Below, in pieces: positions 1 to 64,000 of a stretch of 64,000 nt of DNA. The translations under genes and the position numbers were made by a program. The notes under the pieces were generated by a model that was not told the DNA's origin, searched no databases, and was given only the letters and a program-made list of their open reading frames with translations. Source of the stretch: Raphanus sativus (taxonomy: Eukaryota > Streptophyta > Magnoliopsida > Brassicales > Brassicaceae); assembly GCF_000801105.2 (NCBI RefSeq), contig NC_079518.1, positions 26,392,800 through 26,456,799 on the forward strand, read 5' to 3'. Numbering within the stretch: position 1 is the stretch's first letter; every line of letters begins with the position of its first letter.

Positions 1-132
1 ACCCAATTTCCCTTTTATCTTCTACTTCTATTTTTTTACTATATTCTTTTCTAGCCAAACCATTTTTTGTCAGATAATTTTGTTTTCAAAAGTTATTCTT
101 TTCATTACAGCCTTTTCAATGTTTTTAGGAGA

Positions 133-900
133 GTTTTTATATAAATTTTGATTGATCATGGAAATATGGTCTGAATTTGTGTCAAAAATATAGTATCCTG
201 TCATTAAGATCGTTAGAGATAGTATGTTCCATTTTCATTGACACTTATGATCGCTATGTTTTTTTCTAATCAATATAGTAACTATAAAGATTCTCCACTT
301 ATACTTTTTTAAAACCCAATGTCTGGATTTGTTTACTTGTTTTAATATTTTAAGGAAAGTTTTTATATTAACTTGATTGGATATGGAAACTTGGTGTAAA
401 TTTGTGACAACAAAATATAACATGTACTAGTACCCTCTCATCGAGAACGTTAGAGATAATATGTTATATATTCCTTAATACTTATGATTGTTATGTTTTT
501 TCTAATCAAGTAATTATAAAGATTTGCCACTTGTATTACAGCATAATGTCTGGATTGTTTACATATTTTAAGGTTTTTAAGGTTTTAAGGGGAATTTTTA
601 TATTAACTTGATTGATCACGGAAATTTAGTGTAAATTTGTGACAACAAAATAGAACATAATATCCTCTCATTAAAAGCGTTAGAGATGGTATGTTCTGTT
701 TGGTGACACTTACACTATGTTTATTTAATCAATCTACTCTAGTAGTTATAAAGATTCTCGTTTGAACGTAATGATGCTTTTCTAGCCACACCATTTTTTC
801 ATCAAATATTTTCATTTAAAAAAAAAACATAATGTTTTTCTTTTCATTATAAAAGGACTTTTTATATCAATTTGATTGATAGTGGAAATTGTGTACATTG
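133..900. repeat. Tandem repeat, about 230-bp unit, 3.3 copies
   Basis: Three consecutive diverged copies begin near 133, 360 and 593, and a partial fourth begins near 849. Each opens with a TTTTTATAT(T/A)AA.TTGATTG block, then TGGAAA, then CGTTAGAGAT, and closes with a TATAAAGATTCTCC-like block. The units differ by substitutions and small indels, so the array is old. No reading frame of note is present. It could be a satellite fragment or internal repeats of a dead transposon. Confidence 0.75.
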
Positions 901-1075
901 AGTTCTCTACATTGTGCATACTAGCGGCGGTAATTTATTTAATTGACACTGATCTGATTTCTTTCTTTTGTTTTGCTACAAGAAAATATGATTGATAATT
1001 TGTTGTTATATCGCTTTGGTTTTGGTTTCATTATGTTGAGAAAAAATAAAAGGTTATTGGCTTAGTTCCTTCTAG

Positions 1076-1290
1076 TCCTGGGCGTTCGTTTATTCGGGTT
1101 AAACGGTTCGGTTTGTTCGGTTATTGGTTTATTTGGGTTGGCCAAAACTTTTCCGAAGTAAACCGATCAAAAATTCGGATCGGTCCGGTTCGGAAATCAG
1201 TTAATTCGGTTCGGTTATGCAATGAAAAATCTATTCAGAACTGAACCGAACCGAATTAACCGATTTCCGAACCTTGCCAGCTAGCTGTGT
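1076..1290. repeat. CGGTT-rich dispersed element (copy 1)
   Basis: The block starts with GTCCTGGGCGTTCG and is then filled with CGGTTCGG-like words on the left and their complement CCGAACCGAA on the right, so it can fold on itself. Similar blocks lie at 5510-5780, 27784-27945 and 34330-34546; two of these share the CCTGGGCATTCGG edge. The edge motif plus degenerate CGGTT filling suggests a short nonautonomous element family. No coding content. Confidence 0.6.
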
Positions 1291-4200
1291 TTTCATTAAA
1301 GGGATCGAAGAAACAAATGTTATTAAGTTCTGCTGATGGTCCGTGGACTCACAAAAAGGCCCAATTAGTGATCGAAGCCATAAAAGATGTATTTATCCTG
1401 GATTTGGACTAAGACCATTCCATAAAATCCGCATATACACACCGGCAAGTTGATACAGTCAGTTGACGTTGAGATTAACAATTGTGGATTTGTTCTTTCT
1501 TTGGTTATGATGTTGGTCTCATCAGTATTCTTTTTCTTTGTCAATAAAGTATACTGCGAAGATTTTGTTAACCAAATTAGTAACTCCGTGTGTATATGAG
1601 TGATATACAACGTTGTTTACGAGCTATTATTATTTGTGTTTGTATTGTTTTCGCGTAAAAAATGAAGAATTAATGACAGGTTTTATTTTAATATTTAGAA
1701 AGTTCTAACTGGTTCAGGACTGGACTGAGTCACTGACTGATACAATCCTGGTCTGATACACTTAAAATTGTGTTCTTGAGAGATATGTAGTAGAGTTGCT
1801 GACCATTTTTCTCTGAGATTATGATTCATTCGTTTTCTTTGGGGCTGTTTCCTGATTTTTATTTTAGTTACGCACGTGTTTGTATAATTGTAAAAACACA
1901 ATGTTGAACAAACGTAGTAGAAATTTAAGCCATTATGTACATTTAAGCTGAGACGAAGAACATGCGTAAATTGGTTGGTTTACTTCTAATTATTGATAAC
2001 GAGCTGAAAATACGACTTTTACATTTTTTATCCAGTTATCGTTTAGTTTAATCCTCTGTTCTATTGGTTCTCGAATAATTTCGATCTTTATTGGTTTTTG
2101 ATTCCGGTAAATGTGTGTTCTCGCCTGCTTACTGCTTAGGTGTCTAATATTTATATTTCACCTGATTTAAGATAATCTTCGTCTGATAAAAAGAAACCTC
2201 AATCACAACATGTGTCCACAACGTGATTTTGGAGGTGTGGTGGGACATAATCAAAGTGTCTTTTGTCAGTAACAGCTCATTGCTCTCTGTACCTTCTTTT
2301 AACGCATTGTGTTGCTAAAAAAAGTTATTTCTATTTTTGTGTCAAAATCAATTTGCTAAACTTTAGTTAATAAATATTATTTTCTTACCTAAACCGTCTT
2401 TCCCAGTCTTTTTTGGGTATTATCTTACTTCGATCAATAAAGCAAAAATCTTCAAAACTTTTGCTTAATTAATCCATTTTATATGTTTTCCTTTTTCTTA
2501 TAACAACCCATTTCTTATGTTGACAATTCCTTTTATATATTCCATGCATATCCATTTTCTGCAGATATTAGTCATTTTCTACCAAATAGCATTTTCCACA
2601 TGTCTTCTATTTTTAACAGAGCAATAGATTTTCTTAGATCTGGATTTTACTGTGTGCAGTCAGTGCTATTCAATGTGGTACCCTTTTTTTGTCAACCTGA
2701 TCAATGTGGTACCTAATATATCAATTATTATAGTATTAATAGTTAAATTAAAATGCTATTTACAAAACAATATACTGCATTATCATTTGCAAAAACAGAA
2801 AGTATTTTAAATACTAGTATAACATGATATATACTAATTTCAATATTATAACATAATATTTTGTTAGAAAGATATCTTAAGATTTTACAAAACCAAATAT
2901 TCTTAAAACATAGTCACTACTACACTCTCTTTTTCTTGATGGTAGTCTAAGAAGAACTAAAACTGTCTCACAGTGAAATATGTTTTACGTTCCAATGTAT
3001 AACTATTTTATTAAGAAAAAAATATTTTCATATTTTTGATGTTGGAAATTAAGAATATATCAGGTATTGCCATCTATTATTTTTAAAATGTTTAAAGTTG
3101 GAAAACATATAGAAAGTTTTTGTAAGTGAATAAGTACAAAATATACATTAGAATAACACAAAACATTATTACAAAAATGATAGTTACAATAGAAAATAAT
3201 CAAAATAGTCTTCCATAAAATATTTAAATACTTATAATTATAAAGCTAATTGATTAAAATTTAGGATTTAAATTTTGGGGATTAGAAGTTAAAGTTTAAA
3301 GATCGGAGATTAGAGTCTATGATTTAGTATTAGATTATAAAAACAATATTTTAAATAAATATTTATAATTTGTTTTTATAATATTTATTTATATTAAATG
3401 TATTATTTATTAAATGTATTATTTATTAAATGTAGTTCGAATTCTTTACGCTTAATAAATACTATAATGATCATTTTCTTGTTTTGTATGCTATTTTGTA
3501 ATATTTTTTCTTGGTTATCTCATGAAACTTGCCCATAAATATAAACTCTCTTTAAAAAAATTGGAAAATTATTTATATGAGATATTTTTACAGATTTTTA
3601 TTTTAGTCTGCTCTGATTTTGATGTTTCTTTTTGTTATAGCTAATGTACTAGTAGTTCAGTTCTGTGTTTGGTTATGATCTCTGTTTAGCTCGTACTTAG
3701 AGCATCATTATTGGTCATCCCTTAAAACATCTCTTAAGAAGAGATTATAAAATACTAAGACCGAAAAGAAAAGAAAAAGGAAAAAAACTCCTAATTAAGA
3801 GCTGATCTTTGTACCAATCTGACCAAAAAAAGAAAAAAAAACAGAAAATAAGAGACTTGATTGAGTCCCACCAATATTCGCTCTTACTTTTTTCGGGTTC
3901 TTGTCTTCTTTTTATCTCTGTAAAAAAAAGAAATTGGTAATGAATTTTTAACAATTTTTACTACAAAAAATTGGAAACTTCAGGTTTAATTCTTTGATCT
4001 CGAAACATCAACTGTAGCTAATCATCCTTAACTTCGGACAATAGTATAAATCCACATAAGTGTTAGGTATTAAACGAACACCAAACCTAATTAAATACTT
4101 TAATGTCTAATCACTTTACAAAAGTGTATAAAAGAAAGGAAAAATTCCATAAAAATACCCGAACTAAATTTTGTTAAGCTTTTTAATATCTAAACTTTTT

Positions 4201-4715
4201 TACTACCCAGTTTAATACCCCAACTAATTATTTTGTTCATTTTAATATCCAAACTTTTAAAATTGTGTCCACTTTAATACCTGAACTTTATTTATTTTAA
4301 TTAAAATACTAATAAATTTCAAATAAAATTTTAAAAAATCTCTAAAATTTACAAAATAAACTCAAAAAATTCTAAATTTTTTTGGTGTTTGAGAAATAAA
4401 AATAACTAAATAGTGTAAATTATTAAATTTGTGATAAAATTTCTAAGTTTTAAATATTGTATTTAGTTTGTTTTCTGAAATAAAAAAAAGAAATTTATTT
4501 TTATCATTCAAATTCATTTATTTTTTGAAAATAAATTTTCCATGGTTTATCTACCTTCTTTTCTAAATCTTAAAATAAAATTAGAATTTTTAATATTTTA
4601 TTCTTAGATTTTTGAGATTTTATTAAGTTTTGTTTGAAACTTATTAGTATTTTTATTTATTTTGGACATTTTCTAAGATTTTTATTTTAAAGATCTTTTA
4701 GTCCGACAAGAGAGA
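1291..4715. other. AT-rich intergenic DNA without a recognisable gene
   Basis: Only short frames with no recognisable protein character occur here. The piece at 3700-3740 (GAGCATCATTATTGGTCATC) resembles the edge of a common Brassicaceae miniature element. At 4150-4290 the phrase TTTAATA.C..AACTTT recurs about four times, a degenerate short repeat seen in transposon debris. The last 150 bases before 4867 are C/T-richer and are the likely promoter and leader of the LysM kinase gene. Confidence 0.5.
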
Positions 4716-4866
4716 GTGTGAGCTTCACTCTTCTCCCATGTCTGGAGATTTCATCCGATCTCAACTGCTCAATCACATCTCCATTAACAAAACCAATCAA
4801 AACCCATCTCGATTCATCTAATCAAGATCCTTTCTTCTTTAATCACTTAGACAAAACGATTCCTCA

Positions 4867-7800
4867 ATGAATCTCTCAGCTTCCAGTTTCTTGATTCTTT
4901 CCTTCCTCTTCTTCATCTTACCGAATCTCTCCTCCTCGAAGCCAATGAACTGCACCGACACTTCTCGTCTCTGTACTTCCTTCCTCGCTTTCAAACCGAA
5001 CCAAAACCAAACTTTCTCCATAATCCAAAGCATGTTCGACTTATTACCATCCGACATAACCGCAGATTCCACCGGAGAAGACGACGGAGGAGGAGGTTAC
5101 ATCTACCTCAAGAAGAACTGTTCTTGCCTCACCACGACTCCTCATCAGTACGCAACGAACACGACATTCACAATCAGACAGAACAGTGGCTACGTCTACG
5201 ACGCTGTCGTCTCTGCTTACTCTGGTCTCGCGTTCCCGCCCAACACTACTAGAGCATCTAGTGCCGGCGCGGTTGTGTCTGTGCAGCTTCTATGTGGTTG
5301 CTCGAGTGGTCTCTGGAACTACCTCATGAGCTATGTGACCGTCTCTGGAGACAGTGTTCAATCTCTCTCGAGCCGGTTTGGTGTTAGTATGGATCGAATC
5401 GAGGAAGCTAACGGAATCTTGAATCCTGATAATATCACAACCGGAGATCTCATTTTCATCCCTCTTGATTCTGGTAAAGAATCTTCATTTTAATTATCTT
5501 GAATTAGGCCCGGGTGTTTCGGGTATCCGTTTGGTTTAATTTTTTGGTTCTAGAGATATAATATCAGTTTGGGGAAATTCAGTTCTATTCGATTGGTTTT
5601 TGCTTGGGTAACAAAGTTGGAAACCGGCTAATATTCAGATAATATTTGGGTCCAATTCGGTTCTGGTTCTGGTTCTGGTTCAGGTTTTCGCTATAGGTAA
5701 CAAAGTTGAAAACCGGTTAACATTCAGATAATATTTGGGTTTCGGTTCTGGTTTTCCGGTCAATTTGGATTAAAAAGTAGAATAATTCGAGTTTTTGGGG
5801 GTTACATATCATATTTTTTAGGTTTTAAGACAAAACAGTTTAATGATCTTGTTCTTGTCATCTTATTTAAGTACCTGGAGTGCCTTATGAAGCAAGGAAG
5901 ATAAACCCTCCTGCTCCTTCTCCTTCTCCTGTTTTAACCAATAGCAATATCTCAGGTTTTGATTTAAATGTCTCTTTTGTCATAATCTATGGATCTCATA
6001 GTTTCTATTTTTAGTATCATGAAACTCACATTTGTGTATGGTTTCCAATTTTGGAAAAAGCTGCTGACCAGGTGAATCACACTTCAAAGGGAGGTCATGT
6101 CCCTTACATATGGATTGTTGGTGGTCTTACAGTTGTGCTTGCGCTTCTTGTGATATGTATACTTGTGTGTATCTGTTTAAGATCATCTAGTTTCGGATCC
6201 AGTGATGAAGATGGTAATGAACACAACTTCCAGATCCTTAGAAAGTCCAGTTTCTTCTGCGGGTCTAGTCGGTACAACTGCTGCAGATCCGGGGATTTTA
6301 GACAGACCAACAACGGTGAAGAAACTCAGAGCCATCATCAAGCTGTTGCTATTCCTAAAGGTATAGTTTTTTTTGGTTTCATCATCTGTGGTTTTCCTTC
6401 TTTATAACGGTCTTTTTCTGTTATATATGTATGTATGTAGCTCTTGGTGATGGAGTGTTTGAGATAGAGAAGCCTATGGTGTTTACATATGAAGAGATCA
6501 GTGCGGCTACAGATGGGTTCTCTGATTCTAATCTTCTTGGTCATGGAAATTACGGTTCAGTATACTTTGGTCTACTTAGAGAACAGGTTTGTGCCTTAAG
6601 TCACATCTTCATATGCCGCCTTCTTTGAGTATTTAAAAACTTTATAAATAGATCATAACGGAAAAATTAGTTTTTTTATTCCTCGAGTGTTTGCAGTTGG
6701 CATATTTAATATTCAAAGTATAATTATGAATGCAGATTTATTTTCCAACTAGCCATCACATAGACAAAATTATGACTAAATTAATCAACCGTTAAAAATG
6801 GACGAAACCATTAGTTTTCTGTTTATAACGATTAGTTGAAGAATAAATTATCGCAAACAATACTTGAGTATTAAATACTCCACTCATTTTCGCTGGCATC
6901 TACACTTGATTAAACACTATCACAGGAAGTTGCTGTCAAAAGGATGACTGCTACAAAAACTAAAGAGTTTGCAGCAGAGATGAAAGTTCTTTGCAAAGTT
7001 CATCATTCTAATCTGGTAAACCCCATACCCATTCTGTATAAAGCATTCAAGATTATGACTTTTGGGTTTGGTTTCAATACTATCAAAGGTAGAGTTGATC
7101 GGTTATGCTGCAACAAAAGACGAGCTTTTCGTAGTTTATGAGTATGTCCAAAGAGGAATGCTGAAAAACCATTTGCATGATCCTCAGAGCAAAGGTAAAG
7201 AAAGACCACTAATACCAACAAGACATAAGGATAAAGATGATGATATTGATATTATATTTATTAATGTTCCTGAAGGCAATACCCCACTGTCTTGGATAAT
7301 GAGGAATCAGATTGCACTTGACGCAGCAAGAGGCTTGGAATATATTCATGAGCATACTAAAACTCATTATGTTCATAGAGATATCAAAACAAGCAACATT
7401 CTGCTCGATGAGGCGTTCAGGGCTAAGGTATGAATCGATTACATGTTATGATCCTTAATACAGGACAATTGAGTTGGTTTTTTTCTTTAATCTTTGTATG
7501 TGTCTTAGATATCAGATTTTGGACTTGCAAAACTAGTTGAGAAAACTGGAGAGGGTGAAATTTCTGTTACTAAAGTTGTTGGTACATATGGTTATCTTGC
7601 ACCAGAGTAAGCATTTGAAAAACCTGAAGCTACATTCAAAGTTTTCATACAAGAACACTTTAGTGATATCTTCTTCTCTACAGATATCTAAGTGATGGAC
7701 GTGCCACCTCGAAAAGCGATGTTTATGCCTTTGGTATTGTTCTTTTTGAGATAATTTCTGGAAGAGAAGCTGTTATAAGAACAGAGGCAGTGGGAACCAA

Positions 7801-8272
7801 GAATCCAGAAAGACGTCCATTGGCATCTATTGTAAGTCTCTTTGAGTTTACACTTCTTTGATGCAACATTCATTGCTAAAGCATTTTTTCTGTTGTTTCA
7901 GATGTTAGCGGCTCTTAAGAACTCACCAGACTCAATGAACATGTCTAGTTTGAAGGAGTTTGTGGATCCCAACATGATGGATTTGTACCCGCATGACTGT
8001 TTGTTCAAGGTGATATACTAAGAAATGAAATGCTTAGTAGTTTGAAAAATTGTAGTAACCATATGATTTTTTAACATTAGGCATGTTTTTGTTGTGTGTG
8101 GACACAGATTGCGATGTTGGCAAAGCAATGCGTAGATGATGATCCGATTCTAAGACCAAACATGAAGCAAGTGGTTATATCGCTTTCCCAGATACTCTTG
8201 TCTTCCATTGAATGGGAAGCAACTCTTGCTGGAAACAGCCAAGTCTTTAGTGGTCTTGTCCAAGGAAGATAA
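4867..8272 (+). CDS. LYK3: LysM receptor-like kinase, LYK3-like
   Basis: Plasma-membrane receptor kinase of the LysM type, expected to sense chitin- or Nod-factor-like N-acetylglucosamine ligands or to modulate such signalling. Exons: 4867-5473, 5872-5955, 6061-6360, 6441-6586, 6926-7015, 7089-7427 (or 7089-7194 + 7276-7427), 7509-7606, 7684-7831, 7902-8009, 8108-8272; all phases agree. The protein is 694 aa, or 667 aa if the 81-bp segment 7195-7275 is spliced. Seen: signal peptide (about 1-23), CxC pairs NCSC and CGC separating LysM units, a clear third LysM ending IFIPLDS, a proline-rich linker, a membrane segment (about 245-270), then a kinase with glycine loop [12 protein letters not shown] lysine, HRD, DFG and APE. 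Key residues are intact, unlike the LYK2/4/5 pseudokinases. Arabidopsis LYK3 (At1g51940) is about 651 aa from memory. The assignment also rests on gene order. Confidence 0.88.
5510..5780. repeat. CGGTT-like element in LYK3 intron 1 (copy 2)
   Basis: Intron 1 (5474-5871) carries a GGTTCTGG/CGGTTC-rich block. Inside it a phrase of about 50 bp is duplicated (5608-5655 and 5696-5745, containing GTAACAAAGTTG and ATTCAGATAATATTTGGGT). Composition and opening (GCCCGGGTGTTTCGGGTATCCG) resemble the other CGGTT-rich blocks in this window, but the edge is more diverged. Confidence 0.5.
6648..6862. repeat. Repeat copy 1 inside LYK3 intron 4
   Basis: Most of intron 4 (6587-6925) matches, with gaps, 8925-9205 downstream of the gene. 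Shared words in the same order include GATCATAA, AAATTAGTTTTTTTAT, GTGTTTGCA, CGGCATATTTAATA-like, AAACCATTAGT and ATAACGATTAGTTG. The flanking exons are not duplicated. Confidence 0.7.
7195..7275 (+). other. LYK3: 81-bp stop-free, frame-preserving candidate intron in the LYK3 kinase domain
   Basis: The segment begins GTAAAG and ends CTGAAG, is exactly 27 codons long and has no stop codon. Kept, it adds a lysine/aspartate/isoleucine-rich insert between the kinase phrases HDPQSKG and GNTPLSW. Removed, it joins them as in the Arabidopsis protein (from memory). It therefore acts as an intron or a retained-intron (exitron-like) insert within the kinase N-lobe/C-lobe linker region. Confidence 0.65.
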
Positions 8273-8924
8273 AAAACAAAGAAACCTTGAGAAGACCCGT
8301 TGTATTTTTTAGTATTCACCATGGTCTAGAACCTTAGCTTGTCTAGAGGAATGATGAATCACAGTCTAGCTAAGTAGTTAGTTGCAGAGACAAAATCTCT
8401 TTTTATCTTGCTTTACGTGTCTCAATATGAATATTATTCTTTTGGAGAATAAGTGAAGAGATGTATGCGTTTATATGCTTGATATGTTGCAGTCTAATAA
8501 ACAAAACACCACTTTACTTTCTCACAATAGATTGATGATGATCCTTACCTGTGTTATATATATAATTTTATATAAGTACAAGCTAAATATTATATTGTTG
8601 GTTTTACATTCAAAATGAAAATTCTTTTATTTTTCTTAACATTTTAATATATTTTGATAATATTTAGTAAAATTATACCGAAAACCACTTAACAATTATA
8701 TGAAACATAAAAATATACACAAAATAAGATAATAAACAATATGAGTTCTAATAATTAAAATAATGCACATACAATAAAATAAAATATTTCCATTTTTTTA
8801 TAAATAAAAATAGAAAAAGTAGAAAAAATCTAAATAAAGAAACTTTTGTAAATTAATATCTCTATAAATTAATAAAATTTCGAAATCTCAACATTATTAA
8901 TTTATAGAAGTTTTACTGTATATG
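8273..8924. other. LYK3 3' flank
   Basis: This stretch holds the probable LYK3 3'UTR (candidate AATAAA-like signals around 8440-8510) followed by AT-rich sequence. No gene is seen. Confidence 0.5.
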
Positions 8925-9205
8925 GATCATAATGAGAAAATTAGTTTTTTTATATTCCTTTTTTTGACATTTTGATACTCAAGTGTTTGCAATCGGCATA
9001 TTTAATACAAATTATTGTGTGCACAAATTTATTCTCTAACTAGTTTGACTTTCCAAATTTAAGATTAAACTAGTCAGTCGTTTAAAAATAGGTTGAAACC
9101 ATTAGTCTTTCGTTCATTTGTTAATGATTGACTCTTTTTTCTATTAATTTTGAATAGATAACGATTAGTTGTAGAACTAAGCTATGCAAATAAAATTTTG
9201 GTACT
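8925..9205. repeat. Repeat copy 2, downstream of LYK3
   Basis: This is the diverged partner of 6648-6862 in the same orientation. It lacks exon sequence on either side, so it is either an independent insertion of the same element or the remains of a local duplication. Confidence 0.65.
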
Positions 9206-9393
9206 AGAGATGCCAATCTCTATAATATTATTTGAGAAGTCAGTTTTCTACATGTCGTGCTCACGTTAACTCTTACGGTAATTGATTACGATGATACTCT
9301 TAATGAATCAAATAAATCTAATTATCATTATTAAACATTTATTTTGTTTTATTTTTTCTTTTCTATTTAGGTTTCCTTTTTCTTCTTTCTATA

Positions 9394-9731
9394 TCTATAC
9401 TATTATTAACGAAGTGATTTTTCGCAACGGAGCTCTCACGTTAAAAGTTAGAGTGGTTAATATCGTTTATATCCTTAATGAATAAACATATAAATTATTC
9501 ATAAAAATAAAAACGAATTTTAATTTTATTATTAATTAACTAATTAAAATTAATAATGATAAAAATTATCCAAAATTTAAAATATATATTTAAAATAAAA
9601 AATTAGAGTGATTAATATTACTTATATCCTTAATGGATACATATATAAATTACCTACAAAATAAAAATAATTTTTATTACATAAGTAAATAAAATTAATA
9701 ATGATAAGAATTATCCAAATCTAAAAATATA
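9394..9731 (+). mobile_element. Helitron fragment with 5' end
   Basis: It begins TCTATACTATTATTAACG after an A, the usual 5' terminus of Brassicaceae/Arabidopsis Helitrons. The next words are GAAGTGATTTTTCGCAACGG and CTCTCACGTTAAAAGTTAGA. The same 5' terminus and the same words restart at 9732, so this is a first, 3'-truncated copy abutting a second. No coding capacity. Confidence 0.75.
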
Positions 9732-10615
9732 TCTATACTATTATTTGCGAAGTGATTTTTCGCAACGGAGCTCTCACGTTAAAAGTTAGACTGGTTAATA
9801 TCGTTTATACCCTTAATGAATAAACATATAAATTATTCATAAAAATAAAAACAAATTTTAATTTTATAATTAATTAACTAATTAAAATTAATAATGATAA
9901 GAATTATCCAAAATTTAAAAATATATATTTTTAAAAAAAAAATTAGAGTGATTAATATTGTTTATATCCTTAATGGATACATATATAAATTACCTACAAA
10001 ATAATAATAATTTTTTATTACATAAGTAAATAAAATTAATAATGATAAGAATTATCCAAAATCTAAAAATATATCTTAAAATTAAAAAATTAGAGTGGTC
10101 AATATCATTTATACCCTTAATGAATAAAACATAAATTAACAACAAAATAAAAAAACTAATTTTCATTTTTTTATTAGCTAAATTATTAAAATTAATATTA
10201 ATAATAATTATCCAAAATCTAAAAATATATATTAAAATAAAACGAACTTATATTAATCATATTGTTTTAATAAAAATATATATTATTTTTATTTAATTTA
10301 ACAATAAATGTGTTGATCCAACTATTACTTTTGGTAAAAAAATTATTGTTTATGTTTAAATAGTATAGATGAGCAATATATGTAATGGAAAATATAAATA
10401 ATTGAAAAAATAGAAAATATGAGCAAAATATAAGTACAAATAAGTGTACAAAAAATGGTAACAAAAGTATAAGATTTCAAAATCAAAATTATTTTTAATA
10501 TGTTAGTGTTTTTAAAATTTTAATACAATAATAAGCATATATATTTTAGTAAAATATATAAACTAATAAATATTCGTAAGAAAATTGTGCCCGCAAATGC
10601 GGGCAACACACCTAA
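9732..10615 (+). mobile_element. Nonautonomous Helitron with both ends
   Basis: The 5' end is TCTATACTATTATTTGCG after A. The 3' end has the hairpin GCCCGC-AAAT-GCGGGC at 10589-10604, followed by a short spacer and CTAA, with T next, matching the CTRR|T rule. The interior is AT-rich and repeats a GATTAATATT.(T/C)TTATATCCTTAATGG-like phrase several times. No Rep/helicase frame is present, so any mobility would depend on enzymes supplied elsewhere. Confidence 0.8.
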
Positions 10616-11853
10616 TAACCTATATATAAAGAAAATTTATAAATTTAAAACCGAAAATATCTTTTATATATAGTGTAATTCATAATAAGGAAATTTCAAA
10701 ATAATTTTGATTTTAAAGTAAAGAAAAATAATCTTCCCTTTTTAAAAATAATCTTAACAATACAATATATATTTTTAAAATTATTAATCATTTTATTTAA
10801 ATCAATATATTTCTCATATTATTACAAAATAATTTAAATAGCATAAACTAAGATATCTTTAATGAATAAAATTTAATTTATTATTTTTATGTTCCCTTTT
10901 ATATTTTTTCAAATAACATGTACGATAAAGAAAATATTTATAAACTTAAACCAAAAATAATTTTTATATATAATTTTATTTCATAAAAAGGAATTTTTAA
11001 AAAGTAATCTTGATATTAAAATAAAGAGTTAATATTACTTTTAGAATATATCGATTATATTTGTATGCAATTTTGTACCTATCATCACTTTATTTTTATA
11101 ATTTTATTTGTGATAATTAACATATTCCAAATAACCAAGTACTATAAAATTAACATAGTCATGGGCTATTTACAAATAGCCAATTCATAAATATATATAC
11201 ACATCTAAGATGAAAACCAAACTAATGCAATGAATACAATAAATATGATTTGGTTGAATTAGATTAGAAATAGTTATACTTAAATTTACGGAAATATGTA
11301 ACACAATATACCCACCAATGAGTAACTAAACCAATCCAAATTATTTTATACAAAGTAAAACATTAAATAAAAATAATGTATTCTCATTTATTCTCAATAT
11401 TTTAATAAATAAATATGAAATTCTCAAATAATACTACACATATATTAACCAACTATTACAATTAAGATGTAACTTTGAATTAATCAACACTATTAAATTA
11501 TACATAATCCTACTAAAATATATACACAAATTTAAGGCAAGAATCAAACTATATGAAAATAAAAGAAGTTAATCAAAATTTTAATCGGTATAACAAAATA
11601 TTAGTTAAATCATAAAAAGTAAATATTATCTAATATATCCAAATAATAACCAAACAGTCGAGATATTATATCCAAAATTATAATCTAATTAAAGTAACAC
11701 AATGATATTTAAAAAAAACCTGCATATTGATTACAATATAAATAACAGAATAATTAAAAAAATTAATAAACTATCGTAATGTAAATAAAATATTATAATG
11801 TATTTACTTTATAAATATTTATATCCGTGCATGAGCACGGGAAAATCACCTAG
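10616..11853 (+). mobile_element. Second Helitron 3' part ending in hairpin + CTAG
   Basis: The end at 11825-11853 has a perfect stem CCGTGC-ATGA-GCACGG, then GAAAATCAC and CTAG followed by T, the canonical Helitron 3' terminus. No 5' terminus was seen between 10616 and this end. Either the element is a fragment, or it uses the 9394 start and was invaded by the 9732-10615 copy. The interior is AT-rich and noncoding. Confidence 0.7.
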
Positions 11854-12530
11854 TTGCAAATAATTGTGGAATTAAAAGTTCATTTTCGAATACATATTTA
11901 TTTATTTAGCAATGTTAATTTTCTCAGTTTTATGAAGATATTATATACATTCAGAAAAGCATTCCAATATTTTTTTAACATATAGGTTTTTTTGAAAACA
12001 TAAATTGGATCTTTTAAAAATAAAAAAGTTAAAAAATATTTTGAGACATATATATTTATTTGAATTTTCGTTTTACAAATATTTATATAAACGTTATAAC
12101 TATAATTGAAAAATAATTACCTTTTGTATTGTAAAAAATGATAATTTTGCGAATTTTGACATTGTGTGAATAAAAGACCATTTATCCGGTTAAAATGTCC
12201 AATGTGTAACTGATTAAAGAATAAAATATCTGTTGATGTAATTGTTTAGTTTTTTTTAATCGAGTAAATTGTTTAGTTTAATAAGATTCTTGAAGTTAAA
12301 AGAGAATCATTTAAAGTTTTTTTCTATATGTTTCAATTTGTTTTTCACGTGCTGGATTAAAATATGTGTTTGGAATTTCTGAGAGAAATAATAATGATTG
12401 AAGGTTTTACGCACGAGCAGTTTGGGTGGGTCTTTGTTTCTAGCTAAGAAATGTTATATTCGTGTACTAATCAGTGATGCACACCTGTTGAATCCAATAT
12501 GGAGTCCAACGGTAAAAGAATCAAAGAATA
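11854..12530. other. AT-rich spacer upstream of the 12.5-kb promoter
   Basis: No gene or clear repeat is visible. The sequence becomes less AT-rich toward 12400, where the next promoter region starts. Confidence 0.5.
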
Positions 12531-12640
12531 TGCCACGTGGACAAGTAATCACAGCCTTGAATTTTCTTAAAATGTAACCGTTGAGATCTCACTATAAATA
12601 AAAGCGTACGTGTGATTCGATCGAGAGAGAGAGAGAGAGA
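12531..12640 (+). promoter_or_regulatory. G-box / TATA / GA-run promoter
   Basis: A perfect G-box/ABRE-like palindrome GCCACGTGG lies at 12532-12540 and a TATA box CTATAAATAAA at 12592-12602. A (GA)n run lies at 12622-12640, where a start site would be expected 25-40 bases past the TATA. The G-box suggests control by bZIP or bHLH factors (light or abscisic acid), by inference. Confidence 0.7.
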
Positions 12641-13156
12641 TTGGTTTGGATCGATGATCGTTATTCGCAGTCGAGTAGGTCGTTTCTGGTTTTGTTCTAA
12701 TACGTGTGTTTGTTTGTAAAATTCATGAAGGAGATTAGAGTATCGAGTCTAATTTGGGAGCGGAGTAAGATCGATCGTTCATGTCGACGACAATCAAATC
12801 AATCCATCGGTCGTCGTACGTTTACAGTTTGTTCGCTATTTGAGAATGACGCGTTGTGTAACAGAGGGATACGATTAGGTCTCGTATCTCGATCATCTGT
12901 GCGAAACTATTGCTTTTTTATTTATTGATGTATTGTTAAGGTGAAAAAAGTGCAGGTGTTCAGTTAAAAGTATCTTCTTAACATGTTCGATGTAATCCCT
13001 TTTTTAAGAGTATTTCGAAACGGCTCACTTTCACTGCGTCGGTCATTTGCAGGTAGGTTCTTCTTGTTGCAAAAGGGATGAATGAGGATATATATAATCA
13101 TGGCTGGCTACTCTTTGATGTATCGGTGGAGATAAAACATTCCGGACTTGCTCTTT

Positions 13157-14310
13157 GTATGATCGTTTGTTTGCAACAATCTTTTGTAATTCATTAATTG
13201 TTTTTTTAATCATCAACTTAACTATAGAATAATTGATGCTTGCAGATTGGGATTCTAGGTTGTAGCAAACGGTAGTGGATATATGTTTCTGCTTACGGAA
13301 AGATCAAAGCTATGGTCTCCATCATCCATCCACTCTTGGTGATCGATCCCAAAGGTACTCTGCATATTTTGATTCCTGTGTCCTTTACTGTTTATGGGAG
13401 TTATTTTAAGTTGGTTTATCCTTAAGACACACACACATCTTGTAATGTTCTGCCAAAGTGTAGCGAAGGGAAACTGCTAGGTTTTGATTCCTACGTTACT
13501 ATTAGATATTACCAGCTTTCTAAGGCTTAATTCAAAATGCATGACAGTAACTTCTAAATGCATGTCATCAGTCTGAGCTTGAGCTAAGTATATTTATGTG
13601 TCTTATTAAGATTTTGTTTGCTTTGGCCACAATGTCTCGTTAGTCTCAAGGTTTCCGTTTTGCCTTTTACTTCTGCTTTTGCTGATAGTCACAGTGTGCT
13701 TTCTTATGGTTTTATGCTTTTCCATAATGGTTTAGTTTGCTGAGTTTTTGCCAAACTAGTAAGAGATGTTGCAAGTCATTTGTTCTTCTCTCTGTTTCGG
13801 TAACTATTTATAGACATTTCACCTTACTGTATAAACGCCATTTGTTGTTTATCAGTATTGAATGTGAGAGAGAACCTTCTTGGAATGATCAAGCTAAGTT
13901 ATTTTTCGTCGTTTTATTTGTCCGTGCAGAGGATTTAAGTTTTGGGTTACCATTAGCTGAGTGAAGGGCCTCATTCATAGTTATCACCCATACATGGTTG
14001 GCGGTTAAAGTTTTTTTTTTACTTGATGTTACTTTTGATCGTTGGGTGGCTAGGAGGGAGAACTGAGAGACAAGGGAGGTTTCATGTGGAAGCTTTTGTG
14101 ATATCTGCAACTTCGTTCTGTTCTACAAGGTACGGTTGTTCTCGGCTCTTATTGTGCGTTTATAGGATGAAGCTTTGAGATATTTTACAAGAGATCTTTA
14201 AGTATAGTTTATGCAGTTTTAAAGAGGTTTAGTGGTCATCAATTTTCTTGCCAGTTCAGGACTTGGTTTCTTGAAAATCTCACTGGGTTTCTTGTTTTAA
14301 GACATGTCTT
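13157..14310 (+). repeat. Cassette A, copy 1
   Basis: Landmarks in order: GTTTGCAAC, GCTTACGGAAAGATCAAAGC, CCCAAAGGTA, CTTTACTGTTT, GGCCACAATGT, TTTCTTATGGTTTTA, GTTTATCAGTATTGA, GAGAACCTTCTTGGA, CAAGGGAGGTTTCATGTGG, TTCTGTTCTACAAGGTA. The same landmarks reappear in copies 2 and 3. Confidence 0.75.
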
Positions 14311-14764
14311 TCTTTTATAGGTTGTTTTTATGACTGATCGAGCCACCCTTCTCTTTTAGAGGTGAAGTTACATCACAAGTCTGTATGGTTGTCTGTAACT
14401 ATTTCTTCCTTTGTTAATTCTCTTTCCAGACTGATACTCTGTTATGAGCCTAATTAGATGTCCTTTTTGTCCAACTCAAGTTAGCACTCGGATTGATTAT
14501 AACATCCTATGTTTCTTTTTTTCTATTACAAATGTACAAGATTTGGTTTTGAGGCTCTTATGGTTTTACAGCGGTAATGTATGGTTCTGTTGAGTTTGGC
14601 GTTTGCTTTTTGTTGCGGAGAAGCCGTTGTTCAGAACATGATGCTTTTCTTATATAATACTTTCTTCTTTCGCAGTGCTTGGTTTGCCGTAGCTGGTGTC
14701 CTATTTGCTTCCTTTTCTTCGCCGTCAGTATGTTAAAGATGCAAAGGTATGAATGATTCTGTAT

Positions 14765-16470
14765 TATTTGTTTGCAACTATCTATTATAATTCATTCATT
14801 TTCTTACATGATCACACAAATACCATCTAGTTTTTAAAGAAATATAACTGATTAGTGAAACATTAGTCGATCCACGAAAAGATCAAAGCTATGCTCCGCA
14901 CGTTTGATGATCCTTAACCCAAAGGTATTTGCAAATTTTGATTCCTCCATGAATTTGTTCTTTACTGTTTGTGGGAACTGTTTAATGTTTGTTTTGCCAT
15001 AAGACACATCTTGTGACTTGCAGGAGCACCAAAGTTTCAGAATTTTTAGCCACGGGCAGGTCAATTAGATGTCCTTCTCTTTTCTTCTAACTCAACTTAC
15101 CTCTGACTGATTGTGTGATATCTTGTGTTTGTTTCCTTTTTAGATTTCATGGGTACACGATATGTCTTTTGGCTCCTTAAGGTTCTTTTGAGTTTTGTCT
15201 TTGCTTGTTCTCACCATACTTTGTTGTCTACAGTTGGGTTTGTGTATAACTGATCTTTTTTGTTTCTAAATTGGTTGCTTCGAGCGAGGTTCTGAATGCA
15301 CAAATTGACAGTACCGTTGGAAGAAAGTTGCTTGGTTTAGCCGCCGCTTCATGTGCTACACTTCTCCGGTACTCGTTGAGTCTCTGACTATCACTTTCTC
15401 GTTAGGTGGTTAATTTTTTCTTTCCACAAAATTTATGAGCCATGTTCTCTTTTTTTTTAAAAAAATGTCTCTCAGAAATTAGGTTTACATTTTTACATCT
15501 TGTCAAAGTGGCTACAGTACAGATAACTTCTGTGGAAGAGTCAAATTTTAATCATCAGAATAATGTTAAGATTTTGTAGAAAGATTATGTGGGAAGTGTA
15601 GCTTGCATCAAACGGTGGTGTATATGTTTTTGCTAAGATCAGCAGATGCTGCTTACGGAAAAATCATTTGAGTTACAGTATATATATGTGTCTTATTACG
15701 AGCTTTGCTTCGGCCACGATGTTTTTTGTTGGACTTGCTAATAGTCGCAAGGTTTCCTTTACTTTTTGTGTTTGATAATAGTCACAATGCTTTCTTATGG
15801 TTTTACCTGTTCACTGTTAAAAATTACGAAATAGGAGATGGCAAGTTATTTGTTTTCTCTCCCTTTAGGTAACTTTCCATATTGTTTATCAGTGTTGAGT
15901 GTGAGAAAACCATCTTGGAAATATCAAGCTAATCGAGGTTTGTTGCACTAGGTGGCGCAATTGGAGATACCATTTGAGTTCTGACATTCGACTTGTGGTT
16001 CTTGCTACTGTACAATGTTGGAGAGCGTTAGTGGTTCTTTCTTCTGTTCATATATGTTACTTTACTTTGTCATTTTAATTTTCTCGGTGCAGAGCCTTAA
16101 AGTTCCGGGTTGAGTGGAGACAATGGAGGTTTCATGTGTCTAAGAGGGAGTAGCAAGCATTCTGGGAGACAAGGGAGGTTTCATGTGGAAGGTGGTTTTG
16201 TGATATCTGATTATTTTCTCCTCTGCAACTTTATTCTGTTCTACAAGGTAGTAGGTATGGTTGTTCTCGTCTCTTATTGTGCGTTCAGATTTTCTTCATC
16301 AATATCATTATGCATTATATTCAAATTAACTAAGTTAATAAATAGAGATTTAAGTACAATTTAGGCATTTGAAGAGGTTTAAGGTTTAAATGGTCATCTA
16401 TTTGGTTGCCACTATCAGGACTTGGTTTCTTAAAACTCTCACAGGATTTCTTGTTTTAAGACATGGATTT
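14765..16470 (+). repeat. Cassette A, copy 2 (rearranged)
   Basis: This copy repeats the landmarks of copy 1, split into 14765-15025 (GATCAAAGCTATG, CCCAAAGGTAT, TTTACTGTTTGTGGGA) and 15590-16470 (TAGCTTGCATCAAACGGT, GGCCACGATGT, GCTTTCTTATGGTTTTA, CAAGGGAGGTTTCATGTGG, TCTTATTGTGCGTTCAG). Unrelated sequence separates the two blocks. Confidence 0.7.
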
Positions 16471-16929
16471 GCTACAGGTTATCATTTATTAAAGTTATGT
16501 AATGAACCAAAGGAGTCATTTTTTGACTGATCAAGTTACCACCAGTCTCTTTTTAGGGAACCAAGGAAATGTGCCACTGATTTGAAGGAGAAATTACATC
16601 ACAAGTTTGTATGGTTGTCTACTTGTCTGTAGTTATATCCATGCTCCTGCATGGAGACAATAAGATGTCCCTTAAGAATATGCAAGAAAGGTACAAATTT
16701 GCGTGCTCTGTTTTGGATTCTGATAATCTATTCTTCTTTGCCGTTCTATTCTCCCAAACTGATGGTCTGTTATGTTCTGCAGGTCAATTAGATATCTGTG
16801 CAAACTGATGTTCTCTAAGTGAATTAGATGTCCTGCTTTCCATCAAACTGATGTTCTCTAAGTGAATTAGATGTCCTGCTTTCCATCTAACTCAAAGTTA
16901 AGTTCTTCTATGTTCTGCAACATGAGACT

Positions 16930-17120
16930 TTTCTTAAATTATACTAAATTGTGCAACATGATCAAAACCCTCTGCTTGTTACTTGCAACCCTTCAGAGTA
17001 TAAGGTCTGATCTGCTCTGGTTTTAAAGATCTCTGGTTCCTTGTCGCCCTATTCTCTTTCCAAACCGACGTTCTGCAGGTAAATACTTGTTGATGTTTAT
17101 GAAAACACCTCGTATGATTC
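16930..17120 (+). repeat. Cassette B, copy 1 (short)
   Basis: It carries ATCAAAACC.CTGCTTGTTA, CTTGCA, a CTTGTCGCCCTATTCTCTT phrase and ACGTTCTGCAGGTAAAT..TGTTGATG. The same words in the same order recur at 20935-21080 and partly at 18540-18690. Confidence 0.65.
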
Positions 17121-18404
17121 CTTTTTGTCTTGTTCAAGTTACTACCTTCTATTAACTTAAAATTGCTTTGCTCTGATTTTTTATTTGCATGCTTTTTAGA
17201 TGGATTTCGAGACTGAAACTCTTTTTTTTTATTCTATCTGAGACGTATACAATCTACCAGGCTTTTCGGAGGACTTCAATCAGGTTTTTAAGTAGGAAAT
17301 AAGCTTTATGTTCTTCACTGATCGTTAGCTCATTAGTCATTCTCATTTCCTTGTTTCTGATTCTACTACGCTACTTCTTTCGTTGAGTTTATGTCATTGA
17401 CTTTGTTGGGCCTCCACTGATGCATATCATGCTTTGAGATATTCCACATTAGGGCTTTAAGTTGGAAGAATATTGGAACAGTTTTAGCTCGTTAACTTAT
17501 ACAATCTGCCATTATCTTGTTGGAACAGTTTTAGCTGGTTAACTTATACAATCTGCAATTATCTTTACTTGATCTGTGTGCTAGAATTCTTTTATTTAGG
17601 GATCAACGACGTGTCTTAACAATCTCACTGGAATGCAACAGGTTCTGAAGACTAATTTTCATTGTCTTTATCTCTAAGTTACTTTTGACCTTTTTTCTTG
17701 TCCAAATTGCATCTGTTGGTTTTTCTGTTTATGTTGATTACTTGCGTTATTCACAGTGGATGATGCAGGAGACGGATGTTTTCTGGTCTCTGATGGTTGC
17801 CTCTTCAATTGATAGTTCTCAGCGTTTCTCCTTTTGGCGATTGCACTTTACAGGGGTTTCATATCTCCATCGTTTTTAAAAAAAAAAAATCGTAAAATAA
17901 GTTATTGTTGGGTTTTTTGATTAATGAGACAACTTTATTGGTTGCATTGTAGGCGACTCAGGAGGGTTTGAATATTGTCTAGTTACCTCAGCATACATAC
18001 ACACCTTTCGCTTCTACTTGGTAAGAGTTGCTTATTATACTATTTATCAGTCACATCACTTGTTTCTTTTGCAGTATATTCACTTTCAGCAAAAAAATGA
18101 GAACATATGTATGGTTACTGTAATTAGATCATGTTAGTGCATGAATACGTTGATGGTGGAGGTTAATTTCAGTGCAATCTCGCAGATAAACTTATGTTCA
18201 CTGTTTGATTTCTAAGTTTCTTTGGTTAATTTCAGTGCATCAGGTATGATACGTAGAGATGTTGGTGCCCTACCTATCCTTGATTTTGGATCCCTTCCTT
18301 TTCACACTTTCAGGTTTACTTATATTCTCGTGTTGGTCTCTAAATTACATCGCTGACAGAGTTTTCCTGATTAAAAATCTTTATCAGATATGCTTATCCA
18401 CGAC

Positions 18405-18690
18405 AGGGATGGCTTAAGTGTTTTTGATTTCATGCGTTATATTTTCTCTTACATGATTTACTTCCCTTCATTCTAGGTATGCTGAAGATGCATCTGGGAT
18501 ACAAGCTGCCTAAGATAGCTTTCTGTTAAATTTGTCACAATGCAATAGGATTTATACTTGCAGACACCCAGAATGTTAGCCTTTCCCTGCTCTGTTTTTT
18601 TGTCTCATTATTTTCTTCACAGACTGATGTTATGTTATGTTCTGCAGGGTCAATAGATGCTTGTTGAGGTAGTTTTCATGAAACTGTTCG
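18405..18690 (+). repeat. Cassette B, copy 2
   Basis: It aligns with 20758-21090: GGGATGGCTT, GTGTTTTTGATTTCATGC, ACATGATTTA.TTCCCTTCATT, AGGTATG.TGAAGAT, GATAGCTTTCTGTT, CTTGCAG, AGACTGATG, then TGCAGG and TCAATAGATGCTTGTTGAGG. The conserved parts sit next to AG/GT borders, as exons would. Confidence 0.75.
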
Positions 18691-20757
18691 TATTCAAGTT
18701 TTTGTTCAACCAGTATTCAGGTACTATTTGTTATCTGGCAATGACTTCACTTGTTTTCATGTGGTATTAACATTCTGACGGAAGAAGCTCACAAGTTCAG
18801 TTTTCTACCCCGGCCCTTTTCAAGTTTTGGTTCCTGAGGAAATGTGGCACTGATTTAGAGATGAGAATGTCTGTAACTATTTCATTTTATTACATAAAGA
18901 CTATGAGAGGATTGTGTAGCTAAGTCTGCTAACAATCTATTTTTTTAGCTGATGCAGAAATCTTGTAAAAGGAAGCAGAAGCAGCTCCCCTAGGACTTGT
19001 TGGATCTGGTTAATCATCTTCTGATATGATCTTAGTCTTGCATGTATTGTCTGTGGATTCAGGTTAAGTCATTTGGAAATCTTTCACGTATGTTTTCCTG
19101 TTCTTAATTTGCAGCTTTCTGATGATGACCTCCTTGTTTGCTTTGCTCACTTATTATCAGGTTTTTGTGGTTACTCTTTTTCTGTCTAACTCTTATATGG
19201 ATTTGACTTATATAGTTCTTCATTTTAACTGTTCTGTCCATGGATTGTGGCTGATTTGTTTCAGGATTGGGTCTGGTTTCTGATTTTCATTGTTCCTCCT
19301 TTGCGTCAGTTCTATGTGACTCCTGCATAATTTCGGTGTAAAGCAAAAGAGTTTCTCCAGCGATCTATGGTAATAGTGAAGGCTTTTTTCTTTTTAATGT
19401 GGACAAGTCTTTGTGCTTTGATTTGATTAGTTGGTTTTTGAGCTTTTTCTGTTCTCGTGTCTACCAGTAGCTTAAATTGCGTCGTCACTACTCTTGCTTT
19501 TGCCTTTTCTAGTTACACGGGGTTTGGTTCTTAAACTGCAATGGTGGCTTTCTTCTTCTTAAATTAATTTAGCTTTTTGTTTACTCTGTTTTGTAGATTG
19601 CAGCTGGAGACTTTTCTCAAACCGTGACAGGACCAGACACCGCCTTTTAAGTGTCAGGTCAACAGAAAAAATCTTCACGTTCGATGTCTCGAGGAATGGT
19701 TTCAAAAGATCGGTTGCTTCTTGTCTCTGGTTTATGTGGTTGATATTTGTTTGCTTTAGATATTAGGTGATACGAGGGGTTCTCCTGAGTTTAGTTTTTT
19801 ATTTTATTTTTGTGTGTTCTCTTTGTATTTGGCAGTGTGATTGATTAGTTGGCTTGAAATGGTCCTTGTTCAGACTCTTCAGAGCTCTTGACTGTGGAGG
19901 TTTGCTACTTTGTGCGAGGGTATCTCATTTCTATTTTAGGATCATGTATTTTTTTCTTTAACATTTACCTCAGATATGATGATTTTGGGATTTTGCTGGA
20001 TTATCTGGTTAGCTACTGATTTTTCAATAGCGGCTTTCTTACGTTACACGTATGTATTACAGATGTGCAGGAAGATAACAGTTACGACTTACAAGTGCAG
20101 ATTGGAGCCACCGCTATTTCCGTTATCACCTATCAGGGGTTTGGTTATTTCATCACTTTTGATGCCCATCGTACCAACCTGCAACTTTTTGGACATGTTT
20201 GCCGTAATATTTCTGTTATGTTTCTGCAGGCCAAAAGATGCTCGCAGTGCTTTGATCCTAGTAGTTGGTAACAGATCAGATTCTTGAGCTCTTAACGGTT
20301 TGCTTCTCTGTGGGAGTGTTTTCTCAATTTTACCTTAAAAATTGTGAGTGCATAAAACTTCTCTGATTCCTTCTTGGATTCCACCAAGCTTTGGTTTTGA
20401 AGTTTTGCTGCCAAATCAAGAAAGATAATAGGCTTGAGTGGCATTGTTGCCGCTTGGTTTTCCTGTATTTTTGGTTCCTGAATGCAGTGGTGGCTTGTTT
20501 CTGTATATTTATAGTTCATTGTTTTGTTATTGTAATTTGTCGATGCTGTGGTTTTCTTTTATTGATGTCAGTTATTGCTTCTGTGTATTAGGAACCAAAC
20601 CCGTCAAGTTAAAAAATTTCTAAACTGAATTGGTGGTTATGTTATTTATCCGCCAAGTTTTGGTTCTTATATTGGACTAGTGGTTTTCTTACAATCTGAC
20701 AGCAATGATTATTTTCTTATTTCTTACAACGTTAATCATATATATTGTTATTAACGT

Positions 20758-21090
20758 CAGGGATGGCTTTACATATTAGTGTTTTTGATTTCATGCTTTT
20801 ATATGGCTTCTCTTTTACATGATTTATTTCCCTTCATTTTAGGTATGTTGAAGATACGCCTGAGATACAAACTCCCTTGTGCTTACTTTGAGTCGAAAGA
20901 TAGCTTTCTGTTTAATGTGTCACAACAATACTTGGATCAAAACCTCTGCTTATTGCAACTTGCAGGCACCGAGTGTGTAAGCCTTATACTGCTCTCTTTT
21001 AAGTGACCTCTGTTTTCTTGTCGCTTTATTTTCTTCCCAGACTGATGGTGTGCAGGTCAATAGATGCTTGTTGAGGATATTTGGCTTTCT
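20758..21090 (+). repeat. Cassette B, copy 3 (longest)
   Basis: This is the partner of 18405-18690 with the same landmarks plus the intervening ATCAAAACCTCTGCTTATTG phrase shared with copy 1. It ends with TCAATAGATGCTTGTTGAGG. Confidence 0.75.
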
Positions 21091-22054
21091 TGATGGACAT
21101 CGAACATCGCCAGTTACATCCACTATTTGATCCATTCATGCACTACCTACCTCTTTTGTTTTAGCGCTGATGAAGGTTCTTCGGATATATTTTGATCATT
21201 GTGTTCTTCATCGAGATAATATGTTGATGAAGGCTCTTCAGATCTTGATTTTGTGGTTCAATTCTCTGTATGGGGTTTTTCGTCTATATTTCAGCTTAAA
21301 TCTTGGTCACATATGCTTGCTTGTTCAAGAGTTCAGGTATGTGGAAAAGGCAAACGGAGAAGCCGGTATTTTATGATCTTTCTAATCCTTCATTATAGGG
21401 AAATGCTAAAGGCTTAAGATGCAAGCTTCTGTGACTTAAAACGGTTAAATTGCTCGGATTCTTAAACCCTTGATGATTTATTTCTTTCTTGTCCATGAAA
21501 TTTTCCTATTTTAGATAGTAGCTTTTTTTTTGTCAGGTCTTTTAGCCAGGTCAAGAGGAACGTTATGGCAGCATTTGTTACCCCGTGGCATCAATCTTTT
21601 TTTCAGTTAGGTTAATACGTGTCCTATTGGGGTTTAGAGTGATTTTCTCTGAATTTAAAAGGTTTACAGGTCGTGTCTGGAAGATGTAGAAGAGGTTTTG
21701 AATCGAAGGGCTGTGTTTGGAGAATTTATGCAAGGGAATTTGATTTTATCTCGCGTATCCTTGTCCCACATACCTCGTAGACAATATGATTTATACATTA
21801 CATATCTTTGTTATAGGTTGTCGTTCAAGATGAGTCTAGATTTTCATGTTCCATCATAAAATTTTCAGGTTCCTTCTTTTCTTCAGTTGAGATATTTTTG
21901 TGTTGAAGGTTTCTGAGTTTATGTGATTAGTTGGTATTATAATGTGTTGTGATACTGCTTTATATGTTTCTACTTGGTTTTAAGGGTACGTGCTCTCTTG
22001 ATTGCTTCTATTTGCTAGTATTGTGTCGCAAAGCTCTATATTTGATCTCCTACA

Positions 22055-22925
22055 TTTGCCTTACTTCTGTCTTCTGCTTTTTCTAATAGTAACAATGCTT
22101 TCTTATGGTTTTAGTTGTTCATTGTAGATTAGATACGAAATTTGCTTCATAATTATGCTTTCTGAAATATTTCATAATGTTGCAAGTCATTTGTTGTTCT
22201 CTCCCTTTCGGCAGATATTTACAGACCATTTGTTAAGTATCAGTATTGAGAGTGAGAGAACCTTCTTGGAGATACCATATCAGTTTCTGCTTATGTTGGA
22301 GAGCGTTAGTGGTGTATGTATATCAAGCTATGTGTATTAACATTGACCTCCTTCTGTTTGTAGAAGTTACTTTACTTTTGTCATTTTAGTTAAGTTCAGA
22401 GGATTCAAGTTTTGGGTTCCCATTGGCTGAGTGGAGAACCTCACTCATAGTTGTCACCCATATCTGATGGACCGTTTAGATCGAAATGTGTCCAAGGAGG
22501 TTTCATGTGGTAGGTTTTGTGATATCTGATTCTTGTTGTCCTCGTCTCTTATTAAGCTTTCAGACTTTCTTCATCAATAGCATTATACATTATTTGTCAC
22601 ATTCAGATTAATTAAGTTAACAAATTTCTGAATATTGGGTTCTACCTTCTTTCCCCGTTAACTTGTGCATGATATTTATTTCACTACTTTCCTTTACTGA
22701 GGCAGGTTTTGTTTTATCTGCCTTCTTTTATAAAGCCATTGCTTGACCTATTTAAAGAAATACACAAACATTTACTTATTTCTTTTATTGAGGCAGTTTA
22801 CAGGATGCATGTCAAACTTTGAGATATTCTACAATAGAGGTTTAAGTACAGTTTATGCAATTTTGAAGAGGTTTAAGGTTTAAATTGTTATCAAATTTCT
22901 TGCTAGTATCAGGACTTCATTTCTT
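22055..22925 (+). repeat. Cassette A, copy 3
   Basis: This is the third copy, covering the right half of the cassette: GCTTTCTTATGGTTTTAG, GTATCAGTATTGAGAG, AGAACCTTCTTGGAGATA, AAGGAGGTTTCATGTGG, TTTTGTGATATCTGATT, TCTTATTAAG, and a final GAAGAGGTTTAAGGTTTAAA shared with the end of copy 2 (about 16370). Confidence 0.7.
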
Positions 22926-22939
22926 GAAAATCCTCACTT

Positions 22940-23667
22940 ATTAGTTTATATCTTATTAATTCAGAAAAAACAGCATGATAAATTATTATTTATGTTTATA
23001 TATGTTTTTTTACAAAAAAAAAGTTATTATTTATGTTTTAAAAATATAATATTTTTAGATAGTATATCTAAGAATTATCTTTCCTTTTAAAATATATTCT
23101 TGACAATTTATTATATTAAACTATGATTAATTATCTAATATAACAAATAAAAAAAAAATTAGTAAAATAAAACTCATTTTAGCTATATATTTTACTATTA
23201 AGGGTAATATCACCATTAACCACACACAGTATATCTAAAAATAATCTTACTTTTAAAAATATAATTTGACAATTTATTATATTAAATTATAATTATTTAT
23301 CTGATATAACAGATATATCTAAAATTAATAATATAAAATTATTTTTAATTATATAATAAATTAAATATAAAAATTCATTAAGGATAATCTTGATATTAAC
23401 TATTCTAATTTTTTACGTGAAAATTTATAATAGAAAATAATATTTTCAGATAATCTTAGAATTATCTTTCTTTTTAAAATATATTTTTGACAATTTATTA
23501 TATTAAATTATCATTAATTATCTAATATAACAGATAAATATAATATTAGTAAAATAATTTTTTAATTATATATTTTATTCATTAAAGGTAATATCGATAT
23601 CAACCACTCTAACTTTTAATGTAAGATCTCTGTTACGAAAAATCACTTCGCTAATAATAGTGTAGAT
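22940..23667 (-). mobile_element. Helitron fragment, minus orientation
   Basis: Read on the minus strand, a Helitron-like 5' end TCTACACTATTATTAGCG starts at 23667 and is followed by AAGTGATTTTTCGTAACAG, the partner of the words at 9394 and 9732. The interior repeats a TTATCTAATATAACAGATAAA-like phrase three times. No 3' hairpin with CTRR was found on the left, so the element is 3'-truncated. Confidence 0.65.
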
Positions 23668-24060
23668 ACTTTTTGAGTTTATTTTTAAAATGATTATGTG
23701 ATACTGTATACTAATTAAATTTAGTACAATTTTGTTTTTAGTAGATTATTTGGTAAACTTTTTAAGTATTGCATTATATATATAACTCAATAAAACAAGA
23801 CTAAAATATTGAAATGCAAAAAGATATAGATAACTTTCATTATAAAAGATGCCCTTTCTCAAAAAAAAAAAGTTCATTATTAAAAAAAAAGACAAATAAT
23901 ACAATGTTTTGTTTATGTTTATATAAACGTTATTCTAGTTTTGTATATAATAAATATTAATTTATGATTTTAATAGAACTATATATTTATTTAAAATTTT
24001 AAACAAAATTATTATCTTATTATTTTATGTCATATTTCACATTGGTTTAGTTTAAAACAC
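23668..24060. other. AT-rich spacer
   Basis: I see nothing coding or clearly repetitive here. Confidence 0.5.
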
Positions 24061-24470
24061 AGAAACCAAAATCACCAATAGTTGATATAGTGAGCTCCAA
24101 TGGGTATCAAAAACAGAGAGAAAGCTGAATCTCAGAGACCTTAAACATGAAAGTTTGTTTCAGGTCAGGTTCTAGCTTCCTCATTCAATAGTTGCTGCAG
24201 CCAGTAGGGCCCTTTCTTAGCAAATTAGCGATGTACCATTGGACTCTATGGTCCTAAGTAACAATGAGTGCAATCTCCATAGCAGCTGAGTTCCTATTCA
24301 CGGTTATATGGTCCAAAGACCAAAAGCTGGATCGGTGTTTTTACATATCTTTATCTCCTCCACTAGGTTCTGCAAGTTTAGCTGTTGTAGCATTGCTTCC
24401 CTAGCTTGTTCTAAGTGAGCTTCAAAGATGATTCGGTTTTGCCATACAAATTCACTCATTGAATACATAG
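24061..24470 (-). pseudogene. Possible LINE/RNase H-type C-terminal remnant
   Basis: On the minus strand a frame from about 24461 reads MSEFVWQNRIIFEAHLEQ and then a QQLNLQNLVEEIK phrase ending FGLWTI and a stop. After stops and shifts come NSAAMEIALIVT, HRVQWYIANLLRKG and WLQQLL-like phrases. The A-(x)-IA.(S/I)VT...YIA...G..WL pattern resembles the tail of RNase H domains of plant LINE elements (recalled, not searched). Several stops make it nonfunctional. It lies just past the end of the F-box gene. Confidence 0.35.
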
Positions 24471-24576
24471 TCAAACTTGTGTTATTACAAATAAAAACAC
24501 GAGAAGAGATGAGAAACTAGAAGAATTCTATTTATTGACAAAATGAAACATCTAAAATGGATGATTCTTTCAAGTC

Positions 24577-25927
24577 TCAGATTAGACTCTCAACAAACAT
24601 GAGTTCACATGTGCTTGAAGCTGGAGGGAAATCCGCCAACTCCATCTTGAGTATCTTAAGGTTCGGAACATCTGCATCAAACCTGAAAGTTGCTGTCCTT
24701 AAGCTGGGTGCGTTTCTCAAGATGTAAACCGCAATGTCTCTATCTCGCGGTCTCCCAACGTATCTTGACCAGTTGAAAACTCGTAGACTCGGCAGCATGC
24801 ATTCAGGAACACAGCTCAGCTGGTACCAGGCAAACTTATCATCAGTCTTTATATCTCCATGGCACTAAAGACCAAAAGCAGAAGAAGAACAATTAGAAAT
24901 AAAAAAGAATGATAAGTTTACTGAAAGAGAAACTTACATCTAGTATAGAGATGTCCAACACTCGTAAGTTAGGCGAATCTTTGAGGAACTGAGCAAGGAG
25001 ATTCAGAGAATCATCTTTGCACACGCACAGCTCCAGATGTTCAAGCTGATGGAACACAAAACCATGACCACCGTAATACAAATCCTCCCGGACCTCTGAG
25101 CATACGGTGAGATGCTTGACAGATGTGATTACTCCAATAACACTATCGAGAGCATAGGATTCAACATGGACATACGCTTCACTAAGATCAGGCATATTCT
25201 TCTTAAACAACCAACGACTCTGATTCCGATCCTTGAGTTTGAGATGCTGCAAACAAGGAGTATCTATCTCATACTCATCGATGTCCCATTCACAGTCAGG
25301 TAAAGAGAGTGACAACTTGTGCAGCAACGGGAAGATAACAGTGAACATTTGCGGATACTCATCTTCGATAAAACGCACCTTGACTTCTTCGAGAACATCA
25401 TGATGACACATAGACAGAAGGTTCTGAAGCGAGTCTACACCTACGTACGTCAGACTTTTGAGTTGCAAAGTCTTCAGAGATGGAAGAGAACAACCCGTAG
25501 AAGGAACATCCTTGAGAGTCAAGTATCTGAGCTTCAAAACCACGAGCGATTCGCAAGTAAACAAGCTACTTGGAAGCATGTTTACATTATAAGAAACTTC
25601 CAGGTAACGGACACAGCGAGAAACAGCAGTTTCAACCCAGAGTTTGATATCTTCTTCATGGTTAACTTTTGTGGACTCCTCCTCCCATAGCTCAAGACAC
25701 AACCTTTCTATGAGGGGAGCTCTGTGTAAGGGGAGGTTCTTGTTGATGAAGTCTCGGACTACAAGGAATGAGTTGCCTTCATCATCACTGTACTCGAGTT
25801 TAGTCAGCCACATCCAAAGAAACTTCCATCGTTTGGACAAGACGCTGGTGGAGACAGCAACCTTTGTCGGAACAGAGGATAGTATCTTCACCAGCAGCTC
25901 ATCAGGTAACTCGCTGATCTTGTCCAT
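24577..25927 (-). CDS. F-box/LRR/FBD protein
   Basis: Likely substrate-recognition subunit of an SCF (SKP1-cullin-F-box) ubiquitin ligase. Two exons: 25927-24938 (330 codons, donor GTAAGT) and 24864-24577 (96 codons including stop), joined in phase 0 to 425 aa. Seen: N-terminal F-box (about 1-45: ISELPDELLVKILS, STSVLSKRWK), a central leucine-rich region with L..L.L repeats, and a C-terminal FBD-type segment (VPECMLPSLRVFNW onward, about 340-425). No lesion is visible. The start is the first ATG of the frame and lies about 420 bp from the divergent RWD gene. The family is very large in Brassicaceae, so no symbol is given and the target is unknown. Confidence 0.88.
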
Positions 25928-26351
25928 TGTCTTACGAAATTCAAGATTTTTTCTTCACTAACACGAGAAAACAAGACAGTAAGACTCAAGAAGGAACGGT
26001 CTTGTAAGAACATGAGCAAAACCCTAATGGATAATGATCAAAACTGAGCTTCCATCTAACGATGCTTAAGTTGAGAAAGATACCTCTCACCTCGTTATAT
26101 AAAGAAGGGTTTTTTTTTTTGCTGCGGCGAGTCGGAGAAGAAAACGCAATCTGAATCGGAGAAGAGTGTCTCCGTCAGAGAGAGACAGTGGAGAGCGAAG
26201 AGACGGTGAGTGAGAGAAAGGTCTTGCCTTTTTCCCTTTTTTCAGTTTTCGTGGAAACGACACCGTTTCTAATAGAAGAAATGTCGCCGTTTAGAATTGA
26301 ACGGAAACGACATCGTTTTGAAAATCGTAAAGTTCTCTCCTTTTGGTCATC
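25928..26351. promoter_or_regulatory. Divergent promoter with AAACGACACCGTTT motifs
   Basis: This 424-bp gap separates the F-box gene (leftward) from the RWD gene (rightward). It contains AAACGACACCGTTT at 26255-26268, a partial TGTCGCCGTTTA at 26282-26293 and AAACGACATCGTTT at 26305-26318. The motif is nearly self-complementary, so it can act in both directions. The same 14-mer occurs at 44775-44788 between another divergent pair. Confidence 0.55.
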
Positions 26352-26671
26352 ATGACGGGTAAGTTCGATCAAATTGGAAGATCAATTGGATTCGTACTGA
26401 TCTTGTAAACTAGATTGAGAACTTGTTTGGTGTGTGTCGCTATATGTAGAGTATAAGGAAGAACATGAGATGGAGATTGAAGCTCTTGAATCTATACTTG
26501 CTGATGATTTTAAAGGTTTTGTCTTTTCTAAGATTTTTAGCTTTTATTATCTGTTCATCATCGTTGAGGAAACTGAATTTCTCTACTTACTTTATTGTGA
26601 CAGAGATTCATTCTAGTGAAAGTGGGCTTAACACTTCAAACCGATGCTTTCAGATTACAGTCACTCCTCAG
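26352..26671 (+). pseudogene. RWD-domain protein, first three exons only
   Basis: Exons 26352-26358, 26450-26515 and 26604-26671 join in frame to give MTEYKEEHEMEIEALESILA, then DDFKEIHSSESGLN and QITVTPQ (47 aa). This is the start of the GCN2-type RWD fold as in Arabidopsis At1g51730 (from memory, about 250 aa). The donor after TPQ is good, but no further exon (YPDEAP-type RWD core, acidic tail) could be found before the Copia element or after it. The gene therefore looks truncated by the repeats and transposons at 26.8-34 kb. The promoter side appears intact, so a short transcript may still be made. Confidence 0.75.
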
Positions 26672-26782
26672 GTATTATTATTAGCTAGCTCACACCTTCT
26701 CATCTCTTATCTTTAGCTGTATGTGGAAAGGCTTGTGTGTTGTAATAAGTGTACACAAGTGTTTCTATGTTCAACTTTAAGT

Positions 26783-27215
26783 AGGGCTGGGCTGCGAGTC
26801 AAACCCGTCCCGCATGACCCGCAACCCGAGGGTTTCATTTATTTTTTTTTTCAAAATCTTCGATCCGCACGACCCGCGAACAGAGATAATTGCACCCGCA
26901 TCCGCCCCGCTAATTTTGTGGGTAACTCACGGGACCCGCGGGTTATATATATTTTATATAATATATTTATAATTATTTTTTAATAAAAATTTTTAATTAT
27001 TATTTTTTTAAAAATTTGTATTTTAAAAAAAATATTTATCTTTTTAATAAAAAAATAACATTTTAAAAAAAACTAAAAAAAAAATAATAAATTGCGGGTT
27101 GGCGGGTACCCGCAATTCAAAATCCACCAACCCGCATCCGCCCCGCAAAAAAATATTCATAACCCGCACCCTTACCCGCGAATCGATTTTTTAAATTTCT
27201 TCGACCCGCATCCGC
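26783..27215. repeat. GGGCTGGGC / CCCGC-rich dispersed element
   Basis: It starts TAGGGCTGGGCTGCG and alternates GACCCGC/ACCCGCA words, an AT-rich middle, and the inverted GCGGGTTGGCGGGT. It resembles the CGGTT-rich elements in architecture (CTGGGC edge, degenerate short words, self-complementarity) but uses a different word. It sits directly after the last readable RWD exon. Confidence 0.55.
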
Positions 27216-27783
27216 TCCGCAATATATGTTTTATTTTTTTAACATATAATAACTTTAACATATTTTGACATATTTTCTTTATTTAATTAAAATAAAATCT
27301 ACTACATCCTATAATTTAGCTAACCAATAACTTTAACATATTTTGATAGTCAGCAAAAAAATTATAATATTCTCAATATTAATATTACATGTTTCTAAAA
27401 TTATTTATATATGTTTTAAATGTTGTATATATTTCAATATAAACTAAACTAAGAGACACGTAAATGTGAAAAAAGAAATACCACAAAATATTTATCTTAG
27501 AAAATTAATGTATTAATATACACAAACATATTAAGTGGTTAAATTTATAAATAAATACAATATAGAAATGGTCTATGTAGTAAAAAAAGTTAAGATTTAG
27601 TAGAACTTAAAATCTGAAAATCTGGAAAACCATATCTGAATCATTAGGAGCTCAGGTAACATGTGTAAATAGTTCCAGGGGAGTCTAGCGTTTGTATTTT
27701 CCCACAATTTCAAAATTGTACCTCGTTGTTGACTAGGAAATTATGCAGTATTTTTTATTATTTTTTGTGCAACGCAGTATTTT
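27216..27783. other. AT-rich spacer
   Basis: No gene or exon is seen. The missing RWD exons are not here. Confidence 0.5.
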
Positions 27784-27945
27784 TTTGTCCTGGGCATTCG
27801 GACTGAACCGAAGTGCACCGAGCCGACCGAACTGTTTTTTTCTGTTTTCGGTTTCGTCCGGTTTGGGACTGCAAAACCGATCGGAACTTTTTCAGATACA
27901 CTTCGGCTCACGGTTTGGTTCGGTTCGGCGGACTCAAACCGATCG
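27784..27945. repeat. CGGTT-rich dispersed element (copy 3)
   Basis: It begins TGTCCTGGGCATTCGG and is filled with CCGAACTG, TTCGGTTTCG and GGTTCGGTTCGGCGG words. The edge is the same as at 1076 and, inverted, at 34546. Confidence 0.6.
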
Positions 27946-28059
27946 GATTCTTCGGTTTCTGCTCTCTCTCTTGCATTCAATCTGTTTCCTTGCCTGGTTC
28001 ACCTGTTTTCCTCCGTCCTTTCTCTGAATTTAGAAACCACCGTCGTCTTTACTCCAGAA

Positions 28060-28421
28060 TGTTAGGATTTTAATCCAACTTGTGCTTTAAAAGACTTAAA
28101 AATCAATCGTATAAATAAATACTTCTCTTAGTTTTATTAACTTCAAAGGTTTTCCTTAGAACACAATATAGATCACAAGACAACTCTTATGCAAATAGCA
28201 AAGCCTAACTTGATCTCTCTATCTCTAGTGTTCTCTTTGTATTCGGATGATTCTAAAAGCTATGACTACCTCTCTATATATAGAACTTGGATTTTCCTGT
28301 TTCCTATTGAGTTAACAATTCTATTGACCGACGTTCGAGAAAAGGAAAACTAACGTATTCCTTTTATTTGTGCAGGTTATGTCATTGGGCTGGAAGATGA
28401 GATTGGGCCCATATATCCACA
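28060..28421 (-). repeat. Copia 3' LTR
   Basis: A direct repeat of 33543-33908, starting TGTTAGGATTTT and ending TATCCACA on the + strand (TG...CA on both strands). It differs by single substitutions and by a short deletion after GACGTTC. Confidence 0.95.
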
Positions 28422-28434
28422 ATCTCCACCTTAT
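28422..28434 (-). promoter_or_regulatory. Copia polypurine tract
   Basis: On the minus strand ATAAGGTGGAGAT abuts the 3' LTR start. The AAGGTGGAGATTG form is the usual plant Copia plus-strand primer. Confidence 0.85.
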
Positions 28435-29448
28435 GGCCCAACTCACTTCAACTCTTCTTCTCGTTTCTTCCTCGACGAGTCCGTCGATTACCACACAAAC
28501 GGTGACTTGAGCTCTTCAACTCCTTCCATGCGATTTGATGATCTGATCCGGTGAAAGTTTCGCCAAGTTTCTTCTCCGGTGTACCTCTCTATCGCCAAGA
28601 GCCTCCTCAAGCTTCTCGTCTTTGCGGTGTCTCCCTAGAACCTCGATGTGGTGATGAAGTCTATCGGCGAGTCCCCTTTCGCCGTAGCTCCGATGTAGCT
28701 CGTACGCCGCCACCTCTTCTTCACCTTGCTTCGATTCTCAAGATCAACTTACTTCCAAATTCTCAGCTCTCTCCTTTTAATCAAATCAACTACTCATCAA
28801 CTCCTCTTCCATGGTAAGCGATCCATAATCCTTTTAAAAAAAAGCTCGCGAGTTCTTCTTTTCCTTGATGATTAGGGAATCCTTGTCTATGAATGTTGCA
28901 GGTGATGAATGATTTGCTCGATCTAGCCGGATTACTGCAGCGCTCCGGTGAGATTCTCCACTTTGAGTTTGCTTTTGAAATGGTTGTTTTAATCTCCGTG
29001 TCGGTTAATGTCGTTTGAAGTTTTCTCCCTTGCTCATACACTTGTCTCCCTTCAGCTCTTGATAAAGTAACTGTCTTTACGGTAGCTGTTTAAGACTGTG
29101 TCTAATGAACAATATATTGCTTCTTTTTTAGCTGAGATACTCGTCTCCCTTCAGCCTCCATCGCTGTTTAAGACGTTTTCTCCCTGGTAGTCATCTTCTT
29201 ATATCAATGATTCTTCATTGAGTTTCATCATCTGTTACTTACTTTTGTTTGCTTATCTCTTCCAGCTTCTCCACCTTGAGCTAAGATTTCTCTGCCTCGC
29301 CTCTCCTTCCCCACAGGTAATGTTTCCTTTGAACTCTAAAGTTCCTTCATTGTTGTTTAAGAAATAACCGGAGTACTTATTACTTAACTCATTATTTCTT
29401 CTGTGGCGAGGTTACAACAATGACGTTACTTGTGGCGCTCCTGTCTTC
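28435..29448. other. Noncoding 1-kb stretch between Copia pol and the purine tract
   Basis: No retroviral-type frame fits. On the + strand it looks gene-like: a C/T-rich leader, then GT/AG-type borders (for example CCATGGTAAGC near 28812, TTGCAGGTGATGAATG near 28900, TCCCCACAGGTAATG near 29315) and a duplicated CTCGTCTCCCTTCAGC phrase. It could be a captured host gene fragment in antisense orientation or a family-specific 3' region. I did not recognise a source gene. Confidence 0.4.
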
Positions 29449-32400
29449 TTAGGCGATGTTTAAGAGATCACAACAGAGATCGAACTTAGGCCCGGGTAAG
29501 GCTTTAGTTAGAAAATCTGCTGGATTCTTGCTAGTATGAATCTTAGATAGGTGAACCTTGCCTTCTTCTACAACGTCTCTGATAAAGTGATACTTGTTGT
29601 CTATGTGTTTAGTTCTTTCGTGATGAACATGATTCTTTGCTAGGGCTATAGCGCTTTGAGAATCGCAGTGTATCTTAACACTTTCTTGTTCAAAACCCAA
29701 CTCTACACATAGTTTTCTCAACCATATAGCTTCTTTCGCGGCTGCGGTAAGAGCCATGTACTCTGCTTCAGTCGTCGAAAGAGCTACCACTTCTTGTAAA
29801 CTCGATTTCCAGCTAACCGTATTTCCCCATACTTGAAACACGTATCCAGTTATAGACCTTCTTCTATCACGATCAGTGGCGTAATCAGAGTCACAAAAAC
29901 CTTCAATGCTAAACTTTGAGTGCTTAGTGAACGTTAGACATCTTCTTGTAGAACTTTTTAAATATCTCAAAACCCACTTTACGGCTAACCAATGTTCTCT
30001 TCCAGGTTTAGACATAAAGCGGCTTATGAGTCCAACTGCAAAAGCTAAATCAGGTCTCGATCCGACCATTGCGTACATAAGACTTCCTACCGCGCTTGCA
30101 TACGGTATGTCTTCCATGTACCTTCTTTCTTCTTCAATCTCGTCTTTAGTAAGACTCTTTAGTTTGAACTGAGATGTGGTAGGAGTATTTACAGCTTTTG
30201 CTTCAGACATACCGAACCTATTTAGAACCTTTTCCAAATAGTTCTCTTGAGACAACGTTAAGATTCCCTTCTCTTGGTCTCTAGTAATGTCCATTCCTAG
30301 TATTCTTGAAGCTTTGCCTAAATCTTTCATCTCAAACTCTTTGCTTAAGCTCTCTTTCACATCCCTGATTTCTTGTTTATCTCCCGAAGCTATAAGCATA
30401 TCGTCGACGTACAGAAGTAAGTACACGGCTTGCTCTGTGTTCACGTTTCTAATGTGAACACATGGGTCTTCTCTGCTTCTCACAAACCGTTTGCTCTTCA
30501 TGAAACAATCAAACTTTCGATTCCATTGCCTTGGTGATTGTTTCAAACCATATAGTGACTTCTTTAGTAAACAGACTTTATTTTCATCTCCTTTCTTTAT
30601 GAATCCTTCTGGTTGATTCATTAAGATTCTTTCTTCCAAATCTCCATGAAAAAAGCTGTTTTAACATCCATCTGCTCAAGCTCATAATCCCTGTTTACCA
30701 CGAGAGATAATATTAATCTTATCGACACATGTTTCACAACAGGTGAAAACACTTCATTGTAGTTGATTCCTTCCTTTTGGGAATATCCCTGAGCAACTAC
30801 TCTTCCTTTATACCTTGGATCTTCGACTCCAGGTATTCCAGGCTTTAACTTGAAGATCCACTTGCTGCCTAAAACTTTTGCATTCTCGGGTTTTTCAATT
30901 AGTATCCAAGTGCCAGCCTTTTGATGAGATTCCATTTCATCACTAGCAGCATTCTTCCAAAACTTGCTTTTCTTGCTCATCATAGCTTCTTTAGACGACT
31001 TAGGCTCGTCGATTTCAATCTATTCAGATGCAGCTAAAGCATAAGCCGCAAAATCAGTATCTTCGAACCTTGAAGGAGGTCTGATCTGTCTTCGTACTCT
31101 GTCCCGTGCAAGCATATACCCTTCGAGATCCGGTTCTCCTTCTGAGTTTCCTTTTTCCTCTTCAGAACTTGTTTCTTCTAAATTTTCTGATTCTTCAGCT
31201 TCAGAAACTCCACCTTGAACAGGTGACCCCTCTACATCGACTGTACTAGGCCCTTCGATTAGAGGATCTTTGAAAGTAACTTTCATAGTACGTTTCTTTC
31301 TTTCGGCTTATCTTTAGTTTCTGTGTGTTTAGGCAGCTCTTCTTCATTAAACACCACATTCCTACTTGTAACGCATTTTCTTTCCTCGGGTAACCAAACG
31401 CGGTATCCTTTAACTCCAAACGGGTATCCCATGAAAATGCCTTTTAAAGCTCTTGGACTTGTTTTCTCTTGAATCGTGTGGACATATGCAGAGCAACCAA
31501 ATCGCCTAAGATGGTTTAACTCGGGTCTCTTTCCTGTCCACATCTCTTCAGGAAGCCGGTAGTCAATGGCTGAGCTCGGTGATCGGTTTATAATGTAGAC
31601 AGCCGTTGATGCAGCTTCTGCCCAGAAGTCTTGACCCAAACCTGCTTCTGAGAGCATACATCTTACCTTCTCCATGATTGTCCGGTTCATCCTTTCCGAA
31701 ACGCCGTTCTGTTGTGGCGTATACGGACAAGTCGTGTGTCTTTTGATGCCTGAGTCTTTGGAGAGCTTGTCGAACTGTTTATTGCAAAACTCTAACCCGT
31801 TATCTGTTCTAAGACACTTGATCTTCTTCCCGATCTGAGTCTCCACAGCTACTTTCCACTCTTCAAACTTGCTGAACGCCTCATCCTTGGATTTTAGAAA
31901 ATAAATCCAAACTTTCCGAGAATAATCATCTATGAAGCTTACAAAATACTTGCACCTTGCTAGGCTTTCTGGAGTAGACGGTGCACCCCATAGATCCGAG
32001 TGTATATACTCCAAAACCTCTTTCGAAGTGTGCTTGGCCGCAGGGAAGCTTTGTTTATGAGACTTTCCCAGGACACAAGTCTCACAAAACTCCAATTTAT
32101 CTACCTCTTTGTTTGATAAATATCCTTCCTTCACAAGCACGTTTAAGTTCTTTAAGCTCATGTGCCCTAGCCGTGCGTGCCAAATCTTCGTCATGTCCAC
32201 CTCAGCTCGCGTCACATTCGCTTCTCCTTTTGGAACCGTTCCTTGTAGATAATACAGGCCTTCATTGTACTTTCCAGATATTATCTCTTTTCCATCTTTG
32301 TAGAAACGAATCATGAAATCTTTCCCTTCGTATTTGCATCCTGCTCGCTCAAGCATTCCATACGAAATAAGATTTCTGCTCATGGTTGGCATATATCTTA

Positions 32401-33497
32401 CATCAGTAAGTATCACAATAGAACCGTCAGGTCTCACGATCCTTATCTTGCCAATCCCTTTGACGTCGCAGTGAGTGTTGTTTGCCATCAGAACTCTGCC
32501 TCCTTCGAATTCGTCTAGGTCAAACAGAACATCTTTGTTTGGAGTTATATGGAAAGAACAACCAGAGTCCATAACCCATTCCGAGCTGCTGTCGTGTTTA
32601 CTAACTGTTAGTACAAGTGGCTGCTTAGGCTCTGCAACTACATTAGCGGCTCTTTGTGTTTTTCTCTCTGGGCATTCCCTTTTCCAATGTCCTTCTTTGC
32701 CGCATACGAAACACCCCTTGTTGTTCTTGTCGTATCTAGGCCTTGATTTAGAACGTCCGTGCCTGCTCTTCGATCTTCCTTTCCCATTCCGGTTCCCTCC
32801 CTTGTTGGATGATCTTCCTCTGTCTTCCACGTACAAACCTTCATCTTGTGACTTTGAAAGCTTTCCACTTTCAAGTAACTCTCGCTCCTTAGACCTAGCG
32901 GCTCCCGTCACTTCATTAATCTTGAGAGTGTCCCTGCCGTATTTGAGAGTTCCCTTAAGATGATCATACATACGGGGCATTGAGTTTAGTAGCAGGATAG
33001 CTTGAACTTCTTCTGAAACATCCACATTCAAGTTATTGAGGTCTGCTACTAACTTTAGAAAATCATCAACGTTTGCGTCTATGCTCTTGGAATCGTTCAT
33101 CTTGAACGTGTAGAATTTATGTTGCAAGTAGATACGATTCGGTAAAGACGTCTCCGTGTACAGCGTGTTTAAAGCGGTCCACATCGCAGCAGCTGTATCA
33201 CAATGGCTGATCTTCCGTAGAACTTGGTTACCTACGTTCAGGACGATTAAGTCTTTTGCTTTCTCCGATTTCTTGAGCTTTTCCGGATCAATCTTTGAAC
33301 CCGTCGTTTCTTCTTCTGCGTTCTTCGTCTCCCCTTCTGATTCCTCCTTGGTACTTTGGAGGATCCATCAGAAGTGTCTCATCAGTTAGGATGTCTTTTA
33401 GCCCTATAACCCCAAAGTGAGCCATCATATGAACTTTCCACAGCAAGAAGTCTCATGTTCCTTCGAACCGGTCCACCTCGATCCTTGTCTTAGTCAT
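29449..33497 (-). pseudogene. Copia gag-pol polyprotein, broken
   Basis: In order on the minus strand: gag (ATG at 33497; UBN2-type region from MWTALNTLY), CCHC zinc knuckle CFVCGKEGHWKREC, aspartic protease WVMDSGCSFH, GAG-pre-integrase (HARLGHMSLKNL), integrase core (HSDLWG..., TDNGLEFCN, QQNGVSERMN), reverse transcriptase (WIFKLKPG, then LYVDDMLIAS) and RNase H (STTEAEYMAL, tail DFLTKALPG). Lesions: an in-frame TGA at 33453-33455, a frame change near 33355, another near 31285, a TAG at 31020-31022, and a frame change near 30630. No intact polyprotein can be made. The domain order (integrase before reverse transcriptase) fixes the family as Copia. Confidence 0.95.
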
Positions 33498-33528
33498 CCT
33501 TTAAAGCACCCGCAATCAAACCTGGATT

Positions 33529-33540
33529 GCTCTGATACCA
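33529..33540 (-). promoter_or_regulatory. Copia primer-binding site (initiator tRNA-Met)
   Basis: On the minus strand TGGTATCAGAGC lies two bases inside the 5' LTR. This is the classic complement of the plant initiator methionine tRNA 3' end. Confidence 0.92.
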
Positions 33541-33542
33541 CT

Positions 33543-33908
33543 TGTTAGGATTTTAATCCAACTTGTGCTTTAAAAGACTTAAAGATCAATCGTATAAATA
33601 AACACTTCTCTTAGTTTTATTAACTTCAAAGGTTTTCCTTAGAACACAATATAGATCACAAGACAACTCTTATGCAAATAGCAAAGCCTAACTTGATCTC
33701 TCTATCTCCAGTGTTCTCTTTGTATTCGGATGATTCTAAAAGCTATGACTACCTCTCTATATATAGAACTTGGATTTTCCTGTTTCCTATTGAGTTAACA
33801 ATTCTATTGACCGACGTTCTTAACGAGAAAAGGAAAACTAATGTATTCCTTTTATTTGTGCAGGTTATGTCATTGGACTGGAAGATGAGATTGGGCCCAC
33901 TATCCACA
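33543..33908 (-). repeat. Copia 5' LTR
   Basis: A direct repeat of 28060-28421. The + strand contains a TCTCTATATATAGAA palindrome that could be the element's TATA region. Confidence 0.95.
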
Positions 33909-34119
33909 CAGAAAGAAAAGAAAAAAAGAAACCACAGTCGTCGTTCTCTATCGAAAGTTTCAAAACCTAATGACTTTGTTTTACTTAACTTTGCAATAAA
34001 TGGGCTTTGAGTGGACTTATATATTTTCTACATTTAAATCTTATTTTAATTCGTTTTTCTAGCCCAAATTATTAAATGTCCATGTAAGAAAATTACAAAA
34101 CCCAATACTGTATTTAATT

Positions 34120-34200
34120 AATCTGACCCAAGTAACATGTATAAAAACGAAAAAACCCTAGATCTAAACATCATCTTCTCTACTTTCTTCATCGCACCCA
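34120..34200 (+). promoter_or_regulatory. Orphan promoter: TATA box and telo-box
   Basis: GTATAAAAACG followed by AAACCCTAGA (telo-box, typical of plant housekeeping and ribosomal genes), then a C/T-rich leader CATCATCTTCTCTAC. No coding exon follows before the CGGTT-rich block at 34330, so this looks like a promoter whose gene has been lost or separated. Confidence 0.4.
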
Positions 34201-34329
34201 CCACGCCATCAAACTTCTCTGCCGCATCAGTTTACCTTTTATTCTTCAATCTTTTATTCTCTCATTAATCTCCTCAACGTTTAACTATATCTCTTTGGAT
34301 TTTTTGTTGCTTACACTATTTGCGTTTGA

Positions 34330-34546
34330 GGCCATAACCGAACCGAATAAACCGGTTAATAAAAAAAATCGGTTCAGTTCGGAATAGTTTTATCAGGTTG
34401 TAACCGAACCGAATAAACCGATATCCGAAATAAACCGAACCAAAATAAATTTCGGTTTAGTTCGGTGAACTTTCATCTAACCCGAACAAACCGATAACCG
34501 GATAAACCGAACCGTATAACCCGAATAAACCGAATGCCCAGGACTA
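34330..34546. repeat. CGGTT-rich dispersed element (copy 4, inverted)
   Basis: It is filled with ACCGAACCGAATAAACCG-like words and ends CCGAATGCCCAGGACTAG, the reverse complement of the CCTGGGCATTCGG edge of copies 1 and 3. Confidence 0.6.
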
Positions 34547-34990
34547 GTATTTTTGATCAAATATTTAAAACCCGGAGTCAGTTCTTGGAACATGAGGGAG
34601 AAGCAAAAGCATCAGGTCCATCTTTTTTGCAATATTTTTTTTTAATAACTAAGATCTTTTTTATTTAGAAAAAAGGATCTATACTATACATATGCATAAA
34701 TTGGTCAAACATGTATATTATGTCATGGCCATCAAATTTGTTAGGCCGGGCCTGTGTAAACCTGATTACATATTACGTAGACATTTATATGATATGCACA
34801 TGACAATGCTAAATCTCATAAAGAAATATATGTAACAACATGATTAGGATTCCAAAGAAAAAAGGAAAACAAAAATCTACCCTAGTATAGGAAGTTTGAT
34901 ATAAAATTCCAAATGCTTTTTATTTATAACTGAAAATACATGTTTCTATATTTCTTTTGGTAGTAACAGGCAGAAACCTAGCGAGAGAGG

Positions 34991-35359
34991 ATGGAAGATA
35001 TTGACAAAGCTATCCTTGAGTTCACCATCTTCTTCTTCTTCACGATCATATGTTGTTGTTGCTGTTGCCGTTGCCGTTGTAATGGTTCCGTTGAGTTACC
35101 TCCCGACCAAACTCCAGAGACTCAACAAGACATTGAAACCGGATTGATAAAGGGCTTACTGTTCAAAGATATCAAAGAAAAAGACGACGAACAAGAAGAA
35201 GCGTGCGGTAAACGTTGTTGTCCAATTTGTTTGGAAGAGTACGAGGATGATCATGAGATTAGTCGTTTGAAGAAGTGCAGACATATTTTTCATCGTTTTT
35301 GCATTGTTTCTTGGCTTAAACTGAAACCAATCTGTCCAAGTTGTCGTCGTTCTGTTTGA
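34991..35359 (+). CDS. Small RING-H2 finger protein with N-terminal membrane segment
   Basis: A single-exon frame of 122 aa. The N-terminus has a hydrophobic run (about 9-22) leading into a cysteine cluster (CCCCCC, then RCRC) that may be palmitoylated or simply anchor the segment. An acidic linker follows, then a C-terminal RING-H2 (about 76-118): CPIC, C.H..H with CRHIFH, then C and CPSC, matching C3H2C3 spacing. Likely a membrane-attached E3 ubiquitin ligase of the ATL/RMR-like small class; the GLD/PA features of those families are absent or short. All zinc ligands are present. The target is unknown. Confidence 0.8.
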   Translation: MEDIDKAILEFTIFFFFTIICCCCCCRCRCNGSVELPPDQTPETQQDIETGLIKGLLFKDIKEKDDEQEEACGKRCCPICLEEYEDDHEISRLKKCRHIFHRFCIVSWLKLKPICPSCRRSV

Positions 35360-35811
35360 TTTATTAACAAAGTAAATACCAGAGATTAGGTTTTTGTTAC
35401 TTCTTTTTTACTCATTGAAGAGTAAAGACTATCAATAGTTTACATTAAAAAAGTTTTACTCGATTAATAATTTACACAAAATGTGTGGTGTTGTTGGATA
35501 ATGAATGGTCTCTACTCACTCTTAACTGTACCAATCTAAGAACAAAACAGAGAAAGTAAGCACGAAGAAAAACAGTAAGAGAAAGGTTCTGCTGCTACTG
35601 TTACGTTGGATTGCTTGAGAAAGCTCTCTGTTTCCAAGCTCCACGTTTTTAGTGTCATGCTGAGTGAGAAACAGGACACAAGGCACACACACACAAAAAG
35701 AGAGACTGAGTAGGAGTAACCGAATGAAGCTTCTCGCTCAGAATCAAAACCACTCCATGTTTGTGTGCTATAGTAGTATAAAGCCATCCTTTGGATTTTG
35801 CTTCTTCATTT
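35360..35811. other. 3' flanks of the RING gene and of the small minus-strand gene
   Basis: No separate gene is supported. On the minus strand this is the expected 3'UTR of the small interrupted gene whose last exon ends at 35812. Confidence 0.4.
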
Positions 35812-38800
35812 CTAATGCTGTTTTTCAAGATATCGATTATCCTCTTTGCAAGCTTTAATAAAAGCAGTAGTAATCTGCCCAAAAAAAAAAAGAGTTTTGA
35901 TGAGATTACACGACACACAATAAGTAGAATAAGTTCATAGTTCACAATATAGTAAGATCCGAGTAAACCCTTTTGTCACAAATATAGTAACTCCATGGCT
36001 ATCTAAGGTGGATCAAATGCTGGGAAGGGACAAAAGGGTTCAAAAAAATCTATTATGGACCACATGTTTTTTTGTTTAAAAATTAAAAAAAAACAAAATC
36101 GAAAATAGGGCAAAAAGACTAAATAACCAAGAAACTTCAATTTATTTACAAACCCAACCACCAAGATCCATTAATCCGATCCGACCCAACTTTGAAACCC
36201 TAAATTCCCAAATCATCTTCTCCACTTCCACGATTTCAAACTCTCTCACTCACGATTTCAAACTCTCTCTCCCATAACCACCACTCTCATCTCTAACCCA
36301 CCACGATTTCAAACTCCCATCTGGATATCCCTCCCATCTCTAATCAAACTTAGATTCAAGCACAATCATCTCAAAACAACAATCTCCATCTCCAATTCTC
36401 GTGTCTACAATGTCGCCAAAAACTCGTCTCGCCGAGAAGAAAGAAAAAGCGGGAGCGTCGGAGAAGAAGAAGAACGCCGCCGTGAAAAGAAAAGAAGCGG
36501 CAGCGAAAAGAAGAGCCGCCGTTAAGAAAAAGAGAGAAGCGGCGAAGAGGAGTGAGACCACAAAGAAGAAGAGGAAGCGAGATAGTGGTCTGGACGGTGG
36601 GTCCTCGTCGAATCCAACCAAGAGGACTCGGAACCGTGTGAGAGAAACCGCAGGATCTCCACCGGAAAATGAAGGCGTTCATTCCCCCACACCGGACCCC
36701 ACCACACCACGCCCAGTGTCTCCGAGTCAGCCAGAAAAATCGCCAACACCAACTCATGCAGCGAATGAGGCCGAGAATCCACAACAACCTCGAGTAACCT
36801 CAGGCTCTTCCACAAAGAGTCCTTCACATCGTGTAGACGAGCAGAACGATGAGGAGATTGGATCTAACAACAGAGATCCAAACACACCCGAGGTTGCCGT
36901 TGATAATGAGACGCCAAGAACGGTAACAAATCAATTTAAAATGGTTTTAGAATTATTTGTGATAGGGTTGAACTAGTAGTAATTATATAAGTAGTGTAAC
37001 TAGTACAACTAAAATAAAACTAGTTCAACTGTTTATAATGTTGTAAACAGAATGAATGGAACTAGTATAACTAGTATAACCGAACTTCTTATAATTTTAT
37101 AACTGCTACAACTATCAAAAGTATAATTAGTTTAACTAATACACCTGAGTATTGAATAACTAGTACAACTAAAAGAATGAAACTAGTTCAACTGGTAATA
37201 ATATGTTGTAAAACAGAATCAATGGAACTAGTATAACTAGTATAACCGAACTTCCTATAAATTATATAACTGGTACAACTATCAAAAGTATAATTAGTTT
37301 AACTAATACACCTGAGTATTGAATAACTAGTACAACTAAAAGAATGAAACTAGTTCAACTGGTAATAATATGTTGTAAACATAATCAATGGAACTAGTAT
37401 AACTAGTATAACCGAACTTCTTATAAATTATATAACTCGTACAACTATCAAAAGTATAATTAGTTTTACTAATACACCTGAGTATTGAATAACTAGTACA
37501 ACTAAAAGAATGAAACTAGTTCAACTCGTATAATATGTTGTAAAACAGAATCAATGGAACTAGTATAACTACAACAACACCAACCACACTTCTTATAACT
37601 AATATAACTGGTACAACAATGAAAAGTATAATAAGTCTAACCAATACAACTGAGTATTTTGCTTTTGTTTTCCAGGTTGAGAGGGATATGACCGTAGAAG
37701 CTGACAGACCTGCTGGTTTTTTCTTCAATCCGAGCGACTATCAAAAGGGTTGCAAGCTCTCCTCAAGGTGCCGGCAACACGATTTCCTGACCATGCTGAA
37801 CGCGGTTGATAAGTTTGATGCCTCAGAGAAGAGTTGGTTTCAGGATCATCCTCAGTTCAAGCATATATTCCACATGGATTGTACCTCAACAAGAAAAATG
37901 ATGGGATTGTGGATGTTGCTACTTCGTACTATGCATACAGGAAAGGGTAGACAAGCTTGGTTTGGAGTAAACGGTGTTCCAGTTAGATACTCCATCAGGG
38001 AGCATAGCCTTATCTCTGGTTTATACTGCCACTCATATCCAGAAAACTATCAGAAGATAGGGAGCATGAAGTTTGCGAGAAAGTATTTTAAAGTGAAGAA
38101 GACAAAGGATGGGAAGGAAAAGGGTCTGCAAGTGACAGAAGAAGATGTCAAAGAGAAACTTCAGAAGATGAAGTTTGATGGTAGTGGCGATCGTCTGAGG
38201 ATGTTGGTTCTTTACTTTTTGGCTAGAGTTTTAAGAGGAAGGTCAAAAGCAAATTACTTCATTGAGTATTTCCTTCTTCAAGCAGTAGAAGATCTAGAGT
38301 TTTGCACCAAATTTCCATGGGGCCGTTACACATTTGAAGATTGCATGAAAGAGATTTTTCATGTGAGGGATCATTTTCGTGATGGGATCCCAGAGGAGGC
38401 ACAATGGCCATTTCCTGGGTTTATCAACCCTTTGGAGGTATATGAATTTCCTGGGTTTCATAAGCATATTTGTTATAATATAACTAATGTAATTGTGTGA
38501 AATGATGTGCAGATATTAGCATTTGAATGTATCCCTGTCCTTAGAGAAAAATTCAGAGAGCCTGTTCCAAACTGTCTTGATGGTTGTCCAAGAATGTGCA
38601 AATGGAGGTTCAAGAGGACCGGCACAACATGATTTCCACTTGACATGATTTATCGGACGCTAGGAGAGACAAAGGTAAAAGCTTATAATTTTTTTAAGTG
38701 TTGTTTATGTCATTTTCTTCAAGTTCATATTTAATTAAATGTGTAATTTGTTGTTGGTCATATTTCAGGAGATTATCAGTATTTTGGAACCAGTAGGATA

Positions 38801-41800
38801 TGAACTAGACCTTTTGTATCAAATCATGGATGAAGGGACTTTTGCAGACTTGGAGCTGAAAGATGATTGGGATACGCCAGACATAGCTGTTGACAGTTGG
38901 AACAGGATCCTACTTCAACCAGGGAGTAAAATATTCTGGCCGGATCTATATGAGATGGATGTGAGGACCCGAGAGCAACAAGAGGAAGCAGGAGGCGAGG
39001 CAGGGGGAGAGGCAGGTCGTGAGAGATTAAGAGAATTAGAGGCAGGGGGAAATGCAGGTGTTGAGGCAGGGGGCGAGCCAGGAGGCGAGGCAGGTCGTGA
39101 GAGATTAAGAGAATTAGAGTTGAAGTTGAACAAAAGCATGGATGATGGATTTGCATTGAGAGACGAAACAATTCGTCTTCTGACAGCAAGAGTAAAGGAG
39201 TTGGAAGAAGACAAGATTCAGAGAGAAAATTGGTCATTCCAAGTTGAAACTGATTATGTTTCAGGAGGCAGAAGAAGGGAGGGCGAGATGCATGGTGATA
39301 AGGTGGGTGATAAAGAAGCTGATAAGGAGGATGGTGAGGGTGATAAGGAGGAGGGTGATGAGGAGGATGGTGATGAGGGTGATAAGGATGATGATGAGGC
39401 TGATAAGGAGGAGGGTGATGAGGAGGATGGTGATAAGGGTGATAAGGATGATGATGAGGCTGATAAGGAGGATGGTGATGAGGCTGATAAGGACGGCGAG
39501 GATGGTGATGAGGTTGACAGTGATGATGATGAGGCTGATAAGGACGGCGAGGATGGTGATGAGGTTGACAGTGATGATGATGAGGCTGATAAGGACGACG
39601 AGGATGGTGAGAAGCAGATTGAGGCAGAGGCTGAGAATGATGGTGAGAAACAGATTGAGGCTGAGAAGGATGGTGAGACAGCTGCTGAGAAGTTAGTGCA
39701 AGGTAAGTCATATTAACATATAATTTCAAATTATATTTTTAATGATGATGATCTAAGTCAGGATGTATTTTTGTTCAATGTAGATACTGAAGAGAGATTT
39801 GATGAGGATGGAGATGAGCAATCTACACTTCAGATTATGGCAGACACTGCAGAGAGATTTGAGAAGGCTGCTGCGGAAAAAACTGCTGCGGACAAGACAG
39901 ATTCACAGGATGCTGGTGAGAGGCCAAAGAGGGTGTCCAAGGTTTCTCATTTGTTGAGGTCTCCTTTTACGCCAAACTAATTTGGTGAAATGTTGAACTA
40001 TGTTGTGTTTTTGGAACTTGTATGTGTTTGTTTTAAAACCTAAAACGGATGAACTTGTATGTGTGTGTGTTTTAAAAACCTAAATCCAATCTTGTATGTG
40101 TATAATTAATTTGGTGGTTGAACAGGTTGCATTTACAGGTGGGGAGCAAGTAAAACTGCATAGTTGATGCCAAAAAATATAAAATTAGAATAACTAGAAA
40201 AACTAGTACAGCTAGTGTTGAATTAAAACGTGTAGGACTTATCTGGGAATCCACTTATCTGAAACACATTATGCACACAAAGTTGTTTTAGTTTTTTAGT
40301 TATACTGGTTTCTATGCAGTTGTACTAGTTTATTAGTTATACCAACTTGCACAAAGTTGCACTAGTTTATTAGTTATACTAGTTTGTACAGAGTTGTACT
40401 TTGGCAGTGGAACCTGAATATATTAGTTGTACCAAAGAAAAAATACCATAATCTTAGTTGTACCACTCATTTATGTTAACATGTGTTTGCCCGGATGTTT
40501 TGCCATCATCGCTATTGTGAAAGTACTTGTCATGTATGTTTTGCCAAAAATATGTGGACAAACAAGTTAACAAACCTTAAATATATAAGGTAGATTAAGC
40601 AAACTTTTGTGATGGAGCTAAAAATCCAGAAAAAAAAAAACAATACAAAACATAAAGAAACCTATCCAATCACATAAAAATTAGACTATTTGATTGTTTT
40701 ATTAATATGGAAATCCCCAAAGAATATTTAAATTTCAGAACCTGCATAGTTGTACTAGTTATACTAGTCGAACCTATTATAGTAAAATAGACATAGTTGT
40801 ACTAGTTAGACGAGTACAACCTATTTTAGTTTTACTAGTTGTACCAGTACGACAACACATATATATGAGTGTTATGTTTTATGAAGTTTTACCATGTTGC
40901 ACATGTATTACCTGATTGAAACAACACAAGGCATAAATAAATTCTACAACACTTAAATAAAATCTACAATACATAAATAAGTTCTATAACAAGTTAACAA
41001 GTAAGATTCACTCATCATTTTCGTTGTCACCTCCCTCGTCCCCATTTGCCTCGCTGCCACTGCTGTCACTGCTGCCACTGCTGTCACTGCCACTGCCACT
41101 GTCATCACTGCCACTTTCTTCGTTTTCACCAATCAATGGTGGATACTTCTTCTTTCTCTTCCTATGGTATTCTCCTGCAGATGGGAATCTAGTAACTTGT
41201 AGTCTTCCTTTCTTTTTTTCCACATACGGAGGGAAGACAACCTTAGATCGGATTTCCTCAGGAATTTCAGAACTTTCCCATGTTGAATGATGAGGCACTG
41301 GATATATTGTCCTGCAATATGCCAAAGTCCACTGCTCCATCCAGTAATATCTAGAACAATAATGTTCAGCCATTTCTCCACGCTTCATGATGGCAGCAAG
41401 TGCATGCACACAAGGATACCGATCAATATCAAAATACCTACAATAGCATGTTCCGTTGCTCAAATCAACAAAATAACCATGACCATCTTTGCCAACCACA
41501 TTGTAGTGACCTTCAAATGTATTTAGCTCGGTCACCGTGAGCTTTTTTGCCTTAGGATAATTGTGATGCAATATCCCATGCACATACGGGACTAGTATCT
41601 GCCTCTCTGGTACGCGTAAAGATTCTATACGGTATTTGTTAAACCATTCTGTCATCTTTGCCACGATCACATCAAGCATTGGCAACAGTGCATATTTCCT
41701 TGGTTCCTTCAAAACACCATTCATAGATTCAACAGTGTTGGTTGTGTCTATGTTGTACCTTTCTCCCGGAAATTTACATCTTGCCCATTTAGTCTCATGA

Positions 41801-44624
41801 ACACTGTCATAAAGATATGCGGCCGCTTGAGGATACGTTCTCCTGAAATCATTGTAGCATTTTCGGAACTCCACCTCGTTGTATATACCAGCAATTTGGC
41901 GAAATTTACTGGCAACTCCTTTCTTGTTAACATTGCTGCATGCTCCGCTGACATTATTAGACAAGTGATAATTGCAATATCCATGGATTGCCAACGGGTA
42001 CACCTCGTGTACTTTCTTGATGATGCTCTGGTTTCTATCAGTACAAAACACAAGCCGTGGATCATCTGGTATCAAAGTTTTTAATATGGTTAAAAACCAC
42101 TCCCAGCTCGCATTTTTCTCACCATCTACTACTGCAAAAGCGAGGGGATAATGATGATGATCTGGATCCTGAGCAGTGGCAATGAGAAGCACTCCTTTGT
42201 ACACACCCTTCAGGTGAGTTCCATCCATTATTATCACTTGCCTCATCGCTTTGAACCCTTCGATGCAAGCTCCGAGCGCAAAGAATATATACTTAAACTG
42301 GTTCTTCTCATCCACTTCTAATCGTGTAATGGTATCAGGATTCATCCTTTGTAACATGTACAAGTAAGATGGCAGCCTAGCAAAACTCTCCTCCGGGTTA
42401 CCACGCAAATCACTCAAAGCTTTATTTTTCCCTCTCAAAGCCGTAGAATATGAAACAACAACACCCAGTCTATTCTTCACCAAATCTATGAGAGTCTTTG
42501 GATCCGGAGTCTTGTATTTTCCGGGATAATCATTGTGCACCACTGATGCGACCAAGCCTGGTGTACCTCTTTTCTTCTTCTTCATGATAGTTGCATCTCC
42601 ACGCGAGCACGTATGCATCTTTCTATAAGTTCTGATAGAGAAAAAAGCAGAGTTCTTCAGCTTTGCAGCTCGTAAATACCATCTGCATCCAGCCCCACGA
42701 CATTTCAATATGTAAACCCGAGGATTCGACTTCATTATATCAACCTCAAAACAATTAGAATGCACACCTTTGTCCACTAAATCCCTCACTTCTTCTCTAG
42801 TCGCAAATTCTTGATGCAAACTCATATCAATGCCATCATCCCACTCTGAATTGACAACAGGAGGTTCAACTGCTGTAACAGCCGGCAACTCCTCCCTATC
42901 ATCCATTTCATCACCCTCTTCATTGATTTTCTCATGCTCAAACTCATCCTCCTGAATATGAGGGATCCGAATATGAGGAACAATTTCCAACTCTCCAACT
43001 CCAGCCATGTCATCATTAGCTCCGGCATCACTCAGATTTTCCTCATTCATAGAAAACATCTCGTTACTCTGATTTCCTAAGACAATTTCCTTAAGCTCCA
43101 CATGCAAGACACTACGTCGGTTTTTCTTATCTACCTTCATTAAATATCCTAAAACATCTTCATCATCCAAGATATAGCAAGGCCTCTTATTATTCATTGC
43201 CAGCGGAAAGTAACTCAATTGAAGCTTCGTCCCAACTACATCGATCTTCATTTTCTTGGCTATTCTATCAACCAACTCAGAATAAGTAATCTCCTCATAT
43301 CTTCCTTTCATCACTAGTGTAGAAATATGTTGCTCTTCACCATGTTCAAAATATATCACCACAGACCCATTACTATCCATAGTTCCTGAAAATGAGTAAA
43401 ACCCAACAATACTATACAAGTTATATGAGTTATACGGTTACAAAAAATACCGGTTATGCTAATATTACCAGTTTGACTGGTTTACATATCACAGTAGTTA
43501 TAAGTTATACTAGTAAGACCAGTTATACTACGTTCATTTTGCACATGACTACTACAAGTTATACGAGCTGTACCAATACCACCTATTTAATGTTTTACAC
43601 AGAGTGGTACCAGATTTACTATTGATTCGTTTTTAATAATAATGTCAGTAATACTACATCAGTTGTACCAGTAAAACCGGTTGTTAACAGATTTTGTGTT
43701 ACAAGTTGTACTAGTTGTACGATAGACGAAAATGATATCTTCTACAATTTCATGTTTCATACTCTAACAAGATTATATCAAACCTTATAATCTGACTAAT
43801 ACGGTTAACATACATTTTATATGACTAAACCGAAACAAATAACAATAAAAGCATAAAAAAGAGACAAAAGAGAGAGAGAGGAAGAGAGTTTACACTTACC
43901 AATCGATTTGAGAACCAAGGACCACGCAAATGGGCTGTCTCACGGCGTTCTAACCTGTAGAAAGACCCTAAGATACAGAGGTAAAGCTTTGTGGGTGAAG
44001 AGTTGAAGAAGAAAGCTTTGGTTGGTGAAGTGAATGAATTTTCGTAGTTATGAGTATGGTTGAGGAAGAAATGAAGAAGAAGAGAAGTGATGAGATTCAT
44101 TAATGGCGAGAGAGAAGAGGAAGGTAATCAATGGCCAAGATTAAAACATACTCATACGATCCGACGGCTGAGAGGTAAGATTCATTAATGGCATTTTTGT
44201 TAATATTTCAGATCGGACGGTTCACGTTATAACGTGAGAATTCTTGATCTAATGGTTGATATTGAAGTTTCATTAAGGATAAAATCGTAATTTTGATACA
44301 TTTGTCCCACAATAGATTAGTTTTGGCGGTTGTGGATTTTTTTTTTGTCCTTTGTCCCATAACAGATCACGATCCATCTAAGGTAAATAATCTTTATTCA
44401 TCTTACTTCTTGTTCAATGCTACTTTAGACTGCCAAACACACACACACACACACAATTCAAATGGGAATGTGATGTATAAAGCAGCAACCTTTGGGGATG
44501 AAAAAGGGAGGGGAACTCGCACCTCGTTAGAAACAGCAGCTTTCCGAACAGAGTCCTTGAAATCCTCCTCTGCCCTGTGTCTCTGAATCTCGACATCAGT
44601 GCTTCCTTCCTCCCTATCAATCAA
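35812..44624 (-). CDS. Small unrecognised gene split by the MULE insertion (two exons seen)
   Basis: Exon A (about 44624-44523, minus) reads STDVEIQRHRAEEDFKDSV then RKAAVSNE and ends at a GTGCGAG donor. Exon B (35874-35812, minus) follows a long pyrimidine tract ending GGGCAG and reads ITTAFIKACKEDNRYLEKQH then TAG. Both borders are phase 0, so they join into one charged helical peptide of about 55 aa. Without the 8366-bp MULE the intron would be about 280 bp. No in-frame ATG lies at the expected place: the codon before EEGSTDV is AGG where ATG might have been, and the only upstream in-frame ATG (44783) lies in the promoter. So the start may be lost, or lie in an exon I missed. Function unknown. 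Confidence 0.4.
36225..36345 (+). promoter_or_regulatory. Leader region of the VANC-like gene with CACGATTTCAAACT repeats
   Basis: CCACGATTTCAAACTCTC or a close variant occurs three times (about 36228, 36252 and 36302), after an AAACCCTAAAT telo-box-like word near 36196. This is consistent with a promoter or leader just upstream of the ATG at 36410. Confidence 0.4.
36985..37620 (+). repeat. Tandem repeat of about 165 bp in VANC-like intron 1, motif array
   Basis: Four consecutive units (starts near 37030, 37195, 37363 and 37526, marked by ATGTTGTAAA.CA.AAT.AATGG). Each carries AACTAGTATAACTAGTATAA, AACTGGTACAACTATC, CTAGTACAACTAAAAG and AACTAGTTCAACTGG. The shared core is GTACAACT (complement AGTTGTAC) and variants. 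High unit similarity suggests recent expansion or homogenisation. Confidence 0.85.
39300..39610 (+). repeat. Coding minisatellite for an acidic tract
   Basis: Units built from GATGATGAGGCTGATAAGGA and GAGGATGGTGATGAGG repeat through this part of exon 4. A perfectly repeated block of about 57 bp (near 39490 and 39547) encodes DGEDGDEVDSDDDEADK. The tract is almost wholly D/E/K/G. Confidence 0.85.
39981..41007. repeat. MULE intergenic region with AGTTGTAC/AGTTATAC motif clusters
   Basis: Between the two convergent genes, motif clusters lie at about 40180-40470 and 40740-40855. Examples are CAGTTGTACTAG, TTAGTTATACTAG, AGAGTTGTACTT, TTAGTTGTACCA and ATAGTTGTACTAG. The rest is AT-rich 3'UTR-like sequence. 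Confidence 0.7.
41008..43380 (-). CDS. MULE transposase (VANA-like)
   Basis: One uninterrupted frame of 790 aa from the ATG at 43380. Just upstream is a TTTTCAG-type acceptor, so the ATG opens the first coding exon after a leader intron. An earlier in-frame ATG at 43419 lies in that intron. Domains: N-terminal MULE-specific region, acidic linker (about 130-180), MuDR-type zinc/DNA-binding domain (about 190-290, C.GAGCRWYLRA...H.C), DDE transposase with D386 in IIMDGTHLKG, D447 in VFCTDRNQSI and E551 in NTVESMNG, the CNYHL helper motif, and a SWIM zinc finger (CYCRYF...YPCVHALA, about 640-680). The C-terminus is serine/glycine/acidic. No stop or shift is visible, so it may encode an active enzyme that cuts and moves elements with these ends. 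Confidence 0.92.
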   Translation of the reverse strand: MDSNGSVVIYFEHGEEQHISTLVMKGRYEEITYSELVDRIAKKMKIDVVGTKLQLSYFPLAMNNKRPCYILDDEDVLGYLMKVDKKNRRSVLHVELKEIVLGNQSNEMFSMNEENLSDAGANDDMAGVGELEIVPHIRIPHIQEDEFEHEKINEEGDEMDDREELPAVTAVEPPVVNSEWDDGIDMSLHQEFATREEVRDLVDKGVHSNCFEVDIMKSNPRVYILKCRGAGCRWYLRAAKLKNSAFFSIRTYRKMHTCSRGDATIMKKKKRGTPGLVASVVHNDYPGKYKTPDPKTLIDLVKNRLGVVVSYSTALRGKNKALSDLRGNPEESFARLPSYLYMLQRMNPDTITRLEVDEKNQFKYIFFALGACIEGFKAMRQVIIMDGTHLKGVYKGVLLIATAQDPDHHHYPLAFAVVDGEKNASWEWFLTILKTLIPDDPRLVFCTDRNQSIIKKVHEVYPLAIHGYCNYHLSNNVSGACSNVNKKGVASKFRQIAGIYNEVEFRKCYNDFRRTYPQAAAYLYDSVHETKWARCKFPGERYNIDTTNTVESMNGVLKEPRKYALLPMLDVIVAKMTEWFNKYRIESLRVPERQILVPYVHGILHHNYPKAKKLTVTELNTFEGHYNVVGKDGHGYFVDLSNGTCYCRYFDIDRYPCVHALAAIMKRGEMAEHYCSRYYWMEQWTLAYCRTIYPVPHHSTWESSEIPEEIRSKVVFPPYVEKKKGRLQVTRFPSAGEYHRKRKKKYPPLIGENEESGSDDSGSGSDSSGSSDSSGSEANGDEGGDNENDE
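43390..43725. repeat. Motif array in the leader intron of the transposase gene
   Basis: About a dozen AGTTATAC/AGTTGTAC-like words lie in 330 bp, for example CAAGTTATATGAGTTATACG, GTTATACTAG, CCAGTTATACTAC, TCAGTTGTACCAG and CAAGTTGTACTAGTTGTACG. This falls in the probable 5'UTR intron of the transposase, whose donor would be the GGTAAGTG at about 43896-43903 (minus). Confidence 0.75.
43726..44375 (-). promoter_or_regulatory. Right end of the MULE: transposase leader and promoter
   Basis: From the right terminus inward it holds the degenerate terminal inverted repeat, AT-rich promoter sequence, and a leader exon ending at a CGATTGGTAAGTG donor (minus). No other coding frame is supported. Confidence 0.5.
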
Positions 44625-44774
44625 TTTACTGAATTGAATTAGAAGCACGGTTTCTTTGGACAGTAGAAAAGAAAAGACGAGTTTTTGATCTGGCGAAGAA
44701 GCGCAGCAGAGGGAGGACTCAGGACGAGAGAGAGAGAGAGTCCTTTCTTCCAGTTTTGTCAGAAGAATATAGCT

Positions 44775-44788
44775 AAACGACACCGTTT
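44775..44788. promoter_or_regulatory. AAACGACACCGTTT motif in a divergent promoter
   Basis: The same 14-mer as at 26255-26268, here between the small minus-strand gene and the LPAT gene. Its position 160-210 bp from both first exons fits a shared upstream element. Confidence 0.5.
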
Positions 44789-44998
44789 CGTAATTGCAAA
44801 ATTGTCAATTTTTTTTTTGTAGTTTGCAATTTTGTGATAATTCATAAATGCACATGTCTGCATGTGTTTGGCAACAAAAACCTAGTATTTTCTCTACGAG
44901 TTAAGCAACCTTGTTCAAACAATTTAAGTATAACTTCAACCAAAAGATTATGAAAGTTTGCCGTCTTGTTTGCTTTCTGCTTCTTCTCTTTCTCAAGC

Positions 44999-46937
44999 AT
45001 GGCGATCTTTGCGGCTTTTGTCATTGTCCCTTTTGGTTTGATCTTGTTGGTTTCAGGCCTCATCATCAACCTCATTCAGGTCATTCACTACTTCCATAAA
45101 AAATCTTTATTTTTGAGTTTGTTGTCTTCTCAATGGAAGAGACTGGTTAATACATTTGGTTCCTTTTGGAACACAGCTTCTGTTATGCATCTTTGTTAAT
45201 TCGTCCTGTCTCAATAAGTTGGTATAGAAGAATCAACACAAGTGTTGTGGAGTTACTTTGGTTGCAGCTCATATGGCTCTTTGATTGGTGGGCTTGTATC
45301 AAGGTTTGGTGACTCTTTTCAGTTTCTTGATCTCTTCTTCAGTAATAATGTAGCGATTGTAATCTTTTGATATTGCAGATCAATTTGTATGCTGATGCAG
45401 AGACTCTTGAACTACTTGGTAAGATGATTATGTAATTCGGCTTCTTATAAGTCCCACTGATATTTAAGTGTTCATGATATTATTACAACACCTTCAGGTA
45501 AAGAACATGCACTTGTCTTATGCAATCATAGAGGTGACATCGACTGGCTCATCGGATGGGTCACGGCTCAGGTCTTGAAACAAAACTTCTTCAGGACATT
45601 TCTTGGTTCCGTAAAACTCTTTCCTGTCTCTGAAATATTTGTATGACAGCGCTCAGGTTGTCTGGGAAGTACTCTAGCAATCATGAGGAAAGAAGCTAAG
45701 TACTTTCCAGTGAGTTTGTTTGAGCCATACTCAAAAAAAAGTTACCAGTTTATTCTTTGGTTAGAGCTCGTGGCGTTTAGGTTTACTGTCTTTAGTCATA
45801 TTTTTACTGAATCACTGCAACACTATCACACAGATAATAGGTTGGTCCATGTGGTTTTCAGAATACATCTTCTTGGAAAAAAATTGGGCCAAGGATGAAA
45901 ATATCCTCAAGGTTAAGATATTGTTTCGAGTTATTGATTATTAAAACTATTTTTTTTTTTTGGCAGGCAGGTTTTAATCAACTGAAGGACTTTCCTACAA
46001 CGTTCTGGCTGGCTCTTTTTGTCGAAGGAACTCGATTCACTCGAGAAAATCTTGAAGCTGCTAAAGATTACGCATCTCTAAAAGGCGTACCATCTCCTCG
46101 CAATGTTTTGATTCCTCGCACAAAGGTGACCTTTACTTTCTTTCAGGTTATTTTATGAGCTTTTGCTTCACTTGTATTTTACGTTCGCAACATCAGGGAT
46201 TTGTTTCAGCGGTAGCTCACATGCGCTCCTTTGTTCCTGCGATTTATGACTGCACATATACAGTTCATAAGAAACAGTCTCCACCAACATTTCTTAGTAT
46301 GTTCAGCGGCCAACCATCTGAGGTTACAAGAGATTTCATCACTGTGTCTGTTATATAGCTCTCGCTTCAGATTGATCTACTCTCACTTCTCTGTTTCTTC
46401 TTTGTTTTGAAGGTGAATTTGCAGATGAGACGTTACCAAATGAGTCAACTGCCAGAAACTGCAGATAACATTGCACAGTGGTTGCAAGATCGGTTTGTCG
46501 CCAAGGTTTGACAAACCAAAACAAATCCTCATCATCAAACTTTTTTTTTTCATTTGGTCTCTCATCTCTTTTGTAAAAGCAGGACGCTCAACTTGAAAAT
46601 TACTTCACAACAAATGATGTGTTCAGCGACTTGGACGTTCACCAAATTTGCCGGCCAATCAAACCATTGGTTGTAAGACACGTATAAACACTATCAGATT
46701 ATTGGAAACTATTGCTAGAACTAATCATCTCTCAATCTTTATGGAACCGTCTGGAAACAGTTGGTGTTAACTTGGTTCTGTCTCCTCATATGCGGCAGCT
46801 TCAAGCTACTTCAGTGGTTCTCCATGGCCAATATCATCTGTTTCTTTGTCTTTTTCTTGGTGGTTGAAGCTTTAACAGTGCGACTTCTGATCCAATCCAC
46901 CCAATCAAGGGGCACAGTGCCTAACAACCTCTACTAG
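44999..46937 (+). pseudogene. LPAT3: Lysophosphatidic acid acyltransferase (LPAT3-like), frameshift at exon 2
   Basis: 1-acyl-sn-glycerol-3-phosphate acyltransferase of the ER membrane, making phosphatidic acid. Exons: 44999-45079, 45177-45303, 45379-45418, 45498-45571, 45650-45709, 45834-45911, 45967-46125, 46197-46322, 46413-46505, 46583-46672, 46761-46937 (about 367 aa). Seen: N-terminal membrane helix, [10 protein letters not shown], the catalytic NHX4D block as NHRGDIDWL (relatives NHRSDIDWL), [11 protein letters not shown], the FVEGTRFT substrate block, IPRTKGFVSAV and C-terminal membrane helices. All junctions are in frame except 1-2: exon 2 is 127 bp, and its protein-like frame is off by one from exon 1 with the only good acceptor. 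Either there is a one-base loss, or an unusual splice rescues it. LPAT3 (At1g51260) is supported by gene order; LPAT2 is the close alternative. Confidence 0.72.
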
Positions 46938-48062
46938 AACTTTGGTTATCTTTCTAATGAATATGTGTATTACGTATTTTGTGTCGCGCATAAGACATTA
47001 CTTATGTAAACTTCACAGTTTCAGTCAATAAGCTTTTTGGGTGTTTCATTCAAAGCAGTGACATGTTTGTTAGGAACTGGTGTGACTCGAAAGTACACTC
47101 AACGAGCTCCCTCCCGATATGTCTTCCAAGACAATGCAAGCAATCACAGATCTTCTAATATCTAATCTAGGTATCGGTTTATCCCTAACGATGAACTCAA
47201 AGTAAACTCCAGTAACTTCAATAGAGCTGCTATCCATTCTTTATCAAATTTAATTGTTGTCTCAATAAGACAAGACATACTATCATCTTTATTTTCCTCT
47301 AATTTTCGTTTTGTCTGCAAACACACATGTTAGATCATCACTTGGATGATGTATCGGTACGGTTGTTCTGGTTTCACGGGCAATGATATCAACTTTCTAC
47401 AAACCTGACTATCCAATCACGACCACTGCTCACTTGATTACTTGGACTTCAGACAAAATAATAAGGAATTATCACACACTACAGTGCACGGGTGGGGTGA
47501 CAAATTACTAGTTTTTGGGTCAGTAGTTTTGGGAGGGTGAACCGGTCTATCCAATTACGCACATTGGTCATCATAACAGGGGAAAGCTAGCTCGTCACTC
47601 TTCACCGAGCCAGATGTTAAAGTTCATGAGTTCATAGCAGTTCCATTACCCACAAAACAGATATAAATGAAAATGAACGGTTGCTCAAAAAAAAAATGAA
47701 AAATGAACGAGAGCCTGACCCAAAACCTCCACTGAAGAACAACCATAAGCTTTTAAGTAAAACAAATAACTAAAGATACAATCTCAATATGATACAGACC
47801 CAAATGATGAAACATAAACAAACACAGTGCTCATAAATCATAAGAAAGAGAAACACATCAAAGCATATTCTTTAAGAGCACACTTCTCTGCTTCAAACCA
47901 CAGATAATAGAATGTTCCACACCACAAATATTGCAGAGAGAAACTAAAGATAAACACACGCTTTCGTTCTTCGACCATATATATATATAAAAAGCCTTTT
48001 TAACATGCGACACACCTTGAACCAGACGCAGACAGGACGAAGGAAACTTTGGTGTTTGAGTT
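46938..48062. other. Convergent intergenic region between LPAT and SAP2
   Basis: 3' flanks of both genes lie here. In between (about 47080-47700) is moderately GC sequence with repeated CTATCCAATCACG/CTATCCAATTACG phrases (47410 and 47549) and a TTACTAGT near 47505 after a CAGTGCACGGGTGGGGTG stretch. These look like transposon debris. No gene was recognised. Confidence 0.45.
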
Positions 48063-48596
48063 TCAGATTTTGTCAAGCTTCTCTGCCTTCACAACCGGGT
48101 TTGCTTTAGCTATAGCTTCTTGCGCAGCGGCATGGTAATTGAAGGAGCAGTTATGTATGTCTGCATAGCGGTGCGTCCCGCAGAAGAGGTCACCACAGCG
48201 ACATTTGAATCCAGTCAGACCAACCCGTTTGTTGCAAGTAGTACATCGGCTTGGTCCTTGCTTCGGTTTCGCTGCAGCTGCTGCTTCTGGAGCTACTACC
48301 TCTGCGGGAACTTGAACAGAGGATGGCTGCACAGATACAACCACCGGCTCAACGGATTTGGTTTCAGGATCAACCAGCGCAGCGGCAAAGGTTTCCTTTA
48401 AGATGTTGCTGGATGATGATGAAGAACCAGACACTGCAGATGCAAACTTAGCCCCCTGTTCCTGTTGAAAGAGGATAGTCTTGTGACACTTGGAACACAT
48501 GTTCATTGTGGCAGCGCTTCCGAAGAAACCGCAGTTGTTGATGCAAAGCTTGGGACCTTCAGGTGGGCTTTGGCATCCTGTCTTGTCGTGGTCCAT
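48063..48596 (-). CDS. SAP2: A20/AN1 zinc-finger stress-associated protein
   Basis: An intronless 177-aa coding sequence. A20 finger (about 14-42): [23 protein letters not shown]1 finger (about 118-160): [18 protein letters not shown], then [18 protein letters not shown]. The tail is [21 protein letters not shown]. All zinc ligands are present and the length matches the family (Arabidopsis SAP2, At1g51200, about 173 aa from memory). A20/AN1 proteins bind ubiquitin, and some act as E3 ligases in abiotic stress responses. The alanine/valine/proline linker is slightly longer than in Arabidopsis. The first ATG lies three bases after a GAATTGCAG acceptor, showing a 5'UTR intron. Confidence 0.95.
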
Positions 48597-48598
48597 TT

Positions 48599-49531
48599 CT
48601 GCAATTCAAAACAGCCATCTACCTCAGTTTCTCAAGTATGAAAAAGACATTTTTCTAGCACCACAATAACTAAATTCACTAACGTCTCAGATAAAAACAG
48701 CACAGTCCTTATAACCATAAGCAAACGAAGATGTTGTTTTCAACATAGACTACCATTATACACAATCTCATAACCTATTACCAACATCTTATGGAACCCT
48801 TCTAATGGATTAAGATGTGGAAAACTGAGTGAAACAAGCCTAGAAACTACTATTTGTGCTAACACTAAAAACCTAAAGCACAAACAAATACCCCTAAAGA
48901 TTGAGTTCTAAACTATAAGCTATGCAACCAGACTGCCAAAATATCTAAGCTACACTGCAATATAAGGTGTCATTCCACCTGATATTCGACAAATAGAAAT
49001 GTAAATTAATCATTATTTCTTCCCAGAAATGAAATGTCGGAAATTAGCCTTCTCTATCAGCACAAAAGCTAGGAACTTTATCAGCAAATTTTTTAAAACA
49101 TACGAAACCCACATAGTTCAATCTAATTTCCATCCAACACTACCTTCCTTGTTAGGAATGAACCTTTGGAATCAGCATAAAAGCTGAGGACTTTCATAGC
49201 AAATGATTTTCAAATTTCGAAACCATTAACCCCCCCCCCCCAAATAGCCTAATCCTAATAGGCCTAATCTCACTTCCATCCAACACTAGCTTTCTTCTAA
49301 TAGAAACGAAAAGTACAAGAATATAGCCTTCCACATCAGAAGTTAACTTTTGATATCAGTATAAAAGCTGAGGACTTTCATAGCAAAATCATTTCAAATC
49401 TCGAAAGCATACAGAACCCACATAGCCTAATCTCACTTCAATTCAACATGCAAAGTAATAAACTTAAAGCTTAAAAAGTGAACCCTAAATATAAAACTAG
49501 AAAATCAAATAACAAAAAAAAAGCTATTCAC
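48599..49531 (-). other. SAP2: SAP2 5'UTR intron
   Basis: On the minus strand the donor is CAG|GTGAATAG (49531) and the acceptor GAATTGCAG|AA just before the ATG; length is about 933 bp. Long leader introns are common in this family and often raise expression. It contains the repeats at 49035-49455 and an eleven- to twelve-base C run near 49231-49242. Confidence 0.75.
49035..49455. repeat. Three imperfect repeats in the SAP2 leader intron
   Basis: Copies start near 49048, 49168 and 49357. Each has CAGCA(T/C)AAAAGCT(G)AGGA, CTTTCATAGCAAA, then AAACCCACATAG- or ACCATTAACC-like, CCTAATCTCACTTCC and ATCCAACACTA.C. Spacing is roughly 120-190 bp. Confidence 0.7.
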
Positions 49532-49850
49532 CTGATAGCCCGAGAAGCCTTGATCGATCAATCAGTCCCTAATTCAATTGAGGAAAAAAAAAAGAGACAA
49601 AACACATCACCATAAGTCGACAGAACACAAAAGGGGAAAACGAAAATCGAGACCCAGAACCGATATGAAACAATATCAAATCAAAATAGAAAGGAAGAGA
49701 AGAAGAATTTACCGTACGAATCTCTCCGAAGAAGGATTGGTTCGTCTCTGCTGGAGAGATCCAGCAGAAGCTGAGAGGAGAGGTTAGAGCGGAGAGGAAA
49801 AAAAGGTTTCGGCTTTTCGGGCTTTTCTAATCTTCGATATTTTTTTTTTG
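49532..49850 (-). promoter_or_regulatory. SAP2: SAP2 leader exon and proximal promoter
   Basis: The first, noncoding exon lies left of about 49800. GA/CT-rich tracts (minus strand CTCTCC, TCTCTCC) near 49730-49800 are typical leader sequence. No coding frame is supported. Confidence 0.4.
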
Positions 49851-50197
49851 TAAGAGATGTTTTTTATATTTCATTCACACCGTTTGTGTTAAAAGTCGGC
49901 TACACGTGTACGTATCTTATTCGCTGCTTCTTTTGATTTTTTTCTCTCTTTACTCATTTCAAATTTTCGTTTTCTTTTTCATCTTTTTGAGATTCAAAGT
50001 ATGGTTAGATGTTTTTAAAATATCTAATTAAACATAATATTAATTTTTTATCTAATTATTTTAAAAGATAAATAAATTAAAAGTAACTTGTATCTCATTT
50101 CATTTTAGTATCTCAAATAAGATATATTTCATATCTTTTAATTTTTTTCATTTTTTTCTTCTTATTTTTTTTTTGAAACACTTCTTCTTATCTTTTA

Positions 50198-50555
50198 GGG
50201 GGTATTCAATTTAACATTTGATGTGATTTGATTTTTTAATGGAGTTTTAGATGATTTTAATAAATTGCAGAGATTTAGGTGATTTTTGTTAAACTACTTT
50301 AGAATATCACCTAAAACCATGAGATTTGAGTTTTAATTTTTTTAACTAAGAAACTCCACCCAAACACCCTATAATCACCTCAAATCTTTAAAACTCCACA
50401 ACTTAAAATATTTTCAATAACAGTAGATTTCAGAGTACTTACGAAATGTCAAGTTCAATAACAGTGGATTTTAAATGAGTTTTTAAAATTCGTTTGAATA
50501 ACAGTGGATTTGTCATTTTAATACAAATCACTTAAAACTCTCGGTTGAATACACT
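50198..50555. mobile_element. MITE-like element with terminal inverted repeats
   Basis: The left end is GGGTATTCAATTTAAC, and the right end, reverse-complemented, is GTGTATTCAACCGAGAG. Both continue into a matching TGATTTG word. The interior has several TTTAAAACTC/GAGTTTT words and a duplicated AATAACAGTGGATTT (about 50460 and 50502). About 358 bp, noncoding. The target duplication is unclear, so the superfamily is open. Confidence 0.6.
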
Positions 50556-50727
50556 TATAACTTTTTATTTATAGTTTAGCTATTGGGATCATTTTTTGGT
50601 ACATAATTTGTGAATTACATTTTTTTGGAACATTTTAAAATTGATTGTATACTCTAATGTTAACTCTTTGTTTTCTGACTATAAATTTTAAGTAAATTTC
50701 CAAGACATTTGAAAATAACATAAGCTT

Positions 50728-50770
50728 TTTTAAACACTTCTTGACAAATGGCGCCCACCGTGGGGATATA
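50728..50770. mobile_element. Small insert with a retroelement primer-site-like word
   Basis: A 43-bp segment containing TGGCGCCCACCGTGGGG, a word typical of primer-binding sites of plant Ty3/Gypsy elements. It lies between two perfect copies of AAAATAACATAAGCTT (50712-50727 and 50771-50786). Confidence 0.45.
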
Positions 50771-50859
50771 AAAATAACATAAGCTTACCTAAATCTGATA
50801 AATTTTTGGGGTTTTAACTTAAAATCAATTGGCAATTAGTGGAGTGGTCTAATTACCTT

Positions 50860-51105
50860 ATATATTACTAATGTCTTTTTTATATTTTTGATGTGAGATC
50901 TTTTCTCCAACACCCTCCCTCGAAATAATGGTGCATATAACTATTAGTCTTGCAGAATCCATCATACCCTCTCTAAGACCATACTTTTATTTTCTAGCAA
51001 TTTCGGCGGAACTGAGCTTTCTCTGAGCCATCATTTAATGGGTTGATCAGACCTCTGTCCGAGCCAGATTAATGGGTCAGTGTGTGGACCGGCTCTGATA
51101 CCATG
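50860..51105 (-). mobile_element. LTR retroelement remnant with initiator-Met primer site
   Basis: GCTCTGATACCA at 51092-51103 (TGGTATCAGAGC on the minus strand) is a Copia/TRIM-type primer-binding site. The sequence to its left, with TGTGAGATCTTTTCTCCAAC, has the character of an LTR, but no second LTR was found. Confidence 0.4.
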
Positions 51106-51425
51106 ATTTGGCGGGAAAACGCATTTTGGCAATTTTGACGGGAAAATGCATCTTTGCAGGTCTGGCGAAAAAACATGTTTTGCGTTTTTAGCTGGAAAAC
51201 TCGTTTTTTTTTTGTTTTGGCGAGAAAATGCATTTTTGCAGTTTTGGCGGGAAACGCGTTTTTGGGTTTTTGGTGGAAAAACATGTTTTCCGATTTTAGC
51301 GAGAAAACATGTTTTGATGGGAAAACATAATTTACGGTTTTGGCGAGAAATATATTTTTGGAGTTCTATTGGGAAAATGTGTTTAGTAGTTTTGGTGACA
51401 AATTGCGTTTTTATATTTTTGTCAT
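51106..51425 (+). repeat. Minisatellite, TTTTGGCGGGAAAACGCRTTTT-like unit
   Basis: About ten tandem degenerate units of roughly 30-35 bp: GGCGGGAAAACGCATTTTGG, GACGGGAAAATGCATCTTTG, GGCGAGAAAATGCATTTTTG, GGCGGGAAACGCGTTTTTGG and so on. Long open frames cross it on both strands only because the unit lacks stops; no protein is implied. Confidence 0.85.
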
Positions 51426-52240
51426 TTTTCATGAGTGATAAAATAATATTAGGTTAAGTTTGTAATTATAAATTATATTAAGAGTATAATAGACATTATG
51501 TCATTTTGAATAAACCATCTCTAATTTGGATCAGCTATCTGATTTTCAAAATTAAATCTAAATTTTCAAAACTTATTCAAATGATTTATCCAAATGACTT
51601 AGGCTTTTAATGCCTAAACGAACAAAACTTTTATTTTTATCCATATGGTTTATTCATATATGGTTTAAACGAACACACCCTTAAAAAATTAATAGAAACT
51701 AAATGGAGAAGAAACCTTTTGCCTCGGGACATAGAGTAATCGAAATCTGTTTGGGGTTTAATAGAAACTCGTTTTGGATTGTCGAAGCTGTTTTCTCATA
51801 CTATCCCTCCATTGAATACATCGATGACTGCATCAACTTTTATATAGAGATCGTGAAATCCGATTCAAAATAACTGGGTAATGCTAATTGAGACGGCGTC
51901 GTGTTATGAACATAGATATTTCTAGTGAAAAAGCCAGTAGACTAAAAGCTAGACTCAGAGAAAGATTTGAAAATATTTTTCTCTCTCTTTAAATTTCTTT
52001 GTTTTTTTCTTTTTTTAGTTTCACTGCTATTTTTTCATATCACTACTTTTGACAAACAGATGCGATTTATGAGTTAACTTCAAAATCTCCAGACTTTTTA
52101 CTCAAAATCGGGCAGGCTCTAGCACATAATCAATTAAACAGAAATTAAAGATAGATTAATTGGAATGTAAATTTTGAAAACCGTAAGACTAGACGGTAAA
52201 TAAAGTAACTTTTTCTTTCTGAGAACTGAAAATTCAGACT
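51426..52240. other. AT-rich intergenic DNA
   Basis: No gene is seen. The part at 51470-51680 has TTTAAACGAAC/GTTTAGGC words that may be the ends of a short inverted element. Confidence 0.4.
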
Positions 52241-52258
52241 GAAAAATCATGACATCAA

Positions 52259-52432
52259 AACCGGTAGTGGTGGCCTAGTGACGCTTGAAGGAATTAAAAC
52301 TCAATAAGGTTCATTACTTTCGGCTCATTTGAACGTCCAAGGAGAGGATTTATCTGTAGGTTGTACCTCCATCCAAGAATTAGGTATGTGTCTTTAATAG
52401 AACCGGGTTTAACTTTTTTTAAGTCAGAAAAA
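52259..52432 (+). mobile_element. tRNA-derived SINE with target duplications
   Basis: The body starts CCGGTAGTGGTGGCCTAGTG, with a pol III A box TGGCCTAGTGA (52271-52281) and a weak B box GGTTCATTAC (52309), and ends in an A-run. It is flanked by perfect copies of AAAAATCATGACATCAAA (about 52242-52259 and 52433-52450). The direct repeats and A-tail show retroposition. The weak B box suggests it is no longer transcribed efficiently. Confidence 0.88.
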
Positions 52433-52732
52433 AAAAATCATGACATCAAATGTGTGATATTTTGTTTTTTTTTTGTTTTTTTAAAAGAAGTTAAATGAAG
52501 GGTGAAAGAGTCTTTTAGCGCATTTCATCTCCTCCGAAACCTAAAACCCTACACAGCCGTTCATTTTGCTCACCATCTTACTTCATAATTCTTTTTCCTG
52601 CAAGGGTTTATACAAATCTCAAAATCCTAAAGGGGTTTTTCAAGGGTTTTTATTTTTTTTTCTCAAAACACTCTCAGCCGATCCAAAATCGGCGGGAGGT
52701 CCTCTACCGCGTAGTTCCAGATTATATATGTG

Positions 52733-55700
52733 ATGAACGCAGAGAAAATGAATCCGACTCCTCCTCAGGAAATGGATGAAGTAGGAAGAAGAACAAGTAG
52801 GACGAAATCGAAATCCCTGGCGGCGGCGGCGGCGAGAGTAGCCAAGATTCCTCCTCAGCCGATTGAGAAGATCAGTTGTCGTCAGAAGCTGTTGAGCTCA
52901 CAGTACATTTTGGCAAAGGTTTTTAGAAAGGATGGTCCTTCACTTGGTTTCCAATTCGACCATCTTCCATCACCCCGCCGCAGCAAAGGTACTACAATTC
53001 TTCAACAGAAAGGAGAAGAAGAAAGCGTGGCAAGAAAGAGAAAGGTATTAGTCGAATCAATCCTCTTTCATAACCCTAACTTAGTTAGTTAGTTAGTTAG
53101 TTAGTCTTCGATTGATCTTTGCTTTTAGGTTTCCACGAGTGAGGATCAGGATTGCGGCGTTGTTGTAAAGAAGAAACAATACGGTATTGGCAAGGGTTTG
53201 ATGACAGCATGGCGGGTTATGAATCCTAATAGTCACGATAGAGCACCAACATTAGCTGCTCAAACCTCATCACCGAAGAAGAAGAAGAACAACAACAAAT
53301 CACAATTAGCATCAATCCTGGTACTCTATTGGTTGTTTTACCTAATTTATCTTCTTTTTTTTGTTAACTGCATTTTTTTTTGTTTGCTTTCTTCAGAAGC
53401 AGAAACTGTTGCAGAAGAATAAGAATAAGAATAAGAAGTCGCCGGAAAAGAAGAGGAATTCTATAAATATAGAGGTAGCTTTTGATCTCTTCTTCTTCTT
53501 GGAACTCTTGTTTCAATATAGCCAACAAAGATTTGATTTTTGACACTAATGTTCTGCAGACCACCACCGAATTAAACAAAGATGAGACGGCAGCATTTGA
53601 TGAAAAATGTGAGCTTGGGGAGGTATTTAAAGAAACCTGTCAAACAATTTCGATACTTGTTGATGACGAGGATTTGGAGCGACAGGAAGGACTTGTCAAT
53701 CCTCCGTTAACTTGTTCATGCCACCATACTAGTGCTACTAGTAGTGGATCTTGTTTTCTTTGCAAAGGTATGTATTCTGAGAGAGAGTGAGAGACTTTTC
53801 TCGTTCGTTCAAGTACCTTTTGTTACATCTGTTTTTTTGTTTCCAGATCATTTGTTGCCCAAGTTTCCCCCAAATTCTGTTGGCATGAGGCTGCCTTTTG
53901 CTTTGCATCCATGGAACTCTTCTCCAGAGTCTGTCAAGAAACTTTTTAAGGTGTGCACTTGGTGGTTATTTCTTAATAATTACCATTTCTTGCCTTGGAA
54001 CTGACCTCTAGTACGTATATATGTTGACAGGTTGTCCATTTCCTGTATACTTATTCAGTAACTTTTGATATATGTCCCTTCACAATTGACCAGTTCACAC
54101 GCGCATTTCATCATAAGGTGGTTGGTCTCTCTTTATTTGCAAACAAAATGGTCAATCTCTTAGGAAATTGTTTCCACATCCCGTTCACTTTTTCTTAAAA
54201 TATCATTTCCTCTTTCTATGCTTCAGGACTCCTTGCTCCTTGGTAAAATTCATCTTTCCCTGCTCAAGTTGCTTCTGCTTGATGTTGAAACCGAGCTGCA
54301 AAGAGGATCTTTTTCATCCTTGACTATATCATGCAAGTTTCTAGCCCTGCTACAGTCGGTATGCCCAGCTATTTTTCTCACTTGGCATACTTCCGATATC
54401 TAGTTTGTTTTTTTTTATATTGAGAGACAGGTTTTGATATTCTCCAATGATGTGATTTTCTTTAGGTGGAGAGCCAAAATCTTATTCTTGATATGTGGAA
54501 GGATTCATTAAATTCTCTTACATGGGCGGAGATATTGCGTCAGATTTTGGTTGCAGCGGGTTTTGGTTCAGTAAAGCGGGCTGTTCAATCAGAGGAACTA
54601 AGTAAGGTGCTGATTTCGTGCACTCTTTTGATTCGTTGAAACACTATCTGTCTAATCTATTTGATTGGCTTGCAAGATCGAAAATATAGTTCATTACATA
54701 AATGCCTGAAAATGCTCTACTACTCCTCTTGTCCTTTTCATTCGTATTAAAGTTAGTTCATATACTAGCATGTTTTGTTTATTCGGTTTAGTTGCATCTG
54801 AATACTGAAGGTTCTTGCTCAATATTCTCCTTTTCTACACATCCTCCCGTGCTTGTTCTATGTCGTTTATATGGGTTTTATTTTCTATTTTCTGACGCGT
54901 TATTGGTTGATGTTACCTTTCTTCTTCTTCCTGTAGGAAAGGAGACTCATGAAGAAATATGGCCTCCGTCTTGGAACATTAAAGGGTGAATTATTTAGAG
55001 TGCTTAACGAGCGAGGCAAAAATGGCTTGAAAATATCCGAGTTAGCTAATGCTGCAGCAGAGGTATTTTTTTTCTGAAATTAATTATCAGCTTCTTGTTA
55101 GTTAGTAAGGTCGTATGCTTGTACTGTTCTCTTGCTTTCTGAAATACTTGATTATATCTAATAGCATAGCCTCTGCTGGTTAATGTTAGGTTGCTGCGCT
55201 GAATCTTGCAACTGCATCATCAGAAGAACGAGAGCGTTCAATATGTTCAACGCTCGCAAGTGATATTACAATTTTCGAAAAAATATCTGAATCTACATAT
55301 CGTGTACGTGTTAATTGTTTCTCTGAGGACCACGAGTCTGATTCGGGCGAGGAGTCTGGAAGTGTTGATGATGATGAATCTGGTGATGAGATCGAGCGTG
55401 TTTCAGAAAGTCGAAAGGCCAAGTGTAGGAAAAGGCGGAAGATGTTGGAAGTATGCAGTGAGATTGATGAAAGCCATCCTGGAGAACCGTGGCTGTTGGG
55501 GCTAATGGAGGGGGAATATTCAGACTTGAGCATTGAAGAGAAGTTAGATGTTTTCATGGCTTTGATTGATCTTCTTAGTTCTGGTTCCACTATTAGAATT
55601 GAGGTAACTAACTAGAACACATATATCTCTACCAACTCTTAAAGTGCTGAATAACTTTCAGAACATGAGTGTGAGATTTGTTTCTGTATATAACTTAAAA

Positions 55701-57361
55701 ACTGACACCCTTCTCATATGCGAGAGTTGAGAAAGTTACACTTCTTGGCAACACATAGATTTTTCTTATTTTTATTTCATAGTTTTTATCACAACTGTCT
55801 TTGGTGCTGTGTGCTAACTTTATTCTTGTACCACAGGATTTACCCAGAGCTATGGTTGACTGTGTCCCTAGTATCTACAGTCATGGTTCTGGTGGAAAAA
55901 TCAAGAGAGCATCCTCTTCTAATCAGTACAGTTATCCACGCGTATCATGGGTCCATGGAGGAGGAGAGCGAATCGAAGAGCTATCTTCTAAATCGTCTGA
56001 TTCTCAGCCAGTTGATTCATCATCAATTGTGGGGGCTTTTACAAAGCTCGCTGGAGATAATGTTCACCCTATGCAATCTGTATACCTTGGTTCTGACCGT
56101 AGGTTCAACAGGTACTGGCTTTTCTTAGGCCCATGCAATCCGAATGACCCTGGTCATAGGTGTGTCTACTTTGAATCTTCTGAAGATGGTCACTGGGAAG
56201 TTATCAGCCACAAGGAGGTGATGTCAATTAAATGAAAACTCCTGTATTGCAAGTATTGTATGATTCTGTGCCTAAAACTTATTCTTGGGTGCAGGCTTTA
56301 CGGGCACTGTTGTCAGTGTTGGACGATAGGGGTAGACGGGAAGCTCGGCTTATTGAGTCATTGGAGAAACGAGAAAGTTTTCTCTGTCAAGCTATGTTAA
56401 GAAGAATTGATCATTTAGTCAGAGAGGACAGTTCTTCTTCTTCACCGGTTTCTGATATAGACAACAACAATCTATGTCTGAATGAGATTGCCAATGATCA
56501 ACAACAAGCAGCTATAGTATTTGAGATGGGAAGTAAGAGGGAGAAAAGCCGCCTTGTTCAGGAGTTTGATGAATGGATATGGGATAATTATTATCTTAAT
56601 CTCAATGCTGTTAAACACAGCCGAAGATCCTACCTTGACTCACTTACTAGGTGTAAGAGTTGTCATGATTTGTATTGGAGAGATGAGAAGCACTGTAAGA
56701 TTTGCCATGCTACCTTTGAGCTTGATGTAGATCTTGAAGAAAGATATGCGATTCATGCAGCCACATGCAGTAGGAAGAATGAAGAGAGTAGTGATTCATT
56801 TCCGGATCATAAAGTTCTATCTTCCCAGTTGCAATCACTAAAGGCTGCAGTGTATGCCATTGAGGTCTGTCGATAGTCTTTCTTTTGCCTTTTTACTATT
56901 TTCCCTTTCTTTTGTCTTAAAGAAGCCTGAAACCTTTCTTGGTTTTGTGTTAATAACATCATTTTTTCAGTCTGCAATGCCTGAAGATTCCTTGATTGGT
57001 GCATGGAAAAAGTCAGCTCATAGGTTATGGGCCAAAAGGCTTCGACGAAGCTCAACTTTGTCTGAAATTACGCAGGTTTTCATTTTATTATGCAAGTTCC
57101 TTTTTCCCTATTGGTAGTCCAAATTGATTGTTCTCTAACTATTTCTTGTTGCTGAAGGTGATTGGCGACTTTGTTGGGGCAATCAATGAAGATTGGTTAT
57201 GGCACTTTGGTGAGGAAAACGCATTAATGGGAGAAATTATAACTAGCTTCCCTTCTATGCCTCGAACAACTTCTGCGATTGCCCTCTGGTTGGTAAAACT
57301 GGATACCTGGATTGCTCCTTATGTGGTGGAAAAAGCTCAACCTGAAGGGAATCGATTGTAA
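52733..57361 (+). CDS. DDT/WHIM chromatin regulator, RLT-like
   Basis: Partner of plant ISWI remodellers by family. Fourteen in-phase exons: 52733-53044, 53129-53320, 53397-53474, 53560-53767, 53847-53950, 54031-54117, 54227-54358, 54466-54606, 54937-55062, 55190-55603, 55837-56217, 56295-56864, 56971-57075, 57158-57361; 1017 aa. Seen: basic N-terminus with KISCRQKLLSSQYIL and FRKDGPSLG, KKKQYGIGKGLMTAWRVMNP, DDT domain (about 275-370: MRLPFALHPWN, CPFTIDQFTRAFHH), LTWAEILRQIL, HARE-HTH (about 440-490), acidic/basic stretch, WHIM-type D-TOX blocks (SVYLGSDRRFNRYWLF, WEVISHKE), and a zinc-like CKSC..CKIC..C segment (about 855-905). RLT1/RLT2 carry an N-terminal homeodomain; none is visible here. 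It is closest in feel to RLT3 (At4g12750), by recall. No lesion. Confidence 0.88.
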
Positions 57362-57870
57362 CAGGGCCAGAAATAACAAGTATGATGTTACTTACTCTAT
57401 CATCATCATCTGTTAGTACTAAAGTTTCTCTTGTCTAGCTCGTTTTCTGTTTCATCTGAGACCAACCACTTCCGCATTTCATATTTTGGTCATCTAATAA
57501 TTTAACATAGCTTGTTTTCAGTTAATAATGTCCTACTTGATTTCCTGATGCTGTTTTTGAACCCTTTTTTCTTTCAGGTAGGCGAACGTATAAGCAGTAG
57601 TTGTAGCTCTCATCTAGAAATCGCGGAAGGGGATACACGCAGGAGGAAACTTTGTATAGAGAAGAGATGTTTTGTTCCTGCATTAAGTGTTTTTTTTTTG
57701 ATAAAGATATGTGTATAGACATTCTAGGAAGTAGCAGGCAGGATCAAATTCGGTTTCAAATTGTTCTGTTTGCTAAAATCTTTTTTTCATTGTATGGGAA
57801 AAACGTAGTTTTATGTGCTGGTGAGCATTTTGGGGTTTGTTTTGTGTAAAATAAATCGATCATCACTGTG
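57362..57870 (+). other. 3'UTR of the DDT/WHIM gene with a likely intron
   Basis: Shortly after the stop a donor-like AACAA|GTATGATG (about 57379) and a TTTTCTTTCAG acceptor (57578) suggest a 3'UTR intron of about 200 bp. The transcript probably ends near 57780-57860 (ATAAATC, TTGTATGG-like signals). Confidence 0.45.
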
Positions 57871-58555
57871 TTATGTGGTGATCTAACAATATATCTAGAG
57901 TTCGATCCGTACAAACATTTTCTACAATTATGTGTGTTTTGTTTATGTGCGCAAACATATTATTCATAATTTCATATTTTATATATTTATTACGTTGTTT
58001 TGTGTTTTTTTTAACTACCATAAAAAAAAGCATGTTACAAACTAATGTTATCACCTGAATAATGTATTCATCGACTGAAAAAAATATTTATGCTATCAAA
58101 TTTTGAACTTTCATGAGCATGTTACAAATTTACTTAAGGCAGTAAATAATTCAGGTAAAGTAAAAAGGAGAAAAAAACAATATGTGGATTTTGGAATATG
58201 AATTTGAATGGTCATCAAATATGCAAACCACAAAGTAATGAATAACAGTTGGATTCTGTTATAGTCACCAAAATTATAAAGTAAAAAGGAAACTAAATTT
58301 TTAAAACATCTAATATTGATAATTAAATATTTTTTTTATTAAGGTTACTATTGTAATTAATCATCAAAAAATCAATATGATCGCGAAACTTATAAAAGTA
58401 ACTTCTTAAATAAAATCATAATATTGGTTAATTATCCTATTTTATTTTCTAAAAGTGCTTTCACTTTGGAAAAATAATATCATTCACTATTAAAACGACT
58501 AAAATTCATAAACTGTAATATTTTTATATAAAAGTTCTTTAAATTATATCTACAA

Positions 58556-59060
58556 TTAGATGGTTTTTCGTGCATGAACACGGATAGAAATATTTAAAAA
58601 ATAAATATATAGTAAAATTATTAATATTCTAATTCTAATTTTAGTTTAATTATTTTATTTATATTTATGATTATTTTAAATAATATTATATTATTTTAAT
58701 CACACATATAATTTGGATATATAACATCTAGTGTATTTGGTTATTACTTGTATATATATCAAATTGTATTTACTTCCCCAAATTTAACCATAGTAATTTT
58801 GTGCTGAAAAAAATAAAATTTTGATTAATTTTTTTCTTGCATTTACACTTTTATTTTGAGAATAAAAAAAATTAGATAGTTTAAATTATTTATTTATGGG
58901 TTATATTGAGTTACATATATTTCTTCGAACCCAAAACACAATCACTCTTGATTCTACTTAATTATATTTGATTCAATTTTATTTATTGCAATAGTTCAGT
59001 TTTCATCTTAAATCTGCATAAATATTTTCGTAAATTCTTTTGTATAATTTGATTTTTTGG
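58556..59060 (-). mobile_element. Helitron 3' end, minus orientation
   Basis: On the minus strand the hairpin CCGTGTTCATGCACG(A) is followed by AAAACCAT and CTAA|T, ending at 58556. The interior to the right is AT-rich. No 5' end was found; the right limit is uncertain. Confidence 0.55.
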
Positions 59061-59999
59061 ATTAAAATAAGAGAAAAAAAATTATGTTGGTACAAAATTT
59101 TATAAATGAAGATAAAATTTTGAAAACTCATGAACGGATATTAACATCTATAAAATAATTTTTTAAAAATTTAAGTGATTTTATACTTTCATCAACGGAT
59201 ACTCCGGCTATTATGTAAATCTGGTGGTTTAGTGACGATGGTGGACCAGTAAATGAGTGTTGACATGTACAAGATGATTCTCCGACTATAATATATTTGG
59301 TGATAAAAATTATAGAATAGTATGTTTTCATTAGTGTACCTATTGTGTAAGATTACAATATTAGCTAAGATATAATCTCTTCTCACTCTTGTATTTATAT
59401 ATTATTTCTGTGAAAATCAACAATCTATCGTATTTTCAATAGTAGCAAATCAAATAGTATGGAACAGTTTGTGTATTACTATATTATTTGTAAGAAAAGG
59501 AATAACACTTAAATTTTGCCCAAAAAGAAATAACACTTAAATTTCTACTTTTTATTGATATTGATGAATGTATTTCTGGTTACTATGCTTTAATCACCTA
59601 TACATGTACAATCGGTATTATTATCACCATCGATTGCTTGACAAAAAAATTTTTTTTACCACTTTCTAGTTTAGAACTCTAAGTCTATTCTATAATTATA
59701 TTTTTATTGTATAATTTAATATTATATAATATATGTACTATTTTCAGATTTGATATTTAGGTTTATGGTTTACAATTGGATTTTAGATTTAGTAACTATA
59801 GTTTAGGGTTTAGTATTTACAGGGAAAGGGTGAGGTTAAGATCTGCATTCATCTTCTTTACTATGTTATTCTTAATTACTTGTTATCGAAATGGATTACA
59901 ATATTTAGAATAGATTATTTAATGAAAAAATATTTTTATTTTATCCACACATAGTCACATGTACTAAACACGATAACTACGTGTAAATATGAGTACGAC
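59061..59999. other. AT-rich intergenic DNA
   Basis: Nothing coding is recognised. A GTTTAGGGTTTAGTATTTA-type phrase near 59790-59820 is a common low-complexity plant word. The last 13 bases are the left target duplication of the SINE. Confidence 0.45.
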
Positions 60000-60168
60000 A
60001 ACTAAGTGCTCGTAGCTTGGTGGTAAAGGAGGTACAGTTGTACTGCCCGCCACCCGGGTTCGAGCCTTGGCCACAACGGATTTAACATCCCTTTCGTGGG
60101 GCGCTGGACCCCTTCGGAGGATAATTGGGAATGTGGCTGCCCAGATACCAGAGTTATCAAAAAAAAAT
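60000..60168 (+). mobile_element. tRNA-derived SINE with 13-bp target duplication
   Basis: A box TAGCTTGGTGG (60013-60023), B box GGTTCGAGCC (60057-60066), body ending GAGTTATC followed by an A-run, and perfect flanking repeats ATATGAGTACGAC (59987-59999 and 60169-60181). Good promoter boxes and intact flanks imply a recent insertion. The head is tRNA-like but lacks a complete cloverleaf, so it is not a tRNA gene. Confidence 0.93.
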
Positions 60169-60636
60169 ATATGAGTACGACGTGGATATTTTATAATGCT
60201 TCTAGAGTGAATAGCAAGCTGTAAATTTTAGCCATATCTCAAATTGTTCACGTCATCAACTCGACCTCTTTATGAAACTGGGTAATTGTTAAAGACAAGG
60301 ATATAACCGGATAATTTGGGTCATAAATGGTAGTTAACTAATTATATCAAAATTAGTGATACTTCATCTCCATTAGTGTTTTGTAGCCGGACTAATTTCT
60401 TATATTATCTCAATCCAAATTTAAAATTATGTTTGAATGCATAATTTTTTTTGTCTAACACCTTGTGCATAATTTTTTTTTGTCAACATTTTATACATAA
60501 TTTATTAAGACCACAAAACAGTATAAAAACAACATAAATTTTTTTTTTAGAAAAATCAAATTCCATAGTCTACTATCATATAAAATATAAATTTACTTAT
60601 ATATTTAGTTGTTAACAAATTCATAAATATTGTTGA

Positions 60637-61035
60637 AAAGTCCAACAAATCTTATTCTAATTAAAAGTGCCTAATAAATAATATTTTAACAAAAAAACCC
60701 ACAAATTTTATTTATTTATCAATACTAATAATTTTTGTTTTGAAAATATGCCCCATTAATTTGGATGATAAGCATAAGTCCAACAAATCTTATTATAACT
60801 AAAAATGTCTAATAAGTAATATTTTAACAAAAGAACCCATAAATTTATTTATTTATCAATACTAATAATTAGTTTTTTAAAAATACGTCCTATTAATTTG
60901 GATGATAAGTGCAATAAATCTTATTCTAACTAAAAATACCTAATAAGTAATATTTTAACAAAGTAACCCACAAAATTTATTTATTTATCGATACTAAAAA
61001 AATTGAAAAATATGCTCTATTAATTTGGATGTCTC
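60637..61035. repeat. Tandem repeat, about 130-bp unit, three copies
   Basis: Units begin near 60637, 60776 and 60909. Each contains CAA(C/T)AAATCTTATT, CTAATAA(A/G)TAATATTTTAACAAA, ACCCA, TTTATTTATC and ATTAATTTGGATG. Unit length shrinks from about 139 to 122 bp. Confidence 0.85.
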
Positions 61036-61329
61036 AATCTTTGGCTTGGGTGGCTTCCCCTCTACGCGGCATGTGTATATTGAGCAAATTCTCCCTAAAA
61101 TAAAATAATTAGAGGAAAAAAGAAAGATAAACAGGGTTTAATGAGTAGAAAACCACATCACGTGTTGTGTTGAGCAAAACCCATCACATCCCCCAATGTG
61201 CATGGGGGTCGAATAAATCATTTCATTTTGATAACAATCCAATAAATACAGTAACTTCTCACCACATCTATTCTATTAAAATAAAAATACACTTTAAAAA
61301 TATCCCTTAGTTTTTAGTATTATTTACAA
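61036..61329. other. AT-rich spacer
   Basis: No gene is seen. It lies between the tandem repeat and a Helitron terminus. Confidence 0.45.
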
Positions 61330-61560
61330 CTAGGATTATGGCCCATGCTATGCATGGGCATTACTATGCCTAATAATATTCCATTCCAAATTTGAAAATA
61401 TTTTGTTACTCTGAATCAAATTTCTATTATATTAAATCTGAAAAATAAATACAAATAGTTATGAATAAAAATAAATAGAGAATTTGAATATATTTAATTA
61501 TGTCTAGTACTATGGTATTATGGCCCCTACTATGTGCAGGATCACATTATATTTAGAATA
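61330..61560 (-). mobile_element. Helitron 3' termini, minus orientation (two in tandem)
   Basis: Minus strand: a perfect 8-bp stem GCCCATGC-ATA-GCATGGGC (61341-61359) then CATAATC and CTAG followed by T, ending at 61330. A second, degenerate copy of the same end (CTAG at 61504, GCCCCTACTATGTGCAGG at 61532-61550) lies 170 bp to the right. This is a stacked-end arrangement. Confidence 0.65.
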
Positions 61561-63955
61561 TAAAACGGTAATTAGAAAATCAAAAGTGTATGAATGGTGT
61601 AGGATATGATTTTGTTAAAATATAAGTCTAAGTATTAGTTATTATGATTGCTTATATATAAAATACTTATATATTTATAGAAAGTATGATTAAATAGTTA
61701 GAGATATATATATTCTTTTAAAGCATACATATACGTTATTACTTTTTGCAATCAAACACATCAACCAAACGAAATTCACAACAAAATCAGCAAACAATGT
61801 TTAAGGTTAAATATTTCAGCTGAAGAAGTTGAAATAGTTTATAAGAATCTCAGCAAAATCAACCAAAATGTCATAACGAATGATTAACAAAAAAAACTAT
61901 AGGATTAGAAAAGGAGAACTCACCGATTTGTTAAAAGATGGTACTAACGTTCATGAATCCGGATGCCTAGATGATTTTCCTTCTTATTTTCAAATCACCC
62001 TTCCTCGGTAATTTTTTTCAATCTTTATACGGCTCGTATATTGGTTTGATTTTCACTGAAAATTACTTGCATATAAATGTCAGAACAACACGTCAACACA
62101 TGTGATTGACTTTTAACTGGCAATTCTACAAAAATGAAATAGAATGAAAATATAAAAAGAGTAAACATGGAAACGATCATCCATCTCCATGTTCCTCTAA
62201 TCGTTCAACCTTTTAATGATGCGGTGTCAACAAAACTCTAGAATCATTAAAATTTATCACTGTTAGATGAAACAAAAGTTCAAAACAACTCATTTTTCAT
62301 TTAACAAAATAAAAAACTAACTCACTCTTGACAAAGGAGAATGAGTGTTGTTTTCAATTATTCTTTGATCTCAGTTCCTCTGTCTTCGTGTTCCACCATC
62401 TTCAGTCTCACCTTTTACTTTACGATAGTGGTAATTTCTCGAATATTAGGGGATATATATGATTAGAACCAAACAAATAATACATTAAAAAAATAATACA
62501 TTAAAAATCGTGGAATGGGGAAGTTACGTGAATCATGGGTGTGTAACTGCTTATCGGTTTACTTGTCTTTGATAAAAAAAATATTTAGCAACTAAAACAA
62601 TTTCCAAAAATTAATTATTTTTAATTAAAAATGATAAAAGCCACATGTCACTCATAGAATTGTCAATTGACTTCTGTTTTATTGTATAAAAGATGATATA
62701 CCACTGAGCATTTAATTAATTTTCTTATATTAATGTTTGTCTTTTTCAGTTATTTAATGTGTGTTTCCTAAAAATTCTTTGTTTTTTTGTTTAATTAATG
62801 TATTTCCAAAACCAAATTCTATTTAATGTGGATACTTTTTATGATTTTTATTTTTTCTGTTTAATTAATACATTTCTAAAATCGAATTCGAAATAAAAAA
62901 AATTGGCAACAATAATTAATAAACCTAATTTATATTATTCATTGTTTGTTTCCTATTTTCTTATATATGTGTGTGTGTTTGGAAATAATTAATAAACATA
63001 GCTTTAAATATTTAACAAACATTATTATTTTTAAACATGTAATTATATTTTTATTATTTATTAGTAATAACTAAAAATAAAAGTCACATTAAAATAATCA
63101 TTTATATAATATATAAAAATATTATATCACATATATTTTTCATATAAATAATACCACAATGTAAGTTCAGTATGATAAATGTTGAAAATATAAAATATAT
63201 AACACCATATATTTTAAATAATATATACAACAATTTTATTATACATTATCATAAATTTTGATCCATAACAAATACATTTGTACGGATATATTGGGTTGTA
63301 TTCTAAAAGTGTGAATTATACAGTTGATGGGTTATAAAACAAAATAAAATTACTCAATATAAATTATAATTATTATGTTTAAAAATGTCATATAAACAAT
63401 TATTTAATCGCGTACATTTTTAAAATATATATAGTCACTTATACAGATAAATACTTATTACAAATTTAGATTACATTCCTAGCTATTTTAACTAATTAAA
63501 ATTTTCAAAAAAATCTATACTTTTTGGAAATTTTGCTAACGTGATTTAAAATATTTTCACAGTGCATACACCTTCTCTATTTTGAAAATTATTGATACAA
63601 CTATACAAATTGAATATTCTATGGAATAAATTGTCTATATTTTTATTTTTTTTACAAATGTTATAACTAATGTATCAATTTTTAATACCATACTAACTCA
63701 TATTTATATATGTTTTTTACTTTTAATTTAGAAATTTATTTTCTAGATATTTTATACATAAATCTAATTATACAAATGTTTGATTTGTTTATATGATGTC
63801 CAATAAATATTGGTCATATAATTTACTTTAGAATATATACAAAAAAAATATTTGATGTAACTAAGTACATTGTTATTTTTAAATATATGGTATTAGTACA
63901 TACATTACAAACCATGTATAATATTCAATATAAACGAAGAAAAAAATGAAAATTG
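61561..63955. other. AT-rich transposon-type DNA without genes
   Basis: No frame above about 60 aa and no recognisable protein. Probably the body of the Helitron ending at 63987 and older debris; boundaries cannot be set by eye. Confidence 0.45.
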
Positions 63956-63987
63956 ATATCCACTCGGTCGAGCGGGTCAAAATCTAG
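63956..63987 (+). mobile_element. Helitron 3' terminus, plus orientation
   Basis: A hairpin CCACTCG-GT-CGAGCGG (one mismatch) followed by GTCAAAAT and CTAG with T next. This is a canonical terminus, although its 5' partner was not identified. Confidence 0.6.
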
Positions 63988-64000
63988 TTATATTAAAAAC

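Follow-up and report, generated by a model that had tools for sequence, protein, structure and literature searches.

VANDALs are reported from Brassicaceae (PMC6446971), and the described systems closest to the present one come from Arabidopsis. There, VANC21 binds short words of the kind considered here, and VANC21 and VANC6 each lower DNA methylation in the families that they themselves target (PMC5735166, PMC10398659). VANDAL6 carries VANA and VANC and has noncoding words that lie partly in tandem repeats, and VANDAL21 (Hiun) has arrays in the VANC intron and upstream of VANA, with uniform orientation within each array (PMC5735166). According to its title, PDB entry 9LNJ shows VANC21 crystallised together with its target DNA.

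We analysed a 64,000-nucleotide stretch of Raphanus sativus DNA (the window) and found in it a new member of this known kind of system. Its main word, AGTTGTAC, has been published as the ‘AC-type’ target of VANC6 (PMC5735166), and the placement of its words and its pair of genes resemble those of VANDAL6. Compared by word and layout, it departs from VANDAL6 in that 12 of its 28 words are AGTTATAC, that AGTTGTCC is absent from the element and that its VANC is broken. With VANDAL21 it shares a VANC that combines DUF1985 with DUF287, as well as uniformly oriented arrays in a VANC intron and upstream of VANA. Unlike in VANDAL21, no third gene was recognised in the element, as judged without a VANB reference sequence, and the word differs: the VANC21 word YAGTATTAY occurs once in the element, the same as in shuffled sequence.

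Element structure and coding capacity

The element is a VANDAL-type MULE that combines a VANC gene with motif arrays of the VANC type (Table 1), the class that the initial annotation had given it. Its 9-bp target-site duplication is perfect at both edges, as first described, and its terminal inverted repeats were rightly called weak: they are short and degenerate, and 34 of 20,000 random 30-mer pairs reach the alignment score of its first and last 30 bp. Perfect 9-bp duplications flank five of the eight family copies examined (the window copy, L010, L011, L014 and L016); there is none at L009 or L013, and the left end of L012 is lost.

Table 1 Features of the element and its surroundings, in window positions
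Feature	Position	Strand	Details
Copia-type gag fragment	33002-33367	-	PF14223, E 7.5e-24
RING finger host gene	34982-35353	+	E 2e-11
Left 9-bp target-site duplication	36001..36009		ATCTAAGGT; same letters as the right one
VANDAL-type MULE	36010..44375		8366 bp; weak terminal inverted repeats (GGATC...GGGACAAA); twin L009 and siblings L010-L014 and L016
VANC exon 1	36410..36922	+	Lys-rich N-terminus; ATG and splice sites kept in siblings
VANC intron 1	36923..37675	+	166-bp tandem repeat x4.0 at 36997-37658; 10 AGTTRTAC words, all on the minus strand
VANC exon 2	37676..38437	+	DUF1985 (PF09331), E 3.7e-25
VANC exon 3	38513..38674	+	in-frame TGA
VANC exon 4	38769..39702	+	past the stop; DUF287 (PF03384), E 2.1e-7; acidic tandem peptide repeats (39039-39610)
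VANC exon 5	39784..39980	+	past the stop; C-terminus
Intergenic array	40298..40844	+	11 AGTTRTAC words, all on the plus strand
VANA, MULE transposase	41008..43386	-	792 aa, uninterrupted
VANA 5' array	43428..43720	+	7 AGTTRTAC words, all on the plus strand
Right 9-bp target-site duplication	44376..44384		ATCTAAGGT; same letters as the left one
Acyltransferase-like exon	45461-45640	+	E 0.0016, under the Pfam cut-off
AN1 zinc finger host gene	48066-48500	-	E 4.6e-9

The two genes are convergent, with VANC on the plus strand and VANA on the minus strand. The full-length MULE transposase reported at the outset was borne out: VANA is free of internal stops and contains Plant_all_beta (PF10532), DBD_Tnp_Mut (PF03108), MULE (PF10551, E 2e-16) and SWIM (PF04434, E 6e-9) domains. 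Among the family copies, VANA is open in L010 and L013 and damaged in L012, L014 and L016. VANC comprises five exons joined by GT-AG introns, and this single gene encodes both the DUF1985 domain noted earlier and, as an addition, a DUF287 domain that lies downstream of the stop. The acidic peptide repeats of exon 4 come from tandem DNA repeats, and the total length of the protein differs between siblings with an open VANC (883 aa in L010 and 838 aa in L013).

Identity of the DUF1985 gene

In a phmmer search of the PDB, the VANC core had a single match, Arabidopsis VANC21, over chain residues 25-379 (E 2.8e-90); exon 2 of the window copy is 45% identical to VANC21. We then placed the gene in a tree of 29 DUF1985 sequences, which separated 15 VANC-like sequences (the window copy, 13 others from the same genome and AtVANC21) from 14 other DUF1985 sequences, of which 10 are Ulp1-associated and 4 are not. 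The long branch between the two sides has a support of 1.000 in FastTree and 100 in IQ-TREE. Each of the 10 Ulp1-associated genes has a PF02902 match on its own strand at a distance of 1.6-3.4 kb. These pairs were picked by eye among the matches listed, which were the best 149 of 702 candidates for VANC-like genes, the best 150 of 737 for Ulp1 and the best 150 of 1073 for DUF1985. Judged by sequence, the DUF1985 gene of the element is a VANC. A predicted DUF1985 fold built with 10 sequences has VANC21 (9LNJ) as its top structure match, a match that rests on sequence as well; its mean pLDDT of 54.6 was too weak, and structural claims based on the fold were dropped.

VANC exon 2 has diverged faster than VANA between the window copy and L017 (dN 0.215 and 0.087, respectively), and Arabidopsis VANC is likewise said to change faster than VANA (PMC5735166).

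Motif arrays in noncoding DNA

The word AGTTRTAC, mostly followed by TAGTT, occurs 28 times in the 3419 bp of noncoding DNA of the element and 0 times in its 4947 bp of coding DNA. Dinucleotide shuffles of the noncoding stretches gave a mean of 0.85 and a maximum of 4 (300 shuffles), and the remaining 55.6 kb of the window holds 6 occurrences. The 28 words comprise 16 copies of AGTTGTAC and 12 of AGTTATAC. Within an array all words point the same way: the 10 in intron 1 are all on the minus strand, and all 11 intergenic words and all 7 before VANA are on the plus strand. Words had initially been described in every noncoding part. All 28 lie in three of these parts (intron 1, between the genes and 5' of VANA), and introns 2-4 and the left terminal 400 bp are free of them.

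AGTTATAC, which is absent from the main text of PMC5735166, is one base off the VANC6 word; read as GTTATACTA, it is also one base off the reverse complement of the VANC21 word (GTAATACTA).

Two rival readings concern the arrays and the gene. One is that the arrays are a by-product of tandem-repeat growth and shared ancestry, read by no protein. The 166-bp unit in intron 1 does multiply any word inside it, and related elements have a common ancestry; against this, the same word recurs in three separate arrays, two of them outside the 166-bp repeat, is absent from the coding DNA of the element, has been retained far more often than background 8-mers in loci sharing 55-73% noncoding identity and is itself a published VANC6 target (PMC5735166). 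We regard this explanation as very unlikely. Even less credible is that the DUF1985 gene is of the Kaonashi (KIU) type with a captured Ulp1 domain. KIUs are described as VANC genes bearing a transduplicated Ulp1 domain (PMC13317346), Kaonashi and KIU VANDALs resemble the present element in having a VANC-kind gene in a non-TIR MULE (PMC13317346), and DUF1985 does adjoin Ulp1 (PF02902) domains elsewhere in this genome. However, PF02902 had no match at E up to 1, either in exon 1 alone or in exons 2-5 read together, and the gene groups with VANC21, on a separate branch from the 10 sampled Ulp1-associated DUF1985 genes. The domain scan and the tree together led us to reject the Ulp1 reading in favour of a VANC gene accompanied by VANC-type motif arrays.

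A premature stop in VANC

The spliced VANC of the window copy stops after 464 aa at the in-frame TGA. Among the eight family copies, this stop is present in two (the window copy and L009) and absent from five (L010, L011, L012, L013 and L016); L014 lacks exon 3. Across the 18 loci with an exon 3 match, the codon at this site encodes Gly in 15, is a stop in the same 2 and encodes Trp in 1 (L018), and the residue in VANC21 is Gly. The 28-base sequence bearing the stop was found at exactly 2 places genome-wide, the window copy and L009, by exact search, so a copy further changed there would be missed.

The initial annotation had called the element intact-looking and its anti-silencing system self-contained, descriptions that the stop contradicts. 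Counted on the alignment, it falls at about VANC21 residue 305. Because this lies inside the part homologous to crystallised, DNA-bound VANC21, a working VANC is most likely no longer made from this copy. Many of the fetched loci have a broken VANC gene, so that a broken copy alone is not remarkable: VANC is damaged in L011 and L012 in their own ways and is also damaged otherwise in L014, L015, L018 and L027, with stops elsewhere in exon 3 in L015 and L027.

The truncated product retains its DUF1985 domain complete upstream of the stop and might still work without DUF287 and the acidic tail, in which case the element would be self-sufficient, as was first proposed. Two near-identical copies carry the stop, which means that the stop lineage moved or was copied recently. 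We nonetheless consider an active 464-aa protein unlikely, given that the stop interrupts the stretch matched to VANC21 residues 25-379, replaces a Gly found in 15 of 18 loci and is absent from the other five family copies that have exon 3. A VANC-defective element thus remains our preferred reading.

A twin at a second site

The twin, L009, lies on C6. It aligns with the element from end to end, the only differences in 8.4 kb being 1 substitution and 1 one-base indel. Its flanks are unlike those of the window copy, placing it at a different site. As L009 lacks a 9-bp duplication, we considered whether it was an assembly join, which we rejected: flank paralogs on C4 and C9 show the site uninterrupted, with 4 bp (AAAT) repeated at the edges of L009, and the existence of these paralogous empty sites marks L009 as a real insertion. 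Since the same stop occurs at two sites, at least one copying event in this lineage followed the appearance of the stop, likely through transposition; whole-element gene conversion could in principle have produced the twin instead. The stop-bearing twin at a second site further suggests that the lineage was probably mobile after losing its full-length VANC.

Words in sibling copies and sister families

Enrichment of AGTTRTAC extends to the 7 sibling copies examined and to five sister-family loci. With the gene placed beside VANC21 in the tree, neither of the two outcomes named at the outset as refuting a VANC-type element came about. In the eight family copies (with the left boundary of L012 uncertain), the flanks have 0 words; the shortened L016 has 16, and each of the other seven has 25-30. 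We also compared how well words are retained in eight loci (L010, L012, L013, L015 and L017-L020, with L023-L028 outside the comparison). The close copies L010, L012 and L013 kept 21-28 of 28 words compared with 58-90% of other 8-mers. In L015, L017, L018, L019 and L020, in which noncoding DNA is 55-73% identical, 10-15 of 28 words were kept compared with 1.5-8.8% of other 8-mers, figures to be read with the provisos that motif words were allowed R at one position and either strand, slightly easier than for control words, and that alignment may draw similar words together.

Word counts covered 12 loci by unbiased 8-mers and 14 loci in a second count, which agrees, drawn from at least 149 exon matches; neither count included L021 and L022, in which VANC exon 2 has no match. 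AGTTGTAC and AGTTATAC are at or near the top of the 8-mers in the window copy, L015, L017, L018, L019 and L020, and in these loci they keep the same orientation with respect to the genes, lying on the minus strand in VANC intron 1, on the plus strand ahead of VANA and mostly on the plus strand in the intergenic region. In L023 and L024, AGTTGTAC ranks first and AGTTGTAT lower. L027 carries AGTTATCC and AGTTCTAC in intron 1 and 6 copies of AGTTGTAC between the genes; its VANC, at 59% identity, is the closest to VANC21 of those tested, and the VANC21 word is absent. The intergenic region of L026 holds 6 copies of AATAATACCAGTA (YGGTATTAY), one base off the VANC21 word, and its VANC is not close to VANC21. 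L025 and L028 use other words, not near AGTTRTAC.

These loci support a pattern in which closely related VANCs share a word and distant ones mostly use others, with a fit that is not strict, as L027 illustrates. The co-evolution of protein and motif proposed earlier is supported in the sense of such a pattern: loci with related VANCs share the word, and the locus nearest to VANC21 lacks the VANC21 word.

Gene-less relatives

Genome-wide, pairs of words 5-35 bp apart number 1621, compared with 190 for a reversed control pattern. Two clusters without a VANC match, both taken among the matches listed, are L043 and L044. L043 is a 3332-bp element with a perfect 9-bp target-site duplication, similar ends and 18 words, and it has no VANC or VANA match. 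Apart from a nested repeat described below, its structure occurs at 7 places, L043 included, at 95-100% identity among the matches listed; the duplication was examined at L043. L044 likewise has no VANC or VANA match, and its ends were not found. In Arabidopsis, PAC is reported to be possibly a non-autonomous VANDAL with repeats that VANC6 might target (PMC12312487).

Nested in L043 is a high-copy repeat of ~650 bp (approximately 3186-3833) that lacks these words and occurs at 96-98% identity at at least 32 other places.

A model for VANC use in trans

By analogy with the Arabidopsis systems, we infer that the noncoding AGTTRTAC arrays are putative docking sites for a VANC protein, which, once bound, would strip silencing DNA methylation from the element; its genes could then be expressed and VANA could move it. 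For the window copy, whose truncated VANC has most likely lost its function, VANC (and VANA) made by open siblings such as L010 and L013, in which both genes are open, would de-silence and mobilise it in trans. Given that open-VANC siblings exist, supply in trans explains this most simply, and we consider it likely that the element is a VANDAL defective in VANC that draws on sibling-made VANC through its motif arrays.

A broader scheme is possible, if doubtful. One genome may hold a graded dependency, from full VANDALs with VANC and VANA, through VANC-dead copies that still spread, to gene-less copies consisting of ends and arrays. A few working VANCs that tolerate both AGTTGTAC and AGTTATAC would then supply all of these in trans. 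As AGTTATAC is one base off both the VANC6 word and, as GTTATACTA, the reverse complement of the VANC21 word, such a VANC would form a bridge between the VANC6 and VANC21 specificities.

For VANC action in trans, this family amounts to a natural test: the short-VANC lineage occupies two sites, its copies show 2 differences, and beside it stand open-VANC siblings and a gene-less relative that retains putative docking arrays. The same genome has at least 149 DUF1985 exon matches of the VANC type and several distinct words in the 12 loci analysed, making protein-word co-evolution testable against the VANC21-DNA crystal structure.

Mosaic copies and genomic surroundings

Four siblings (L012, L013, L014 and L016) have a different right end. 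Compared with window positions 43387-44375, they are ~19% different in the VANA 5' region (160-166 of ~850 bp); outside it they are mostly 1-3% different, with L012 more so in exon 3, exon 4 and the left end. These copies look like mosaic elements, as if the right end had been swapped between subfamilies. A further family copy (G000:C8:22209722-22210483) has a near-identical VANC exon 2 and a nearby 100% match to VANA query bases 1-361 only.

Within the window, the element lies between the RING finger and the acyltransferase-like exon, with the AN1 zinc finger host gene and the Copia-type gag fragment farther out on either side.
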